A stretch of DNA of 64,000 bases, taken from NCBI GenBank assembly GCA_016916535.1, contig CP070276.1, forward strand, positions 2,790,001-2,854,000, in the 5' to 3' direction. A program made the translations under genes and the position numbers. Source of the DNA: Dysgonomonadaceae bacterium zrk40. Lineage in GTDB: Bacteria; Bacteroidota; Bacteroidia; Bacteroidales; Dysgonomonadaceae. This document shows positions 1-64,000 of the stretch, in pieces. Under the pieces are notes generated by a model. The model was not told the origin of the DNA, searched no databases, and worked only from the letters and a program-made list of their open reading frames with translations. Position 1 is the first letter of the stretch; every line of letters starts with the position of its first letter.

Positions 1-14
1 TATCCGAGTTCAAG

Positions 15-1475
15 ATGCCTTTTGAGGCAAAACTGGATGAGAATAACCGGTGGGTTGTTCTTTCAAAAATAGTTCCCTGGGAAGAGTTCGCCCGGCTTTA
101 CTACAAGAACTTCAAGAGCAACCGTGGTGCCCCCACCAAGGATGCCAGGCTTGTGCTGGGAGTGATCATCATCAAGCACATCATGAAGACGGACGATCGC
201 GGTGTGATAGAGATGATCCAGGAGAATCCCTACATGCAGTATTTTCTTGGACTCGAAGCTTTCACTTATGAACAGGTAATGACGCCCTCGCTGCTGGTTT
301 CCATCAGGAAACGCATTGATCTGGATGTCTTTGAATCATTGACAGACGATTTAATAAGAAAAGGGTTGAAGCTGAAAGCCGGGACAAAACAAGAAAAGGC
401 TGACACGGTTACGAAGGATGAAGAAGATGATAATGATGACGACCCTGATCCACATCCCGGGAACAAGGGGAAGCTTCAATTGGATGCAACGGTCTGTGAT
501 GCGGATATCAAGTATCCCACCGATCTGGATCTGCTGAACGAGAGTCGTCAAAAGGCCGAGGAGTTGATTGATGAGTTGTGTTTAAAACTGGGTATTAAAG
601 ATAAACCCCGTACATACAGAAGGGTTGCACGCAAGGATTTTTTGAATGTATCGAAGATGAAGAGAAAACCTGCCAACGTTTTAAGACAAGCGATACGCAA
701 GCAAATCAACTACCTGAAGCGGGATGTACGGACTATCAATGAGATGCTGGACACCATAAAGGATGAACCGGTTCCTTTTAACAGGCGGCAACTGAAATAT
801 TTTTTTGTTATCCAGCATCTGCTGGAACAACAGGAGAGCATGTACAAGAAGAAGAGCCATCAAGTAGAAGATCGCATCGTGAGCATTCATCAGCCGCATG
901 TACGTCCCATCGTGCGTGGCAAGGCCAAGGCCAAGACGGAGTTTGGCGCCAAGATCAACATCAGCCTGCTGGATGGATATGCCAGGGTGGATCATTTTGA
1001 CTGGGATGCCTTTAACGAGGGGCAGGATCTTCAGGCACAGGTCGAACGCTTTAGGGAACTGACAGGGAAATACCCGGAGCTGGTTCAGGTGGATAAGATT
1101 TATCTCACCCGGGAGAACAGACGGTTTTTGAAAGAGAAAAGAATCCGCTACACCGGGGAACCACTGGGACGAAAACCGGTAAAAGAGATCAAGAGCAGAT
1201 ACCAAAAACGTAAAGAGCGACGAGAGGCGGCGGAACGCAATCAGGTTGAAGGAAAGTTTGGTCAGGGCAAGCGTGGATATGGTTTAAATGATATCCGCGC
1301 CAGATTGGCCACGACATCAAACAGTTGGATAGGGGCTATCATTTTTGTGATGAACCTGATCAGGTACATGAGGGATATTCCCCTTCCTTATTTTGTCTCG
1401 TTTCTATCGAAACTGATGAAAGTGAGAAATATAAACATTTATCCAGTCAAGCCACAAATGAAATTGTGTGCCTGA
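15..1475 (+). CDS. IS5/IS1182-like transposase
   Basis: A 486-residue DDE transposase of the IS5/IS1182 type. An N-terminal DUF772-like region (about residues 25-115) is followed by a charged acidic linker (about 135-150) and a DDE catalytic core. Candidate catalytic residues are the Asp of LDATVCDADIKYPTD (about residue 158), the Asp of VQVDKIYLT (about 360) and the Glu of NQVEGKFGQG (about 417). The middle (200-300) is a basic insertion common in this group. The start lies only 15 bases into the window, so the left inverted repeat is not visible, and I could not pair one on the right, although the sequence after the stop (near 1483-1500) is a plausible element end. It sits directly upstream of the arsenic cluster, which fits transfer or rearrangement there. 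The exact IS family is uncertain. Confidence 0.85.
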   Translation: MPFEAKLDENNRWVVLSKIVPWEEFARLYYKNFKSNRGAPTKDARLVLGVIIIKHIMKTDDRGVIEMIQENPYMQYFLGLEAFTYEQVMTPSLLVSIRKRIDLDVFESLTDDLIRKGLKLKAGTKQEKADTVTKDEEDDNDDDPDPHPGNKGKLQLDATVCDADIKYPTDLDLLNESRQKAEELIDELCLKLGIKDKPRTYRRVARKDFLNVSKMKRKPANVLRQAIRKQINYLKRDVRTINEMLDTIKDEPVPFNRRQLKYFFVIQHLLEQQESMYKKKSHQVEDRIVSIHQPHVRPIVRGKAKAKTEFGAKINISLLDGYARVDHFDWDAFNEGQDLQAQVERFRELTGKYPELVQVDKIYLTRENRRFLKEKRIRYTGEPLGRKPVKEIKSRYQKRKERREAAERNQVEGKFGQGKRGYGLNDIRARLATTSNSWIGAIIFVMNLIRYMRDIPLPYFVSFLSKLMKVRNINIYPVKPQMKLCA

Positions 1476-1534
1476 TTAGGATTTAATAAGCAGACCCTAT
1501 ATAACTTGCAGTTGTGTTCTTAAAACAGATATCA

Positions 1535-2878
1535 ATGGAATCAAAAAAAGAGTTGAAATACCTGGTCTGGATGGTCCTTATCTTCGGGGTGATCTTCTTT
1601 CTGCCCATCGGCAATGAGCGCTTCATGACCGCCATTGACGCCACGCTCGACCTCTCCAAGTGGTACGCGCAGGAGCATGTGCTCCTCTGCCTGCTGCCTG
1701 CATTCTTCATTGCAGGGGTGATTGCGGTATTTATCAGCCAGGGGTCGGTGATCCGCTACTTCGGGGCGAACGCGAAGAAGTGGCTTTCCTATACAGTGGC
1801 CTCCGTTTCCGGAGCTATCCTGGCAGTCTGCTCCTGTACCATCCTCCCTCTCTTCACCAGTATCTACAAGCGGGGAGCAGGATTGGGACCGGCAGTAGCG
1901 TTCCTCTACTCGGGACCGGCCGTCAGCATCCTCTCCATCATCCTCACCTGGAGCATTCTCGGCACGGAGATGGGCATCGCCCGCATGGTCGGAGCCATCC
2001 TTTTCTCGGTAGTCATTGGCCTGACCATGGCCTTTATCTACCGCAAGGAGGAGAAGGCAAAGCAGGAGGAGCAGATGAACTTCGAGGCCCCACCGGCCAA
2101 AAGGCCGATGTCGCAGACCATGTTCCACTTCTTCACGCTGGTGCTGATCCTGGTGGCTGCCAACTGGGGTGCACCTGCCTCGGGTGACCAATCGAGCGTC
2201 TGGTTTCATCTCTACACTTATAAATGGTATATCACCGGCTTCCTAGGGCTGATGCTGGCCTACTCGCTGATAAAGGTATTAAAGATAAAGTGGCAATGGG
2301 TATTGCTGGGTGTGGTTGCGACAGCGCTGTCGGCATTCCTTGCCAGTGAGTTCATTTCCAATCCCAGGATGGTGCCACTGGTACCCATGGTGGTGGGCAT
2401 CGCTGCTCTCTCGCTTGTGACCCTCTTCGACCGGAACGATGAGGAGAACAGGGAGTGGACCCTCTCGGCCTGGGGTTTTGCCAAGCAGATCATGCCGCTG
2501 CTGGCCATCGGCGTGGTGACTGCCGGTTTCCTGCTGGGATCGACGCACGACAACGTGGCCATCCCCGGTGTGGTACCCAACGAGTGGATCGAGTGGGCAG
2601 TAGGTGGCAATTCGCTATTCTCCAATTTCTTCGCCAGTTTCACCGGGGCATTTATGTATTTTGCCACGCTCACCGAGGTGCCGATCATCCAGGGACTGCT
2701 GGCCAGCGGCATGGGCAAAGGTCCTGCACTGGCGCTGCTGCTTGCCGGTCCCTCGCTCTCACTGCCCAACATGCTGGTGATCCGCGGGGTGATGGGTACG
2801 AAGAAGACTCTCGTTTATGTGGTGCTGGTGATGATCATGGCCACTTTCACCGGGCTGGTCTATGGCACCTTCTTTTAA
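1535..2878 (+). CDS. ArsP-like permease (PF03773 / DUF318 family)
   Basis: Polytopic inner-membrane permease of about 448 residues with roughly ten hydrophobic segments. The family hallmark CSCTILPLF sits around residue 95 of the protein and is followed by a glycine-rich GPAVAFLYSGPAVSI segment; a second similar half near the C-terminus contains LLLAGPSLSLPNML. ArsP members export organoarsenicals, while relatives are implicated in metal efflux. Placement just before arsC and arsM favours an arsenic role, especially export of the methylated product of ArsM. A GTG at 1514 would add seven residues, but ATG at 1535 (MESKKELKY) is preferred. It is first in a same-strand series of arsenic genes with no ArsR-type repressor in view. 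Confidence 0.8.
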   Translation: MESKKELKYLVWMVLIFGVIFFLPIGNERFMTAIDATLDLSKWYAQEHVLLCLLPAFFIAGVIAVFISQGSVIRYFGANAKKWLSYTVASVSGAILAVCSCTILPLFTSIYKRGAGLGPAVAFLYSGPAVSILSIILTWSILGTEMGIARMVGAILFSVVIGLTMAFIYRKEEKAKQEEQMNFEAPPAKRPMSQTMFHFFTLVLILVAANWGAPASGDQSSVWFHLYTYKWYITGFLGLMLAYSLIKVLKIKWQWVLLGVVATALSAFLASEFISNPRMVPLVPMVVGIAALSLVTLFDRNDEENREWTLSAWGFAKQIMPLLAIGVVTAGFLLGSTHDNVAIPGVVPNEWIEWAVGGNSLFSNFFASFTGAFMYFATLTEVPIIQGLLASGMGKGPALALLLAGPSLSLPNMLVIRGVMGTKKTLVYVVLVMIMATFTGLVYGTFF

Positions 2879-2944
2879 AAAACGTCTGCAACACGTTTCA
2901 GTTGCAACACATTACATTTAAAAAACCTATTAATCCAGAATAAG

Positions 2945-3370
2945 ATGAAGATACTGATTTTATGCACCGGCAACAGTTGCCGCAGCCAGATGGCACATGG
3001 TTTTCTGCAGCATTTTGATGAGAAGTTGACAGTACGTTCGGCAGGAACCGAACCTGCCAGGCAGGTGAATCAAACTGCCGTGAAAGTAATGAAAGAGGCA
3101 GGGATTGATATAAGTCATCATATCCCCAAAATGGCAGACCTTTACATCAATGAGGAATGGGACTATGTGATTACGGTATGCGACCATGCCAACGAAACAT
3201 GTCCTCTATTTATGGGTAAGGTGAAACACCGGTTACACATGGGTTACGAGGATCCATCCCATGCAAAAGGATCAGATGAGTTTATTCTAAGTGAATTTTA
3301 CAGGATTCGCGATCAGATTAAGCATGATTTTTATCTGCTGTATGTTGAACAATTAAAACCTCTGTTGTGA
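2945..3370 (+). CDS. arsC: Arsenate reductase, low-molecular-weight phosphatase type
   Basis: Cytoplasmic arsenate reductase of the LMW protein-tyrosine-phosphatase fold (141 residues, normal family length). The P-loop is CTGNSCRSQ at residues 7-15, with the nucleophilic Cys7 and the C-x5-R anion-binding loop. CDHANETCP around residues 79-87 supplies the further cysteines used in the disulfide relay of the thioredoxin-coupled class. It reduces arsenate to arsenite, the substrate of the ArsM and Acr3 encoded next. Its stop overlaps the GTG start of arsM (GTGA), so the two are probably translationally coupled. An alternative is a plain LMW phosphatase, but the context and extra cysteines favour ArsC. 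Confidence 0.92.
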   Translation: MKILILCTGNSCRSQMAHGFLQHFDEKLTVRSAGTEPARQVNQTAVKVMKEAGIDISHHIPKMADLYINEEWDYVITVCDHANETCPLFMGKVKHRLHMGYEDPSHAKGSDEFILSEFYRIRDQIKHDFYLLYVEQLKPLL

Positions 3371-4179
3371 AGTGTGAGAAAGAGAATATTAGAGAGTTGG
3401 TAAAAAAGAAATATGGAGCGATTGCCAATCGAGATATTCAAATGGCCCCATTATCCTGTTGTGGATCCTCTGGGTGTTGTAGCGGATTGGAGTTCAGTAT
3501 GATTGGTGACGAATATCAAAATGTGGAAGGTTACAATCCGGATGCCGATTTAGGTTTGGGCTGTGGTATCCCTACACAATTTGCAGGCATAAAGAAAGGA
3601 GACCATCTGCTTGACCTTGGAAGCGGTGCCGGGAATGATTGTTTTGTTGCTCGAGCCATTGTTGGTGATACCGGCAAGGTAACCGGACTTGATTTCTCAG
3701 ACGCCATGGTTCACAGAGCAGTTGAGAATGCCCAAAAGCTCGGATATTCGAACATTGTGTTTGTAAAAGGCGATATTGAAGAGATGCCTTTTCCCGATAG
3801 TACTTTTGATGTAATCGTCTCCAATTGTGTGTTGAACCTTGTTCCCGACAAAAAAAATGCCTTTGCTGAAATGATGAGGGTTTTAAAACCTTCGGGACAT
3901 TTCTGTGTTTCCGATGTGGTGCTGAATGGCAATTTACCGGAAGAATTGAAGAGTGACGCAGAGATGTATGCAGGCTGCGTTTCAGGTGCTATAGAGATAA
4001 GTGAATATCTCAATATAATAGAATTGCAGGGATTTATAAATATCACCGTTCACAAACAAAAAGAAATCCGTATTCCTGATGAGATAATGGGTAAGTATCT
4101 ATCCGTTGCAGAGAGTATCCGTTTTAAAGAAAGTGATACCGGTATCTTCAGCATAACGGTATCGGGTTATAAAAATTAA
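3367..4179 (+). CDS. arsM: Arsenite S-adenosylmethionine methyltransferase
   Basis: Class I SAM methyltransferase of 270 residues. Motif I is LLDLGSGAGND (about residues 77-87), followed by the acidic post-I segment VTGLDFSDAM and motif II/III around FDVIVSNCVLNLV. Cysteines that bind trivalent arsenic in ArsM enzymes are visible: the N-terminal CCGSSGCC cluster (about 31-38), GLGCG (about 63), SNCVLN (about 150) and AGCVSGA (about 202). It methylates arsenite to mono- and dimethyl species in the cytoplasm. The GTG start overlaps the arsC stop by four bases, indicating coupling. The next gene, a frameshifted Acr3, begins 14 bases after its stop. Confidence 0.93.
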   Translation: MKCEKENIRELVKKKYGAIANRDIQMAPLSCCGSSGCCSGLEFSMIGDEYQNVEGYNPDADLGLGCGIPTQFAGIKKGDHLLDLGSGAGNDCFVARAIVGDTGKVTGLDFSDAMVHRAVENAQKLGYSNIVFVKGDIEEMPFPDSTFDVIVSNCVLNLVPDKKNAFAEMMRVLKPSGHFCVSDVVLNGNLPEELKSDAEMYAGCVSGAIEISEYLNIIELQGFINITVHKQKEIRIPDEIMGKYLSVAESIRFKESDTGIFSITVSGYKN

Positions 4180-4193
4180 TTATTAAATACAAT

Positions 4194-5242
4194 ATGAAGA
4201 AAAATCAAGGTATCAGCTTTTTTGAAAGAACGCTCACACTCTGGGTGGCTGTCTGTATTGTGGCGGGCATCCTGATCGGTCAATATATCCCATCCGTTCC
4301 GGCAATGTTCATCGGTTCGAATACGCCAATGTCTCCATCCCGGTTGCCATCCTGATCTGGCTGATGATCTTCCCGATGATGCTGAAGGTCGATTTCAAAA
4401 GCGTGAAGAACGTGGGCCGCAAACCGAAAGGTATCCTGATTACAGGGGTGACCAACTGGCTGATCAAACCGTTTACCATGTTTGGCATCGCCTGGCTTTT
4501 CTTTTTCGTGCTGTTCAAGTCGCTTATCCCCGCTGAACTGGCCGACCAATACCTGGCCGGTGCGGTGCTGCTGGGTGCCGCACCCTGTACCGCAATGGTG
4601 TTTGTATGGAGTCATCTCACTAAGGGAGATGCAGCCTACACGCTGGTACAGGTGGCGTTGAACGACCTCATAATTCTGGTCGCTTTCGTGCCGATTGTGG
4701 GGCTGCTGCTCGGCATCGGCGGGATTGCCATCCCCTGGGATACGCTTTTTCTCTCGGTGGTTCTCTTCGTGGTGGTACCGCTGCTGGCCGGCATACTCAC
4801 CCGCATCTACGTGGTAAAAAGGCGGGGTATCGACTACTTCAACAATGTCTTTATCAAGAAATTCAACAACATCACCGTGGGGGGATTGTTGCTCACGCTG
4901 ATCATCCTCTTCTCCTTCCAGGGTGACACCATACTGCAGAATCCGCTCCATATCCTGCTGATCGCCATCCCACTGGTTATACAGACAGTGCTGATCTTCT
5001 TCATTGCCTATGGATGGGCCAAGGCGTGGAGGCTGCCACACGACGTGGCTGCCCCTGCCGGTATGATCGGTGCCAGCAATTTCTTCGAGCTGGCGGTGGC
5101 AGTAGCCATCTCACTTTTCGGCCTGGAGTCGGGTGCTGCGCTGGCCACCACGGTGGGTGTGCTGGTGGAGGTGCCGGTGATGCTGATGCTGGTGCGTATC
5201 GCCAACAACACGAGGAGGTGGTTTCCCCGACCGTCAGCGTGA
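4194..5242 (+). pseudogene. acr3: Acr3-type arsenite efflux pump, frameshifted
   Basis: Arsenite/H+ antiporter of the Acr3 (BASS) family, split by a frameshift. From ATG 4194 the frame reads [20 protein letters not shown], a typical Acr3 start, but runs to a stop (TGA) at about 4353. The frame ending at 5242 takes over from about 4313 with [18 protein letters not shown], exactly where Acr3 should continue, so a single base appears lost (or two gained) near 4310-4313. The downstream part keeps the essential cysteine region [12 protein letters not shown] and the conserved glutamate in [14 protein letters not shown]. Either the pump is inactive in this strain or the assembly carries a one-base error. 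An internal ATG at 4364 would give a protein missing the first two membrane segments. Confidence 0.85.
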
Positions 5243-5294
5243 ACCGGATCACGCTTTTCACTGTTGAATGAAGTGTAAATAAAAATTGAGAGAG

Positions 5295-6545
5295 ATGAGA
5301 AAAAAGAATGAATTGCTGCGTGCACTTACGCTGAAAGATGCGGTGGGCGTTGGACTGGGTGCGATCATCGGTGCCGGCATCTTCGTGGTAACAGGTGTCG
5401 CTGCGGGCGTCTCAGGTCCTGCCTTTATCGTGGGACTGATTATCGCGGGCGTCATCGCCTCCTTCAACGGGTTGAGCTCTGCACAGCTGGCGGCGGTCTA
5501 TCCCCACTCGGGGGGTACCTACGAGTATGGTTACCAGCTGCTGTCGCCCTCCTTCGGCATTTCTGCCGGTTGGATGTTCCTGATCAGCAAGCTCTCTGCC
5601 GCAGGTGTGGTGGCCATCGGCTTTGGCAGCTATTTTCACCAACTGCTGCCGATAGCTTCTCCTATGGTCATCTCAGTGGTGGCGGTGATCCTCCTGACGG
5701 TGGTCAACCTCTTCGGCATCAAAAAAGCAGGAGTGCTGAACCTGGTGATTGTGACCTTCACCCTGCTTTCCTTACTCTATCTTATCTTCAGTGGGATCCC
5801 TGCAGTGGAGAAGCGCAACTTCACCCCCTTCGCCCCCTTTGGTATTTCCGGCATCGCTGAAGCTGCCGCACTGCTTTTCTTCGCCTTCACCGGTTATGCA
5901 CGCATCGCCACCCTGGCGGAGGAAGTGCACCGTCCGGAGAAGACCATCCCAACTGCAGTGATCATCACCATCCTCTCCGCCATCCTGCTCTATGCGGCCG
6001 TATCTGTCGTGGCCATCGGCGTTGTGGGAGCTGAACAGATTGCAGCCAGCACCTCGCCTCTGCAGGTGGTGGCTAACGCGTTGACCACCCCAGCGGTAAG
6101 CAGCGTGGTGACCATTGGTGCCTCGACCGCCATGCTGGGGGTGTTGCTGAGTCAGATACTGGGCATCAGCCGCATGATGCTGGCCATGGGCAGACGGAAC
6201 GACCTGCCTCCCTTTTTTCAGAAGATTCACGGCCGCTACAAGGTGCCCCACCTGGGGATTCTCTTCACCGGTCTGCTCATTCTACTACTCACACTGACCG
6301 GCTCCTTCGAATTCATCGTGCGGGCGGCATCCTTCACCATCTTGCTCTATTACAGTATCACCAACATCTCCGCGTTGCGGCAACCGCGTACCGAACAACG
6401 TTACGGGAGGGTGATTCCCCTCCTTGGACTGATCGGCTGTTTGGTGATGTCGGTCTCTTTGCCGCTGAACGTGATCCTGGTGGGTGTCGGGCTGCTGATT
6501 ACAGGTTTTCTGCTCCGGTTCCTGTTTCACCGGATCTGGAGATAA
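5295..6545 (+). CDS. APC-family amino-acid permease
   Basis: Inner-membrane transporter of the amino acid-polyamine-organocation superfamily, about 416 residues with some twelve hydrophobic segments. The first membrane helix carries the substrate-binding GAIIGAGIFVVTG motif (about residues 21-33), and helix 6 carries the LLFFAFTGYARIATLAEEV segment typical of the family. I prefer ATG 5295 over an in-frame TTG at 5286; a purine-rich GAGAG lies just upstream. The substrate cannot be read from sequence. It follows acr3 by 52 bases on the same strand and may be cotranscribed, but no member of the arsenic pathway requires it. It converges with the next gene, with three bases between the stops. Confidence 0.85.
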   Translation: MRKKNELLRALTLKDAVGVGLGAIIGAGIFVVTGVAAGVSGPAFIVGLIIAGVIASFNGLSSAQLAAVYPHSGGTYEYGYQLLSPSFGISAGWMFLISKLSAAGVVAIGFGSYFHQLLPIASPMVISVVAVILLTVVNLFGIKKAGVLNLVIVTFTLLSLLYLIFSGIPAVEKRNFTPFAPFGISGIAEAAALLFFAFTGYARIATLAEEVHRPEKTIPTAVIITILSAILLYAAVSVVAIGVVGAEQIAASTSPLQVVANALTTPAVSSVVTIGASTAMLGVLLSQILGISRMMLAMGRRNDLPPFFQKIHGRYKVPHLGILFTGLLILLLTLTGSFEFIVRAASFTILLYYSITNISALRQPRTEQRYGRVIPLLGLIGCLVMSVSLPLNVILVGVGLLITGFLLRFLFHRIWR

Positions 6546-6548
6546 CCT

Positions 6549-7577
6549 CTATTGTACCTGCGAATAGAAGCTTACGAACCATCGGTAAAAATGTGCCAGT
6601 CCGGTCTGGATGGGTGTGGAGGGTTGGTAATTGAAATTTTCCCGCAGCAGGGTAGTATCGGCAAAGGTTGCAACAACATCACCCGGTTGCATCCCGGTCA
6701 TTTTTACATTTGCTTTACTGCCGGTGATTTGTTCGATTGCAGTCAGAAAATCGAGAATTTTCACGGGTGATGAGCAACCCATATTGTAAATTACATGCGG
6801 AGGGTCACACGATGGCGAAGCAGGGAGGAGCTGCAGGAGTCCCTCCACCACATCACCAATATAGGTGAAATCGCGCTCCATCTCTCCATGGTTGAACAGC
6901 CGGATGGGTTCACCTTTCAGCACAGCAGACATGAAAAGAGATGGAGCCATATCAGGTCTACCCCAGGGTCCATAGACCGTGAAAAAGCGGATGCCGGTGC
7001 TGGGAATACGATAGAGGTGTGCGTAGGTATAGGCCATCAGCTCATTGGCTTTCTTGGTAGCCGCGTAGAGGCTCACCGGATGGTCCGTCGGGTCTGTTTC
7101 CCTGTAGGGTATCTGCTTGTTCGCACCGTATACACTGCTGGAGCTGGCATATAGCAAGTGTTCGACGGGATGGCGGCGGCATGCTTCCAGCAGGTTGATG
7201 AATCCGGAGATGTTGGCATCGATATAGGCGTAGGGATTTTCCAGTGAGTACCTAACGCCGGCCTGCGCAGCCAGGTGAATCACATGTGTGAACCGCTCCT
7301 GGTGAAAGAGAGTCAACAGCCTCTCTCGGTCGTTCAGATCCATTTTTACAAAGCTATAGGAGGGGTATAGGTTGCTTTGCACTGCCTTGCCGGCAGTGAT
7401 TTCTTCTTCGGTTATCCCTGTTTGGTGCAGCCGTGCATACTTCAACCGCACGTCATAATAGCTGTTGATGAGATCGACACCCACCACAAGATAGCCCTGC
7501 TGTGACAAGGCCCGTACCAGGTGAAAGCCGATGAATCCAGCAGCTCCTGTGACCAATATTTTCATATCTTTCATCAT
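6549..7577 (-). CDS. NAD-dependent sugar-nucleotide epimerase (UDP-glucuronate 4-epimerase-like)
   Basis: Extended short-chain dehydrogenase of 342 residues. The Rossmann motif is VTGAAGFIGFHL (about residues 9-20), the catalytic serine lies in ASSSSVYG (about 144-151), and the YxxxK pair is in LYAATKKANE (about 171-180). The segment DLINSYYDVRLKYARL after the second strand resembles UDP-glucuronate 4-epimerases (LpsL/Cap1J type) more than GalE. Its product would be a UDP-galacturonate-like donor for envelope glycans. It is last in a four-gene operon; its ATG overlaps the stop of the upstream ArnT-like gene (ATGA). The substrate assignment is an inference from subfamily resemblance. Confidence 0.82.
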   Translation of the reverse strand: MMKDMKILVTGAAGFIGFHLVRALSQQGYLVVGVDLINSYYDVRLKYARLHQTGITEEEITAGKAVQSNLYPSYSFVKMDLNDRERLLTLFHQERFTHVIHLAAQAGVRYSLENPYAYIDANISGFINLLEACRRHPVEHLLYASSSSVYGANKQIPYRETDPTDHPVSLYAATKKANELMAYTYAHLYRIPSTGIRFFTVYGPWGRPDMAPSLFMSAVLKGEPIRLFNHGEMERDFTYIGDVVEGLLQLLPASPSCDPPHVIYNMGCSSPVKILDFLTAIEQITGSKANVKMTGMQPGDVVATFADTTLLRENFNYQPSTPIQTGLAHFYRWFVSFYSQVQ

Positions 7578-9124
7578 TGAAAAAGTACAATTGTGTAATC
7601 ACCGATCTGGTACTGTGCATTGTTTTGAACAGCCATCCGGATTTCGTTGTCGCGATCTATCACTTTGGTTCGCAACAGTAAGAGCTTCTTCTCGACTGAT
7701 GGTTCTATAATATCATCTTTCTCCACCTTGACGATATCTTTTCCTAGGTAGACATCCATATTCTCCGCGCGGGAAATACGGTAGACCCAGTATTCATTCA
7801 TCCCCTGTTTCTCGTAAATATCATTGGCTTTCTCACACAGTGCCTTCCAACCGAGATAGGGGTTTAGCTTTGGCATTGACCAGCCTGCAACAAAAAGGGC
7901 AAGCAGGATACCCAGCGACATGCTCCTGATGGCTGTGACAACGCTGCTTCTTTTATAGAGTTGGTAGATGGTCACCACTCCCGAGAGCGAAAGGATTACT
8001 GCAGCGGCATATATGAGCGGTATTCCGAGGTACCGCATCTCATCGGAGCGAGAAAGCACGATGAGCACCGGCAGCGAGAGAATCAGTATGATGGCCGGTA
8101 TGGCCAGGGAAAGGTTGATCCACCGGTTGCCGCTGCGAAACTTCGGAAGCAACATGATTGTGAGGCCAATCAGAAACGGGATCAACGGCAGGGAGTAGAT
8201 AGCCAGTTTGGCACTGATGAGCGACAACAGCACCAGTGAGGAGAGCACGATAACGGCAAAGAACTGTTCCAGTTCGCTCCTGATTTTCCTTTGAACAAGC
8301 GAGGCGGCTACAATTCCAATGGAGAGGAGCGACCAGGGAGCCACCGCGTACCAGCTGGTGATGGCATAGTAATAGAAAGGTTCCTTATGATGGAAAGAAT
8401 TGATTCCGCGTCCCACCGTCTGCCGAAAGAGCAGGTTGTGGATGTACTCCCTTCCCCCTTCCAGGTAGACCCCTGTAAACCATATCAGGCATCCAGTGAG
8501 AAGAATCGCCAGGCTTTTCCATCCCCAGTAACGGGGTAAATCGGACAACTTCTTCTTGTATGCAAGGAAGACCAGGGTGGAGACCAAGGGTATCAGGATC
8601 CCCAGCGGCCCCTTGGAGAATAGAGCCAGAAAGATATAGAGGGGAAAGAGCAGGCTGTTGCGTTTCAGTTTTTCTTCCTGGTACATCTGGTAGAAGGTGT
8701 AGAGCGACAGTACGATGAACATGTTCATCAGCATATCCATCCGGACGATGACTCCCACACCGACAAAGAGTCCCGTGGTCATCAGCATCATCGAGGTGGT
8801 GGTTTCGTCTGTATCCTGCTGGCGTCGCATCCAGCTGGTCATGGTGGCGATGATGACTATTGCGGGGATGATAGAGAGTAGGGCGTAGTACCACATCCGG
8901 TGTGCACCCAGGAGTTGTTTCCCTACCATCATCAGCCAGAAATGAAGGGGTGGCTTATCTGCATAGATCTCACCCTGGTTGGTGAAGGTGAAGATGTTGC
9001 CATTTTGGAGTGCCTCATCTACGATGTTCAGGTAGCGTAACTCGTTGGAAGGGGTGAAGTCGCGCAACAGCAAGATGGGTAGTAAGGCGACGAGCCAGAC
9101 CAGAAAGAGGTGCGATTTCTTCAT
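7574..9124 (-). CDS. ArnT-like (GT83/PMT-type) membrane glycosyltransferase
   Basis: Integral membrane glycosyltransferase of 516 residues with about a dozen hydrophobic segments. The first periplasmic loop has the family acidic pattern (DFTPSNELRY, about residues 27-36) and the downstream ADKPPLHFWLMM motif (about 57-68), equivalent to the KPPL motif of ArnT and related mannosyltransferases. Such enzymes use undecaprenyl-phosphate sugars and act on lipid A or proteins on the periplasmic side. A soluble C-terminal domain follows residue 420. The gene sits between a LAB_N protein and an epimerase, overlapping both by ATGA, which argues for one pathway that makes, lipid-links and transfers a sugar. 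The acceptor is unknown. Confidence 0.82.
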   Translation of the reverse strand: MKKSHLFLVWLVALLPILLLRDFTPSNELRYLNIVDEALQNGNIFTFTNQGEIYADKPPLHFWLMMVGKQLLGAHRMWYYALLSIIPAIVIIATMTSWMRRQQDTDETTTSMMLMTTGLFVGVGVIVRMDMLMNMFIVLSLYTFYQMYQEEKLKRNSLLFPLYIFLALFSKGPLGILIPLVSTLVFLAYKKKLSDLPRYWGWKSLAILLTGCLIWFTGVYLEGGREYIHNLLFRQTVGRGINSFHHKEPFYYYAITSWYAVAPWSLLSIGIVAASLVQRKIRSELEQFFAVIVLSSLVLLSLISAKLAIYSLPLIPFLIGLTIMLLPKFRSGNRWINLSLAIPAIILILSLPVLIVLSRSDEMRYLGIPLIYAAAVILSLSGVVTIYQLYKRSSVVTAIRSMSLGILLALFVAGWSMPKLNPYLGWKALCEKANDIYEKQGMNEYWVYRISRAENMDVYLGKDIVKVEKDDIIEPSVEKKLLLLRTKVIDRDNEIRMAVQNNAQYQIGDYTIVLFQ

Positions 9125-9756
9125 GATGTAAGTTTATTTTTCAGACCGATCATGATGTTACGGCTGTAGGCTACAAAACCGAATGCCTGGCCCAGGATCA
9201 GTACGGGATCCAATCGGAACAGAGCGTAGGCGATGATCATAGTGGAGCCCAGTAGGCTGATGATCCAGAATCCCACCGGAAGTTCCGATTTGTGATGTGC
9301 CGCGGAGTAGATGAACTGATAGAGAAAGCGCAGGGTAAAAATCAACTGTCCTGCCGATCCGAACAGCAATAGCCAGAGGGGTACATCCCTGTTGTTGAAA
9401 AAGGTTTCGATGAAACCGGACAAGTCCCCCAACATGATACCCAAGGCCGCAAGAGGCGTCAATAGCAGGATTGCACGGATCAATAGAAGGGTCTTTTTCC
9501 AGAGTCCCTGAATATGCAGGTTCCAGAGGTAGATGTAATAGGATATGAACTGTCCCAGGATGATGGCAAAATCATCACGGAGCACCCCGTAGATGAACAA
9601 CAGGTAGGATCCCAGAATACTCAGGATCCAGAATGCCGGTGGTGAGAGAATTCTGCCTGCTTTTTCGGTGGCGATCCATTGGTATAGGATGCGTGCGGAA
9701 AAGAAAATTTGTGCCAGGAAGCCTATCGCAAATATCCAAATATTTCCTGTTTGCAT
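9121..9756 (-). CDS. LAB_N-domain membrane protein, two tandem domains
   Basis: A 211-residue membrane protein made of two copies of the domain found at the N-terminus of some lipid-A-disaccharide synthases (LAB_N, PF07578). The first copy (about residues 8-75) reads FLAQIFFSARILYQWIATEKAG...PPAFWILSILGS, and the second (about 130-200) GSAGQLIFTLRFLYQFIYSAAHHKSELPVGFWIISLLGS. No LpxB catalytic domain is attached. Such stand-alone proteins have no agreed function; neighbours of the GT2/ArnT type suggest a role in handling a lipid-linked sugar, for example transbilayer movement. It starts just downstream of the GT2 gene (stop and start three bases apart) and overlaps the following transferase by ATGA. 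Confidence 0.85.
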   Translation of the reverse strand: MQTGNIWIFAIGFLAQIFFSARILYQWIATEKAGRILSPPAFWILSILGSYLLFIYGVLRDDFAIILGQFISYYIYLWNLHIQGLWKKTLLLIRAILLLTPLAALGIMLGDLSGFIETFFNNRDVPLWLLLFGSAGQLIFTLRFLYQFIYSAAHHKSELPVGFWIISLLGSTMIIAYALFRLDPVLILGQAFGFVAYSRNIMIGLKNKLTS

Positions 9757-9759
9757 AGG

Positions 9760-10503
9760 TTAGTCGAGGTTGTGCTCATTGATCTGGTAGTTGATGGCCC
9801 GTTTCTTCATCCAACGGTAGGCGAAGCAATCGATGAAAGGTCCTGATAATCGGTTCCAGAGGTGATACTTCGAGGTGCCGGCGTTTCGTGGGTAGTGGCG
9901 TACGGGAACCTGTTTCACCTTTCCGTTCTGCAACAGGATCAGTGCTGGTAGGAAACGGTGCATCCCGTTGAAGAGCGGTATGCGTTTGGCGGCATCGGTG
10001 TGCATCACCTTCAATGGGCAGCCGGTATCCGACACTCCGTCACCGGTCATCATGCGTCTGTAACTGTTGGCAATCTTTGATTGAAGCTTCTTGAAGAATG
10101 AATCTTTCCGGTTGGCCCTGATGCCGGTGACGATTTCATAATCGGTGATATCCTCCAACAAGAGGTTGAAATCTTCCGGATCGGTCTGCATGTCGGCATC
10201 CATATAGCCTACGTAATCGGAGCAGATATGGTCAATCCCTGCTTTCAGGGCAGCACTCAAACCCCCGTTTTGTTTAAGGTCGAGATAGAAAAATGAATCG
10301 TTGCGGGCAGTGATCTCACGGATTCGTTGCAGACTATTGTCCTTTGATCCGTCGTTCACGAACAATACAGCAGTGGAGATGGCAGCGTGTGGCAGATATT
10401 GTCGCAGTTTGTCTTCCAGGGCGTATATATTTTCTTCCTCGTTATAGACCGGTATCACGATTGTGAATTTAAACGATACCGTAGGATTGTTCTTTTCCTG
10501 CAT
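9760..10503 (-). CDS. Family 2 glycosyltransferase (ArnC/DPM1-like)
   Basis: Cytoplasmic GT-A glycosyltransferase of 247 residues. It starts with the family signature FTIVIPVYNEEENI (about residues 13-26), has FVNDGSKDNS (about 48-57), and the metal-binding DxD in YMDADMQTDPEDF (about 99-111). It lacks the two C-terminal membrane helices of ArnC, resembling soluble dolichyl-phosphate mannose synthase-like enzymes. It probably loads a sugar onto undecaprenyl phosphate for the ArnT-like transferase. It is first in the operon, with a promoter-like pair upstream at 10526-10559. The donor sugar is unknown; the epimerase at the operon end hints at a uronic acid or hexose derivative. Confidence 0.88.
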   Translation of the reverse strand: MQEKNNPTVSFKFTIVIPVYNEEENIYALEDKLRQYLPHAAISTAVLFVNDGSKDNSLQRIREITARNDSFFYLDLKQNGGLSAALKAGIDHICSDYVGYMDADMQTDPEDFNLLLEDITDYEIVTGIRANRKDSFFKKLQSKIANSYRRMMTGDGVSDTGCPLKVMHTDAAKRIPLFNGMHRFLPALILLQNGKVKQVPVRHYPRNAGTSKYHLWNRLSGPFIDCFAYRWMKKRAINYQINEHNLD

Positions 10504-10525
10504 TTTGCTGACTTTGTTAATTCGT

Positions 10526-10559
10526 CAAAAGTAAACATTTTTTTGCTTAACCGTTCAAA
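10526..10559 (-). promoter_or_regulatory. Bacteroidota-type promoter for the GT2 operon
   Basis: On the minus strand a TTTG (10556-10559) is followed after 22 bases by TACTTTTG (10526-10533), matching the -33/-7 pattern of Bacteroidota housekeeping promoters. Initiation would fall about 15 bases upstream of the GT2 start codon. The spacer is slightly long. Confidence 0.5.
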
Positions 10560-10695
10560 TATGGCCTATTTTATCATTACATCAATATGGACCTATCTCT
10601 GTTAGTGATGGGCTTCAATATTGTTTCAGATGTACCCTGATTCTACTGATGTGATTCACATAAAACATAAGACCCACAACGGGAGGGATGTTTTG

Positions 10696-11607
10696 TTAGA
10701 AAACACTGTAGAAATCCGGTTTGATGCATATTCCTGCTCTGATCTGTAGATCTCTACGTTTGTAATCAAGCAGGCTGTCACCTGTGCCGCTATACAATTC
10801 CCCGAATATATATTGGTTGAATTTGTCCGAAATCTTAAAACCCGCCGTAAGTTTCAAATTTACGTCTTTCACACTTTTCCTGAGGCTGTAGGTGCCTGAG
10901 AGCCACCATTGGTTGTCCGATGTCTTGTAGTCAGCTGTAAAATAACCGGTTCCTCTGTAATCATACAAATCGATGTTCTCATCTTCATTCATGAAAGGGA
11001 TTATTACCTTAAAACTGACCGCCAGGTTGGATGTGAAAAAATATTTTCCTGATAAACCAAGCCAGTTGGTACTCCTTGAATCAAGGCTGTCTCTACCGTT
11101 GGATTCATGTTCCAACTGCAAGAAGGCTGCACCGGTAAGACGGTTGTCGACAATGATGTATCTCCCCAGTCCAATTCCCGGATTGTAGTTACTGTCCCTG
11201 AAGGGAGCAGACTTCTGATAGATATCCCAAAACGACTTTTGTGTATAGGTGAGATAGAGAAATGAGTTGAAGGGTAGCCTGCTTGTGGTAAGCCTGTGTC
11301 TGATGCTTACCTGAAACCTGGCGTCGGCAGTCTCCCCGTCAATGCTTTTGTTCAGTGGGATACCGGAGATAAAATAATTATCCTTATAAATCGAAAATGG
11401 AGGCAACCCGTCCATCTGGTTAATAATTTCATCCTCTGTGATCGCTAACTCCTGCCACTCTTGTGCCATTTTTGATTTTGCACTCTCAATAAGTCCTTTA
11501 AGCGGCAACACTACAGAATCGGCAGGTGCTGTCTTTGACTTAGCCGTTATTTCCTGTGTGAATAAAAGCATCGTCAGGATAAAAGATGACAATAATAGAT
11601 ACTTCAT
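10696..11607 (-). CDS. pldA: Outer-membrane phospholipase A (OMPLA/PldA)
   Basis: Secreted outer-membrane beta-barrel phospholipase A1 of 303 residues with an N-terminal signal peptide (about residues 1-22). The catalytic motif LEHESNGRDSLDSRSTNWL places His167, Ser169 and Asn181 with the same spacing as His142, Ser144 and Asn156 of E. coli PldA. In E. coli the enzyme degrades mislocalised surface phospholipids and maintains outer-membrane asymmetry. Alternating hydrophobic strands and a C-terminal aromatic residue (FYSVF) fit a barrel. It stands alone between the sugar operon and the efflux operon, both on the same strand. A 197-base AT-rich spacer with no gene separates it from the efflux genes. 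Confidence 0.9.
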   Translation of the reverse strand: MKYLLLSSFILTMLLFTQEITAKSKTAPADSVVLPLKGLIESAKSKMAQEWQELAITEDEIINQMDGLPPFSIYKDNYFISGIPLNKSIDGETADARFQVSIRHRLTTSRLPFNSFLYLTYTQKSFWDIYQKSAPFRDSNYNPGIGLGRYIIVDNRLTGAAFLQLEHESNGRDSLDSRSTNWLGLSGKYFFTSNLAVSFKVIIPFMNEDENIDLYDYRGTGYFTADYKTSDNQWWLSGTYSLRKSVKDVNLKLTAGFKISDKFNQYIFGELYSGTGDSLLDYKRRDLQIRAGICIKPDFYSVF

Positions 11608-11804
11608 TGTTTTAAAATTGGAATCACATTTTTCTCATCAAGTATGGTCAGTTTTTCTCGCATGGAATAGAAATTTATTTGTGCAAACTCATCATAAGTT
11701 ATTGTTGCGATTCTCATATTCTTTTATTGTTCTCTTTTACATTCGTTCCCGATAATGCACTTTTACATCTTTTACTGTTTGTTCTCAATTACAACCGTTC
11801 CCGA

Positions 11805-12941
11805 TTATCCTCTTTTCTTATAGCTGAGTATTGCCCAACTATTCAATACGATGGCAATCAGTGCCAATACAAATAAGTTGCCGGATACATCTGCCAGGGT
11901 GCTGCCGTTCAAATAGAGCATTCGAAAGGTCTCAGTGAGATAATTGAAAGGGTTAATGGTCGCAATCAGTTGAGCCCATGTTGGCATACTGGAAACAGGT
12001 GTGAACATACCACCCAACAGAACCAGAATGAGGATAAAGAACATCACCAGGAAGCTGGCCTGCTGCATTGTCTCAGAATTGTTTGAGATAATGATACCGA
12101 GTCCGGAAACAGAAATGATAAAGACAATCGCAGAGAAAAGTACGGCTATGGCACTCCCTGCCGGCCAGAGACCATATATCAGATATGTGACACTGATCGA
12201 GATGATCATCACCACGATACCCACGACCCAATAAGGAATCAGTTTGGCAAGAATGAAGTTTATTTTGCTTATCGGTGTGACATTGATCTGGTTGATGGTG
12301 CCGTTCTCTTTTTCCATCACAATGTTCAGTGCGGGTAAGATACCGCATATGATGGTGAGCAGCAGCACCATAAAGCCCGGAATCATGAAATTCTTATAAT
12401 CCAGCTTGGGATTAAACTTGTATTGTGGAATAATCTCAATCTTTGGCAACCGCATCAGGGACGCCCTAGATTGTGGGGGGACGGTATGCATGAGTTCATC
12501 GCGCAGATCAGACGAGAAATCGTTTGCGATCTGCATGATGTAATTACTGCCCAACAGCCCCTGCGTACCATTTACGGCGTTCACTGCCACACCCACGCCC
12601 GATGTCCTGGCTTTTACCACATCCCTATCGAAGGAGGCCGGTATCTCAAGAATCATATCTGTCTCCCCCGTTTCCATATTCATCATTGCTGTCCGGTAAT
12701 CGGGTGGCGTGTCGTTCAGATTAAAATAGTGTGAAGCGGCTATTTTGTCTGTCAGTCTCTTGGAATAGACACTTTTGCTGTGATCTACCACATCGATTTT
12801 GATGTTCTTTACCTCAAAACTTACTGCCCAGGGAAACACCAGCAACACCATGGTGGGAAACAGTACAATAAGTCTTGGAATCAACGGATTCCTGAACATC
12901 TGTTTAAATTCTTTTTCGATGAGATATTTTAATGTCTTCAT
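11805..12941 (-). CDS. ABC-2 type permease (YbhR/YbhS-like)
   Basis: Membrane subunit of an ABC-2 exporter, 378 residues. One N-terminal membrane helix (about residues 25-42) is followed by a periplasmic domain of about 130 residues and five C-terminal helices beginning near FMIPGFMVLLLTIICG (about 185). The family pattern MEKENGTINQINVTPI (about 210) is the cytoplasmic coupling region. It is last in an efflux operon whose layout (adaptor, two ATPases, two permeases) resembles the YbhGFSR system. It probably pairs with the permease encoded upstream. Confidence 0.88.
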   Translation of the reverse strand: MKTLKYLIEKEFKQMFRNPLIPRLIVLFPTMVLLVFPWAVSFEVKNIKIDVVDHSKSVYSKRLTDKIAASHYFNLNDTPPDYRTAMMNMETGETDMILEIPASFDRDVVKARTSGVGVAVNAVNGTQGLLGSNYIMQIANDFSSDLRDELMHTVPPQSRASLMRLPKIEIIPQYKFNPKLDYKNFMIPGFMVLLLTIICGILPALNIVMEKENGTINQINVTPISKINFILAKLIPYWVVGIVVMIISISVTYLIYGLWPAGSAIAVLFSAIVFIISVSGLGIIISNNSETMQQASFLVMFFILILVLLGGMFTPVSSMPTWAQLIATINPFNYLTETFRMLYLNGSTLADVSGNLFVLALIAIVLNSWAILSYKKRG

Positions 12942-13006
12942 AATTTTATGTTTAATCTGATCTTGGCTGTTTCTTTTCAGCGTTGAAACGTTGTAACAAG
13001 TAACGT

Positions 13007-14116
13007 TTAATCAAGTCGCTTTTTTGTTTTTGCAATGGTTATACCCAACAAGAACAGTGTCATCCCGATCATGATGAACAATTCTTTCCCGATCATGAGA
13101 AACCCCTGCCCCTGGATCATCACTTTGCGCACCGCCTCAATAAACCATCGTGCAGGGATAATCGATGAGAATGCCTGCAGTACGCGGGGCATATTGTCGA
13201 CGGGGAAGATCATCCCTGAGAGCATCAGAACAGGGATCATGGCTGTGATGGCTGAGACGATTACAGCATTAACCTGCTTATCTACCAACGTTGAGACGGT
13301 CAGCCCGTATGTCAGTGTCAGTATGATATAGATGAGGGCTATCAAAAAGAGCAACAACAGGTTGCCGTTGACAGGTACACCCAGGATAAAGTAACTCAGG
13401 ATGAGAATGATCAGGAAATCAACAAAGGAGATGATCATATAGGGAATGGTCTTCGCAAATATCATGGTCCCCTGTTTCAATGGTGATGCAAGCAGTACCT
13501 CCATGGTCCCTCTCTCCTTTTCGCGAACTATGGAGACTGATGTCATGATGGTACAGATAATCATCAGCACCAGTCCCATGATGCCCGGAACGAACATGTA
13601 GGATGATTTCATCAGCGGGTTGTAGATCATCCTGTTTTCCGTTTGAATCTGAAAGGGTATCTGCCTCAAATCTATTTGCTCCTGCTGAAATTTGGCGATG
13701 ATAGCCGACGCGTAGGTGGTGGAGATGGATCCCCTGTTGGGATCGGAGCTGTTTGACAGGAGTTGTACAGCCGCTTCTCCCGAGTGCACAAGACTCTCCT
13801 GAAAGTTTTGCGGAAACACCACAGCCAGGTCTAGCTCTCCTTTTCGCATCGATGCATTCATCTCATCCATTGAGTACATGTTACCCTGGTGATTGAAATA
13901 GGGGTTTTGTCTGATACGCTCAGCGATGCCGGTCGTGAACGCATCAGGTGTTGGATCATAGAAAGCCACGCGGATGTCCTGCACCTCCATGTTAATGGCA
14001 AAGCCAAACAGCAGGATCTCCACTACGGGCATCCCCAGGATGATCAGCAATGTCCTGTTGTCGCGCATGATGTGGCGGAACTCTTTTTTTACAAATGCAA
14101 TAAATTGTTTCATCAC
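13007..14116 (-). CDS. ABC-2 type permease (YbhS/YbhR-like)
   Basis: Second membrane subunit of the exporter, 369 residues, same architecture: one N-terminal helix (about 25-40), a large periplasmic region, then five helices from FVPGIMGLVLMIICTIM (about 175). VREKERGTMEVLLASPL (about 195-211) is the coupling motif seen in YhhJ/YbhS proteins. Its start overlaps the stop of the preceding ATPase by four bases. It differs enough from the downstream permease to suggest a heterodimeric channel. Substrate not readable. Confidence 0.88.
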   Translation of the reverse strand: MMKQFIAFVKKEFRHIMRDNRTLLIILGMPVVEILLFGFAINMEVQDIRVAFYDPTPDAFTTGIAERIRQNPYFNHQGNMYSMDEMNASMRKGELDLAVVFPQNFQESLVHSGEAAVQLLSNSSDPNRGSISTTYASAIIAKFQQEQIDLRQIPFQIQTENRMIYNPLMKSSYMFVPGIMGLVLMIICTIMTSVSIVREKERGTMEVLLASPLKQGTMIFAKTIPYMIISFVDFLIILILSYFILGVPVNGNLLLLFLIALIYIILTLTYGLTVSTLVDKQVNAVIVSAITAMIPVLMLSGMIFPVDNMPRVLQAFSSIIPARWFIEAVRKVMIQGQGFLMIGKELFIMIGMTLFLLGITIAKTKKRLD

Positions 14117-14853
14117 TCTCCCCTTTTAGCTTTACGTGCCAGTTGTTGAAAAACCTCATCCATCGTCTCGGCATTAAATCTGCGTCGTAGTTCAGCCGGT
14201 GTGTCCAGGGCATCAATGTGGCCATCAACCATGATTGATACACGGTTGCAATATTCTGCTTCGTCCATGTAGTGTGTGGTAACAAAGACGGTGATCCCTC
14301 TGTCGGCAGCATCATAGATCATCTCCCAAAACTGTCGTCTCATGGCCGGATCGACTCCTCCGGTTGGTTCGTCCAGAAAAACAATCCGGGGTTCATGAAA
14401 AATGGCAACGGAGAATGCCAGCTTCTGTTTCCATCCCAGTGGTAGATACTTTACCATGGTGTTGCGTTCCTGCTCGAAATTCAGTTGTTTCAACAACGCG
14501 TTGGTTTTTTCAGCAATCGCTTTGTCCGACAAACCATATATTCCCCCAAAGAGGCGAATGTTCTCCCATACTTTCAGATCTTCATACAATGAAAACTTCT
14601 GGCTCATATACCCAATGTTCCGTTTGATCTGTTCATTCTCTTTGATGATGTCATAACCTGCAACGGTTCCTTTGCCGGCTGTAGGCATGCTGATTCCGCA
14701 TAGCATCTGCATGGCAGTAGTCTTTCCGGCTCCGTTAGCACCGAGGAATCCGAATATTTCCCCCTCCATCACATCAAAAGCGATGTGATCTACAGCTGTA
14801 AAGTTGCCGAACTTTTTTGTCAGATCTGACACTTCAATTACTTTTACACTCAT
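14113..14853 (-). CDS. ABC transporter ATPase with altered signature motif
   Basis: Cytoplasmic nucleotide-binding subunit of 246 residues. Walker A is GANGAGKTTAM (about residues 38-48) and Walker B IVFLDEPTGGVDP (about 155-167). The ABC signature normally reading LSGGQ is replaced by LPLGWKQKL (about 135-143), a variant also seen in the second half of YbhF-type ATPases, so this is likely one half of an asymmetric pair with the ATPase encoded just upstream. Four bases separate the two genes. Together they correspond to the two halves of the fused YbhF protein. Confidence 0.9.
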   Translation of the reverse strand: MSVKVIEVSDLTKKFGNFTAVDHIAFDVMEGEIFGFLGANGAGKTTAMQMLCGISMPTAGKGTVAGYDIIKENEQIKRNIGYMSQKFSLYEDLKVWENIRLFGGIYGLSDKAIAEKTNALLKQLNFEQERNTMVKYLPLGWKQKLAFSVAIFHEPRIVFLDEPTGGVDPAMRRQFWEMIYDAADRGITVFVTTHYMDEAEYCNRVSIMVDGHIDALDTPAELRRRFNAETMDEVFQQLARKAKRGE

Positions 14854-14857
14854 ACGT

Positions 14858-15760
14858 CTAATTTGTCAATGCCATAAAACAATCTTCCACACTAGGTTCG
14901 ACAGGAGCAATGCGTACATCGCCGAATCCTTTATCTGCAAGGTGCTGCTTTAGTTCGTTGGGGTGTATTCCTTTTTCAACTGTAACATGATGCTTGTCAC
15001 CAAAAGCAAAGCTCGTTTTTATCCCTGCATGGTCACGCAGGGCAGTCAGCAGGGCTGACATTTGAGGACCCTCGACAGACCACAAAACCTCTGCATAATC
15101 ATCAATGATGCCCTGCGGTGTGTTGCTCGCTATGAACCTTCCATCACGAATCAGTGCGATCCTGTCGCAGCGACTTGCTTCGTCCATGTAGGCTGTGGAG
15201 ACCAAGATGGTGATCCCCTGTTCCCGCAACCGTCCCAGCATATCCCAGAACTCCTTTCGCGATACAGGGTCCACACCGGTAGTAGGCTCATCAAGGATTA
15301 GTATCTCAGGCTTGTGAATCAGCGCACAGCTCAATGCCAGTTTCTGTTTCATACCCCCGGAAAGGGCACCTGCACGGCGATTTTTGAACGGTTCTATCTG
15401 TTGGTAAATATCTTTAATCAGATAATAGTTCTCTTCAATGGTGGTGTGAAAGAGCGTCGCAAAGAATGCAAGGTTCTCCTTCACGCTCAGATCCTGATAT
15501 AGAGAAAAACGGCCGGGCATATAGCCAATGATTTGTCGTACTTTCCGGTAGTCTTTCACTACATCGAGCCCGTTCATGATTGCTATTCCGCTGTCAGGAA
15601 GGATCAGCGAAGCCAAAATCCGGAAGAGTGATGACTTTCCGGCACCATCCGGGCCGATAACACCAAATATCTCCCCATCATTCACCTGGAAGGAGATGCC
15701 GTTCAGAGCTTTTATGTTGCCCTTCCTGTAGCTTTTATTCAGGTTTTCAACTTCTATCAT
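14858..15760 (-). CDS. ABC transporter ATPase
   Basis: First nucleotide-binding subunit of the efflux pump, 300 residues. Walker A GPDGAGKSSLF (about 36-46), canonical signature ALSGGMKQKLALS (about 133-145) and Walker B ILILDEPTTGVDP (about 154-166) are all intact, followed by a C-terminal regulatory extension of about 80 residues typical of drug-exporting ATPases. It powers export together with the variant-signature partner downstream. The gene follows the HlyD adaptor by 30 bases. Confidence 0.92.
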   Translation of the reverse strand: MIEVENLNKSYRKGNIKALNGISFQVNDGEIFGVIGPDGAGKSSLFRILASLILPDSGIAIMNGLDVVKDYRKVRQIIGYMPGRFSLYQDLSVKENLAFFATLFHTTIEENYYLIKDIYQQIEPFKNRRAGALSGGMKQKLALSCALIHKPEILILDEPTTGVDPVSRKEFWDMLGRLREQGITILVSTAYMDEASRCDRIALIRDGRFIASNTPQGIIDDYAEVLWSVEGPQMSALLTALRDHAGIKTSFAFGDKHHVTVEKGIHPNELKQHLADKGFGDVRIAPVEPSVEDCFMALTN

Positions 15761-15790
15761 TTTCTTTTCTTGTTCATTGCTCCGTTGTGA

Positions 15791-16693
15791 TTATTTAAAC
15801 TTCACCTCCCCATACATGCCAATCTTCAGATAGCCATCGTTAGGAACAGCGATTTTTAGCGCATAGACCAGGTTGGCTCGCTCATTTTTAGTCTGTATTG
15901 TTTTGGGTGTGAACTCTGATTTGTCGGATATCCAACGGATCGTACCATTGTATGTTTTCATGTTGCCTTCACCGTTGTCCACCCTCACTGTAACCTCATC
16001 ATTCAGTTTAATCTGTGCCAGCTGGTCGTTTGTTACGTATGCTCTCAAAAAGAGGGTGCTTGTATCTGCAATTTTAAAGAGGGGAGTACCCATGGTGGCT
16101 AATTCGCCCGCCTCGGCATATGTATTCAGCACTGTTCCCGAAATAGGCGAAACGATTTGTGTCTTTTCAAGCTGATCGTTCAGCTGAGCAATCTGTATTT
16201 CGAGGGTAGAGCTTTGCGCGGAGATACTTTTGCTGCTCTTTTCCAGTGTTGAGGTCAGCGCCAAAAGTTGCTTCTGCTGGACGTTAATCTGTGCCTCTAT
16301 GTCATCGAGTTGCTTCTGGTTGGCTGCATTGGATGCAAGCAGGTTTTTTACTCGTGCCCGTTCTCTTTCCAGGGTTCTGATTTGTTCCTGAATTGCTGCC
16401 GTCTGCTTTCGAATATCAGGTTGTTGTGAGCGGATTCCTTCAGCATTTGAGAGAAGACTCATTTTCTGGAGGTAAAGTTGGGTGCTGTCTATCTGCCCCA
16501 CCTTCTGCCCTTCATTCAACTGATCCCCATCCTCTACCGTCAGATCAAGTAATACTCCGTTGGCTTGCGACGATACAATGATTTCCGTGGCTTCGAATGA
16601 CCCTGTGGCGTCATATTCTCCGCTGCTGTTGCTGCTGCATGAAAACAAGAGGTAGGTGAGAGAAAGTGCGGTTACTAATTTTAATGGCTTCAT
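15791..16693 (-). CDS. HlyD-family periplasmic adaptor lipoprotein (YbhG-like)
   Basis: Membrane-fusion protein of 300 residues that links the inner-membrane ABC pump to the TolC channel. The N-terminus carries a lipobox (YLLFSC, Cys19), so it is probably lipid-anchored. A biotinyl-lipoyl half-motif (SSQANGVLLDLTVEDGDQLNEGQKVG, described here in parts around residues 41-66) is followed by a long alpha-helical hairpin (about 75-175) and a second lipoyl half beginning VSPISGTVLNTYAEAGE (about 182). The order adaptor, ATPase, ATPase, permease, permease matches YbhGFSR. Confidence 0.9.
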   Translation of the reverse strand: MKPLKLVTALSLTYLLFSCSSNSSGEYDATGSFEATEIIVSSQANGVLLDLTVEDGDQLNEGQKVGQIDSTQLYLQKMSLLSNAEGIRSQQPDIRKQTAAIQEQIRTLERERARVKNLLASNAANQKQLDDIEAQINVQQKQLLALTSTLEKSSKSISAQSSTLEIQIAQLNDQLEKTQIVSPISGTVLNTYAEAGELATMGTPLFKIADTSTLFLRAYVTNDQLAQIKLNDEVTVRVDNGEGNMKTYNGTIRWISDKSEFTPKTIQTKNERANLVYALKIAVPNDGYLKIGMYGEVKFK

Positions 16694-16782
16694 AGTTCGT
16701 TGTTATTTTTGCTTGTTACTTATTTCTGTTATCAAACGCTTCAGTACTGCTCTAATTTGTAGTCTCTATGATGGTTGTACGA

Positions 16783-18063
16783 CTATTGGTTCACTGCATG
16801 TTTGAGTGAATAGATTGACATGAGGAATTGTATTTCGTGCAATGTCTTTGCCTGTTTTGCCGCTTCCTCCGAGTTAATCTCCTTCATCAGATCAGAGACA
16901 GTCATTGTGCCATTTTCCACCTTCACCTCAGCTGCTTCCCGAATCAGTGTTTGGTGACGTATGATCTCATCATCATCCTGCATTGTCTTTTGGAATTTTT
17001 CAACTTCTGTCTGCAGTTGTGGTATCTGCATCCTAAGGTTGTAGAGAAACGTTTTTCTTTGGCTATCAAGTGTCTGTTTTTGAAGATTGATCTTCTTTTT
17101 GTCGTTGTTGTACCTGTATAGATTACCAAAGTTCCATGATAAACGTACCCCCCCCAGGAAGTATGGTGAAAATTCGGTGTCAAACATGTTGAGCCCCGGC
17201 TTCCCATACCCTCCCTGTGCAAAAGCCGATAAGGTGGGCCTGTTTTTGGCTTTCAACAACGCATTCTGAATATCAATCACCTCCTCCTGTGCAGTGAACA
17301 CCTGCAACTCGGGACGGTTGATGATTGGACTAATCATTTCAGTTTCCGGATTTGGTTTTACAAATACCATTTCTTTGGTGAGTGTTTGCCCCGTTACAAC
17401 CGAAAGCATCCGCAGATAGGCATCCAGTGTTGCTTCCAATTGGATACGCTTTTGTTTTGCTTTGAGGATCTCTACTTTTATTGTACTCAGGTCGGTTTCA
17501 TTTGCCAAACCGTGTAACTGGTAAGTTTGCACATTGTCATAGTTGCGCTGTAATTCTTTTTCCAGAATCAACTGTTGCTGCAGGCTTTCTTTCATCAGCA
17601 GGATGCCGAAGTAGAGGTTGTTCACCCGTTCTCTCAAGGCGTAGACCTCTGTGTCCAGTTGCTTCTTCTCCAATTCAGAATTGGCTTTCAAGCTTTTTTT
17701 CTGTGCTGAGACATTGCCGCCATCCCAGATCAGCTGATTCAGTTCTGCCACAATTCGGTACTGATCCTGATCCGGTACCGGAATCTCTAGAGGCGGCATC
17801 CCATCGGGTATGTCCAACTCTATTTGAGTCACATCTGATTGCCATGTTGCCTGTGATGTAAGGATGCCTTGTGGGAGGTACGCCTTGTTTGCATTTGCGA
17901 GGCTGAACGCCTTTGTTTTCTCAATGATATCATACCTGGCCATGGCAGGGTAATTTGCTTCTGCCATCTTCTGAACCTCGTTAAGTGTGATAATCTGTGC
18001 TTGTAAAAACAAACTGTTGACGCAGATCAATCCTATGCTCAAAAGAAGTTTTTTCGATTTCAT
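16783..18063 (-). CDS. TolC-family outer-membrane efflux channel
   Basis: Outer-membrane factor of 426 residues with a cleavable signal peptide (about residues 1-22, ending LFLQAQ). The remainder is dominated by long amphipathic helices and two similar halves, as in TolC/OprM proteins (OEP repeats about 25-200 and 235-420). It would complete the envelope-spanning pump with the HlyD adaptor encoded 89 bases downstream. Its position directly after the TetR gene (12 bases) suggests that regulator and pump share a transcript. Confidence 0.88.
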   Translation of the reverse strand: MKSKKLLLSIGLICVNSLFLQAQIITLNEVQKMAEANYPAMARYDIIEKTKAFSLANANKAYLPQGILTSQATWQSDVTQIELDIPDGMPPLEIPVPDQDQYRIVAELNQLIWDGGNVSAQKKSLKANSELEKKQLDTEVYALRERVNNLYFGILLMKESLQQQLILEKELQRNYDNVQTYQLHGLANETDLSTIKVEILKAKQKRIQLEATLDAYLRMLSVVTGQTLTKEMVFVKPNPETEMISPIINRPELQVFTAQEEVIDIQNALLKAKNRPTLSAFAQGGYGKPGLNMFDTEFSPYFLGGVRLSWNFGNLYRYNNDKKKINLQKQTLDSQRKTFLYNLRMQIPQLQTEVEKFQKTMQDDDEIIRHQTLIREAAEVKVENGTMTVSDLMKEINSEEAAKQAKTLHEIQFLMSIYSLKHAVNQ

Positions 18064-18075
18064 ATATTTATCTGT

Positions 18076-18666
18076 TTATTTGGTTATTGAAATAATCCAT
18101 TCCGGGATCATCTCTTTGCGTTTTTCCACGAACATTGCAAACTGATCTTCCTGCACCAACCCCGAGGAAAGTATCATCGGCTTAGCTATAAAGGGGAACA
18201 TGATCATGCCCAGCGTGTTGACTATCAGATCCTCTAGGGTGATCGCCATGTTACTCTCCCTGAGTTGTTTTTCAATCACCGGCTCCGCATGCTGACGGGT
18301 CTCCCGTATGAGGTCCGCAAACAGTTTTTTATTGACAGACCACTCGTTCAGGATGAAGAGGGGGAGATCCTCGTTTTCGAGCAGCAGCCGCGTATAGTTT
18401 TCTGAGATCATCCTGATTTTCTCATCGATGGGGATGGCTTCGTCCGATGCAATCGGTCCCATCGCACTCAGCAACATTTTCAGTTTCTCTCGCACCACGT
18501 TCTTGAACAGCTTCTCCTTGCTGCCAAAATAGTAGTTCAGTAACGCCAGGTTGGTACCCGCCTCCTCTGCAATCTCCCGGGTTCGGGTAGCTGCGTATCC
18601 CTTTTGGGTAAAGATTTTGTCGGCAGCACGGATTATTTTTTCTTCTGTCGAAATTGATTCCTTCAT
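18076..18666 (-). CDS. TetR-family transcriptional repressor of the efflux operon
   Basis: A TetR-type regulator of about 196 residues. The DNA-binding helix-turn-helix lies in IIRAADKIFTQKGYAATRTREIAEEAGTN...NYYFGSKEKLF (given in parts, residues about 11-56), with the invariant NYYF turn. The C-terminal half is the variable ligand-binding, dimerising domain. An upstream extension to 18720 would add 18 residues, but ATG at 18666 (MKESISTEEK) places the domain normally. It heads the efflux operon and probably represses it; a tandem 13-bp repeat lies upstream at 18715-18740. Confidence 0.88.
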   Translation of the reverse strand: MKESISTEEKIIRAADKIFTQKGYAATRTREIAEEAGTNLALLNYYFGSKEKLFKNVVREKLKMLLSAMGPIASDEAIPIDEKIRMISENYTRLLLENEDLPLFILNEWSVNKKLFADLIRETRQHAEPVIEKQLRESNMAITLEDLIVNTLGMIMFPFIAKPMILSSGLVQEDQFAMFVEKRKEMIPEWIISITK

Positions 18667-18714
18667 TACAATAATTTCTAATTGATGTGGCAATGTATGC
18701 AACTTTTTCGGGTT

Positions 18715-18740
18715 AAACAAATGATTAAAACAAATGATTA
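18715..18740. repeat. Tandem 13-bp repeat, candidate TetR operator
   Basis: Two exact consecutive copies of AAACAAATGATTA (18715-18727 and 18728-18740), about 50 bases upstream of the TetR start. A partial dyad follows (ACAAA ... TTTGT within about 18730-18750). Position and repetition make it a candidate operator; binding is inferred only. Confidence 0.4.
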
Positions 18741-18980
18741 ATGTGTTTGTAATATTTTAACATGAATAGATGTTTTTGATGATTGATTTTCATCAATATA
18801 TTTTCAATTGGTTGAGGGTATATTCTGGAATTGATTAAGCCGTGTAGACTTGTAGCGTATGACGACTGACAATGATAATTATATCATTGAAAATGCTGAA
18901 TGAATAGAATGAGCTGTACAGGAAACTGCAATTGGAATTGTATTGGTGTTGGAATTTCTTCCAGGAAGACCTGATAATAT
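18741..18980. other. AT-rich intergenic stretch
   Basis: Between the TetR gene and the tRNA terminator. I see no gene, only AT-rich sequence with small imperfect inverted repeats (for example ATAATTATAT near 18873-18882). It probably holds the upstream control region of the efflux operon. Confidence 0.4.
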
Positions 18981-19016
18981 AAAAAAATGTCGGACCAATT
19001 AAAATCAGTCCGACAT
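18981..19016 (-). terminator. Intrinsic terminator of the tRNA-Gln gene
   Basis: On the minus strand a perfect 9-bp stem ATGTCGGAC / GTCCGACAT (arms 19008-19016 and 18987-18995) is followed by a run of T (18981-18987). It lies about 45 bases downstream of the tRNA. Confidence 0.85.
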
Positions 19017-19058
19017 CCTTTTGTGCTCTTTCAAGCTATTGATTTACAGTTAATTGTG

Positions 19059-19129
19059 TTGTCTTGCCAGGACTCGAACCTGGACAAACAGGACCAGAAT
19101 CTGTTGTGCTACCATTACACCACAAGACA
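19059..19129 (-). tRNA. tRNA-Gln (anticodon CTG)
   Basis: The minus strand folds as a standard 71-base cloverleaf. The acceptor arm TGTCTTG pairs with CAAGACA, the D arm contains GTAATGGTAGCAC, the anticodon loop is TTCTGGT with CTG at positions 34-36, and the T arm is CCAGG-TTCGAGT-CCTGG; the discriminator base is A. CCA is not encoded. The last anticodon-stem pair is an A-C mismatch, as is common in tRNA-Gln. It is a single gene with its own promoter and terminator, not part of a cluster. Confidence 0.95.
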
Positions 19130-19140
19130 GTTTGGGAGTG

Positions 19141-19168
19141 CAAAAATAGACAATTTTCCGAGAACAAA
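19141..19168 (-). promoter_or_regulatory. Promoter of tRNA-Gln
   Basis: On the minus strand TTTG (19165-19168) precedes TATTTTTG (19141-19148) with a 16-base spacer. Initiation would fall a few bases before the mature 5' end of the tRNA at 19129. Confidence 0.55.
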
Positions 19169-19178
19169 AAAATATCGG

Positions 19179-22100
19179 CTAAAGATTTATCTGTTCCGGC
19201 TCCAAAATCATCATTTTTTTTCCGTAATGGGTGAGTAACGAAGCGTAAACCGGGTGTTGCTGGAGGATGCTTGCGTTGCCTACAAGGAAAAGTTGCTGCC
19301 GCGCTCTGGTAATGGCTACGTTCAACTTGCGGTCTACCGTGGCATCGTGGTTGAGGTTGCAGAGGAACTGCATTTGATATGGTTTGTTTACGCAGAAGGA
19401 GAGTAGTATCAGGTCACGCTGACTCCCCTGGAATCGCTCTACCGTGTCGATCATCACCTCTTCTGCTCCGGGGAAGTCACTTGCTTCGAGTCGGTGTCGT
19501 ATCAAGGCAATCTGGTTCCGGTAAGGAGCGATGATACCTACTCGCCCCGGGTGGAACTTTTTCCCGTTGGCATGATAGAGATCCCGTATTGATTGCAGCA
19601 AATGTACAATGACAACCGCTTCCGATTCATTAATTTTATCAGATGAGCAATTGTGGTTCAATTTCTCCGTGGAGAGGAATGCGGTGCGCAAAGAGCCGGC
19701 CAGATGTTGTATTGGATCGTTCTTCCCGGGAAACAACTGCCATTGTTCCGACTGCCATTCCGAGGCGGTGAAGAGGTTGCCTCCATAGAACTGCCGCGCG
19801 GGGAAGGCTGCGATCTCCTCATGCATCCTCCCTTGGTATGAGAGCTGTGCCGTAGCATGATCCCACCCCTGATCGGCGCAGCGGCGTATTAACCTTTCAA
19901 ACAGCGACTCACGGCAGTCGGTGATACCTGCCTCCCGCAGCGGTACCTCTTCGACACGGGAGAGCGACGCTTGTTGCAGAACGATGGTGGCGAGCTGGTT
20001 GTGGTCGCCTATGAGGATGAACTTATCGAACCGTGGCAGGAGGCCGATTAGCTGTGGCTCGGGAATCTGGGAGGCCTCATCCACAAGAGCCAGGTGGAAA
20101 TGTTTCAGGGTGAAGAGTTCCATCCGTCCCAGGATAGAAGCCAGCGTAGCCACATAGATGCGGGTCTCTTCCATCTCCCTACGCAGTGACTCCCTGTTGG
20201 GTGCCTTCTCTGCCACCTTCTGAAGAAGCCGGTGGCGATACTTGGGAGCACAGGAGAGCTCCGTGCCCACTCGAATGTAACTGTCGCACACCTCTTCATT
20301 GCATCCCAGGGCAGCGTGGATCGCATCGCACAGTTCATCCACAGCCCTGTTGGTGTAGGCCAACACCAGGATGTTGCATTCCGGTCGGCGATGATACTCT
20401 TCTATCAGTCGACGTGCGAAGATTGAGGTCTTCCCCGTACCCGGGGGGCCTACAATCAGGAAGTACTCCTCAGCCGCTACTGCACGACGAATGATGTTCT
20501 GCGGGTATGGCAATCTGTTTTCATCACTCAGAGACGGATTGACAGGGGGATGCAGTCCCAGCAAAAGTTCTTTCTTCGAAGGGGTGGCCCCGAGGAAAGC
20601 ATAGAGGCTCCGATACATGCTGTTGAAGGAGCTATCGAGGCTGTCATGCTCAATGGCCCAGAGCCGGTTGTTATCGAAGTAGTGCCGGTTCCGCTGTTTG
20701 TAACGGAAACGTACTTCCACCGTTTCACTGTTGATGTGTACAAGAGTACCTTTTAGAATCTGTCTGTTCAGCACCGTGTCGCGGGCATCTGAACGCGGGT
20801 AGACAATGCAAATCTCTCCCTCGCGGAAGTTGGCAATCTCCTGGTCTTTGCTGTTGCGGGTAAAGAAGATGGTCATGTCACTACCTGCATCGTCGATTTC
20901 CAGGATGGTGAGATCGCAAAGCACATCGAGTGCGGCTGCTCGCTCACTGAAATCACTGTTCCAGAGCGATGCCAGTCCTGTGGGTGTTTCGTACGCCACA
21001 TCGCCGATCTTCTGGAGATAGAGCTCACGAGACACGAAGCGTATGAAGCGATAGAAGTAGGCTTTTTCAAAGTCACTGCATCGGGCCAGCAGGTCACGCA
21101 TCTCATTCACGCGGGAGCGATAGAATGCCGGCACCTTTTCTCTTTCGGCAGCCGTCGCAAACAGACCGTTGAACAACGCTTCCACCGTCTGATTGTCTCC
21201 CTGTATCAGAGCCTGCTCGTGGGCAATAATCCGGTTGCGCATCCCGGTGATCTGCCTCTCAAGATCTTGCCACACCGCGGCAAAACGCAGGTTGGTACCC
21301 GGCCGGTTGCCGGCAGAGTATAGGATCGCCGCATCAAGGGAATGACTGTCGAATCCGAAGACTCCTTCTATCATCATCCGGTAGATTGCCGTCTGTACCT
21401 CGTGATTGAGGGCTATCTTGCTGTCATCACCGGAAGGGTAGGGCAACCTCCCTGATTTCAGTTCCACAATCTTCGCTTCACCGCTGCCGGGGAGTAGGTG
21501 TAACAGGTCGAGCCGTCCCTGGAAACCATACCGCTCACTGAAGAAGGAGGGTTCCAGCGTACAGTGATGCAGGTCGATCTCCATACGTGGTAAATCGTCC
21601 CGCACAACCCTCCGGATGTTATCGAACTGGCTCCTTGCCTTCAGCATGAATTCGCGAAAATCGGCATTGGACTGAATGTCAGCACAGCTGGTATATTCGA
21701 AAGGGGATTGTTTGAAAGAGCGTAGAAAGATTTCGTCGAAGGTGAGCTGCTCCGGGTCAGTGGCGAAGACCAGCTCGTCCAGGAAGAAGTTGGCCAGGTT
21801 ACCCAGTAGCAGGTAAGAACGATTCTCTTTCTCGCTGAACTTGTTGCGGAAGTAGTGAAAAGGAGTAACGGCATACTCCTGGAAACATTCGGCAAGGGCA
21901 GAGGCATCTACCAGGTAGTCCGGTTCCAGTACGATTAAGCGGGGAGTGAAAATACCTTCTCTGTCGGTCTTACAGTCGATCAGATTGAGTTGTGCCCCCA
22001 CACGTAAAAGGTTGTACTGATCCTCTTCCGGTGCATCTGTCACCAGGTGTGTGTAACGCACCTGTATCTCGGCACCGGGGGGATCCTCACAACTGCAGAG

Positions 22101-22559
22101 TAACTCACCCCGTTCCGGATCGCACTGTAGCAGTTGAACCCGTAATGTGGAGGAAAGGGGAAGTGTTATCCCGGAACCCACTCCTTCACTTTTCACTGGG
22201 GCAGATGCTCCATCCTCCGGCGAGGAATCCCTTCCGGCAATCTCCAACAAAGTCTCTACCGCTTTTTTCGCTGACCGGTAGAGTTGCAGGGCAGACTGCT
22301 TATCTGGCTCGCGGCGCAACTCCTTTTCCCGTACCCGAAAGTGCTGCAGCTGCCATTCCAGCTGACGCGGCAGTTTCAGTTTCTGGGATATGAACACTAT
22401 TCGCGAGAAGAGGTTGGAGAATTGCAGCGACTCTTCTTGGGTCATCTCTCTGCAGAGGCGCTCCAGGATCTTTTTTAATTGTTGCACTTTCTCTACTGCA
22501 TCCAGAGGTGATGCAGAGAGTGCTTCAATCTCACTGATATAGGGGTTGGCGTCAATCAT
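19179..22559 (-). CDS. Dna2-like superfamily I helicase with PD-(D/E)XK nuclease domain
   Basis: A 1126-residue protein combining a nuclease and a helicase. Residues about 325-395 look like a PD-(D/E)XK (Cas4/RecB-like) nuclease: GRLDLLHLL followed by KIVELKSGRLP supplies the D...ExK residues. The C-terminal 430 residues are an Upf1/Dna2-type SF1 helicase: motif I GPPGTGKTSIF (about 704), motif Ia LAYTNRAVDEL, motif II LVDEASQIPEP (about 825), motif III IGDHNQLATIV, motif V TVERFQGSQRDLI and motif VI VAITRARQQLFLVGN. Likely a DNA end-processing or repair enzyme, though similar proteins occur in phage-defence loci. Its start overlaps the dgkA stop (ATGA); nothing else nearby suggests a defence system. 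Confidence 0.85.
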   Translation of the reverse strand: MIDANPYISEIEALSASPLDAVEKVQQLKKILERLCREMTQEESLQFSNLFSRIVFISQKLKLPRQLEWQLQHFRVREKELRREPDKQSALQLYRSAKKAVETLLEIAGRDSSPEDGASAPVKSEGVGSGITLPLSSTLRVQLLQCDPERGELLCSCEDPPGAEIQVRYTHLVTDAPEEDQYNLLRVGAQLNLIDCKTDREGIFTPRLIVLEPDYLVDASALAECFQEYAVTPFHYFRNKFSEKENRSYLLLGNLANFFLDELVFATDPEQLTFDEIFLRSFKQSPFEYTSCADIQSNADFREFMLKARSQFDNIRRVVRDDLPRMEIDLHHCTLEPSFFSERYGFQGRLDLLHLLPGSGEAKIVELKSGRLPYPSGDDSKIALNHEVQTAIYRMMIEGVFGFDSHSLDAAILYSAGNRPGTNLRFAAVWQDLERQITGMRNRIIAHEQALIQGDNQTVEALFNGLFATAAEREKVPAFYRSRVNEMRDLLARCSDFEKAYFYRFIRFVSRELYLQKIGDVAYETPTGLASLWNSDFSERAAALDVLCDLTILEIDDAGSDMTIFFTRNSKDQEIANFREGEICIVYPRSDARDTVLNRQILKGTLVHINSETVEVRFRYKQRNRHYFDNNRLWAIEHDSLDSSFNSMYRSLYAFLGATPSKKELLLGLHPPVNPSLSDENRLPYPQNIIRRAVAAEEYFLIVGPPGTGKTSIFARRLIEEYHRRPECNILVLAYTNRAVDELCDAIHAALGCNEEVCDSYIRVGTELSCAPKYRHRLLQKVAEKAPNRESLRREMEETRIYVATLASILGRMELFTLKHFHLALVDEASQIPEPQLIGLLPRFDKFILIGDHNQLATIVLQQASLSRVEEVPLREAGITDCRESLFERLIRRCADQGWDHATAQLSYQGRMHEEIAAFPARQFYGGNLFTASEWQSEQWQLFPGKNDPIQHLAGSLRTAFLSTEKLNHNCSSDKINESEAVVIVHLLQSIRDLYHANGKKFHPGRVGIIAPYRNQIALIRHRLEASDFPGAEEVMIDTVERFQGSQRDLILLSFCVNKPYQMQFLCNLNHDATVDRKLNVAITRARQQLFLVGNASILQQHPVYASLLTHYGKKMMILEPEQINL

Positions 22560-22927
22560 TCAAAAAGCAATACAATTCTGGGGAGAAAGATGGAAACACC
22601 GACTACAAGTGCTGCCATAGCCATGATCAGCACCGCTGCCGCGGAGAGATCTTTCACCTTTTTGATGGTGGGATGGATCTCCTTTCTGGAGGCATAATCG
22701 GAGAGATGTTCCAGGGCACTGTTGATTGCTTCCAGTGACAGTACCAAGCCGATCAACAGAACCAGAATCAGCCACTCCACTTTCGAAATGTGAAAAAACA
22801 GGCCCATCAGCAGTGCCGCTATTGCCGCACCCAACTGAATCAAAGCATTGGGCGTCTCCCGGAAAAGTAAGCCGATACCCCGGAAAGCACATCTGAATGA
22901 ATAGATTCTGTTTTTAATATATTTCAT
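22556..22927 (-). CDS. dgkA: Diacylglycerol kinase, DgkA type
   Basis: Small integral-membrane lipid kinase of 123 residues, the normal length. The conserved active-site segment EAINSALEHLSDY (about residues 66-78) and KKVKDLSAAAVLI (about 88-100) are intact, flanked by three membrane helices. It phosphorylates diacylglycerol or undecaprenol at the inner membrane, recycling lipid produced by envelope synthesis. It is the first gene of a two-gene unit with the nuclease-helicase. Confidence 0.93.
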   Translation of the reverse strand: MKYIKNRIYSFRCAFRGIGLLFRETPNALIQLGAAIAALLMGLFFHISKVEWLILVLLIGLVLSLEAINSALEHLSDYASRKEIHPTIKKVKDLSAAAVLIMAMAALVVGVSIFLPRIVLLFE

Positions 22928-23066
22928 TGCATATCTGCACTATAAATGCTGTTGTTGATGGAGTATTATTAACGTGGGTGTCCCCGAATGCGAACATCGA
23001 TCCATTACATACGGTAAGATCAGGGATTCCGAATCTCAAATATACAAAATATAACCAAAACATTTT

Positions 23067-23074
23067 TATCTTTG
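23067..23074 (+). promoter_or_regulatory. Candidate -7 box (TATCTTTG)
   Basis: A TAnnTTTG match that would start transcription near 23081. This makes an ATG at 23080 unlikely as the start of the next gene and favours ATG 23110. No convincing -33 element is seen. Confidence 0.4.
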
Positions 23075-23109
23075 TGAAAATGGATTTGCGTCCGAAAACT
23101 AATCGCACT

Positions 23110-24297
23110 ATGTCTCACCACTGTCCTCTTTGTGGAAAGGAAAAATGCAAGGAATCACTTTTTTGTGATGCCTGTTCAAATAAAATTCGTACCGAATACG
23201 AGCTGGACCTTCCTCAAAAGGTGCAGCTCGCTCCTCCACGATCAAATGATAAGCTTTCCGATACAGGATTCGATACTTTTACTGGAACTGATTTGACAGA
23301 AGCACAAAATAAGGAGGTAGATGAAGATAATTCAGCTACATTGGTTAATCAGGTGAAAAGCATAAACCAAAAAACAGATAACGTTGAACCTGTTGTGAAA
23401 AAAGAAAGCAAAGGGAAAACTGTGCGACGAATAGGCCGCATCGTTACAGTGCTCCTTTTATTGGTTGTTGCCTTTTTGCTCTACAATGAACTGATTCGAA
23501 AAGGTAATCTGGAAAGAAGCAGCTGGGATGCTGCCATGAAGGCAAACAGCGTGTCAGCTTACCTGCAATATATTGAGAAATACCCGGACGGTCTGCATTT
23601 TGCGGATGCACAGGCAGCGCTGATGCGGCTGAAAGCAGAGGAAGCAGCACGATGGGAACTGTTGAAAAAGAGTGACCGGGTAACAGAACTGCGTGATTTC
23701 CTGGAATTAAATCCGGAAAGTTACTACACCCCATTGGTAAAACGACGACTCGATTCCCTTACCTGGATGGGTGCACTTCATTCCAATACCGTGGCAGCAT
23801 ATAACGATTACATGTTGATGGCAGAAAGCGGAGGGTTCAACGGTGATTACCTGGCTGAGGCGGAAACGCGTTACCGTCAACTCTTCCAGTCCTATCCGGT
23901 GGATCAGGCCACGTTAGACAGCATCCGTTCTGTTGTGAATGGGTTCACTTCCGCGCTCAGTTCACTCGATCACGCAAAACTGGAGCCATTGTTGGCTCCC
24001 CGCCTGCAACGATACTATTTCAGAGGTCCTCTTACCCGTGAGCGATTGTTGGGTGAGCTACTGGTCGATGCCGCAAAATCAACTGAGCCAGCCATTGCAT
24101 ATGTTGTGGACCTTGAAGGTGTGCAATATGAGAAAACCATGGAAGAAAACTATAGGGTCAATGTACCATTGCTAAAATCCTACAAGGGGGCGGGTATCGA
24201 TGAACAATTGCCCGGCTACATCCTGCATCTGGAAATGAACCCTTCTTTTCAGATCAGCTCTGTCCATGAAACCAAACCCTATCCCGGAGCACCCTGA
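23110..24297 (+). CDS. Zinc-ribbon single-pass membrane protein with three internal repeats
   Basis: Hypothetical protein of about 395 residues. An N-terminal zinc ribbon (CPLCGKEKC ... FCDACSNKI, about residues 5-30) is followed by a low-complexity linker, one membrane helix (about 112-130, IVTVLLLLVVAFLLYNEL), and an exported part. The exported part starts with three tandem repeats of about 38 residues, each beginning near a tryptophan (SSWDAAMKANSVSAYLQY, ARWELLKKSDRVTELRDF, LTWMGALHSNTVAAYNDY) and ending in a leucine-rich helix. A C-terminal globular domain of about 120 residues follows. I do not recognise the function; the ribbon-TM-repeat layout suggests an envelope sensor or scaffold. 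The upstream frame is open to 22927, but ATG 23110 fits the promoter. Confidence 0.7.
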   Translation: MSHHCPLCGKEKCKESLFCDACSNKIRTEYELDLPQKVQLAPPRSNDKLSDTGFDTFTGTDLTEAQNKEVDEDNSATLVNQVKSINQKTDNVEPVVKKESKGKTVRRIGRIVTVLLLLVVAFLLYNELIRKGNLERSSWDAAMKANSVSAYLQYIEKYPDGLHFADAQAALMRLKAEEAARWELLKKSDRVTELRDFLELNPESYYTPLVKRRLDSLTWMGALHSNTVAAYNDYMLMAESGGFNGDYLAEAETRYRQLFQSYPVDQATLDSIRSVVNGFTSALSSLDHAKLEPLLAPRLQRYYFRGPLTRERLLGELLVDAAKSTEPAIAYVVDLEGVQYEKTMEENYRVNVPLLKSYKGAGIDEQLPGYILHLEMNPSFQISSVHETKPYPGAP

Positions 24298-24368
24298 AGG
24301 TGTGCTGCGCTGAAGATTGATTTCCATATGGTAAACCAAAACAGGAACCGTTTGTTTACACAGTGACT

Positions 24369-26387
24369 ATGCAGTTTCAACTAACATCAGAATACAGACC
24401 AACAGGTGATCAGCCAGAAGCCATCCGGTCACTGCTGGAAGGACTTCGCGACAAGGTACCCTATCAGACGCTGTTGGGTGTCACCGGTTCTGGCAAGACC
24501 TTCACCATCGCCAATGTGATCGCTCAGGTGAACAAGCCCACGCTGGTGCTGAGCCATAACAAGACGCTGGCGGCACAGCTCTACAGTGAGTTCAAGAGCT
24601 TCTTCCCCCACAATGCGGTGGAGTACTTCGTCTCCTACTACGATTACTACCAGCCGGAAGCTTACATCCCCACCACCGACACCTACATCGAGAAGGATCT
24701 CTCCATCAACGATGAAATAGAAAAACTACGTCTGGCGGCCACCTCCTCGCTGCTCTCGGGACGGAACGACGTGATCGTTGTCTCTTCGGTCTCCTGCCTG
24801 TATGGTATCGGCAATCCCGAGGACTTCAACAAAACCACCATCGAGGTCACCGTAGGGCAGACTCTCGAGAGGGATCATTTTCTGCGTTTACTGGTCAACA
24901 GCCTCTACTCGCGCAACGAGACAGCCGATTATAACCGGGGAAACTTCCGGGTGAAAGGGGATACGGTGGATGTCTTCCTGGCCTATCACGATTACATCAT
25001 ACGCGTCATCTTCTGGGGAGATGAGATCGAGAGCATCGAGTCGGTAGACCCACTTACAGGCGTCACCATGGAGCGGCTGGACAACTACCGCATCTTTCCG
25101 GCCAACCTCTTCGTTACTACGCAGGAGCGGATCAACCGTGCCGTAGATGAGATACATCTCGATCTGGGCAAGCAAGTGGATTTTTTTCAGGAGATAGGCA
25201 AGCCCTACGAGGCCAAAAGGTTGTATGAGCGGGTGACATACGATCTGGAGATGATCAAGGAGATCGGTTACTGCTCGGGCATTGAGAACTACTCACGTTA
25301 TTTCGACGGACGGGAGCCCGGCACGCGCCCTTTTTGCCTGTTGGATTTCTTTCCGGAAGATTATCTCACCGTGATCGACGAGAGCCATGTCACCATCCCC
25401 CAGATACGTGCCATGTATGGCGGCGACAACTCACGCAAGAAGAACCTAGTGGAGTATGGTTTCCGTTTGCCGGCAGCCATCGACAATCGCCCACTCCGCT
25501 TCGAGGAGTTTGAGGAGTTGACACCGGAGATCATCTTCGTCAGTGCCACGCCTGCCGACTACGAGCTGGAGAAGTCGGAGGGAATCGTGGTGGATCAGCT
25601 GATACGACCTACCGGTCTGCTTGATCCGCCCATCGATGTACGTCCGAGCCTCAACCAGATCGACGACCTGATGGAAGAGATTCAACTGCGTGTAGAGAAG
25701 GATGAACGAGTGCTGGTCACCACCCTCACCAAACGGATGGCGGAAGAGCTGACCGAGTACCTGGCGGGGAACAACATCCGATGTAACTACATTCATTCAG
25801 ACGTGGAGACGCTCGAACGGGTGAAGATCATGGAGCAGCTGCGGGGTGGACTCTTCGATGTACTGATAGGTGTCAACTTGTTGCGCGAGGGACTGGACTT
25901 GCCTGAGGTCTCACTGGTGGCGGTGCTCGATGCCGACAAGGAGGGGTTCCTCCGCTCTCACCGCTCCCTGACACAGACCGCCGGCAGGGCAGCCCGTAAC
26001 GTGAACGGCAGGGTGATCTTCTACGCCGACAAGATCACCGACAGCATGAGGAAGACTATCGATGAGACCAACCGGCGCCGTGAAAAGCAGATGAAATACA
26101 ACGAGGAGCATGGCATCACTCCACGGCAAATCAAACGGGCCCTCTCCTCGGCATTGAGCAAGGAGATCACCGCGACAGCCGAAGCCAGGGCTTATGTGGA
26201 GCCGGACTACTCCTCCCTGGCTGCTGAACCGTTGGCAGAGATGGCAACCACCGGGGAGCTGAAAGCCAAGATCGAGCAGACCCGCAAGGCAATGTTGTCA
26301 GCCGCCAAGAAGTTGGAGTTCCTGGAAGCTTCTCAGCTGCGCGATCAGCTGGTGATGTTGGAAGAGAAACTGAAAATTGAACGCTGA
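24369..26387 (+). CDS. uvrB: Excinuclease ABC subunit B
   Basis: DNA-damage recognition helicase of nucleotide excision repair, about 672 residues. Walker A is GVTGSGKTFT (about residues 38-47), the DNA-inserting beta-hairpin region is YYDYYQPEAYIP (about 92-103), the DEAD-like motif II is IDESHVT (about 337) and the helicase motif VI region QTAGRAARN (about 540) is present. The C-terminal UVR domain that contacts UvrC (KIEQTRKAMLSAAKKLEFLEA, in part) ends the protein. ATG 24369 is preferred over an in-frame GTG at 24363. It is monocistronic or followed by fhs 40 bases later. Confidence 0.97.
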   Translation: MQFQLTSEYRPTGDQPEAIRSLLEGLRDKVPYQTLLGVTGSGKTFTIANVIAQVNKPTLVLSHNKTLAAQLYSEFKSFFPHNAVEYFVSYYDYYQPEAYIPTTDTYIEKDLSINDEIEKLRLAATSSLLSGRNDVIVVSSVSCLYGIGNPEDFNKTTIEVTVGQTLERDHFLRLLVNSLYSRNETADYNRGNFRVKGDTVDVFLAYHDYIIRVIFWGDEIESIESVDPLTGVTMERLDNYRIFPANLFVTTQERINRAVDEIHLDLGKQVDFFQEIGKPYEAKRLYERVTYDLEMIKEIGYCSGIENYSRYFDGREPGTRPFCLLDFFPEDYLTVIDESHVTIPQIRAMYGGDNSRKKNLVEYGFRLPAAIDNRPLRFEEFEELTPEIIFVSATPADYELEKSEGIVVDQLIRPTGLLDPPIDVRPSLNQIDDLMEEIQLRVEKDERVLVTTLTKRMAEELTEYLAGNNIRCNYIHSDVETLERVKIMEQLRGGLFDVLIGVNLLREGLDLPEVSLVAVLDADKEGFLRSHRSLTQTAGRAARNVNGRVIFYADKITDSMRKTIDETNRRREKQMKYNEEHGITPRQIKRALSSALSKEITATAEARAYVEPDYSSLAAEPLAEMATTGELKAKIEQTRKAMLSAAKKLEFLEASQLRDQLVMLEEKLKIER

Positions 26388-26427
26388 CTGCTTTAAACTT
26401 ATTGCTTACAACATATAACGAAAACAT

Positions 26428-28092
26428 ATGAAATCAGACATTCAAATTGCAAGAGAGACACCGCTGAAAAAGATCAAAGATGTGGCAGAGAACGTGGGCA
26501 TTCCACGCGAGGAGGTGATCAGCTTCGGCAGGCACATGGCCAAGGTACCGCTCAGCCTGATCGATCAGGAGCGGGTGAACCGGAGCAACTTGATCCTGGT
26601 CACCGCCATCACGCCCACCAAGGCGGGTATCGGCAAGACCACCGTCTCCATTGGACTGGCACTGGGACTGAATAAAATTGGCAAGAAAGCGATCGTGGCA
26701 CTGCGTGAACCCTCTCTGGGACCTGTTTTTGGCATGAAAGGCGGTGCTGCCGGCGGCGGTTACGCTCAGGTGCTCCCCATGGAGAACATCAATCTCCACT
26801 TCACGGGCGACTTTCACGCTGTGACAACCGCACACAACACCATCTCGGCACTGCTCGACAACTATATCCTGCGGGTGCAGGGAACCGGCGATGAGATCAA
26901 GGATGTCCTCTGGAAAAGGGTGCTCGATGTGAACGACCGTAGCCTCCGCTATATCGTAACAGGGCTTGGTACCGGCAACGGAGTGCCCCAGGAGGCTGGA
27001 TTCGACATCACCGCAGCCTCTGAACTGATGGCCATCCTCTGTCTGGCGGAAGATGAAGCCGACTTACGGCGGCGCATCGAGAATATCCTCCTCGGATATA
27101 AGCGCAATGGCAACCCATTCACGGTGAAAGACCTGGGTGTAGCCGGTGCCATCACCGTGCTGATGAAGGATGCCATCAATCCCAATCTGGTGCAAACCAC
27201 CGAGAACACACCTGCCTTCGTGCATGGCGGTCCCTTTGCCAACATCGCCCATGGCTGTAACTCTGTGCTCGCCACCAAGATGGCGATGAGCTACGGTGAT
27301 TATGTGATCACCGAGGCAGGCTTCGGTGCGGACCTTGGAGCTGAGAAGTTCTTCAACATCAAGTGCCGCAAAAGCGGTCTTCGCCCCAAGTTGACAGTGA
27401 TCGTCGTCACCGCTCAGGGTCTTAAGATGCATGGCGGTACACCGGAGAAAAGCATCCGGGAACCGGATATGACGGGTATGAAAAAGGGGCTTGAGAACCT
27501 GGAGAAACATCTTAACAACCTGGCGACTTTTGGTCAGTCGGTGGTGGTGGCATTCAATAAATATGCCTTCGACACCCCTGATGAGATTGATGCGATTAAA
27601 ACCTTCTGTGACGCACACGCGGTTCCCTTCGCGGTGAACGAAGCCTTTACGGATGGCGGAGAAGGTGCTGTTAATCTTGCTAATGCAGTGGTAGAAGCAG
27701 TGGAGGCTACTCCCTCCGGTGAGTTGCGGTTCACCTATACAGATGAGGATGACATCGAGACCAAACTGACCAAGGTTGCCATGCAGATCTATGGTGCGCG
27801 CGATGTGGTGTTGGGTGAGAAGGCACTGAAGATGCTGAAGCTGATAGAGGGCACCCCCCTGGCGAAGATGCCTGTCTGCATTGCCAAGACACAGTACTCA
27901 TTCTCGGCCGACCCGAAGTGGTATGGTGTGGCGAAAGATTTCCGTTTCAAGATCAACGACCTGGTGATCAACCAGGGATCGGAGTTCATCGTGGCCATTG
28001 CCGGTGAAATGATGCGCATGCCCGGTCTGCCGGCCGACCCGCAGGCGACCCGCATCGATATCGTGAACGGTGAGATTGAAGGGTTGAGCTGA
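26428..28092 (+). CDS. fhs: Formate-tetrahydrofolate ligase
   Basis: Cytoplasmic enzyme that makes 10-formyltetrahydrofolate from formate, ATP and tetrahydrofolate; 554 residues, the usual length. The P-loop is [15 protein letters not shown] (about residues 62-76), followed by the glycine-rich [14 protein letters not shown] (about 99-112) and the conserved [13 protein letters not shown] (about 292). One-carbon units made here feed purH, encoded 5 kb downstream. Confidence 0.97.
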
Positions 28093-28136
28093 TAATAACC
28101 GATATTTGCTCATCATCAGGATTCGAGTCGTAGCGA

Positions 28137-29261
28137 TCAGACCCACATCAACTCGCTCATGATCCCGTCGGAGATGAAGATCCCCTCACGGGTGAAGATC
28201 AGTCTGTTGCTCTCATGGCGTACCAGACCCCTCTCCAGGAAAGGATCAACGTTTCTCATGCAATAGTCGAGCATCTCTTTACCAAATCGCTTTTCAAGTT
28301 CCGGCAGGTTGATGCCCCACATGGTGCGGAGACCGGTAAGGATGAACTCGTTGTATCGCTCCCCTGGGCTCAGCAGTTCCATCTCCCGCTCAAATTGGCC
28401 GCTCTCAGAGCCTTTGTTGTAGCGGTGGATGGAACGCACATTCCAGGAGCGGCTCTCCCCGTCGTAAGAGTGGGCGGAGGGTCCAAGACCGATGTATGGG
28501 ACATCTTTCCAGTAGGAGCTGTTGTGTCGCGAAAACAAACCTTCCTTTCCGAAGGCGGAAATCTCATAGTGAATGAACCCGGCTGCGGTAAGTTGGTCGA
28601 TCAGCATGGCGAACATCCGCGTGCTGGTCTCCTCCTGCACCGGGGTTATCCTTCCGGCCTGCAACAGACGGTACATGCGGGTACGTTCCTCGTAGATCAG
28701 GTGATAGGAGGAGATGTGTTGAATATTCAGCGTAAGTGCCTGCTCAAGGTTTCGTTGCCACACCGCGATGGTCTGGTCCGGCAGGCCGTAGATGAGATCA
28801 ATGCTGATGTTGTTGATCCCCTGCTGCTGGCAGCGCTTTACCGCATCAATCGCCTCCTGAGCAGTATGACGGCGGCTGAGAAACTGTAGCTCCCCGTCGT
28901 CGAAGCTCTGGATGCCAATGCTGAGGCGGTTGAAGGGGAGGGCAGCCAGCATTGTTGTATATTCCTCCGTGAGATCGTCGGGATTGGCTTCTACGGTGAT
29001 CTCTGCATCCGGCTCAATGGCATAGTGGTGGTAGAGGGTTTCGAAAATTCGTTCAAAGTGATGTCGCTGCAGGCGGGAGGGGGTGCCTCCTCCGAAGTAG
29101 ATGGTGCCGATCGGTTCCTTCGTCTCCTCCCTGCGAACGGATGCTTCCACGCAAAGTGCCTCCACGAATGCATCGATGTATGACTCGTTTGTACCCATGT
29201 AGAAGTCGCAGTAGGTGCAGCGTGTCTTGCAAAATGGTATATGGAGATAGATGCCGGCCAC
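28137..29261 (-). CDS. hemW: Radical SAM protein HemW (heme chaperone, HemN-like)
   Basis: Radical SAM protein of 374 residues. The cluster motif is FCKTRCTYCDFY (about residues 9-20, C-x3-C-x2-C), with the SAM-binding GGGTPS (about 53-58) following. It lacks the fourth N-terminal features of true oxygen-independent coproporphyrinogen oxidase and has the winged C-terminal domain of HemW, a heme-insertion chaperone often misnamed HemN. The GTG start overlaps the stop of the preceding gene (TAGTG), so it is the last gene of a coupled three-gene operon with an HD hydrolase and a GDPD-like gene. Confidence 0.9.
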   Translation of the reverse strand: MAGIYLHIPFCKTRCTYCDFYMGTNESYIDAFVEALCVEASVRREETKEPIGTIYFGGGTPSRLQRHHFERIFETLYHHYAIEPDAEITVEANPDDLTEEYTTMLAALPFNRLSIGIQSFDDGELQFLSRRHTAQEAIDAVKRCQQQGINNISIDLIYGLPDQTIAVWQRNLEQALTLNIQHISSYHLIYEERTRMYRLLQAGRITPVQEETSTRMFAMLIDQLTAAGFIHYEISAFGKEGLFSRHNSSYWKDVPYIGLGPSAHSYDGESRSWNVRSIHRYNKGSESGQFEREMELLSPGERYNEFILTGLRTMWGINLPELEKRFGKEMLDYCMRNVDPFLERGLVRHESNRLIFTREGIFISDGIMSELMWV

Positions 29262-29692
29262 TATTCGGTAAGCTGTTTGTAAGCCTTCAGGTATTTCCGG
29301 AGCCGCTCCAGATCCTTTTCCGTTACCTTCTCCCAGCGGCGGATATCCATGTTGTCTGTCAGGTCCAGAAGCTTCACCCGTGTGGCTAGTGCATTGGCCT
29401 GCACCCTGCGGATCGATTCCTCATAGGGTTCTCCCTCACGGCGGGTAAGCGCATCCACGGCTGCCACGATCTCCTGTGAGAAGCCTTCAGCAGTGAGTTG
29501 TTCCAGGGTCCATTCACTATCCTCCACCACGTCATGGAGCATCCCTGCAATCTTCTCCTGCAGGGTGTGGCCACCATTCATCACCCGGTAAGGATGCTCA
29601 ATGTAGGGACGGCCGTTGTGGGTGTCGAACTGTCCCATGTGCGCGGTGAGGGCAATCTCTATGGCCCGATGCAGTTGTTCTTTCAGCGTCAT
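29261..29692 (-). CDS. HD-domain small (p)ppGpp hydrolase-like protein
   Basis: A 143-residue HD-superfamily hydrolase resembling the hydrolase half of SpoT or MESH1-type small alarmone hydrolases. The metal-binding residues are visible: His in YIEHPYRV (about 33), the HD pair in GMLHDVVEDSEW (about 52-55) and the late Asp in LLDLTDNMD (about 113). Family members remove pyrophosphate from (p)ppGpp, though substrates of stand-alone versions vary. Stop and start codons overlap with both neighbours (TAATG upstream, TAGTG downstream), indicating strict cotranscription. Confidence 0.8.
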   Translation of the reverse strand: MTLKEQLHRAIEIALTAHMGQFDTHNGRPYIEHPYRVMNGGHTLQEKIAGMLHDVVEDSEWTLEQLTAEGFSQEIVAAVDALTRREGEPYEESIRRVQANALATRVKLLDLTDNMDIRRWEKVTEKDLERLRKYLKAYKQLTE

Positions 29693-30246
29693 TACTTTTG
29701 CAATATTTCTTTCACCAGTACTGGCTCATCGGTGGTGATAAAATCCACCTTCAGGTCGATCACTTTTTGGATATCCTCTGATCTGTTTACCGTCCACACA
29801 TTCACTTTCTGACCCAGTTCATGCGCCTCCTTTACCCATTGAGGACGCTGGAACAAGACGTTGTAATTGTAATCAGGTCCTGATACCCCCATTGTGGAGA
29901 GCACTCCGGGTGACATATCCCCGTTCAGGTAATAGACCTTCGCTTGCGGATCGAGCTGCCGTAAGATGTTGAATGGGGTCTCTTCCACCCGTAGTTGTTT
30001 ACCGTTCAGGATGACCGTGGCATCATGGTTCACCACCGGGACCCCGTCGGCGGAGATCCAGAGATCCACCTCAGAGCCGTAGACACCAATGGAGTCGGCT
30101 TTCATTAGTGCGGTGATTGAGTTTTGTGCCGATCCTTCGGTATTCCAGAAGCCGCGGTGGGCAATGATTTCCTGCGACGCTGCACTGTTTGTGTACAACA
30201 GGAAGAAAAGCAGCCACACCCATATGTTTTCTTTTTTCATTTTCAT
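29692..30246 (-). CDS. Glycerophosphodiester phosphodiesterase with an internal deletion
   Basis: A secreted GDPD-family protein of only 184 residues; relatives are about 250-300. It has a signal peptide (1-24) and the N-terminal catalytic residues: His30 in AHRG, Glu59 and Asp61 in SEVDLW, and His74 in NHDAT. The C-terminal part VYYLNGDMSPGVL...NVWTVNRSED...DFITTDEP is also typical. The expected middle section with the LPTLEEYL-like and L-E-I/L-K motifs, which supply the third metal ligand, is absent: the sequence jumps at about residues 97-103. An in-frame loss of about 75-85 codons is the simplest reading, so the protein is probably inactive or altered. First gene of the hemW operon. Confidence 0.72.
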   Translation of the reverse strand: MKMKKENIWVWLLFFLLYTNSAASQEIIAHRGFWNTEGSAQNSITALMKADSIGVYGSEVDLWISADGVPVVNHDATVILNGKQLRVEETPFNILRQLDPQAKVYYLNGDMSPGVLSTMGVSGPDYNYNVLFQRPQWVKEAHELGQKVNVWTVNRSEDIQKVIDLKVDFITTDEPVLVKEILQK

Positions 30247-30333
30247 TTCAATTTTTGATTGAATCGATAAATTTAGTACAAATCCCTAAATCCTGCGGGA
30301 AAAAGATATGAAGAATCCTTAAATGCAGGCAAT

Positions 30334-30364
30334 AAAAAAGATCGCTTTTATGGCGATCTTTTTT
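30334..30364 (-). terminator. Bidirectional intrinsic terminator
   Basis: Stem AAAAAAGATCGC (30334-30345) pairs perfectly with GCGATCTTTTTT (30353-30364), giving a T run on either strand. It lies ten bases after the stop of the beta-eliminating lyase gene and ends its transcript. Confidence 0.85.
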
Positions 30365-30373
30365 CCTTGATTG

Positions 30374-31822
30374 TTATAAACTATCTCCAAAGTCCTCCTT
30401 GAACTTGGCTATCAGTTTCTCAGGCCAGTCGCTCACCGGCTCCAGTCCTCCCATGAAGAAGCGGAGCACCGGTGGTTCATACACGAAGCGCAGGCCGCCG
30501 ATCAATTTGCGGTTGTCGTAGAGCCATTTCATGCGGTCTTCCACATACTTTATCTGCGACAGGGTGAAGACACGCCGTGGCACCGCCAGGCGCACCAGCT
30601 CCATGTCGGCGTAGGTCTCGTTGCCATACTCATCCCGCTGGTTGGAGATAGAACCTCTTTCCATCCCACGGATACCCGAAATCAGGAAGAGTGCTGCTGC
30701 CAGTGCTCCCGCGGGATACTCCTTCTGCGGGATATGGTCGCACACCTGCATCGCATCCACGTGGGCACCCAGCACTCCTGCCGGCTTGATCATCGGTATG
30801 CCGTGTGCATCCAGTGCATTTACCAGGTAGGCGATGAAGCTGGGACTTTGGCTGATCATCGTCTCGTCGAGCGTCTCATAGAGTCCGACTGCCATTGCCT
30901 CGATCTCACGTACAGAGATCCCCCCGTAGGTGAGAAACCCTTCGAAGAGGGGTACCAGCGCCTCCAGCTCGCGGTAGATGTCGGGGTTGTCGGTGCAGAT
31001 GCCGCCACCCCGTGAGGAGCTCAGCTTGCGGGCAGAGAAGTAGACGATGTCGGCCATGGCGGTCATGGTGCGCATCACCTCACCCATGTTGCTCTCTTTG
31101 AACTCCTCTTCGCGCTGCAGCACCAGGAAGGCGTTCTCACCGATCAGGCTGGCATCGAGCACCAGCCGGATGTTGTACTTGTCGGCGATGGCACGCACGT
31201 CGCGCAGGTTCTGGACTGAGAATGGTTGACCCCCAATCAGGTTGGTCGATGCCTCCATCCTGATGTAGGGGATGTTTTTGGCACCATGTATCTTGATGAT
31301 CTCCTCCAGCTTCTCGATGTTCATATTGCCCTTGAAAGGGTGGGAAGAGTTGATCACGTATGCTTCGTCGTAGAGCAGCTCGGCGATCTTGCCGCCATAC
31401 TGGGTGATGTGTGCCATGGCGGTGGTGAAGTGGTAGTTCATCGGTACCAGGTTGCCCTTGCGCACGTAGGCGTTGGCCAGGATGTTCTCCGCAGCCCTCC
31501 CCTGGTGTACCGGCAGGTAGAACTTCTTGCCCAACACATCCTCCACCGCTTTCTGGAGGCGGAAAAAGCTCTGAGATCCGGCGTAGGCATCATCCGCCTG
31601 CATCATCGCCGCCAGCTGGTTGTCGCTCATGGCGTTGGTGCCGCTGTCGGTGAGCATGTCCAGGAACACATCCATCGTATTCAGCCGGAAGGTATTGTAG
31701 CCTCCCTCCTGCAGGGCTTCTAGTCTTCTCTCGATGGGTACCAGGTGTAGCTTCTGCACCACCCGTACCTTGTGCAGTTCCAGGGGAATGTTCTCACCCT
31801 GATAAAATTTAATTTCGTTCAT
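30374..31822 (-). CDS. PLP-dependent beta-eliminating lyase, tyrosine phenol-lyase-like (tryptophanase family)
   Basis: Cytoplasmic pyridoxal-phosphate lyase of 482 residues in the tryptophanase/tyrosine phenol-lyase family. The N-terminal GGYNTFRLNTMDVFLDMLTD and TDSGTNAMSD segments match this family, and the PLP lysine lies in YFSARKLSSSRGG (about residue 264). The substrate-specificity pair reads Met-x-Arg (IRGMERGSIS, near residue 398), as in tyrosine phenol-lyase (Met379 and Arg381 in Citrobacter), where tryptophanase has Val-x-Ile. So phenol, rather than indole, release is possible; automated pipelines would probably say tryptophanase. It is monocistronic, with a canonical promoter at 31927-31957 and a terminator at 30334-30364. 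Confidence 0.82.
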   Translation of the reverse strand: MNEIKFYQGENIPLELHKVRVVQKLHLVPIERRLEALQEGGYNTFRLNTMDVFLDMLTDSGTNAMSDNQLAAMMQADDAYAGSQSFFRLQKAVEDVLGKKFYLPVHQGRAAENILANAYVRKGNLVPMNYHFTTAMAHITQYGGKIAELLYDEAYVINSSHPFKGNMNIEKLEEIIKIHGAKNIPYIRMEASTNLIGGQPFSVQNLRDVRAIADKYNIRLVLDASLIGENAFLVLQREEEFKESNMGEVMRTMTAMADIVYFSARKLSSSRGGGICTDNPDIYRELEALVPLFEGFLTYGGISVREIEAMAVGLYETLDETMISQSPSFIAYLVNALDAHGIPMIKPAGVLGAHVDAMQVCDHIPQKEYPAGALAAALFLISGIRGMERGSISNQRDEYGNETYADMELVRLAVPRRVFTLSQIKYVEDRMKWLYDNRKLIGGLRFVYEPPVLRFFMGGLEPVSDWPEKLIAKFKEDFGDSL

Positions 31823-31926
31823 GATTGGTTCGGTAACTGTTGTCTGTTTGTGTTATAATTGAGGTATTGTTCTTATAATTTGCTGTTGTTTCAGGTATTA
31901 TACCGATAAATGGAAATACAAAGGTG

Positions 31927-31957
31927 CAAATGTAGGGAAATTTATTATATTGACAAA
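31927..31957 (-). promoter_or_regulatory. Canonical Bacteroidota promoter of the lyase gene
   Basis: On the minus strand TTTG (31954-31957) and TACATTTG (31927-31934) are separated by exactly 19 bases, an ideal -33/-7 arrangement. It implies an untranslated leader of about 100 bases before the ATG at 31822, in which I saw no clear riboswitch or leader peptide. Confidence 0.7.
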
Positions 31958-32321
31958 GGTTTGGGTTTTTACTTTTTCCCATTTGAGCATGAATCGGTTG
32001 GTAGGGTTGTCGTTCGCATAACATGGGAAGCTCATCCTATATTCTAAGTTAATACCACCCTTATATCCACTCCCATAATAATTGGAGTGGATATAAGGGT
32101 GCAATAAGGGTGCAATAAGGCTAGAGCTTTTCAAAACCCTGTCTCGTCATGAAATAGCTTTCTCTAAATGTAAATTAAAAGCAGGGTTATGAACAAAAAA
32201 AGAGCAATCCGGGGAATTGATGACCGACCCTTTACATGCGATTAATGATATAAAATTGTTATTTGCCAAACTTGAATTTAAATTATTCACAAAGAGAGAA
32301 AGGCCCTTTGCGAAAAAACGC
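31958..32321. other. Intergenic region holding a palindromic repeat
   Basis: Between two divergent genes. Apart from the palindrome and its tandem tail (32057-32124) I find no gene or RNA in it. Confidence 0.5.
32057..32124 (+). repeat. Palindromic repeat element, copy 1
   Basis: A perfect 17-bp stem, ACCCTTATATCCACTCC (32057-32073) and its complement (32084-32100), flanks a 10-base loop. Two direct copies of GGGTGCAATAA (32097-32107, 32108-32118) and GGCTAG follow. The same stem and tail recur in opposite orientation at 60548-60612. There is no T tract, so it is not a simple terminator; it resembles a REP/MITE-like element. Confidence 0.75.
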
Positions 32322-32329
32322 TATATTTG
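32322..32329 (+). promoter_or_regulatory. -7 box (TATATTTG) of the ROK kinase gene
   Basis: TAnnTTTG match 54 bases upstream of ATG 32383. Transcription would begin near 32336, which rules out the upstream in-frame start at 32263. No clear -33 box. Confidence 0.5.
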
Positions 32330-32382
32330 TGTGTTATAAAACTATCATTCATCAAAGACTCACAATTAAATTCAAACAAATC

Positions 32383-33345
32383 ATGGAGAAACCCTATGTA
32401 ATAGGCATTGATGTCGGCGGTACCAACACTGTTGTCGGCATTGTGGATAAAAGAGGTCAGATATTGAACAGCGGCAGCATCAAAACAGCCAAACATGCGG
32501 AGGTGGAGGACTATTTGGATGAACTGACCACGTTGATCAACGACCTGATCAGTCAGACCACTACAAAAGATCAGATCAAGGGGATCGGTGCCGGCACACC
32601 CAATGGTAACTATTTTACCGGCAGCATCGAGTTTGCACCCAACCTGAACTGGAAAGGGGTGATCCCATTCGCCCAGATGCTTGAAGAGAGTGTGGGTATC
32701 CCGGTAGCCCTTACCAACGATGCCAATGCGGCAGCCATCGGTGAGATGACTTACGGAGCTGCCCGGGGCATGAAAGATTTCATTGTGATCACCCTGGGTA
32801 CAGGGGTGGGAAGCGGTATCGTGGTCAACGGGCAGTTGGTCTACGGTCACGATGGCTTTGCCGGCGAACTGGGTCATGTGATCATGCGGCGTCACAACGG
32901 ACGTCTCTGTGGTTGTGGCAGAACTGGTTGCCTCGAGGCATATACCTCTGCTACCGGTGTGGCCCGTACAGCGCGCGAGTATCTGGAGTTGAAACCCGAT
33001 GTCCAGACGAGACTGCGCAATATTCCCATGGATGACATCACCTCAAAGGATGTGTTTGATGCGGCGATGGCCGGTGATGAGATGGCGAAAGAGATTTTCC
33101 GTTTTACGGGTGAGATGCTCGGTGAGGCGTTTGCTGATTTCGTTGCTTTCTCCAGTCCCGAGGCAATCATCCTCTTCGGTGGTCTCTCCAAGGCAGGCGA
33201 TCTGATCATGAACCCCATACGGGAAAGCATGGAGAAGAACCTGCTTGCCATCTTCAAGAACAAGGTGAAGCTGATGTTCTCCGATCTGAAGGAGAGCGAT
33301 GCTGCCGTGCTGGGCGCCAGTGCGTTGGGCTGGGAGGTGAAATAA
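32383..33345 (+). CDS. ROK-family sugar kinase (glucokinase-like)
   Basis: Cytoplasmic ROK-family kinase of 320 residues. The N-terminal ATP-binding motif is IGIDVGGTNTVVGI (about 7-20); the sugar-contacting region VALTNDANAAAIGEMTYGA (about 107-125) and GTGVGSGIVVNG (about 138-149) follow; the ROK zinc-binding cluster CGCGRTGCLEAYTS (about 173-186) is complete. Such proteins in Bacteroidota are usually glucokinases. ATG 32383 (MEKPYVIGID) is chosen because of the -7 box at 32322; a longer open frame from 32263 has no family homology. A strong terminator follows. Confidence 0.9.
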   Translation: MEKPYVIGIDVGGTNTVVGIVDKRGQILNSGSIKTAKHAEVEDYLDELTTLINDLISQTTTKDQIKGIGAGTPNGNYFTGSIEFAPNLNWKGVIPFAQMLEESVGIPVALTNDANAAAIGEMTYGAARGMKDFIVITLGTGVGSGIVVNGQLVYGHDGFAGELGHVIMRRHNGRLCGCGRTGCLEAYTSATGVARTAREYLELKPDVQTRLRNIPMDDITSKDVFDAAMAGDEMAKEIFRFTGEMLGEAFADFVAFSSPEAIILFGGLSKAGDLIMNPIRESMEKNLLAIFKNKVKLMFSDLKESDAAVLGASALGWEVK

Positions 33346-33379
33346 AGTAAAAACTGTTTCTCAGAAGAGGCAATTTTGG

Positions 33380-33410
33380 GGAATGTCACCACAGGTGACA
33401 TTCCTTTTTT
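33380..33410 (+). terminator. Intrinsic terminator after the ROK gene
   Basis: Perfect 11-bp stem GGAATGTCACC / GGTGACATTCC (33380-33390 and 33394-33404) with a three-base loop and six T. Confidence 0.92.
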
Positions 33411-33455
33411 GGCAAAAACAAATCGGCATTGAACGGAAAAGACCAATAGATTTTA

Positions 33456-33463
33456 TACCTTTG
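33456..33463 (+). promoter_or_regulatory. -7 box (TACCTTTG) of purH
   Basis: TAnnTTTG match placed between the ROK terminator and purH. A TTG at 33429-33431 is a weak -33 candidate (24-base spacer). Confidence 0.5.
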
Positions 33464-33500
33464 TACTCCTTTACCAATTAACGAGTCAAATAGAGAGTTG

Positions 33501-35024
33501 ATGTCACAAAAAATACAAACAGCCCTCATATCCGTATATCACAAAGACGGTTTGGAGGAGATTCTTCAGGAACTAAACAATCTTCGCGTAAAATTTATCT
33601 CAACAGGTGGAACCCGCGAATTCATAGAGTCGTTGGGATACGAATGTGAAGGGGTGGAAGAGGTGAGTGGGTATCCTTCTATCCTGGGTGGGCGTGTGAA
33701 GACGCTGCATCCCAAGATCTTCGGCGGGATCCTTTACCGGCGCGAAAATGAAGCTGATAAGAAACAGGTGAAAGCCTACGACATTCCCTCCATCGACCTG
33801 GTCATCGTGGATCTTTATCCCTTTGAGCAGACAGTCGCCGCTGGGGGCAGCGAGGAGGAGATCATCGAGAAGATTGATATTGGGGGTATCTCTTTGATAC
33901 GAGGGGCAGCCAAGAATCATAAGAACGTGCTGATCGTTCCTTCGCGAGAACAATACAAGCCATTGTACGACTTGCTCAAGGAAAAGCAGGGTGAGACCAG
34001 TGAAGAGGATCGGCGTTGGTTTGCCAAAGAGGCTTTCAAGGTCTCTTCCGGCTACGACGCAGCCATCTTCCGCTATTTTGATGGGGATGCAAACAGTGCA
34101 TTACGGGTATCACACGACGAGGGGAAGCAGCTTCGTTATGGTGAAAACCCACATCAGAAAGGGATCTTTTATGGCGACTTCAACAAACTCTTTGATCAGA
34201 TTCACGGCAAGGAGATCTCTTACAACAACCTACTCGACATCGATGCTGCCATCTCTCTGATTGCCGACTTCGATGAGACAGCACTCGCCATTCTTAAACA
34301 CAACAACGCTTGTGGCATGGCTTGCCGTCCTACGGTCAAAGAGGCGTGGGAGGCAGCGCTGGCAGCCGATCCGGTCTCCGCTTTCGGGGGTATCGTTGTG
34401 ACAAACAGAACCGTTGACAAGGTAGCCGCCGAAGCCATCAACACCATCTTCTTCGAGGTGATCATTGCTCCGTCGTACGATAAAGAGGCTCTCGATATTT
34501 TGTTTCAGAAGAAAAATCGTATAATTTTGGTGCTAAAATCGGCTGAAAAAGCTTTGCAGCCAATGCTATACCGCTCGGTGCTCAACGGCATGCTGGTACA
34601 GGATAGAAATGCGAGCATTCAAAGTGCCGCTGATCTTAAGGTCGTGACCGATAAGGCACCTACTGCATCCGAGACTGAAGACCTGCTCTTTGCCAACATA
34701 CTGGTGAAGCACACTAAGTCCAACGCCATTGTCCTGGCCAAAAACAAACAACTCATCGCCAGTGGTTCAGGACAAACATCGAGAGTGGATGCACTTAACC
34801 AGGCCATAGAGAAAGCCGGGAACTTTAAGTTCGATCTCCATGGAGCGGTGATGGCCAGTGATGCCTTCTTCCCGTTTGCCGATTCTGTGCAGATTGCCCA
34901 TGAGGCCGGGATCACTGCCGTGATACAACCGGGGGGATCGATTCGTGATGCTGAATCGGTCGATTATTGCAACCAAAACGGTGTGGCGATGGTGACCACC
35001 GGTGTGAGACATTTTAAACATTAA
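33501..35024 (+). CDS. purH: Bifunctional AICAR transformylase / IMP cyclohydrolase
   Basis: Carries out the last two steps of purine synthesis, using 10-formyltetrahydrofolate (the fhs product). About 507 residues. The N-terminal IMP cyclohydrolase domain (about 1-190) begins TALISVYHKDGLEEI and contains FISTGGTREFIE and GGRVKTLHPKIFGGIL. The AICAR transformylase domain carries the catalytic LKHNNACGMA (about 268, Lys-His pair), SAFGGIVVTNR and the C-terminal VIQPGGSIRD (about 475). ATG 33501 is preferred over an in-frame TTG at 33498. Confidence 0.97.
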   Translation: MSQKIQTALISVYHKDGLEEILQELNNLRVKFISTGGTREFIESLGYECEGVEEVSGYPSILGGRVKTLHPKIFGGILYRRENEADKKQVKAYDIPSIDLVIVDLYPFEQTVAAGGSEEEIIEKIDIGGISLIRGAAKNHKNVLIVPSREQYKPLYDLLKEKQGETSEEDRRWFAKEAFKVSSGYDAAIFRYFDGDANSALRVSHDEGKQLRYGENPHQKGIFYGDFNKLFDQIHGKEISYNNLLDIDAAISLIADFDETALAILKHNNACGMACRPTVKEAWEAALAADPVSAFGGIVVTNRTVDKVAAEAINTIFFEVIIAPSYDKEALDILFQKKNRIILVLKSAEKALQPMLYRSVLNGMLVQDRNASIQSAADLKVVTDKAPTASETEDLLFANILVKHTKSNAIVLAKNKQLIASGSGQTSRVDALNQAIEKAGNFKFDLHGAVMASDAFFPFADSVQIAHEAGITAVIQPGGSIRDAESVDYCNQNGVAMVTTGVRHFKH

Positions 35025-35030
35025 CACAAA

Positions 35031-35058
35031 AGCTGAGAGCTGAGAGCTGAAAGCTGTA
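35031..35058 (+). repeat. Four tandem 7-bp repeats upstream of mreB
   Basis: AGCTGAG, AGCTGAG, AGCTGAA, AGCTGTA in direct succession between purH and mreB, ending 13 bases before the mreB start. Heptamer repeats of this kind may slip during replication and here would alter the mreB leader or ribosome-binding region. Confidence 0.7.
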
Positions 35059-35071
35059 AACTACAAATATT

Positions 35072-36097
35072 ATGGGTTTATTTTCATTTACGCAGGAGCT
35101 GGCCATGGACCTTGGTACCGCCAATTCCGTGATTGTGAACAATGCCGGAAAAATTCTCCTGGATGAACCATCGATCGTGGCACTGGATCGCAAAACCGAC
35201 AAGATGATCGCACTGGGGGAGAAAGCCAGGCAGATGCATGGCAAGACCCACGAGAATATACGCACCGTAAGGCCCCTGAGAGACGGGGTAATTGCCGACT
35301 TCAACGCGGCAGAGCAGATGATCCGTGGGATGATCAAGATGGCCAACAAGAACAAGGGGGGGCTTTTCTCTCCATCCCTGCGCGTGGTGATTTGTATCCC
35401 TTCCGGCAGTACCGAAGTGGAGATTCGTGCCGTACGCGACTCTGCAGAACATGCCGGCGGACGTGATGTATACATGATCTTTGAACCGATGGCGGCTGCT
35501 CTGGGAATCGGCCTCGACGTGGAGGCTCCCGAGGGTAACATGATTGTTGACATAGGTGGTGGCACCACCGAGATCGCCGTGATCTCGCTGGGCGGCATCG
35601 TCTCGAACAAGTCGATCAAGATCGCCGGCGATGACTTTACGGAGGATATTCAGGATTACATGGGTCGTCAGCACAACATCAAAGTGGGAGATCGTACCGC
35701 TGAGCAAATCAAGATCAACGTGGGATCGGTGCTTACCGAGCTGGAAAATCCACCCGAAGATTTCGTGGTGCATGGTCCCAATCGAATGACCTCACTGCCC
35801 ATGGATGTGCCGGTCTCTTACCAGGAGATTGCGCACTGCATAGAGAAATCGGTGTCGAAGGTCGATTCAGCAGTACTGAGTGCCCTTGAGCAGACTCCTC
35901 CTGAGCTTTATGCCGACATCGTGCGCAACGGTATCTACCTGACCGGCGGCGGAGCCTTGCTAAGAGGTCTCGACAAACGTCTCACCGAGAAGATTGGAAT
36001 ACCGTTTCGCGTGGTTGATGATCCCCTTCACATGGTGGCCAAGGGAACAAGTATTGCACTGAGGAACATAGATAAATTCACCTTTCTGATGAGATAG
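35072..36097 (+). CDS. mreB: Rod-shape determining actin homologue MreB
   Basis: Bacterial actin of 341 residues that forms membrane-associated filaments directing lateral wall synthesis. The N-terminal SFTQELAMDLGTANS contains the phosphate-1 loop (DLGTAN, about 11-16); the second phosphate loop is MIVDIGGGTTEIAVI (about 157-171); the adenosine motif is GIYLTGGGALLRGLD (about 287-301). First gene of the mreBCD-mrdA-rodA cluster, all overlapping or close. A short heptamer repeat array lies directly upstream. Confidence 0.97.
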   Translation: MGLFSFTQELAMDLGTANSVIVNNAGKILLDEPSIVALDRKTDKMIALGEKARQMHGKTHENIRTVRPLRDGVIADFNAAEQMIRGMIKMANKNKGGLFSPSLRVVICIPSGSTEVEIRAVRDSAEHAGGRDVYMIFEPMAAALGIGLDVEAPEGNMIVDIGGGTTEIAVISLGGIVSNKSIKIAGDDFTEDIQDYMGRQHNIKVGDRTAEQIKINVGSVLTELENPPEDFVVHGPNRMTSLPMDVPVSYQEIAHCIEKSVSKVDSAVLSALEQTPPELYADIVRNGIYLTGGGALLRGLDKRLTEKIGIPFRVVDDPLHMVAKGTSIALRNIDKFTFLMR

Positions 36098-36145
36098 GAT
36101 TCATATTGGCTGCTTTGCAAAAGGGCTTATCTGAAGTAGGATTGT

Positions 36146-36997
36146 ATGCGTAATCTGTTCAATTTCATCATAAGAAATAGTCATTGGCTGCTTGCAATAC
36201 TCCTGGTTGCATTCAGTTTTTACCTTTTGTTTGCGCATAACCCCTATCAGAGAAGCGTTTATCTCACATCTGCAAATCGCGTATCGGGATGGCTCTATGC
36301 TGCTTCTGGCAACGTCTCCTCTTTTTTTCTGTTGAAGAAAAACAACCGGGAATTGATGGAGCGAAACGCTCTCCTGGAAGAAGAGTTACAGAAATGGAGA
36401 GAAAATGCAGAAACATTTACGGGTAATGATTCTCTTTCTGCAAAGGCTTTTGTGGTTGACTCCTCCCACATGCTGCCTCAATTTACCTTTATCCCTGCGG
36501 AGGTAGTCAACCTCAGTTTCTCAGGTGTTAACAACTTCATCACCATCAACAAGGGGAGCAAACAGGGGATTAAACCCGATATGGGGGTGATCTCCCACCG
36601 GGGTGTGGTAGGTGTGGTTTCAAATGTCTCAGCCAATTTTGCGGTGGTGATCCCTGTCATCAATCCCAAGTTCAGGCTGAGTGCCCGTCTCAAGCATTCG
36701 GAGAACAACGGTTCCCTCTCATGGAGTGGCAGGAACATACGTGAAGCAGAGGTCCAGGAACTCCCGAGGCATGAAATTTACAGTATGGGTGATACCGTGA
36801 TCACCAGTTACTCACGAATCTTTCCCAAAAACCTCATCATCGGCACTGTAAGTGACCTGGGTAAATCGGCTGATGACAATTTTATCACGGTCAATCTGGA
36901 GCTGGCAACCGATTTTTACACGTTGCAGGATGTCTTGGTCATCGACGACAGCTATTATGAAGAGCAGAAGGTACTCGAAGAATTAATGGAACGATGA
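36146..36997 (+). CDS. mreC: Rod-shape determining protein MreC
   Basis: Bitopic inner-membrane protein of 283 residues: short cytoplasmic N-terminus, one membrane helix (about 13-30), a coiled coil (about 70-95, NNRELMERNALLEEELQKW) and a periplasmic beta-rich domain carrying the motif GVNNFITINKGSKQGIKPDMGVI (in part, about 129-150). It links MreB filaments to the wall synthases MrdA and RodA. Its stop overlaps the mreD start (ATGA). Confidence 0.93.
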   Translation: MRNLFNFIIRNSHWLLAILLVAFSFYLLFAHNPYQRSVYLTSANRVSGWLYAASGNVSSFFLLKKNNRELMERNALLEEELQKWRENAETFTGNDSLSAKAFVVDSSHMLPQFTFIPAEVVNLSFSGVNNFITINKGSKQGIKPDMGVISHRGVVGVVSNVSANFAVVIPVINPKFRLSARLKHSENNGSLSWSGRNIREAEVQELPRHEIYSMGDTVITSYSRIFPKNLIIGTVSDLGKSADDNFITVNLELATDFYTLQDVLVIDDSYYEEQKVLEELMER

Positions 36998-37512
36998 AAA
37001 TCAGTTATATACGTGAATTGTTGTTGTTTCTGATGTTGGTTCTCCTGCAGGTGTTACTGTTGAGCAGGATCAACCTCTTTGGCATGGCTACACCCGTGAT
37101 ATACGGTTATTTTCTCCTGAAATTGCCTGTGGGCAGGAATCAATTTTATGTGATCATCTCCGCTTTTCTTATGGGGCTAATCATTGATATCTTTCTCAAT
37201 ACCCTCGGCATGAACGCTGCTGCCATCACGTTGGTGGCAATGTTTCGCAAATCATTGATGGGGCTGTTTTTTGAGAAGGATGAGTTTGAGGGGTTCGTTC
37301 CGGGGATGAACAGTGCACCTGCTCCTTTTGTCCGGTTTACCATCTTCACGATTTTCATCCATGTTACCCTGTTGTTTTTCATCGAATCATTCACGCTGTT
37401 CAACCTGGTCAACACGCTCCTGCGGATCATCATATCCGGGGTTAGTTCCATCCTTCTCATCATTGCCATTGACAAGCTAATCTATAGGAGAAAAAACAGT
37501 GAACAGTCGTAA
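36994..37512 (+). CDS. mreD: Rod-shape determining protein MreD
   Basis: Polytopic membrane protein of 172 residues with five or six hydrophobic helices and few conserved residues, recognised mainly by position between mreC and the PBP2 gene. It overlaps mreC by four bases and the next gene by 14. Confidence 0.85.
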   Translation: MKISYIRELLLFLMLVLLQVLLLSRINLFGMATPVIYGYFLLKLPVGRNQFYVIISAFLMGLIIDIFLNTLGMNAAAITLVAMFRKSLMGLFFEKDEFEGFVPGMNSAPAPFVRFTIFTIFIHVTLLFFIESFTLFNLVNTLLRIIISGVSSILLIIAIDKLIYRRKNSEQS

Positions 37513-39403
37513 CACGCTTGCCAACAGAAAAAAAGTGATTGCTGTTGCCGCAGTGATCATTGCGCTGATCTATCTTGTGCAGCTCTTTCACCTGCAGCTC
37601 CTGAGCCCGGAGTATCGTGAGTACGCTGACAGCAATGCTTTTCTGCGAAGAACGCTCTATCCTGCCAGGGGAGCTATTTACGATCGTGATGGGAGCCTGC
37701 TTGTATACAATCGTCCTACATATGATGTGATGATGGTGGTGCGCGAGATGGATCAGTTCGACACCCTTGACTTTTGTCGTACACTTAACATAGACATTGA
37801 GCAGTTCAAGCAACTCGATGCCGATATGAGAGACCGTCGCAGGAATCCCGGTTATTCATCCTACACCCCTCAACTGTTTCTCTCACAGCTGAACGTGAAA
37901 GAGTATGGGTTGTTGCAGGAGAAACTTTACAAGTTTCCGGGCATCTACATACAGAGTCGTACCGAGAGACAGTACAACTATTCCGGCATGGGGCTCATAC
38001 TGGGATATGTTGCCGAAGTGGACAAGAACAGGATGGCTGCCGATCCCTACTATGCGAGAGGTGATTATGTGGGTAAATCCGGTATTGAGCTCTCACACGA
38101 AGAGGATCTGCGCGGAGTGAAAGGAGTGGAGGTATTGCTGCGCGATGCTCATGGCCGGGTTCAGGGACGCTACGAAGAGGGGCGGCACGATAAGGCCCCG
38201 CTGTCGGGGAGTGACCTGACCTTAAGCATCGATGTTGACCTGCAGGCCTATGGTGAGCAGTTGATGCACAACAAGGTGGGCAGTATCGTGATGATTGAAC
38301 CGAAAACAGGTGAGATACTTTGTATGATATCTGCTCCCACCTACGATCCCGCCATGCTCACCGGAAAGGAGTTCGGGGCGAACTATCTTTCACTGGAGAA
38401 TAACCCCTACAAGCCACTGATCAACAGGGCTATCGCCGGCACTTATCCCCCTGGTTCCACCTTCAAGCCTGCACAGGGACTTGTCTTCCTTCAGGAAGAT
38501 ATCATCAATCCGGAGAGCCGTTACTCCTGTTTTGGGGGGTATCCACCCCTGGGTGGACGTCCTGCTTGTCACGGACATGCCTCCCCGCTTGCCATACAGT
38601 ATGCACTGGCTACCTCCTGCAACTCCTTTTTCTGTTACGGTTTAAGTGGGATGCTAAGCAACAGGAGCAAGTACAGCAGCATCGGTGAGGCTTTTGACAT
38701 CTGGAAGGACCACATGGTGAGGATGGGATTTGGCTATCCATTGGGGGTCGATCTTCCTTCCGAGAAAAGGGGATTTATACCCAATAGTAAATTTTATTCG
38801 AACGTATTCAAAACCGACCGGTGGAATGCGCACAACATCATCTCCATAGCTATTGGCCAGGGAGAGATTCTGACAACACCCCTGCAGATAGCCAATCTGG
38901 GAGCTCTCATTGCAAACAGGGGTTATTTTTATACACCCCATGTGGTGAAGGAGATCAAAGGGAAGGAGCTGGATGAAGCTTATACCACCCGTCATGAGTC
39001 AGGCATCAGCAAAGCTCATTTTGAGCTCACCGTAGCCGGTATGGCCGATGCGGTGACCGTCGGCACTTGTCGCGGCATCAACCTGGAACCTTTTTTCGAG
39101 GTTTGTGGCAAAACCGGAACAGCAGAGAACCCGCACGGTGATGACCATTCCCTCTTCATGGGTTTTGCTCCGAAAGATGATCCACAGGTGGCGATTGCAG
39201 TTGTGGTGGAGAATGGTCGTTTCGGTGCTACCAATGCGGTACCGATTGCGCGGCTGATGATGCAGCAATATCTACGGGGTGAGATACCGGAGAGTGATCG
39301 CTGGTTGGAACAATCGGTGATCAACCGGGAGATCCTGCCCTACGTCTATACGCGTAACCTGCCGACAAGGCAGAACGAGACCAGTAATCAAGAAGTTGAA
39401 TGA
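37499..39403 (+). CDS. mrdA: Penicillin-binding protein 2, elongasome transpeptidase
   Basis: Class B penicillin-binding protein of 634 residues. One N-terminal membrane anchor (about 13-32), a dimerisation/pedestal domain, then the transpeptidase domain: the acylated serine in GTYPPGSTFKPA (STFK, about residue 321), SCN in ATSCNSFF (about 374) and KTG in CGKTGTAENP (about 540). It crosslinks peptidoglycan during rod elongation with RodA, encoded next and overlapping by four bases. The start is GTG at 37499, inside the end of mreD. Confidence 0.96.
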   Translation: MNSRNTLANRKKVIAVAAVIIALIYLVQLFHLQLLSPEYREYADSNAFLRRTLYPARGAIYDRDGSLLVYNRPTYDVMMVVREMDQFDTLDFCRTLNIDIEQFKQLDADMRDRRRNPGYSSYTPQLFLSQLNVKEYGLLQEKLYKFPGIYIQSRTERQYNYSGMGLILGYVAEVDKNRMAADPYYARGDYVGKSGIELSHEEDLRGVKGVEVLLRDAHGRVQGRYEEGRHDKAPLSGSDLTLSIDVDLQAYGEQLMHNKVGSIVMIEPKTGEILCMISAPTYDPAMLTGKEFGANYLSLENNPYKPLINRAIAGTYPPGSTFKPAQGLVFLQEDIINPESRYSCFGGYPPLGGRPACHGHASPLAIQYALATSCNSFFCYGLSGMLSNRSKYSSIGEAFDIWKDHMVRMGFGYPLGVDLPSEKRGFIPNSKFYSNVFKTDRWNAHNIISIAIGQGEILTTPLQIANLGALIANRGYFYTPHVVKEIKGKELDEAYTTRHESGISKAHFELTVAGMADAVTVGTCRGINLEPFFEVCGKTGTAENPHGDDHSLFMGFAPKDDPQVAIAVVVENGRFGATNAVPIARLMMQQYLRGEIPESDRWLEQSVINREILPYVYTRNLPTRQNETSNQEVE

Positions 39404-40863
39404 TGATCTATCAAGGCAGTAGCGATCGGGTGGAGAAAGGTAAAATTGATTGGATGACAATCAGTTTCTATTTTCTTTTTGTGTTGTTGGGATGGCTTAA
39501 CATCTACGCTGCCAGCTTCGATCTGGAGAATGCCACCGGCCTGTTCGACCTCTCGGGGAGAGCCGGCTCCCAGCTGGTCTGGATTGGCACTTCCCTCTTA
39601 CTGGCATTTGCGCTTCTCAAGATTGATGTCCGCTTTTACGAGACCTATGCCCTTCTCTTTTATCTGATCGGTATTGCCTTGTTGCTCATCACCCTGGTGG
39701 TAGCCAAGGAGATCAACGGTTCACGCTCATGGCTGATCATTGGTCCTGTGCGACTCCAACCGGCCGAGTTCATGAAGTTCCTCATCGCCCTTTCACTTGC
39801 CAAGGTATTTAACGCCTATGGTTTTCGTCTCATGGAGCGACGTAACCTCTTCCTGGTTTCGGCCATCATCCTGCTGCCGGTACTGTTGGTTATTGCGCAG
39901 AGCGAAACAGGCACGGCACTGGTCTACCTCAGCTTGATCCTGGTTCTCTACCGTGAGGGACTCCCCGGAGGCTTTCTCTTTATGGGGATAGCTGCTATCA
40001 TTTATTTCGTGCTGGGAATCAAGTTTTCAGACACCAATGTAGGTATCATCTCACTGGGTGAATTCATTACCCTTCTGCTAATTGTGATTTTTAGTGCTTC
40101 CATGATCCGTAATTATCTCAAGCGACTGAGACCCTTTTTGGTGATGCTTCTCTTGGTTGCAGCCATCTTTCTTGCTGCTTACATCCTCACCCTTTTCGGG
40201 ATTTCAATCGACTGGGGAGTGACTGCCCTGGCAGCATTCTCTGTAGCAGCCCTCTTTTTGATTTATCTCTTTTTCAGATACAGACAACGGAGCTATCTCT
40301 ACATTCTGCTTTTCATGATAGGCTCATTTCTGTTTCTTGAATCGGTGGAATATGTTTTCAACGATGTACTGCAACCACACCAACAGATGCGTATCAAGGT
40401 GACGCTTGGCATGGAACAGGATTTGAGTGGTGCCGGTTATCACGTGGGACAGTCCAAAATTGCCATCGGTTCTGGTGGATTGACCGGAAAAGGATTTCTC
40501 AATGGTACCCAGACCAAGCTTAAATATGTACCGGAGCAGGATACTGATTTCATCTTTTGTACCATCGGTGAAGAACATGGATTTATTGGCTCAGCCATCA
40601 TCCTGATGCTGTTTGTGGTCTTCATACTGCGATTGCTTCATCTGGCTGAACGACAGACCTCTGTTTTCGGACGGGTATACGGCTATTCAGTTACGAGCAT
40701 CTTCCTCTTTCACCTTGTCATCAACGTGGGGATGGTGATTGGCATCATGCCGGTGATCGGCATACCCCTTCCTTTCTTCAGCTATGGTGGATCTTCACTA
40801 TGGGGATTCACCATCCTGCTTTTTATCCTGCTGCGCATCGACAAGTCGCGCAACAGGAATTGA
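39400..40863 (+). CDS. rodA: Peptidoglycan glycosyltransferase RodA (SEDS family)
   Basis: Integral-membrane SEDS glycosyltransferase of 487 residues. Family motifs include INGSRSWLIIGPVRLQPAEFMK (in part, about 104-124) with QPAEF, IAQSETGTALVYL (about 165) holding the functionally required acidic residue, and the C-terminal PVIGIPLPFFSYGGSSL (about 450). It is longer than enterobacterial RodA (about 370) because of extra helices around residues 185-310, usual in Bacteroidota. Last gene of the shape cluster. Confidence 0.95.
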   Translation: MMIYQGSSDRVEKGKIDWMTISFYFLFVLLGWLNIYAASFDLENATGLFDLSGRAGSQLVWIGTSLLLAFALLKIDVRFYETYALLFYLIGIALLLITLVVAKEINGSRSWLIIGPVRLQPAEFMKFLIALSLAKVFNAYGFRLMERRNLFLVSAIILLPVLLVIAQSETGTALVYLSLILVLYREGLPGGFLFMGIAAIIYFVLGIKFSDTNVGIISLGEFITLLLIVIFSASMIRNYLKRLRPFLVMLLLVAAIFLAAYILTLFGISIDWGVTALAAFSVAALFLIYLFFRYRQRSYLYILLFMIGSFLFLESVEYVFNDVLQPHQQMRIKVTLGMEQDLSGAGYHVGQSKIAIGSGGLTGKGFLNGTQTKLKYVPEQDTDFIFCTIGEEHGFIGSAIILMLFVVFILRLLHLAERQTSVFGRVYGYSVTSIFLFHLVINVGMVIGIMPVIGIPLPFFSYGGSSLWGFTILLFILLRIDKSRNRN

Positions 40864-40904
40864 AAAAACTCTCTCAATCTTTATCATAGCTAACTTAAAA
40901 AGCC

Positions 40905-40912
40905 TATTTTTG
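40905..40912 (+). promoter_or_regulatory. -7 box (TATTTTTG) of the SDR gene
   Basis: TAnnTTTG match 16 bases upstream of ATG 40929, in the 65-base gap after rodA. Confidence 0.45.
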
Positions 40913-40928
40913 TCAAAAAGAGACCCTG

Positions 40929-41708
40929 ATGACAAATAAAACAGTGCTGATTACTGGTGCATCCAAAGGTATTGGACGTGAGCTGGCAATAATTTTTGCC
41001 GAAAGGGGTTGTAACCTGTTGCTGGCTGCACGCAGTGAGCGGGAACTCAACGAACTGAAACTGTTGCTGGAGAAGGAATATGATGTGACGGTGCAGACTT
41101 TTTACAGTGATCTCTCCTTGCCCGATGCTGCACAACAGCTTTTTGAGGCGGTTAAATCACTGGAGATCGATGTTGACTACCTGGTGAACAATGCCGGATT
41201 TGGTGATTATGGTGCTTTTGCTGATACATACTGGGAGCGTTATGAAAAGATGATACAGCTCAACGTGACTGCACTCACCCAGCTCACCCATCTCTTCGTC
41301 ACCCAGTGGCGTGGCCGTAAAGAAGGTAAGATCCTCAATGTCTCCTCAACCGCAGCCTTCCAGCCCGGTCCCATGATGGCGGTCTACTTCGCCAGTAAGG
41401 CTTTCGTGCTGAGCCTCTCTGAGGCAGTAGACAACGAATTGAGAGCCGAGGGGATCACTGTCACTGCCCTCTGTCCGGGACCCACCGCCACCCACTTTGG
41501 TGAAGAGTCCAAAATGAACGCCTCGCAGTTGGTCAAAAATGTGCAGATAGCCGATGCCCGTTCTGTAGCACTGATGGGTTATCGTGCCATGATGAAAGGG
41601 AAGCCGGTGGTGATTCACGGTGCCATGAACAAGATAGCTCCTTTTTTCATTCGTTTCATGCCCAGAAAATGGGTGACACGTCTCTCCGCACAGGTAATGA
41701 AGAAATAA
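40929..41708 (+). CDS. Short-chain dehydrogenase/reductase
   Basis: Classical SDR oxidoreductase of 259 residues (YqjQ/DltE-like group). The cofactor motif is ITGASKGIGRELA (about 8-20), NNAG lies at about 86-89, the catalytic Ser in LNVSSTAAF (about 139) and YxxxK in VYFASKAF (about 153-160). Substrate unknown; proteins of this group act on lipids or 3-oxoacyl compounds in some organisms. The trmO start follows ten bases later, so the two may be cotranscribed. Confidence 0.85.
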   Translation: MTNKTVLITGASKGIGRELAIIFAERGCNLLLAARSERELNELKLLLEKEYDVTVQTFYSDLSLPDAAQQLFEAVKSLEIDVDYLVNNAGFGDYGAFADTYWERYEKMIQLNVTALTQLTHLFVTQWRGRKEGKILNVSSTAAFQPGPMMAVYFASKAFVLSLSEAVDNELRAEGITVTALCPGPTATHFGEESKMNASQLVKNVQIADARSVALMGYRAMMKGKPVVIHGAMNKIAPFFIRFMPRKWVTRLSAQVMKK

Positions 41709-41717
41709 TTGATCAGG

Positions 41718-42392
41718 ATGAAACCGATCGCCCATATCCGTTCCGATTTTTCTACCAAGTTCGGTATTCCCCGCCAAAGTGGTTTGATAGCTGAACTGAA
41801 AGGGGAAATTATCTTTGAACCGGAATATCGGAATCCGGAAGCCTTGAGGGGACTGGATCACTTCTCTCATATCTGGCTCATATGGGAATTTTCCGCCTCG
41901 AAGCGTGAAAAATGGTCGCCCACCGTCCGTCCCCCGCGGCTGGGTGGCAACAGGCGCATGGGTGTCTTCGCCACTCGTTCTCCTTTCCGGCCCAACCCCC
42001 TTGGCCTCTCATCGGTCAGGCTCGAGCATATTGAGTGGCATACAGAAGCAGGGCCGGTACTGCATGTGACAGGTGCCGATCTGATGGATGGCACTCCAAT
42101 CTTTGATATCAAGCCTTATATTGCCTATAGCGACTCTCATGCGGATGCAACTGGAGGCTTTACAAGCAATGTTGCACGCTCCCGGTTGGAGGTGATGATA
42201 CCCCCAGAGTGGTTGCAGAGGATTTCTCCCGCAAAACATCAGGTGCTCAGGGAAGTGCTGACCAACGATCCACGGCCATCCTATCAGGATGATGCGAATA
42301 GAATTTACGGACTGGCTTTTGCCGGGCTGGATGTGCGTTTCACCGTGTCGGACAAAGTGCTGACAGTGGTAGAAGTGGTTGAATTACAATAG
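41718..42392 (+). CDS. trmO: tRNA (N6-threonylcarbamoyladenosine37-N6)-methyltransferase TrmO
   Basis: SAM-dependent methyltransferase of the TrmO/YaeB (UPF0066) fold, about 224 residues. It adds a methyl group to t6A37 in certain tRNAs. Recognisable segments are IAHIRSDFSTKFGIPRQSGL (about 4-23), GLDHFSHIWLIWEF (about 49-62), RPPRLGGNRRMGVFATRSPFRPNP (in part, about 74-97) with the SAM-contacting RSPFRPNPIG-like run, and DIKPYIAYSD (about 129). ATG 41718 is preferred to the in-frame TTG 41709. Confidence 0.92.
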   Translation: MKPIAHIRSDFSTKFGIPRQSGLIAELKGEIIFEPEYRNPEALRGLDHFSHIWLIWEFSASKREKWSPTVRPPRLGGNRRMGVFATRSPFRPNPLGLSSVRLEHIEWHTEAGPVLHVTGADLMDGTPIFDIKPYIAYSDSHADATGGFTSNVARSRLEVMIPPEWLQRISPAKHQVLREVLTNDPRPSYQDDANRIYGLAFAGLDVRFTVSDKVLTVVEVVELQ

Positions 42393-42413
42393 GTCCTACA
42401 ATAAGAGACACAG

Positions 42414-43712
42414 ATGAGAGATCTCATTGGCATATGGCTGATGAGCTTATGCCTGCAGGCAGTCACTGCTCAGCATCCGCAGATACCTGCGGACAGCCTC
42501 CTGTTATTGTTCTCCCAAACAGAAGAAACCACACAAAAACACCGTTCCTTGTGGGACAAGGATATCTACGGTCCCCTCATGCTGGTGGACCCCGACAGTC
42601 GCGAGATTTTTGCCAACATGCCCGACAGTGAGGGATTGCTGCAATTCTCTGAGGGGGTTTATAGGGGAAACCTTCCTGAAGAGGTCCCACTGGCCAATAC
42701 TGATTTTGAGTGGGGGGGGCGTCACTGGGCGATGATCCGTTTGCCGTTACCACCTGACAGGTATGACCGCCTGGAACTTTTTACACATGAACTTTTTCAC
42801 GCTGCCCAGCCCTCGCTCGGTTTTCATTTCAGGCGCCAAGAAAACAGCCACCTTGATCGCAGGGAGGGACGCATCTATCTCCGTCTTGAGATGGAAGCAT
42901 TGCGCCAAGCCCTGTTGACAGGCAGATATGCACGCTCTGAGGAACATCTGCGCAACGCCCTACTTTTTCGCCGATATCGTCACCAGCTCTACCGTGGTTC
43001 GGAGGCTGCAGAAAACCACCTCGAGCTGTTGGAGGGGTTGGCCACCTATACCGGCCAGATGATGAGTGGTCGCGACAAATGGGAGTGGCGCAACAATCTT
43101 GTCTCCCGACTTACTACATACAACCCATCCCTCTCCTTCGTGCGTACCTTCGCTTACGAAACAACCCCTGTCTATGGTTTTTTCCTGTATCAGAAAGAGA
43201 ATGAGTGGAACAAACAGATTACGGGTGACAGCGACCTGACAGCATATTTCACAGAGGCTTTCGGGATGGATCAACGCATCATTCTTCAGAGTTATGTGAA
43301 ACAGGTGGCGATGGAGTATGATGGCAGGCGGATTTTTGATGAAGAGATGAGACGGGAGCTCTCTAACAATACCCGTTTGGATATCTACCGGGAGAAGTTT
43401 CTGGATTCACCTCATCTGGAGATCCGGCTGGAGGAGATGGAACTGGCTTACGACCTGCATGGGGTGATTCCGCTGGATGAAGATGAGGGTACCGTATACC
43501 TCTCCATTCAGATCAGTGACCGATGGGGCATTCTTCGTGTGGAAGAGGCTGGGGCCCTGATGCGTTCCGACTGGCGCTGGGTAATTGTGACCCCTCCACT
43601 GGAGATTGAAGGAAACAGGGTGATTGGTGAGGGATGGACCCTTCAGTTGAACGATGGTTACTTTGTGGAGGAGACAGCCGGCGGAATCTATCTCATCTCC
43701 CGAAAACAATAA
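42414..43712 (+). CDS. Secreted protein with a HExxH putative zinc-peptidase motif
   Basis: A 432-residue exported protein I do not recognise as a named family. A signal peptide (about 1-19, ending VTAQ) is followed by a region with LFTHELFHAAQPSLG: His125-Glu126-x-x-His129, the zinc-binding motif of metallopeptidases. Eighty residues later LELLEGLATYTG offers Glu207 as a third ligand, the gluzincin pattern. The C-terminal 90 residues (after 340) look like a small beta domain. It follows trmO by 21 bases. Function is inferred from the motif only. Confidence 0.65.
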   Translation: MRDLIGIWLMSLCLQAVTAQHPQIPADSLLLLFSQTEETTQKHRSLWDKDIYGPLMLVDPDSREIFANMPDSEGLLQFSEGVYRGNLPEEVPLANTDFEWGGRHWAMIRLPLPPDRYDRLELFTHELFHAAQPSLGFHFRRQENSHLDRREGRIYLRLEMEALRQALLTGRYARSEEHLRNALLFRRYRHQLYRGSEAAENHLELLEGLATYTGQMMSGRDKWEWRNNLVSRLTTYNPSLSFVRTFAYETTPVYGFFLYQKENEWNKQITGDSDLTAYFTEAFGMDQRIILQSYVKQVAMEYDGRRIFDEEMRRELSNNTRLDIYREKFLDSPHLEIRLEEMELAYDLHGVIPLDEDEGTVYLSIQISDRWGILRVEEAGALMRSDWRWVIVTPPLEIEGNRVIGEGWTLQLNDGYFVEETAGGIYLISRKQ

Positions 43713-43723
43713 CTCTTTTTTAT

Positions 43724-43731
43724 TACTTTTG
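43724..43731 (+). promoter_or_regulatory. -7 box (TACTTTTG) of mtgA
   Basis: TAnnTTTG match 23 bases before ATG 43755, just after the stop of the preceding gene. Confidence 0.45.
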
Positions 43732-43754
43732 CACCCAATTTCAGATGCAACGTG

Positions 43755-44444
43755 ATGAAGAAACTGATTCGTTTTTTTTGGAAAGTGGTGCTGTGGTTTG
43801 TGCTGCTCTCGGTCGCAGGAGTAGTTCTCTTCCGGTTTGTTCCAGTTCCCGGCACTCCCCTGATGGCTATTCGTTCAGTGCAGTCTCTCAGCAAGGGAGA
43901 GCGGCCGGTGGTTACCTATCGGTGGGTTCCCTATGATCAGATCTCTGATCACCTGAAACGAGCTGTGATCGCCTCCGAAGATCAACGCTTTTACACTCAT
44001 CATGGTTTTGATCGCATCGAGATTGAAAAAGCAATCAAAGAAAATAAAACACGCAAGAAAGCCCGTGGTGCCAGCACCATCTCACAGCAGACTGCCAAGA
44101 ACCTCTTTCTGTGGCCGCAATCGTCCTGGTTTCGCAAGGCGTTGGAGACCTGGTTCACTCTTCTGATGGAACTGTTGTGGTCCAAAGATCGCATCCTGGA
44201 GGTTTACCTGAATATCATGGAGACCGGGAAGGGGCTCTACGGTGCCGAGGCGGTTGCACGAAGCCATTTCAACAGCACCGCTTCAAAGCTCACCCCTCAA
44301 CAGTCGGCGCTGATAGCGGCAACGCTCCCCAATCCGTTGCTATACAGTTCCCGCCAACCGGGTCCTTACATTCAAAGAAGACAAGGTCAGATCCTCCGTC
44401 AGATGCATACAATTCATCTTGTTGAGGATGGTGGTGAGAGGTAA
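43755..44444 (+). CDS. mtgA: Monofunctional peptidoglycan glycosyltransferase MtgA
   Basis: GT51 family glycosyltransferase of 229 residues with one N-terminal membrane helix (about 9-27) and no transpeptidase domain. The catalytic Glu is in [14 protein letters not shown] (about 75-88), followed by [16 protein letters not shown] (about 108-123) and the second Glu in [20 protein letters not shown] (about 152-171). It polymerises lipid II into glycan strands. ATG 43755 is preferred to the in-frame GTG 43752. Confidence 0.95.
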
Positions 44445-44530
44445 TCCACCTGTCCGCGAAATGATTTGCTGCAATCTGTTTGGCGATGAGCAAGAATTTC
44501 GTTATTTTTACGGTTCCATTCGGAGTACTT

Positions 44531-44887
44531 ATGAACGAAGCTGAAAAGAGGGTTGTAGGGAAGATGATCGCCATCTACTGCCGGGGAAGGCATGGCTCCT
44601 CCGGTCAGCTATGCGGGGAATGTGAGAAGTTATACCGATACGCGGAACAACGGCTCGAGCATTGCCCCTTTGGTGAACAAAAACCCACCTGCGGTTCATG
44701 CACCGTGCACTGTTACAAGAGCGACATGCGGCAGCAGATTCGTGAGGTGATGCGAATGGCCGGCCCGCGCATGCTGCTGTTGCATCCGATAGACACCCTC
44801 CGCCATTTTCACAGAGAGCATCAGAGAAACCGTAGATACGCTCGGGGAGCGAAAATAAGTAAAAATGAGACAGGTGAAACAGCTTAG
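44531..44887 (+). CDS. YgbA_NO family protein (nitrous-oxide-stimulated promoter family)
   Basis: Small cysteine-rich cytoplasmic protein of about 118 residues of the YgbA_NO family (PF11756). Conserved features are the EKRVVGKMIAIYCRGRHG start, the CGECEKLYRYAEQRLEHCPFGEQKP segment (in part) and CGSCTVHCYKSDMRQQI: six cysteines in C-x2-C, C and C-x2-C-x3-C arrangement that could bind iron or zinc. In E. coli the homologue ygbA is controlled by the NO-sensing repressor NsrR, but its biochemical role is unclear. An upstream ATG (44486) would add 15 residues. Its 3' end overlaps the next gene, a putative NO-responsive regulator, by 23 bases. Confidence 0.8.
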   Translation: MNEAEKRVVGKMIAIYCRGRHGSSGQLCGECEKLYRYAEQRLEHCPFGEQKPTCGSCTVHCYKSDMRQQIREVMRMAGPRMLLLHPIDTLRHFHREHQRNRRYARGAKISKNETGETA

Positions 44888-45749
44888 TTACGATAGCATC
44901 ATGGCCGATGTGTTGGCAGAGCACAATGAGTTGATACCTGTCCTTAACCGGTTCGGAATCTGTCTCGGCGTGGGCAATCAGACATTGCTGTCATTGTGTG
45001 AGGCACATGACCTGAACCCTGAATTCATCCTTACCGTCCTGAACGTTTACCTCGACGACTCCTACATGCCAGATGGCGTGTTGCAATTGTTCGACACCGG
45101 TCTGATTGCCGATTACTTCCATCGTACGATGGAGAACTACATCAACGTGTTGGTTCCCAACATCGAGAAGCACCTCAACGCCTTCATAGCCCTAAGTGGC
45201 AGTGAAAACCGTGAACTGGGCATGCTGCGTAGTCTATTCCTTCAGTTCAGTGAAAGGATGACCGGTTACCTGCAACGGATGGCCAATGACGATGATGATG
45301 ACTTGCCCGATGACCTGTTACATGACCTGAAAAGCATCCTGATCAAGCATCTCGCACAGGAGTATAACCAGAACCTCGCTTACGCCACTATCTTCTCGGT
45401 ACACTCACTGGAAAAGGATCTGGCAGCACACAATAGGCTGCGCAACAGGGTGCTCCGGCCCAAACTGAATGAACTTGATCATATCGGAATGAGTGAGCTG
45501 CGGCAGTCAATTGCCGAGGAACACAACCATTCACGCAATAGTTATGCGGATCGCTCGCTCACCAACCGTGAGACTGAGATTCTGCGGCTGATCGTGCAGG
45601 GTCGCACCAGCAAGGAGATCGCCGAGGAGCTGGTAATCAGCCATAACACGGTGCTCACCCACCGCAAGAACATCATCGCCAAGACGGGAATCAAAACGGT
45701 CTCCGGCCTCACCTTCTACTGCATAAGGAACGGGTTGATCTCTTTGTAA
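44865..45749 (+). CDS. RIC/hemerythrin-like domain fused to a LuxR-type helix-turn-helix
   Basis: A 294-residue regulator with unusual layout. Residues about 10-60 (VLAEHNELIPVLNRFGICLGVGNQ, in part) resemble the ScdA/DUF542 domain of di-iron RIC repair proteins, with the usual CC-GG reduced to CLGVG. Residues about 78-190 are all-helical and hemerythrin-like (YFHRTMENYINVLVPNIEKHL), though not all iron-binding histidines are evident. Residues about 228-290 are a LuxR/GerE helix-turn-helix (LTNRETEILRLIVQGRTSKEIAEEL). RIC proteins handle nitrosative damage to iron-sulfur clusters, so with the overlapping YgbA_NO gene a role in sensing NO or iron status is plausible but unproved. Confidence 0.75.
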   Translation: MRQVKQLSYDSIMADVLAEHNELIPVLNRFGICLGVGNQTLLSLCEAHDLNPEFILTVLNVYLDDSYMPDGVLQLFDTGLIADYFHRTMENYINVLVPNIEKHLNAFIALSGSENRELGMLRSLFLQFSERMTGYLQRMANDDDDDLPDDLLHDLKSILIKHLAQEYNQNLAYATIFSVHSLEKDLAAHNRLRNRVLRPKLNELDHIGMSELRQSIAEEHNHSRNSYADRSLTNRETEILRLIVQGRTSKEIAEELVISHNTVLTHRKNIIAKTGIKTVSGLTFYCIRNGLISL

Positions 45750-45778
45750 CGATACTCCTCCCTAAAACAATAATTTAT

Positions 45779-46534
45779 ATGTCACATCCTACTTTTTTTC
45801 GTCTTCCCGAAACCAATTACGGAGAAGTCCTGGAACATACATACGATATCGCCCTCCTTCCCTGGGGAGCCATCGAACCGCATAACTATCACCTGCCCTA
45901 CCTGACCGATGCCATCCTCACATACGAGATCGCGGTCGATTGTGCCTCCAATGCCTTTGAACAGGGGGTCACCTGCATGGTGATGCCGCCAGTATGGCTC
46001 GGTTCACAGAATCCTGGCCAATGGAACAAACCCTTCTGCATACACACACGCAGTGAAACACAGCTGGCAATCCTCACCGATATCGTCACTTCTCTGCATG
46101 GTCTGGGGTTCCGCAAGTTGGTAATCCTCAATGGTCACGGTGGCAATAGTTTCAAACCCTACGTGCGCGACCTGGCCATGCGCTATCCCGATTTCACCAT
46201 CGTCGTGGTGGACTGGTGGACCACAGTGCCCACCGCCGGTTATTTTGAAGAGCAACCCGATGAACATGCCGGGGAGCAGGAGACCTCGGTGATGCTCCAT
46301 TACCATCCGGAGTTGGTAGATATGGCAAAGGCGGGTGATGGTAAGGTCGCTCCCTGCCGTATTGCCGGTGTCGACAACAAAACAGGATGGATGCCGAGGA
46401 ACTGGGATGAGGTGTCGGCAGATACAGGCATCGGTAACCCCAGGAAATCGACAGCCGAAAAGGGAAGCCGCTATGTGCAGGCAGTGGTGGAGAAGATCAC
46501 CTCCCTGCTGGTCGACCTGAAACTTGACAGATAG
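45779..46534 (+). CDS. Creatininase-family amidohydrolase
   Basis: Metal-dependent amidohydrolase of the creatininase superfamily, 251 residues. Metal-binding residues are seen in LPWGAIEPHNYHLPYLTDA (Glu and His, about 27-45), in LNGHGGNSF (about 117-125) and in EHAGEQETSVML (about 162-173). Members hydrolyse creatinine, or formamides in riboflavin and other pathways, so the substrate is open. Single gene; nothing nearby points to a pathway. Confidence 0.85.
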   Translation: MSHPTFFRLPETNYGEVLEHTYDIALLPWGAIEPHNYHLPYLTDAILTYEIAVDCASNAFEQGVTCMVMPPVWLGSQNPGQWNKPFCIHTRSETQLAILTDIVTSLHGLGFRKLVILNGHGGNSFKPYVRDLAMRYPDFTIVVVDWWTTVPTAGYFEEQPDEHAGEQETSVMLHYHPELVDMAKAGDGKVAPCRIAGVDNKTGWMPRNWDEVSADTGIGNPRKSTAEKGSRYVQAVVEKITSLLVDLKLDR

Positions 46535-46601
46535 GGGAAAGGATATGTTGTATCTGTGGCAATAAAGGGCTCAAACACTTTTAAAAGAGCACAAAATGTC
46601 C

Positions 46602-46609
46602 TACTTTTG
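46602..46609 (+). promoter_or_regulatory. -7 box (TACTTTTG) of the mut operon
   Basis: TAnnTTTG match about 90 bases upstream of mutA; TTTT at 46579-46582 could act as a weak -33 element with a 19-base spacer. No cobalamin riboswitch features seen in the leader. Confidence 0.5.
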
Positions 46610-46698
46610 TCCCTTGAATTCCGGGGCGATTTAAAGTCATGGAAGTGAAGCAGACAAGCATCAGAAAAAACCTCAAAATAATCATTAAGTAGTAAAGT

Positions 46699-48594
46699 AT
46701 GAGCAAAGAGAGAGAAAAACTTATCACCGATTTCCCACCGGTTTCCACCCAGGAATGGATGGATGTCGTCACCAAAGACCTGAAAGGTGCCGACTTCCAG
46801 AAGAGACTGGTTTGGAAAACCAATGAAGGGTTTCAAGTGAACCCCTTCTACCGTGCCGAAGATGTGGAAGGAATGGCCGCGCTGGAGAACCTGCCGGGTC
46901 AGTTTCCCTACGTGCGGGGCACAAAGAAGGAGAATGTATGGTATGTGCGTCAGAACATCGACGTGCAGGATTTCGCCGAAGCCAACCGGAAAGCAATCAC
47001 ACTGATCGGTAAGGGGGTAACCGCCCTGGGATTCTACCTTCCCGATGAAGGCCTCACCGCGGAGAAGATCGCGACACTGCTAAAAGGCATCGCTCCCGAC
47101 AAGGTGGAGCTCAACTTCAACACATGCATCTCCCATACCCGTATGCTGGCCCGTCTGGTGGTCGATTATGTGACTGCACAGAAGTTGGATGTGATGCAGT
47201 GCTTCGGCTCCATCGAGCACGACCCCTTCCGGAAGATTCTGAAGCTGGGTGTCGATGAATCCAACTGGCTGGACCAGGCGGTGGAGATGGTACAGATCAC
47301 CGCACCGCTACCCCGTTACAAGGCACTGGTCGTCACCGGCGAACTGCTGAACAATGCAGGGGCCTATGGCTATCAGGAGCTTGGTTACAGCCTATCCTAC
47401 GGCAACCAGTTGCTCTCGAAGCTGATCGAGAAGGGAGTGGATCCCTCGCTGGCAGCCAAGAAGATCAAATTCGACCTGGGTGTCGGCTCCAACTACTTCA
47501 TGGAGATTGCCAAGTTCCGCGCTGCCCGCTGGCTCTGGGCCGAGATCGTGAATGCCTACCGCCCAACCTGCGCGCACGACTGTGACAACAAGGCTGCCGA
47601 CGGCACCTGCCGCTGCGCCGCCAAGATGAATATACATGCCATCACCTCGCGCTTCAACCAGTCGCTCTACGACCCCTACGTGAACCTGCTGCGCACCCAG
47701 ACAGAGGCCATGTCGGCCACCATCGGTGCAGTTGACTCGCTCACGGTGCGTCCTTTCGACGAAGCTTTCGAGACGCCTACCGCCTTTGCCGAACGAATCG
47801 CCGTGAACCAGCAGCTGCTGCTCAAGGAGGAGTCGCACTTCGATAAGGTGACCGATCCCTCTTCCGGCTCCTATTACATTGAGACGCTCACCGCCTCGCT
47901 GGCGGAGCAAGCCTGGAAACTGTTCCTCGAAACAGAGGAAAAGGGCTTCTACGAAGCACTCAAGGCAGGCAGCGTGCAGGATGCCATCAACGCTTCTGCC
48001 GAGAGCCGTTTCGGTGCCGCCGCCAGCCGCAAGGAGATCCTGCTGGGCACCAACCAGTATCCCAACGCTAAGGAAACCATGGCCGGGAAGATCGAAGAGA
48101 AAGAGAAACATGGCTGTGGCTGCAACCACAAGAACGAACAGACACCGTTGAAGAAGCTCAACAGCGGCAGGCTTGCCGATCCCTTCAACGAGCTGCGTCT
48201 GGCCACCGAACGGAGCGGTAAAACACCGAAGGTGTTCATGCTTACCATCGGCAACCTGGCCATGCGCCTTGCGCGCTCGCAGTTCTCCGGCAACTTCTTC
48301 GCCTGTGCCGGTTACGAGCTGATCGACAACCTCGGCTTCAAGACCGTGGCCGAAGGGGTGCAGGCAGCACGCGAAAAGAAAGCCGACGTGGTGGTGCTCT
48401 GCTCAAGCGATGAGGAGTATGCAACCTATGCACCGGAGGCGTTCGACCTGCTGAAGGATGGCTCCGAGCTGTTCGTCGTGGCTGGTGCTCCCGCCTGCAT
48501 GGACGACCTGAAGTCCCATGGCATTGAACACTTCATTCACGTGCGAAGCAACGTGCTGGAGACCCTCCAGATGTTTAATGACAAACTATTATAA
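46699..48594 (+). CDS. mutA: Methylmalonyl-CoA mutase small (beta) subunit
   Basis: Non-catalytic subunit of the B12-dependent mutase that interconverts succinyl-CoA and (R)-methylmalonyl-CoA on the propionate route; 631 residues. The TIM-barrel part shows TVRPFDEAFETPTAFAERIAVNQQLLLKEESHFDKVTDPSSGSYYIE (in parts, about 350-395), and the C-terminal B12-domain fold (about 510-631) lacks the cobalt-ligating D-x-H-x-x-G. Two cysteine-rich inserts stand out: CAHDCDNKAADGTCRC at about residues 291-306 and HGCGCNH at about 471-477. It is the first gene of an operon with a prenyltransferase and mutB. Confidence 0.95.
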   Translation: MSKEREKLITDFPPVSTQEWMDVVTKDLKGADFQKRLVWKTNEGFQVNPFYRAEDVEGMAALENLPGQFPYVRGTKKENVWYVRQNIDVQDFAEANRKAITLIGKGVTALGFYLPDEGLTAEKIATLLKGIAPDKVELNFNTCISHTRMLARLVVDYVTAQKLDVMQCFGSIEHDPFRKILKLGVDESNWLDQAVEMVQITAPLPRYKALVVTGELLNNAGAYGYQELGYSLSYGNQLLSKLIEKGVDPSLAAKKIKFDLGVGSNYFMEIAKFRAARWLWAEIVNAYRPTCAHDCDNKAADGTCRCAAKMNIHAITSRFNQSLYDPYVNLLRTQTEAMSATIGAVDSLTVRPFDEAFETPTAFAERIAVNQQLLLKEESHFDKVTDPSSGSYYIETLTASLAEQAWKLFLETEEKGFYEALKAGSVQDAINASAESRFGAAASRKEILLGTNQYPNAKETMAGKIEEKEKHGCGCNHKNEQTPLKKLNSGRLADPFNELRLATERSGKTPKVFMLTIGNLAMRLARSQFSGNFFACAGYELIDNLGFKTVAEGVQAAREKKADVVVLCSSDEEYATYAPEAFDLLKDGSELFVVAGAPACMDDLKSHGIEHFIHVRSNVLETLQMFNDKLL

Positions 48595-48636
48595 ATTCGA
48601 TCCGGTTCTCTGAATCGGGCAGCGACAATAAAAACA

Positions 48637-49548
48637 ATGGACGGAGATGGAAAAGTGATTAATTGGATCAAGGTAGCTCACCCCTGGGCCATCCCGGCAT
48701 CGGCTTCACCGGCGCTGGTAGGCTTCTCATACGTTTTTTATCTTTCCCAAACGGGGGATATTGAGGGTGTGAACTGGCGCTTCGGCCTGCTTGGGATCCT
48801 GGGAGCCATCATCTTCCATCTTGCCGGCAACCTGATCAGTGAGTACCACGATTACGTGAGTGGTGTGGATATCAAGGAAAAGACCGGTCCCGAGCGGTTG
48901 ATCGTGAAGGGACTCTTCAAACCCAAAACAGTATTGTATTACGGTTATGTGGTTTTGACCGTTGGCATCCTCCTGGGCATCTACCTGCTGGTACATACCG
49001 GTCTGCCCATGCTGGCATTCGGGTTCATCGGGATCATCAGCTCCACCCTCTACTATCGATTCAAGTATGTGGCGCTGGGTGACCTGATCATCTTCATCAG
49101 CTACGGCATGGCCATCGCCCTGGGGGTGGCCTACGTGATGAGTCAACAACTCATCTGGCCGACCCTCCTAGTGGTAGCCCCCACGGGGCTACTGGTGGTG
49201 GCAATCCTGCATGCCAACAACACGCGCGACATGCTGCAGGACAAGGCAGCCGGCATCCGCACACAGGCCATGCGCTTGGGGGTGGAAGGCTCACAGGTGG
49301 TCTACCAGACCATCCTGCTGCTGGCCTACATGCTGGTCGCACTCGCGGTGCTGCTTGGGATACTGGCTCCCCTGTCGTTCGTGACGCTGTTGAGCTTCCC
49401 GTTGGCAATGCGGAACATCAAGCTGATGAAGAAAGCAACGATTGAGGATTTGGGTATCATCCGATTTCTTGATACCGACACCGCCAAGTTGGTGCTGATC
49501 TTCAGCCTGCTGCTCGTCGCCGCAAATTTTGTCGCTCCCTTTATATAA
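48637..49548 (+). CDS. UbiA-family prenyltransferase (MenA-like)
   Basis: Integral-membrane prenyltransferase of 303 residues with eight or nine helices. The first aspartate motif is [14 protein letters not shown] (Asp-rich, about 68-81), and the second is [15 protein letters not shown] (about 191-205), close to the DNxxxD and DxxxD motifs that bind prenyl diphosphate in MenA (dihydroxynaphthoate octaprenyltransferase). It may make menaquinone, the electron carrier of fumarate-respiring Bacteroidota. Its position between the two mutase subunit genes, 42 and 26 bases from each, is unexpected and suggests cotranscription. Confidence 0.85.
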
Positions 49549-49574
49549 AGAATCAAATCAAACAACCTACAGCT

Positions 49575-51722
49575 ATGCAACCAAATTTTAAAGATATTGA
49601 CATTCAGAACGATGGTTTCTATACCGTCGACGTGAAGGAGTGGGCCGAGAAGAATGAGGTCAAGGCCGACTGGCTTACACCCGAGCAGATTCCTGTGAAG
49701 CCGGTCTACACGAAGGAGGACCTCGAAGGGATGGAGCATCTCAACTATGCTGCCGGTGTGGCTCCCTATTTGCGTGGACCCTATTCCACTATGTACGTGA
49801 TGCGTCCCTGGACCATCCGCCAGTATGCCGGCTTCTCCACCGCCGAGGAATCGAACGCTTTCTATCGCCGAAACCTCGCTGCAGGTCAGAAAGGGCTTTC
49901 GGTAGCCTTCGACCTCCCCACGCATCGTGGCTACGATGCCGACAACGAGCGTGTGGTGGGCGATGTCGGCAAGGCCGGCGTTTCCATCTGCTCGGTAGAG
50001 GACATGAAGATCCTCTTCGATGGCATTCCCCTCAACAAGATGTCGGTCTCGATGACCATGAACGGAGCCGTGCTGCCCGTCCTTGCCTTCTACATTGTTG
50101 CAGCCCAGGAACAGGGTGCGAAGCTCGAAGAGATGGCCGGAACCATCCAGAACGACATCCTCAAGGAGTTCATGGTGCGCAACACCTACATCTACCCGCC
50201 CAAGTTCTCGATGAAGATCATCGCCGACATTTTCGAGTTCACCTCACAGAAGATGCCCAAGTTCAACTCCATCTCCATCTCCGGCTACCACATGCAGGAG
50301 GCGGGAGCCACTGCCGATATCGAGCTGGCCTACACGCTGGCCGACGGTATTGAGTACCTGCGTGCCGGCATCGATGCCGGCATCGACGTGGATGCCTTCG
50401 CACCCCGTCTCTCCTTCTTCTGGGCCATCGGTATGAACCACTTCATGGAGATCGCCAAGATGCGTGCCGCCCGTCTGTTGTGGGCCAAGATCGTGAAGAG
50501 CTTCGGCGCGAAGAACCCCAAGTCGATGGCGCTGCGCACCCACTCGCAGACCTCCGGCTGGTCGCTCACCGAACAGGATCCCTTCAACAACGTGGGACGT
50601 ACCTGCGTAGAGGCGATGGCAGCAGCCCTGGGTCACACCCAGTCGCTCCACACCAACGCGCTGGATGAGGCAATCGCGCTGCCGACCGATTTCTCGGCCC
50701 GCATTGCCCGCAACACCCAGATTTACATCCAGGAGGAGACCCAAATCACCCGCCAGGTAGATCCCTGGGCCGGTTCCTACTACGTGGAGTCGCTCACCCA
50801 GGAGCTGGTGGACAAGGCATGGGAACACATCCAGGAGATCGAGAAGCTGGGCGGTATGGCCAAGGCCATCGAAACCGGCATCCCCAAGATGCGCATCGAG
50901 GAGGCGGCAGCCCGCACCCAGGCACGCATCGACTCCGGTTTGCAGGCCATCATCGGTGTGAACCGTTATCGTCTCGACAAGGAGGATCCGATCGATATCC
51001 TTGATATCGACAACACGGAAGTGCGCAAGCAACAGGTGGAACGGCTCAACAGCCTCCGTGCCGGTCGCGACAACGCCGTGGTAGAGAAGGCACTAGAGGC
51101 CATCACTCGTTGCGTGGAGAGTGGCCAGGGTAATCTGTTGGAGCTCTCGGTGGAGGCTGCCCGCGTTCGCGCCACGCTGGGTGAGATCTCCGATGCATGT
51201 GAGAAGGTGGTAGGACGTTACAACGCAGTAATCAGAACAATTGCAGGAGTGTATTCATCAGAATCAAAAGCAGATGCCACGCTGGAACAGGCGCGTGCGC
51301 TGACCGACCAGTTCGCCCATAAGGAAGGGCGCAGACCCCGTATCATGGTTGCCAAGATGGGCCAGGACGGACACGACCGCGGTGCCAAAGTAGTCGCCAC
51401 AGGCTATGCCGACTGTGGTTTTGACGTGGATATGGGACCCCTGTTTCAGACACCCGCCGAGGCAGCCCGTCAGGCAGTGGAGAACGACGTCCATGTGTTG
51501 GGTGTCTCCTCGCTCGCTGCCGGACACAAGACCCTCGTGCCGCAGGTGGTGGCAGAGTTGCAACGTCTCGGCCGTCCCGATATCGTGGTGATTGCCGGTG
51601 GGGTGATTCCCGCACAGGATTATGACTATCTCTACAAGGCTGGAGTGGCGGCCATCTTCGGCCCCGGCAGCTCGGTGACCAAGTCGGCTTGTGACATCAT
51701 GCACATCTTGATGGAGGAGTAA
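49575..51722 (+). CDS. mutB: Methylmalonyl-CoA mutase large (alpha) subunit
   Basis: Catalytic B12-binding subunit, 715 residues. The TIM-barrel half has [26 protein letters not shown] (in part, about 70-97, with the active-site Tyr) and [19 protein letters not shown] (about 318-336). The C-terminal cobalamin domain carries [23 protein letters not shown] (in part, about 595-617), where His of DGHDRG ligates cobalt, and [12 protein letters not shown]. With MutA it forms the heterodimer. Ends the operon at a clear terminator. Confidence 0.97.
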
Positions 51723-51745
51723 AGGCTAACGCTTGGTTATACTTT

Positions 51746-52579
51746 TTATTCCGCTTTCGGTACGATCAGGAGTAGATTGTGCCGGAAGCGGTTTTTTTCA
51801 CTTTCAACAGGACCCAAATAACTCGGTCTTAGACCTCCCGTATCAATCACAAATTTCTGGAAAACAATCCCCGGGTCAATTGCCCATATTTTTAAAACAT
51901 GTTTTCCTGGTAGCTCCACATCGTGTGATGAAACCTTTATTTTTATGTGGTCTCCTACCGATTTTGTCCACCAACCTGCATATTTATAATCTGGAACTGT
52001 TTCGCCTTCATTCATGTTGATTATTTGAGGTTTCTCGTTGTCGATCGCGATGGCATATTTCAACCCTCCTTGATTTTTGAAATCCTGGGTTGGTGAAAGG
52101 TAGGCCTCAACTTTAAAATCTCCGGAACTGAATGATGTAAATTCATATTCAACTCTTGGCGAGTTCTCTAGGATCGATTGACTCTCAGCGGTAACCGGTT
52201 CAATAATGAGTGACGAGTTTGTTCGTCCAAGGTTTGGAACTACTGTCCAATGAATCTCTTTCTTGTCAATTTTTCTGGTGTAATGAGCCGCCTCGAATGC
52301 AATTACTCCTTCGTTTTCGATAAAGCCAGAGACTGCTGGTATCTCGTTTCGAATAGGTACCTGCACCCTATATTCCTTTCCGGCTCCGGAAATTAATATT
52401 TCTCCCGTAACCTCTCCTTTGGGGGCTTTGTTCCAATCAATGCTTACATATATTTTTTCATTGAACCTTGTAGAACCTGCTTCTGACGATAGTTTTATCC
52501 AATCTTCCCTGCCCTTGATCGTATATTGTAATTCATCCCGGCCACGGTTGACAATATCGATGTAATAATCCTGATTATT
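51746..52579 (-). pseudogene. GH115 alpha-glucuronidase, 3' part (cut by IS3-family element)
   Basis: C-terminal 277 codons of a GH115 gene, including the GH115 C-terminal beta domain. The open frame starts at the element boundary with NNQDYYIDIVNRGRDEL, which continues VFDPLN from the 5' part (54005 onward), and runs on without a stop through GFIENEGVIAFEAAHYT and GWWTKSVGDHIKIKV to the end at 51746. It has no start codon of its own before 52366. The ATT at 52577-52579 is the presumed target duplication. The gene's end overlaps the mutB terminator on the other strand. Confidence 0.9.
51751..51798 (+). terminator. Intrinsic terminator after mutB
   Basis: Stem CCGCTTTCGG / CCGGAAGCGG (51751-51760 and 51782-51791; one mismatch) followed by seven T (51792-51798). 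The hairpin lies inside the end of the GH115 coding sequence on the opposite strand. Confidence 0.8.
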
Positions 52580-52641
52580 CTATAATATACCCCGTAATTT
52601 GTACCACTATCTAAGCAAATAAAAAAGCTTATATTTGTGTT

Positions 52642-52938
52642 ATGAACAAGTCAAGAAGAAAACATTCAGCGGCTTTCAAGGCAGAGGTTGCATTAGCAGC
52701 CATCAAAGAACGGGAGACCCTATCTGAATTAAGTGCCCGTTATGGTATTCACCCCACTGTGATATCCACATGGAAAAATGAGTTTTTGAAACGTTCAGAA
52801 GAGTTATTCTCGAAGCATGGCCCCAAGAGTGAAGCTGACTTTGAGAAAGAGCGACAGGAGCTCTATGCGAAAATAGGAGAACTGGAGATGCAGCGAGACT
52901 GGTTAAAAAAAAAGTCGAAGCAGTTGGGCTTGGAATAA
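52642..52938 (+). CDS. IS3-family OrfA
   Basis: Helix-turn-helix protein of 98 residues (transposase_8 type): KHSAAFKAEVALAAIKERETLSELSARYGIHPTVISTWK (in parts, about 7-46), then a leucine-zipper-like coiled coil (about 70-93). A run of nine A near 52905 lies before the stop and would serve as the -1 slippage site that makes the OrfAB fusion transposase. A TATATTTG box (52630-52637) lies immediately before the start. Confidence 0.9.
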   Translation: MNKSRRKHSAAFKAEVALAAIKERETLSELSARYGIHPTVISTWKNEFLKRSEELFSKHGPKSEADFEKERQELYAKIGELEMQRDWLKKKSKQLGLE

Positions 52939-53762
52939 TGGAACGACGTGACCTAGTTTCGAGAGATGATCGTTTAAGCCTACAGAGCCAATGTGATCTA
53001 CTGGGAATCAGCAAATCCGGTCTTTACTATTTGCCAAAAGGAGAAAGTGATGAGAATCTTGAGATTATGAAGAAAATGGATAAGTACCATCATGATCATC
53101 CTACTTACGGAGTTCTGCAAATGCAAGACTACCTGTTCGCACTGGGTTTTATAGTGAATCACAAGCGAGTGAGACGCCTCATGCGTAAGGCCCAAATAAT
53201 TGCTCAATATCCAAAGCGGAATTTGAGTAAGTTGGGACTGGTCGAGTACATTTATCCCTATCTGCTTCGTAATCTCAATATTGACCACCCAAATCAGGTC
53301 TGGGAGATTGACATAACGTACATACCCATGGACAAGGGCTTCATGTATTTAACGGCAATCATAGACGTGTACAGTCGTTTTATTGTTGGCTGGGGCCTTC
53401 ATAACAGCCTGCATGGAGAAAACGTGCTTGAAGTACTTGAGGCAACAATACAAGAGCATGGTGTGCCTGAGATCGTCAACTCAGATCAGGGAAGTCAGTT
53501 TACCAGCCCGGCATGGGTAAACAAGCTTAATGAACTTGGAATCAGCATCAGCATGGATGGCCGTGGCAGAGCAACGGACAACATCTACATCGAACGGTTT
53601 TGGAGGACATTGAAACAGGATCATGTTTATCCGTTTCCGGCGGAAAACGGTACCACTCTTTGGAAAGGAATCAGGGGGTTTATGAATCATTACAACAAAA
53701 TGAAAACCCACCAGGGAGTCGGAAGACGAACGCCGGAAAGTATTTTCAAGTTAAGCGCCTGA
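52938..53762 (+). CDS. IS3-family OrfB (DDE transposase)
   Basis: Integrase-like catalytic part of the transposase, 274 residues, in the -1 frame relative to orfA (start and stop overlap as TAATG). The DDE residues are Asp in WEIDITYIPM (about 117), Asp in IVNSDQGSQFTS (about 177) and Glu in YIERFWRTLK (about 213). An HTH_21 segment (HPTYGVLQMQDYL) precedes the core. Intact, so the element may be able to move. Confidence 0.93.
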   Translation: MERRDLVSRDDRLSLQSQCDLLGISKSGLYYLPKGESDENLEIMKKMDKYHHDHPTYGVLQMQDYLFALGFIVNHKRVRRLMRKAQIIAQYPKRNLSKLGLVEYIYPYLLRNLNIDHPNQVWEIDITYIPMDKGFMYLTAIIDVYSRFIVGWGLHNSLHGENVLEVLEATIQEHGVPEIVNSDQGSQFTSPAWVNKLNELGISISMDGRGRATDNIYIERFWRTLKQDHVYPFPAENGTTLWKGIRGFMNHYNKMKTHQGVGRRTPESIFKLSA

Positions 53763-56073
53763 CTTTTTTATTTGTAAACAAATATACATGTACCAAATGA
53801 GACATCAAGCTATAAATCCCTGACGGGTTTTTGAAAAAATCTCCACTCTTAAAAGAGTAGTATTTTTCCAAAAAAGCTTGACTTACTCATTTGTTTCAAG
53901 AAAGGTTGGTTTACAAATGAAAAAAACAGAAAGTATAAAAAAATGAGAGAATTATTTTAGTTTAAAAACCCTGCTTAGACGGTACAGAGAATAGGGAGTA
54001 TTAAATTCAAAGGATCGAAAACAGGCATTCTATGACTGAAAGACCAATCTGCCTCCACGTCGAGCCAACCCCATTGAGGTGTGTCGCCATATTCAATAAA
54101 GTAACCCAGTTCGGCTGGTTCTGGAACCTGAACGTAGGATACGGCAGGCATTTTATTTAAGGGGGGGTGATTCCAATTGGTGTAACCAATATGTGTTTGC
54201 GACATCATATGTTTCCACTTACCATCCTCCAGCTCATGATATTTTTGGGAGAGCGCTGCATCTTTTTCAAACAACACTTTCACTTTATCGGCATAATAAT
54301 TGGCAGAGGCAGCACCCCGAATAGCATAATACTCATTCTTGCCAGCTGCTACATACATTTCATTGAGGTTGGCACACAGTTCGATAGGGGAGTGAACCAA
54401 TTGATAGTATGCAGATTTGTATTCCGCTGATAGCTGTTCATATATCGATGAGCTTTTGTTTAGTAGTTTCCTGAACTCTTCAACAATCCGATCAGCTTCT
54501 CTGTAATTCTCAATGCTATATGTGGTAGCAGTTAACATTTCGGGAGTTCGGCGTGCATTGTATTTGGTGTAAAGTGAAAGCATTTCGGCGATTTCATTTG
54601 CATGTTCGTTCCCAAATTGTTGCTTCGCCCATTTAACATAAAAGTCTGGTATATCTTCAGCTTGTATCGCTTCGGGATCCCATGCATAATCGAGGAAAAA
54701 ACTGATGGGGAACTCCATGGGCTTGATATCGCCCACATTGACGATCCAAATTTCATCAACTCCATGCTCATAGGTGAGCTTCATTTGTTCCCATACTCTT
54801 TCAATCTGGGTTATGTTTAGCCAACGATAAGATATGGGAGCTCCCACGTAATCGAAATGGTAATACATTCCAAACTTTGAAGAGGCGTTACGTTCATTTT
54901 TCTTTGGGAGGTAACGAATATTTCCCCAGTTGTCGTCGCTAAATAGAACCGTGATGTCGTCATCAACCCGCATTCCCTTGTTGTAATAGTCCTGCACTTC
55001 TTTATAGATCGCCCATAGTTGGGGTGTCTCTTCGGCTGGTTTCCCGGTAACATCAGAAATAATGCTGCGCTGGTCAGCAATAATGTTTTGTAAAAGATCA
55101 ACCGCCGTCTCTTCCGACATACCTTCATCACCATCCCCACGCATGCCAACCGTTACAATAGTTTCATGATTTCCTACCCTTTCAAAACCAGTGCGCCAGA
55201 ATTTTTGTAATGTCTCTTTATTTGTTTTGTAATTCCATTCTCCACCGTCAAACACACTCCATTCGTTATGTGCCCTTGTCATCGGTTCGTGGTGTGATGT
55301 TCCCATCACAATTCCATATTCATCGGCTGTTTGCGGATTCAAGGGATCATCAACATAGAACATGGTAGGGAGCCACATGGAAGGCCATAAATAATTGGCT
55401 TTGTTTCTTAAAAGCAGTTCAAATATTTTTTCATAACATTGATGATTGATCCCCCCGAATTTTTCAACAGCCCAATTTCTGAATGCTGGAGATTCATCAT
55501 TTATAAAAATACCACGGTATTTCACGGAAGGGCTGTTCGAAAGGTAGTGGCATTTTTCTATGTAAATTTCATCATGCTTCTCAACAGGAACATCAGCCCA
55601 CCAATACCATGGAGAAACACCCATCTTATGCGAAAGTGTAAATACACCGTAGGCTGCTCCACGCCTGTCGCTGCCAACAATAACCAACGCTTGTGCAACA
55701 CCCGGGAAAGGATTTTCTATTGTTTGGATGATGAATCGTTCCCACTGACCTTTCAGGTCGTCAATATTTAGTTTTTTCTCTTCTACTAGTTTATTAATCA
55801 ATCGATTTCTTCCTGCCGTGGCAACGATTATTATATTGCTGCCCTGAAAGTTTTCTACATCAGAAACTAAGGGTCTTTTCCCCGAAACCATTTCAATGTC
55901 ATTCGAAAGAAATGCTACAGACTTCTTGACTAAAATGTTTTCAGACCTGTCATAAACAATTTTCGCTGTTTCTCCTTTACTTGTTACTGTAAAATAACTG
56001 CTTAATTTGTCAACCTTAAACTCCACGTTTATTTGTGAGTAGGAGAGATGCGGTAAGAATAATAAGAGTAATA

Positions 56074-57107
56074 ACGTGAGTTCGGGATAAGAAAAGCATA
56101 AAAAAAGTTGTGATATAGGGAGATTATTTGTATATTTATAGCTGATAATCAAACAAATAACAAACATCAGCCCTATGATCACAACAGACAAAGTTATTGA
56201 AATATTTTGTATTGCCGACGATTTTTGTGCAGAATATGAGAATGAAATTCAGAATCATCAACTTCAAGCCGGGGGTACAACTAAAAGGAGAAACAGGAAA
56301 ACGCAAATGTCCCAGAGCGAGATTATTGCCGTGATGGTCTGTTTCCACTGCGGAACCTTCCATAATTTCAAGAATTATTACCTGTTTTATATTTGCAAAC
56401 ACATGAAGAGCTATTTTCCAAATGCCGTTTCCTACAACCGTTTTGTCGAGTTGCAACCCAGGGTGATTGTACCTTTCATGCTCTTGCTCAAACTCTTTGG
56501 ATTTGGTGAATGCACAGGCATTACATATGTGGATAGCACTCCCATTAAAGTATGTCATAACAAGCGTATACACTCGAATAAAGTATTCAGGGATCTGGCA
56601 CAAAGAGGGAAAAGTACGATGGGCTGGTTTTTTGGATTCAAGCTTCATCTGGTCTGTAACGAAAAGGGTGAATTGCTGAATTTCTCTCTCACAAAAGGCA
56701 ATGTCGACGATAGAAACCCTGACGTAATCAATGTTCTTACCAAAGATCTTTTCGGTAAACTATATGCAGACAAGGGTTACATCAGCACAAAGCTCTTCGA
56801 GATGCTGTTTGACCAGGGTGTTCATTTAGTGACCGGTATACGCTCAAATATGAAAAATTCCCTGATGTCATTCCGCGACAAGATTCTCTTACGCAAAAGA
56901 TCTGTAATTGAGTCCATCAATGATGAACTGAAGAATATCTGCCAGATAGAACATTCAAGGCATCGTTCCACACATAATTTCATCATGAACATAATTGCTG
57001 CATTGGTGGCATATTGTTTCTTTCCCAAAAAGCCTTCAATCAAATTTGAAGTGGAAAAGTCAAGTCAATTAACCATTTGGGGATAATATGTTATCCCGAA
57101 CTCACGT
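56074..57107 (+). mobile_element. IS982-family insertion sequence in the GH115 signal peptide
   Basis: A 1034-bp element with perfect terminal inverted repeats ACGTGAGTTCGGGATAA (56074-56090) and its complement (57091-57107), flanked by TAATA direct repeats (56069-56073 and 57108-57112). One intact transposase gene. The match of the flanking bases to the GH115 frame independently confirms the target duplication. Confidence 0.95.
56175..57086 (+). CDS. IS982-family transposase
   Basis: DDE transposase of 303 residues, full length for IS982. Catalytic candidates are Asp in GITYVDSTPIKVC (about 118), Asp in KLYADKGYISTK (about 198) and Glu in RSVIESINDELKN (about 246); the family motif GWFFGFKLHLVCNEKGE is at about 154-170. 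It starts 84 bases inside the left end and stops just before the right inverted repeat. No frameshift seen. Confidence 0.93.
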   Translation: MITTDKVIEIFCIADDFCAEYENEIQNHQLQAGGTTKRRNRKTQMSQSEIIAVMVCFHCGTFHNFKNYYLFYICKHMKSYFPNAVSYNRFVELQPRVIVPFMLLLKLFGFGECTGITYVDSTPIKVCHNKRIHSNKVFRDLAQRGKSTMGWFFGFKLHLVCNEKGELLNFSLTKGNVDDRNPDVINVLTKDLFGKLYADKGYISTKLFEMLFDQGVHLVTGIRSNMKNSLMSFRDKILLRKRSVIESINDELKNICQIEHSRHRSTHNFIMNIIAALVAYCFFPKKPSIKFEVEKSSQLTIWG

Positions 57108-57184
57108 TAATAATATTTTCTTCATTTTTAAAGTAATATATGTTTTGAACGTATAGGTGTGATTAAGGCTCAGTTTTCATTCTG

Positions 57185-57610
57185 CTATTCATATTTACTT
57201 ATTAATCTTATTACCTCTTTTTCTAATGCTTGATGAATGTCCGGAAAAGTTAAATCACTTGGTTGCTCTTCAAACAATTCAATTCTTTCAATTTCCGATT
57301 CTGGCAGATCGTCCAGTTCTTCAACTTTTGCATAAAAGACTTTCCCGTAGTTTTTTATATCGTTTGATTCAACCGAATAGCAAAACAATGGTTCAATGGC
57401 ATAGTGCTTTGCTCCCGTCTCTTCATACAATTCTCTCTTTGCAGTATCAAATATACTTTCATTTTCCTCCCTGTGTCCACTTGGAACTACCCAACCACTT
57501 CTTTCCCTGTGCTTCACGTAAATCCATTTGTTCAAATATTTAGAGAAGATGATCGCATATTTCAATTTTGATTTATCAAATTCTTCGTTTCCAAAAATTT
57601 CAATTTTCAT
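57185..57610 (-). CDS. NUDIX hydrolase
   Basis: A 141-residue NUDIX protein that would hydrolyse a nucleoside diphosphate linked to another group. The NUDIX box GHREENESIFDTAKRELYEETGA (in part, about 45-67) keeps all consensus residues (G-x5-E-x7-REL-x2-E-x2-G). The start overlaps the stop of the upstream pseudogene (ATGA). Substrate unknown; resembles 8-oxo-dGTP pyrophosphatase-like members. Confidence 0.87.
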   Translation of the reverse strand: MKIEIFGNEEFDKSKLKYAIIFSKYLNKWIYVKHRERSGWVVPSGHREENESIFDTAKRELYEETGAKHYAIEPLFCYSVESNDIKNYGKVFYAKVEELDDLPESEIERIELFEEQPSDLTFPDIHQALEKEVIRLISKYE

Positions 57611-58032
57611 AATTTTAAATCGCTGGTAAAAGTGTAAGCTACCCCTTTTAAGGGTCTAAGATAGTTCAACATCATTGATTGGTCAAACTTCGATTTAATT
57701 TGTTTGTCATCCGATTTTGTGGAAGCAATTTTTCTAATAATTTCAGTTTGTTCTTCGGCTGTCAACTTTTCAAACGCTATTAGTACCGTTGATTCATTGA
57801 ATGTTTCTAAAATTTCTTTCTCTGTAATTTTTTTCAACTAAGTTAACAAATAAAGTGTTACTGTAACCCTGTCGCCACCGCTTTTGTTGATTGCCTTCCT
57901 TATTTTCTCATTGACAGAAATAAGTTTGTCCTGTCCTGATATTGTAAAGAGACTAATACGGTCAATTTTGTAATTGTCAATTGTGCCTGATACCTTCAAT
58001 GCACCCCACTTCCTAATGGTATGTGCATGATG
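57607..58032 (-). pseudogene. DUF1905/OmdA-like (YdeI) protein remnant
   Basis: Two in-frame halves of a small protein separated by a TAG at 57838-57840. The upstream half (open from 58032, no start codon) reads KVSGTIDNYKIDRISLFTI...LISVNEKIRKAINKSGGDRVTVTL, typical of a DUF1905 domain. The downstream 76 codons (FEKLTAEEQTEIIRKIASTK) resemble the OmdA/bacteriocin-protection C-terminal domain that normally follows. The 5' end is cut by an in-frame stop at 58033-58035. Reading: a nonsense mutation plus 5' truncation; a TTG at 57835-57837 could still start the second half. Confidence 0.65.
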
Positions 58033-58050
58033 TTATGCGCTGGCATTGAG

Positions 58051-59388
58051 CTATATATATTCCACGGCATTTATAACAATTCTCCTGTACACGGTCAATG
58101 CAGGGAAACCCTTGTCGGTTATTTCAAGAATAAGATGTATCGTTTTTCCTGAGGCATCAGAAGGTACCACTATTTTACATTTGGATGCAGCACACTCTAC
58201 AACGCTTGTAGCACCTTTGTATGTACTTGGTTCATCGTAGACGAACCAGTTATAATCCAGTTGATCTCCATCAGGATCTTTTGATCCGGAAGCATCAAAC
58301 GTCAAAACATCACCAGCTTTGGCACTTCTATAGAGGCACTGCAATGAATTGTCACCATCTACAATTGCTACAGGGTGATGGTTCACGGCATAATAATCAT
58401 CTGTAGTGGTCCACAGCATGCGGGCAGCAAAATTATTCCAGATATGCTGTTTCCATTTGTTTATGGCTGCGATGCCCTCTTTTGTACTGCCATACATAAG
58501 ATAAGGGTCATATTGGGTCTCATCTTTGCCACTCTTGACGATGAAATCCATGCCACGTATTCCACTGACCTTCTTCGTCGAGAACCGTCCGCCCCAACCC
58601 CCAAAATCAACATGCTCCGGAACGTTTAATCCGTTGGCATACACATGTAGGAAAGAAGGAGTGTCGCCCTCCGTAGCCCAGATCCTGTCAGGGTAATGGT
58701 TCCCTAAAGGAGCGATGTCCTGCACGTTGTTTCGTGTCCAGTCATCGGACGGAGCCCATCCATAGATTTCCTTGTTGCGAATATAAACAATGTCAGGAAA
58801 GTTCTTCGCAATCCATGCTCCCGCATCATCCTGCCCAAGCACGTCATAAATACGTATTTTCTTTACGAAAGCGCTTACTTCCTTTTCGCTTCGTGTATGC
58901 TTCACTTTCCAGAGGGCCTGTGCCACAGTATTCATGCCACCCCATCCGGCAACCCAAACCGGGCGGCTGTCATCTTTCCGATCTACCGCCGAAACAATCA
59001 ACTCCGACCCCGGCGAGTCTTTGCCTGCTCCCACACCCGACATATTGGATTGAGGCTGCCCCTGCATGGTGATCGACCTTAAATAGCCTGCATCCGGAAA
59101 ACCGACAGCATGATTCTTCAACCGGGGTAGAACTTCTTCATACCAGTCGATAACCTCAAGAATCTTAGCCGTCTTGTTTGGGTCGTTAACCCAGACCTGT
59201 GAACTGACAAGACCTTCAATGTCAATGGCATCTGAGCATACCAGGAGGTGAATCATTGATTGTATATCATCGGGGTCAGTACCACCAAGGTCGGTAGTGA
59301 CAATCAGCCTTTGTTTGTCGCTCTTGTCCAGTTGTGCTGAGCTATATGTTGCGCACAGAATAAAGGCAATTAGAAAAATGTTTTTCAT
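58051..59388 (-). CDS. DUF1593 secreted nucleoside-hydrolase-like protein
   Basis: Exported protein of 445 residues with signal peptide (about 1-18, TYSSAQ). The N-terminal 330 residues are a DUF1593 (PF07632) domain with a nucleoside-hydrolase-like start RLIVTTDLGGTDPDDIQSMIHLLV (in part): Asp residues of TTDLGGTDPDD would bind calcium. A C-terminal Ig-like domain (about 340-445, FDASGSKDPDGDQLDYNWFVYDEP) resembles a PKD fold. Family members occur with polysaccharide-degrading genes (Sde0182-like), which fits the GH115 neighbour; substrate unknown. Confidence 0.85.
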   Translation of the reverse strand: MKNIFLIAFILCATYSSAQLDKSDKQRLIVTTDLGGTDPDDIQSMIHLLVCSDAIDIEGLVSSQVWVNDPNKTAKILEVIDWYEEVLPRLKNHAVGFPDAGYLRSITMQGQPQSNMSGVGAGKDSPGSELIVSAVDRKDDSRPVWVAGWGGMNTVAQALWKVKHTRSEKEVSAFVKKIRIYDVLGQDDAGAWIAKNFPDIVYIRNKEIYGWAPSDDWTRNNVQDIAPLGNHYPDRIWATEGDTPSFLHVYANGLNVPEHVDFGGWGGRFSTKKVSGIRGMDFIVKSGKDETQYDPYLMYGSTKEGIAAINKWKQHIWNNFAARMLWTTTDDYYAVNHHPVAIVDGDNSLQCLYRSAKAGDVLTFDASGSKDPDGDQLDYNWFVYDEPSTYKGATSVVECAASKCKIVVPSDASGKTIHLILEITDKGFPALTVYRRIVINAVEYI

Positions 59389-59403
59389 ATTATATATCTT
59401 TGA

Positions 59404-59590
59404 TTATTTCTGCAGTACCGTCACAAAATATATATTTTTTCCACCATTGGATTTAAGTTGTTGAACTAAATTAGTCAATTCTCCAGCGTAAAAAGTTGTT
59501 CTTCCTACAATCGGTCTTGCAGTTCTTGTAATGACATACACATCTTGTTGTCCATGAATTATGCTCACTCCACGATCGTTTTCAATGCTT
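59404..59590 (-). pseudogene. Dihydrofolate reductase/RibD C-terminal-like gene remnant
   Basis: A short open stretch without a start reads QDVYVITRTARPIVGRTTFYAGEL...NLVQQLKSNGGKNIY, closely matching RibD_C/dihydrofolate-reductase-like proteins (VYVVTR...GRTTFYTGDL...LKxxPGKNI), then ends early at 59404-59406. The expected first and last thirds are missing. Decayed gene. Confidence 0.5.
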
Positions 59591-59810
59591 CAATCTGTTG
59601 TTTCGCAAATTCAACTGCTCCTGGGTCTTCCAAATTTAGCATTTTCCATGTCACCTTTAAGATTATATCCATGAGCAATGTTGCTTAATACAACTCCGTC
59701 CTGAGGGTCAATCTTTTCGGCTTACAATAGCGCTTTTATTCCTTTGTCATATTTGCCTGTCAGTAGGTAGGTAATTGAAATATTCGATAAACTTTCAATA
59801 TGGCTTGTTT
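59565..59810 (-). pseudogene. TPR-containing gene remnant
   Basis: Minus-strand fragments SLSNISITYLLTGKYDKGIKALL, (stop), AEKIDPQDGVVLSNIAHGYNLKGDMENAK and, after a frame change, LEDPGAVEFAKQQIEALKTIVE look like tetratricopeptide repeats from the tail of a longer protein. One in-frame stop and one frameshift make it a pseudogene. The original enzyme is not identifiable. Confidence 0.45.
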
Positions 59811-59836
59811 TATGGCTGCTTGTTAGGTTACGTTTT

Positions 59837-60229
59837 TTATTTATTTAATCTTGAATGCAGGGGCCACCAATTTGTTTTAGTCGCGTTAAGTGCTTTATAA
59901 ATCTCATATTGACAAAGAACTGAATCATGTCTACCCTTGCATGTTTTTCCTTTAGGATCGTTCTTATAGAATCCATTCAATATTGGTATTGCCTTTTCTG
60001 AATGAATTTGACCCAATGTCCAAATTGCGATATGTGAACAGTCTACAGGTGAATTCGTCGTATCAAGCAAATAGGCTATCAAAGCATCTTCAGCTTTGCC
60101 CGGATATCTTTCTTTAACTACATTGATATTATTCTGAACATCAATATCTATCCATATATACATGACGACATATCCAAGAAGTAAGAGAGTTATAAGACTC
60201 CCACTAAGAATTAAAATTATTTTCTTCAT
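59837..60229 (-). CDS. Small membrane-anchored HEAT-like protein, unrecognised
   Basis: Hypothetical protein of 130 residues: one N-terminal membrane helix (about 4-26) and a soluble part of about 100 residues with a HEAT-like helical pair (ALIAYLLDTTNSPVDCSHIAIWTLGQI..., given in part, about 48-75) and three cysteines. I do not recognise the family. It stands in a decaying region but shows no stop or frameshift itself. Confidence 0.55.
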   Translation of the reverse strand: MKKIILILSGSLITLLLLGYVVMYIWIDIDVQNNINVVKERYPGKAEDALIAYLLDTTNSPVDCSHIAIWTLGQIHSEKAIPILNGFYKNDPKGKTCKGRHDSVLCQYEIYKALNATKTNWWPLHSRLNK

Positions 60230-60547
60230 GGTTACTCTATTTATTTTTTCAAAAATAATTATACCAGCAAAGTTATCAATATTTTGAATTAAAATTCAAT
60301 ACATTAACCTTTTAATGTGCTGTTATTGGTTTTTTGTACATTGTTGCAATTGCGAATGTATCATTGAATCTATCATCGTGGACACAGAGCGTTGGATTAG
60401 CCATTTTGAGCGGAAATTGACTGTACAGCAATAAAGTTCCAGCTCAACATCAAACTGCTTTGATGCCATATAGGTTCATGATTTCTGTGCAAAGTTGGTG
60501 TTTCCGATATCAGGACGAACAGGACGAGACAGGGGATTTGCTGCCTC
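60230..60547. other. Intergenic stretch, no gene seen
   Basis: AT-rich sequence upstream of the palindromic repeat. I see no convincing coding region, RNA or promoter pair. Confidence 0.4.
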
Positions 60548-60612
60548 TAGCCTTATTGCACCCTTATTGCACCCTTATATCCACTCCCATATTTAACGGA
60601 GTGGATATAAGG
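60548..60612 (-). repeat. Palindromic repeat element, copy 2 (inverted relative to copy 1)
   Basis: CTAGCC, then TTATTGCACCC twice, then ACCCTTATATCCACTCC (60571-60587), a 10-base loop and GGAGTGGATATAAGG (60598-60612). It is the reverse complement of the tail-and-stem order found at 32057-32124; the loop and one end of the stem differ, so the copies are not recent duplicates. Confidence 0.75.
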
Positions 60613-60815
60613 ATAGAATATGGAGACAATAAGGATAGACCAGTCCATTACCTGTCAATTTTCTACTCAATCAGATTTTTTGTAACCGATTGTACCTTCA
60701 TGATGTCCTATCACCATAAAATGAAAAAGCATTCGATGCCGGGTGTCCCGATGGCGCGCATAAGGATCCCTCCGCTCAATGCTTCATGGTTTTCCATTCA
60801 ACAACAAAAAGTGAT

Positions 60816-63131
60816 ATGATACAGAAAATAATTCTATTCTTTCTTCTCGGTGGAATACTTCTGCCCATGCATGCACAAATTCAGGGCACGGTAGTCGATA
60901 CCGAAAGCAACCCCATCTCGTTTGCCAACGTGGCACTCTATACTGTGCCGGACTCTATGCTGATCGCCGGGACCATTACCAACGATGAGGGTCACTTTTC
61001 CCTCAATACTGAGATTCTTAGCGATGCCTTTATAAAGGTCTCGTTTATCGGATATGAAACCAAGGTGGTGGAACCAACAGATGATCAATTCATCGCTTTG
61101 AATCCCGAAACCACGGAGCTGGGCGAGCTGGTTGTCAACGGCGACCTGCCCCGGATACGGGTGCGGAACGATGCACTGGTAACGACGGTCGAGAACACGG
61201 TGCTGAGCAAGGCGGGCACTGCCGATGATCTGTTGAAGCGATTGCCTGCTGTGACGGGCGACGATGGTGCCTACGAGATCTTCGGCAAGGGAGCCGCCAA
61301 GATCTACATCAACAATCGCGAGATGCGCGACCCTTCGGAACTCGACCGCATCAGCTCGGCAGATATACGGGAGGTGGAGATCGTCTACAATCCCGGTGCA
61401 CGCTACGATGCCTCGGTGAAGGCGGTGATCCGCATCCACACCGTGCGCAAGGTGGGCGACGGCTTCGGCTTCGACCTGCGCTCCACTTACCTGCAGACCG
61501 AGAACACCGACCTGCGGCAACAGCTCAACGTGAACTACCGCAACAACGGCTGGGATCTCTTCGGAACCCTCAAGTATGAGCGCTATGCCTACTTCCAGGA
61601 AAGCATCATCCGTCAGTCCACCTATGTGGATACCCTCTGGACACAGGAAAACCAGCTACGTGTAGATGGACTCTCCAATCCCCTTACCGCCGTGGCCGGC
61701 ATCAACTATGAGTTCTCACCCAAGCAGCAGTTGGGGATGAAGTACACCCTCACCACTTTTCCCGGCAAGAACCGGGACATTGCCTCCACCAGCAGTGATG
61801 TCTATGCCAACGGCCAGTTTTTCGACCGGCTGGTGAGCCGCGACAACCAGCAGCACGATCTGCAGCCCCGCCACCGGCTCAATGGCTATTACAGCGGCAT
61901 CTTTGGCAAGTTGACAGTCGACTTCAACGGCGACATCTACCGCAGCACTCAGACCACCCGGTCGAACATCACCGAGAGTAGCGAGGAGCAGGACGACCGT
62001 GCCATACGTTCCGACAACCGGATCTACAACCGGCTCATCGCTACCCGTACCATCCTCACCCATCCACTGTTGGGGGGTACCCTCTCGGTGGGGAACGAAT
62101 TTACCCGTACGCTGCGGGAGGATGATTACCAGACAAGCAATCCGATGATCCCTTCCTCCAGTACGGAGATTCACGACCAGAACCTCTCCTTCTTTGCCGA
62201 GTACAACCGTGCCACACCCATCGGGCAGATCACCGCCGGCCTGCGTTATGAAGATGTGTTCTGGGACTATTTCCGTGACGGGCTGCGTGACGATGAGCTG
62301 AGCAGGAGTTATGCACAATGGTTTCCCGCACTCACCTACAGCAACCGCTTCGGCAACGTGCAACTGCAGATGAGCTATTCGGTAAAGACGGTTAGACCGG
62401 CTTACTGGCAAATGGGCAGCAACATCTTCTATGCCAACCGCTATACCATGCAAACCGGCAATCCCTTCCTGAAACCCACAACCCTGCACGATGTCTCGCT
62501 GATGAGCTCCTGGCGCTTCCTGCAGCTTGCGGTATCCTGGAAGCAGGAGAAGAATGCCATCATACAGTGGGCGGAACAATTGGAGGATAACCCGGCAGTG
62601 ACACTCTTGTCGAATATCAACATCCGGCAGATACCCAGCCTCTCCGCTTTCCTCACGGCATCGCCCAAGGTGGGGATATGGAGTCCCCAGGCAAGCATCG
62701 GTTTCACTGCACAGCAGTTGGAGATGGAGATACGTGGCGAGCAGGTGAAAATGAACCGGCCCATACCCATCGCATCGTTCAACAACTCCTTCTCATTGCC
62801 CAAAGGGTTTCTGGTCACCCTCGACTCCCGCTTTCAGGGCAAGGGGTTCCAACAGAATTTCCGAACCACACGGAACCAGTACGTTGTCGATGCCGGCATC
62901 ACCAAATCATTCTTCGAGGAGAAGCTCTCGCTTACCCTCAAGGGTCACGACCTCTTTCACGGCCGCAAGATGGGCATCTTCGCCTTCAACGACCGGCTCG
63001 ACATCTTCCAGTACTCTGAGTGGGACAGTCGCGAGCTGGAGTTAACGGTACGCTACAAGTTCAACGCGACCAAGAACCGATATAAGGGCAACGGTGCCGG
63101 CGACCGGGAGATCAGCCGCATGAGCAACTGA
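60816..63131 (+). CDS. TonB-type outer-membrane beta-barrel protein
   Basis: Outer-membrane protein of about 771 residues. The signal peptide (1-20, ending MHAQ) is followed by a carboxypeptidase-regulatory-like domain (about 21-100, IQGTVVDTESNPISFANVALY), a plug-like domain (about 110-210, ADDLLKRLPAVTGDDGAYEIFGKGAAKIYINN) and a long C-terminal barrel (outer-membrane beta-barrel family 3 type). No SusD-like partner is nearby, so it is not a classical Sus pair; ligand unknown. ATG 60816 is preferred to the upstream in-frame ATG 60786 because it starts the signal peptide. Confidence 0.88.
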   Translation: MIQKIILFFLLGGILLPMHAQIQGTVVDTESNPISFANVALYTVPDSMLIAGTITNDEGHFSLNTEILSDAFIKVSFIGYETKVVEPTDDQFIALNPETTELGELVVNGDLPRIRVRNDALVTTVENTVLSKAGTADDLLKRLPAVTGDDGAYEIFGKGAAKIYINNREMRDPSELDRISSADIREVEIVYNPGARYDASVKAVIRIHTVRKVGDGFGFDLRSTYLQTENTDLRQQLNVNYRNNGWDLFGTLKYERYAYFQESIIRQSTYVDTLWTQENQLRVDGLSNPLTAVAGINYEFSPKQQLGMKYTLTTFPGKNRDIASTSSDVYANGQFFDRLVSRDNQQHDLQPRHRLNGYYSGIFGKLTVDFNGDIYRSTQTTRSNITESSEEQDDRAIRSDNRIYNRLIATRTILTHPLLGGTLSVGNEFTRTLREDDYQTSNPMIPSSSTEIHDQNLSFFAEYNRATPIGQITAGLRYEDVFWDYFRDGLRDDELSRSYAQWFPALTYSNRFGNVQLQMSYSVKTVRPAYWQMGSNIFYANRYTMQTGNPFLKPTTLHDVSLMSSWRFLQLAVSWKQEKNAIIQWAEQLEDNPAVTLLSNINIRQIPSLSAFLTASPKVGIWSPQASIGFTAQQLEMEIRGEQVKMNRPIPIASFNNSFSLPKGFLVTLDSRFQGKGFQQNFRTTRNQYVVDAGITKSFFEEKLSLTLKGHDLFHGRKMGIFAFNDRLDIFQYSEWDSRELELTVRYKFNATKNRYKGNGAGDREISRMSN

Positions 63132-63136
63132 CCAAC

Positions 63137-63171
63137 AAAAAAAAGGCCGTCTCATCAATCATGAGACGGCC
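63137..63171 (-). terminator. Intrinsic terminator of the CotH-family gene
   Basis: On the minus strand a perfect 11-bp stem GGCCGTCTCAT / ATGAGACGGCC (63145-63155 and 63161-63171) is followed by eight T (63137-63144). It lies six bases after the CotH stop and just after the converging TonB-type gene. Confidence 0.9.
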
Positions 63172-63176
63172 ATAGG

Positions 63177-64000
63177 TCAGATTGTTTCGATCTCCGAATC
63201 GATGAAAGCGATGCGTTCATCCATCCACTTTTTCATCTGCCGGATCAACTCCTGATAGCTATTGTTCTTGGTGACGGGCGTGGCATCCGGCAGTTTGAAG
63301 TTCTCCGCCTGCGATTTATCCAGCTTCGCTGCCATCGTTTCAATATAATCAGTGATTCCATCCACCTGCGGTTTGATTTCTTTCCATCGCTCTTTGTATT
63401 TGGTGCGGAACGACGGTATTTCCATAAACCTGGTAAAGAAACGGGCACCGGGTCTGGGATCACTGTTCCCCTGATAAAAGATCCTGTTCTTGGTGACAAA
63501 GTAGGCATTGTATCCGTTGTAACCGAAAGCCCAGTCAAAATCCCACAACGGACCCCACTTGATTTTCGAATCCGCCTCCTTATAGCAGTAGGTGCTCTTG
63601 GGATGTTCCAGCTCCTGGTTGCGAACCAGCTCATTGATCAGCATGAAGTTGATCAGCGACTCGACATCGGTGTGCTCCTCGAAGGAGTTGTTGGGGAAGT
63701 CGGCTTCAAACAGCGCATCTTCGAGTCCCTGCATCGCCTCTCTGATATACTCCATCTCCGACTCGTTGTTCAGCTCAGGTTCAGCAACCATGACAGGCAG
63801 ATTGAGGCGAGTGGTCCGGAACTTGTAATCTTCATCGAAATAGGCGTCCAGCTCCACCATAAAGCCTCCGTCAGTGTCAATGTCGACCCTTCCTTCACCT
63901 ACCTCCTTCTGTTCGGTAAGCTGGTAGTTGCCTCTGTAGGTGCCGTTAAGGAACAACTCAACATGAATGGAGGATTGATTGAATTCCAAACCGAAGATAC
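63177..64000 (-). CDS. CotH-family protein kinase-like protein (5' end outside window)
   Basis: C-terminal part, about 274 residues, of a CotH protein; the frame stays open to the window edge (IFGLEFNQSS), so the start is outside. CotH proteins have a kinase-like fold. Features: VELFLNGTYRGNYQLTEQKEVGEGRVDI (in part), GGFMVELDAYFDE, and the active-site-like WGPLWDFDWAFGYNGY with the DFDWAF triad of CotH. In Bacteroidota these are often secreted surface proteins of unknown target. Confidence 0.8.
   Translation of the reverse strand, partial: IFGLEFNQSSIHVELFLNGTYRGNYQLTEQKEVGEGRVDIDTDGGFMVELDAYFDEDYKFRTTRLNLPVMVAEPELNNESEMEYIREAMQGLEDALFEADFPNNSFEEHTDVESLINFMLINELVRNQELEHPKSTYCYKEADSKIKWGPLWDFDWAFGYNGYNAYFVTKNRIFYQGNSDPRPGARFFTRFMEIPSFRTKYKERWKEIKPQVDGITDYIETMAAKLDKSQAENFKLPDATPVTKNNSYQELIRQMKKWMDERIAFIDSEIETI

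Follow-up and report, generated by a model that had tools for sequence, protein, structure and literature searches.

A single GH115 gene on the minus strand, cut into three open, in-phase pieces of 6, 688 and 276 codons plus stop, occupies positions 51746–57125 of the window, the 64-kb stretch of DNA analysed here (Table 1). We read the locus as a Cyclobacteriaceae-like GH115 gene that was acquired, apparently from a distant relative, in an AT-rich island at the mutB terminator and then became a young pseudogene through IS3- and IS982-family insertions, a reading to which we assign a probability of about 0.88. Insertion sequences are well known to inactivate genes, and the locus is a case of ordinary gene decay whose record of arrival and loss is unusually complete.

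Table 1. Features of the locus and its neighbours (window positions)
Feature	Positions	Strand	Details
mutB, presumably methylmalonyl-CoA mutase large subunit	49575–51722	+	left neighbour of island
Host-derived 3' tail of GH115 frame	51746–51798	−	stop and about 16–17 codons, antisense through mutB terminator
GH115 third piece, whole	51746–52576	−	831 nt, 276 codons + stop
GH115 third piece, GH115 part	51799–52576	−	stretch before GH115_C and GH115_C beta-sandwich domain (PF17829)
AT-rich island	51799–60675		8.9 kb, in T-run of mutB terminator
Target repeat ATTC, left	52577–52580		flanks IS3
IS3-family insertion sequence	52581–54004	+	about 1424 bp, single full copy in genome
IS3 orfA	52642–52938	+	98 aa, HTH_Tnp_1
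IS3 orfB	52938–53762	+	274 aa, rve, NF033516 239.7 bits (cut-off 160)
Target repeat ATTC, right	54005–54008		flanks IS3; last bases of GH115 second piece
GH115 second piece	54005–56068	−	2064 nt, 688 codons, rest of signal peptide, PF15979
Target repeat TAATA, left	56069–56073		flanks IS982
IS982-family insertion sequence	56074–57107	+	1034 bp; 13 identical full copies in genome
IS982 transposase	56175–57086	+	303 aa, NF033520 268.1 bits (cut-off 130)
Target repeat TAATA, right	57108–57112		flanks IS982, overlaps GH115 first piece
GH115 first piece	57108–57125	−	18 nt, codons 1–6 (MKKILL, with start codon) of signal peptide
XerA/integron-type tyrosine recombinase gene relic	60344–60467	+	internally deleted; matched to gene of G011
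TonB-linked outer-membrane-type protein (name presumed)	60786–63131	+	781 aa, right neighbour of island

One reading frame with a host-derived end

The length of each piece is divisible by 3, and in-silico assembly left the final stop as the only one in the joined frame, in agreement with a first-pass annotation that had joined the pieces without an internal stop. PF15979 (Glyco_hydro_115) was found in the frame that contains the long piece (496 bits, cut-off 27) and PF17829 (GH115_C) on the third piece (200.6 bits, cut-off 24.1), both above the Pfam cut-offs, and in the alignment the second piece matched domains A, B (catalytic) and C. When searched separately, the two large pieces matched neighbouring codons in 7/7 homologues for which both rows were shown and the first row reached residue 688, which excludes a chance match; in homologue L040 the match to the third piece starts at its residue 2, in register. 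All 91 invariant columns were kept in the long piece (89 homologues, columns at least 90% filled, count confined to that piece, 7 divergent rows removed beforehand).

The length of 970 codons reported earlier is arithmetically correct, but codons 954–970, the last 17, lie on mutB terminator DNA and are not ancestral GH115. The terminator consists of a 17-pair stem (51751–51791) followed by a T7 run (51792–51798), and in 8 of 38 other genomes the match to the query extended at least to base 792, which takes it through the stem; an Rfam scan of the whole window at gathering thresholds returned one tRNA only. The ten homologues shown in the alignment end 4–6 residues past a GPxES-type motif. Annotators should expect a false tail in any 970-residue "ancestral" GH115 protein, since host terminator sequence forms the end of the third piece.

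Two insertions of different families

The inverted repeats of the IS982-family element begin AC (ends ACGTGAG), and the TAATA repeat noted earlier is present on both sides of it. Its full copies in the genome (13/13) are identical over 1034 bp, with five-base target repeats at nine, a six-base repeat at one and unequal flanks at three.

IS3-family elements have two ORFs joined by a −1 frameshift, short target repeats of 3–4 bp and ends that are usually, though not by definition, TG...CA. Here orfA and orfB meet at 52938, with a run of nine A at 52905–52913 as read from the sequence, and orfA alone scored 44.5 bits on NF033516, below the cut-off of 160. The ends are TATAATA/TTAATACT in the window and in copy L119 (TATAATA.../...TTAA). 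At this junction the repeat first given as ATT proved to be one base too short: it is ATTC on both sides, or TTC if the element end is placed one base further out. Among four copies shown from other genomes, two have repeats (AATT and ATTC) and two, L121 and L122, have none.

In-phase pieces, both GH115 profiles and, at each junction, a transposase of a known family with target repeats bear out the proposal of one gene cut by two unrelated insertion sequences. The different families, each with its own repeat, and the contiguity of the pieces in homologues likewise agree with two separate insertions into a previously whole gene. Both junctions are known from one assembly of one strain of the species, and reads of the multi-copy IS982 could have been wrongly joined, giving junctions that exist in no cell. 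This we consider extremely improbable: 13 identical copies are present, such repeats do break draft assemblies (6 IS982 end matches in relatives start at contig base 1) and the unequal flanks at three copies fit a misjoin, but matching target repeats stand at both junctions, the same gene continues in phase on both flanks and the assembly has 3 contigs only. The IS3 element, a single full copy, cannot be confused in assembly for that reason.

Since all its copies are identical, the IS982 insertion looks recent, and this conclusion is well supported. The IS3 insertion can be given only a loose age limit: as a single full copy it cannot be dated by copy identity, and the lack of stops in the pieces excludes, at 95%, more than about 1.9–2.5% neutral divergence since the first disruption of the gene. 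The earlier view that both insertions were recent thus stands for IS982, but for IS3 only as this bound.

Origin of the gene

The island genes (GH115, NUDIX, orf76, Sde182-like and orf130) all lie on the minus strand and have a GC content of 0.33–0.47, against 0.585 in mutB and 0.551 in the TonB-linked gene. Equally low values occur at 10–12 kb and 18–19 kb of the window, so composition alone proves little. Among 29 mutB loci of relatives, mutB and the TonB-linked gene directly adjoin in the same orientation in four (G028, G016, G015 and G022) and are adjacent but convergent in three; in the other 22 the TonB match was absent or a fragment within the 0.3–1.6 kb examined. The first-pass annotation had not considered that the gene might be acquired; the empty mutB-to-TonB site of those four holds no GH115.

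In the tree, the window GH115 groups with L041, Indibacter L038, L040, L039 and L044 (supports 97, 98, 97 and 100), five rows of which only two are named Cyclobacteriaceae records; the best homologue is 78% identical. The genome's own paralogue and the 10 rows that represent other genomes of the genus all fall elsewhere, although the window clade and the genus clade both belong to one 20-row group (support 88). The gene therefore looks acquired and of Cyclobacteriaceae-like type, and tree, empty site and composition together led us to reject a native gene.

The contrary history, in which the gene is old in the lineage and was lost in relatives, is very unlikely. Several genomes of the genus do carry GH115 genes of another type, losses in single lineages are common and low GC is not confined to the island, but GC3 is 0.38–0.40 against 0.74 in mutB, the clade is separate from all genus rows, mutB and the TonB-linked gene adjoin directly in four relatives, and the island boundary removes the gene's own end. 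On the acquisition reading, a xylan alpha-glucuronidase gene would have entered within the island, and the island would have inserted at the mutB terminator, within its T-run; the junction would have removed the last few codons of the gene, so that the frame ran on into the terminator.

Probable loss of the enzyme and a possible fusion

The IS3-family element would later have split the part matching domains A–C from the C-terminal part, and the IS982-family element, in the burst that left its 13 copies, would have interrupted the signal peptide between codons 6 and 7, together yielding a young pseudogene. Either insertion alone should abolish the secreted enzyme, and the GH115 enzyme of this locus is very probably dead. 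The paralogue, 51% identical, of the genus type and with an open frame, may have made the loss harmless.

A product could nevertheless persist if the large piece were expressed as an IS982–GH115 fusion, the truncated A–B–C protein perhaps being exported and keeping some function such as sugar binding. A frame at 56191–53975 (738 codons if it starts at TTG, with an in-frame ATG at 56167 as the other possible start) does start inside IS982, enter GH115 in phase and stop 30 nt inside IS3, retaining the hydrophobic stretch LLLLLFLPHLSYSQ. The IS982-family IS1187 reportedly provides Bacteroides with a mobile promoter (PMC7335449), and one TAnnTTTG motif lies on the right strand at 56196; but no TTTG occurs within 32 bases before it and the two strands of the window together contain 40 such motifs, which makes IS982 a weak candidate as promoter donor. 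Sixteen BoAgu115A residues, catalytic-domain mutants or contacts named in PMC3879575 (N205, D206, W249, H275, R328, D332, Y373, K374, E375, D396, N398, Y420, H422, D424, Y425 and N462, located by counting along the alignment), are all present in the long piece; the comparison covered the catalytic domain, whereas E782, E785, Y788 and Y792 of BoAgu115A are C-terminal. The long piece lacks the entire C-terminal beta-sandwich domain, however, and the same paper reports that C-terminal deletions abolish BoAgu115A activity and that no activity could be measured for the enzyme truncated at residue 665. We consider continued expression as a fusion very unlikely.

A literature search found no paper pairing GH115 with an insertion sequence; no title on this locus was among the matches listed for IS982 in "Bacteroid", GH115 structures and pseudogenes in polysaccharide loci, or for integron integrase with XerA and mutase with an integration hotspot. 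The locus offers a clean worked example of acquisition then loss: relatives show the empty site, the gene looks foreign and is cut by the boundary within its last codons, two insertions followed, and the genome keeps a paralogue whose frame is open.

A recombinase at the mutB-to-TonB slot

An XerA/integron-type tyrosine recombinase, whole or broken, lies at the TonB side of the slot in G011, G009 and the window; an intact relative of the window gene is found beside the TonB-linked gene in another genome, and in G011 mutB and the recombinase are on separate contigs. G009, and probably also G013 and G033, carry extra DNA in the same slot. The recombinase may have been the agent of island insertion, and the acquisition itself rests on the comparison with relatives. 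The recurrent filling of this slot beside an Xer-type recombinase is the part that would deserve follow-up.

Comparison with known systems

In PMC7335449 the IS982 family, which includes the 1028-bp IS1187 of Bacteroides fragilis, is described as elements of about 1 kb whose inverted repeats start with AC and whose direct repeats vary in length. The IS982-family element of the window agrees with the family in its length, AC ends, transposase above the NF033520 cut-off and short target repeats. It differs in its own mixture of repeats, mostly five-base, and its family is set by an NCBIfam profile. The IS3-family element has the orfA/orfB pair with HTH and rve domains, an orfB above the NF033516 cut-off and a 3–4 bp target repeat, but ends other than TG...CA and about 240 bp past orfB without a listed family.

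The island resembles chromosomal integrons in having an integron/Xer-kind recombinase at one end, A+T-rich genes that often point away from it, and content that varies between genomes. An integron proper was considered because the window island genes all point away from the relic, and was not adopted. The G011 homologue scored 234.1 bits on TIGR02249 (integron integrase), below the cut-off of 265, and 242.8 on the broader NF040815, above its cut-off of 220. A crude R-box scan for attC pairs found 0 exact pairs in each of five stretches and 1, 1, 0, 1 and 2 pairs with one mismatch, within the shuffled range (means 1.32, 3.22, 0.49, 0.84 and 0.89; maxima 5, 10, 3, 3 and 4). Several neighbouring ORFs are just 12–48 bp apart, and no direct repeats of at least 24 nt that could serve as recombination sites were found in the G013 stretch. 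We think it unlikely that the terminator T-run is a standing gene-capture site in the genus, where an XerA-type recombinase inserts foreign, A+T-rich genes with a mostly uniform orientation in the absence of recognisable attC sites. Such a system would be integron-like but distinct, with the window as a dead copy and GH115 as its farthest gene. Against it, plus-strand ORFs are numerous in the G013 stretch, which also gave further recombinase matches (25–56% identity).

The GH115 gene shares PF15979, PF17829 and the 16 catalytic-domain residues with the xylan alpha-glucuronidases of structures 4ZMH, which we take to be SdeAgu115A, and 4C90 (BoAgu115A). It also has, like 4ZMH, the stretch before the C-terminal domain, to which 4C90 has no match; it differs from both in lying in three pieces, with host sequence in place of its last residues and stop.

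The interrupted GH115 gene

The GH115 xylan alpha-glucuronidase gene, in a 3.47-Mb genome of 3 contigs (window at G000:C1:2790001-2854000), lies in three minus-strand pieces separated by an IS982-family and an IS3-family element. All three pieces are open, have lengths that are multiples of three and carry a single stop, at the end, which bears out the 970 codons (6 + 688 + 276) traced in the first-pass annotation.

Coordinates of the GH115 pieces, the insertion sequences and their surroundings in the window
Feature	Position	Strand	Remarks
mutB	49575-51722	+	left neighbour
GH115 piece three	51746-52576	-	276 codons; C-terminal domain
AT-rich island	51799-60675		
IS3-family element	52581-54004		orfB 239.7 bits
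GH115 piece two	54005-56068	-	688 codons; catalytic domain
IS982-family element	56074-57107		NF033520 268.1 bits
GH115 piece one	57108-57125	-	6 codons, MKKILL
TonB-linked gene	60786-63131	+	right neighbour

The two large pieces were searched separately (tblastn) against 99 fetched loci, giving 99 matches for the long piece and 94 for the third. Junction register was read from the best 12 rows per piece, homologues being usable when both rows were present and the first reached residue 688. In all seven usable homologues (L038, L039, L040, L041, L042, L045, and L047) the third piece is in register at the next codon, including L040, whose third-piece match begins at residue 2; the IS3 junction is thus without missing or extra sequence. 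At the IS982 junction, MKKILL and the following LLLFLPHLSYSQ form a signal peptide like those of L038–L041 and L044. With two elements of different families and pieces contiguous in homologues, the original reading, in which two insertions occurred separately, is well founded.

The long piece keeps 91/91 columns invariant in 89 homologues (7 divergent rows dropped beforehand) and 161/167 columns at the 95% threshold, where the figure for seven control sequences ranges from 158/168 to 165/166. By our own count for numbering, it contains all sixteen BoAgu115A residues compared (PMC3879575).

A borrowed end in the mutB terminator

In ten homologues compared, the stop falls 4–6 residues after a GPxES motif (GPPQS in L046), and the window frame runs for 17 further codons after GPVES, over 51749–51799. 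A terminator scan found a 17-pair stem at 51751–51791 followed by T7; no other terminator-like site in the region has so long a stem. The query matched to base 792 or beyond, through the stem, in 8 of 38 other genomes (G011, G034, G024, G018, G006, G003, G005, and G008), and G011 has a near-identical hairpin after mutB. The 17-codon tail is host DNA; because the end of the frame is borrowed from the host, an ancestral gene of 970 codons, as first proposed, is not supported.

An apparently acquired island

Sequence comparisons suggest that the island and its GH115 gene were acquired. GC content is 0.54–0.59 at 47–52 kb, 0.33–0.46 at 52–61 kb and 0.50–0.57 beyond, and GC3 is 0.38–0.40 in GH115 versus 0.74 and 0.73 in its neighbours mutB and the TonB-linked gene, respectively; because other parts of the window (10–12 and 18–19 kb) have comparably low GC, composition is supporting evidence only. 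Among the 38 other genomes, mutB is present in 31, and loci were obtained for 29. The TonB-linked gene stands directly behind mutB in four (G028, G016, G015, and G022; match beginning 133–206 bp on) and adjacent but convergent in three (G034, G024, and G005), while the 0.3–1.6 kb fetched behind mutB held no TonB match, or only a fragment, in 22. At each of the four empty sites the terminator stem is followed by a T-rich run and then GTAACC. In the window, 51798 is the last base of the stem and T-run, and TTTTTTGTAACCGATTG picks up again at 60676, the base at which the G009 and G011 matches also begin.

A tree of 97 rows (quick method; of the 99 loci, 3 were excluded because their matches were short; some rows other than these carry long-branch flags) places the window gene with L041, Indibacter L038, L040, L039, and L044 (supports 97, 98, 97, and 100). 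The paralogue at 2503749–2505632, which is 51% identical and has an open frame (851), groups elsewhere, as do all 10 rows from other genus genomes; a 20-row group (support 88) takes in both the clade of the window gene and the main clade of the genus. GH115 matches occur in 15 of 60 other genomes, the best 52% identical.

Window 60344–60447 matches the 5' part of a G011 tyrosine-recombinase gene (76% over 104 bp, E 7e-17), and the next 17 and 12 bp match two further parts of that gene, in the same order (individual E-values 0.03 and 0.4). The stretch 60344–60467, at the island's end, is an internally deleted relic of an XerA/integron-type tyrosine recombinase gene. The G011 gene is open over ~300 codons, has an 88%-identical TonB-linked gene ~0.5 kb away and mutB on a different contig, and scores 242.8 bits against NF040815 (cut-off 220) and 234.1 against TIGR02249 (below its cut-off of 265). 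The G009 slot contains a recombinase fragment, with three antisense ORFs (chosen by eye from six-frame translations) on one side and, on the other, the TonB-linked gene, which is 3.4 kb away from mutB. The 84% copy of G013 is 14.6 kb downstream of its mutB gene. Of ten ORFs picked within the first 6 kb behind mutB, nine lie on the minus strand; most of those that follow are on the plus strand, other recombinase matches among them, and three minus-strand ORFs then adjoin the recombinase, beyond which come only poor, reversed TonB-gene fragments. In G021, G018, and G033 a 76–84% copy sits at a second site, next to several GC-rich genes in a row. Its position suggests that the recombinase may have moved the island; a crude scan of five stretches gave no attC-like signal above that of shuffled sequence.

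Just inside the right boundary of the island lies a large hairpin (60546–60639; 42-nt arms, 81% complementary), to which stretches of G009 and G011 are weakly similar.

Timing and outcome of the insertions

Random substitutions in GH115 codons create a stop in 4.1–5.3% of cases; the chance of a stop reaches 50% at 13–16 substitutions and 95% at 55–71 (1.9–2.5% divergence), with most of the tail left out and indels ignored. Lack of stops is a weak clock, dating the first break, whichever element made it. The host genome holds 13 full IS982 copies, with zero differences over 1034 bp, and one 90% relative; this identity is the stronger sign of recency, for IS982 only. Recency, first claimed for both elements, is well supported for IS982 and depends on the weak clock for IS3.

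The signal peptide is interrupted by IS982 behind its sixth codon, and IS3 cuts after frame residue 694, between the part aligning to domains A–C and the C-terminal part. None of the three C-terminal deletions of BoAgu115A tested had measurable activity (longest product, residues 1–665), and one protomer's C-terminal domain is proposed to line the other's substrate cleft (PMC3879575); a dimer role for this domain also appears in PMC9063842. In the latter paper BtGH115A is considered a monomer, which keeps the dimer argument from applying to GH115 enzymes at large. Either interruption by itself should abolish the secreted enzyme. A gene broken by insertions is an ordinary phenomenon; the context makes this a good teaching case, and the mutB-to-TonB insertion slot merits a separate look.

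Insertion sequence copies and ends

Equal 5-base repeats flank 9 of the 13 IS982 copies, including TAATA at the window copy; one has a 6-base repeat and three have unequal flanks. The ends recur at 97–100% identity in G025, G033, G011, G004, and G034. Copies L004 (G000:C1:1512061-1513094) and L005 (1836903-1837936) face opposite ways with swapped repeats (TTATA/TAATA and TAATA/TTATA), and in G035 (L214, bases 1501-1502) the left flank of one meets the right flank of the other; they therefore seem to have recombined, inverting ~324 kb, or to have been swapped by assembly. Copy L009 (G000:C1:18165-19198) has unequal flanks (TATTA/TTTTA), with no reciprocal partner among the 13. L004 and L012 adjoin a dispersed, partly palindromic ~110 bp repeat (L004:1397-1510; window ~32056-32139), listed at 12 other places in the host genome and more in G035. 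An open minus-strand frame of 738 codons (53975–56191) starts within IS982, crosses GH115 piece two and ends in IS3; it retains a hydrophobic N-terminal stretch.

The window IS3 element is the only full copy in the host genome. Its ends were set from copies in other genus genomes, alignments to L119 (96%) and L121 (87%) beginning and ending at the same query bases. By eye, 4-base repeats flank L119 (AATT) and L120 (ATTC), and none was seen at L121 or the damaged L122; the window repeat, first reported as ATT, is present and one base longer, ATTC. The left end is common to relatives of ~67% identity (left ends in L144 and L136). Two genomes (G012:C27:11048-14161; G004:C22:11223-14274) each have an isolated left-end stretch of the IS3 element and an inverted right-end stretch whose starts are 3010 bp apart, as though both belonged to something larger. 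Elements of the IS3 family usually end TG...CA, whereas the group formed by the window element, L119, L120, and L121 ends TATAATA.../...TTAA.
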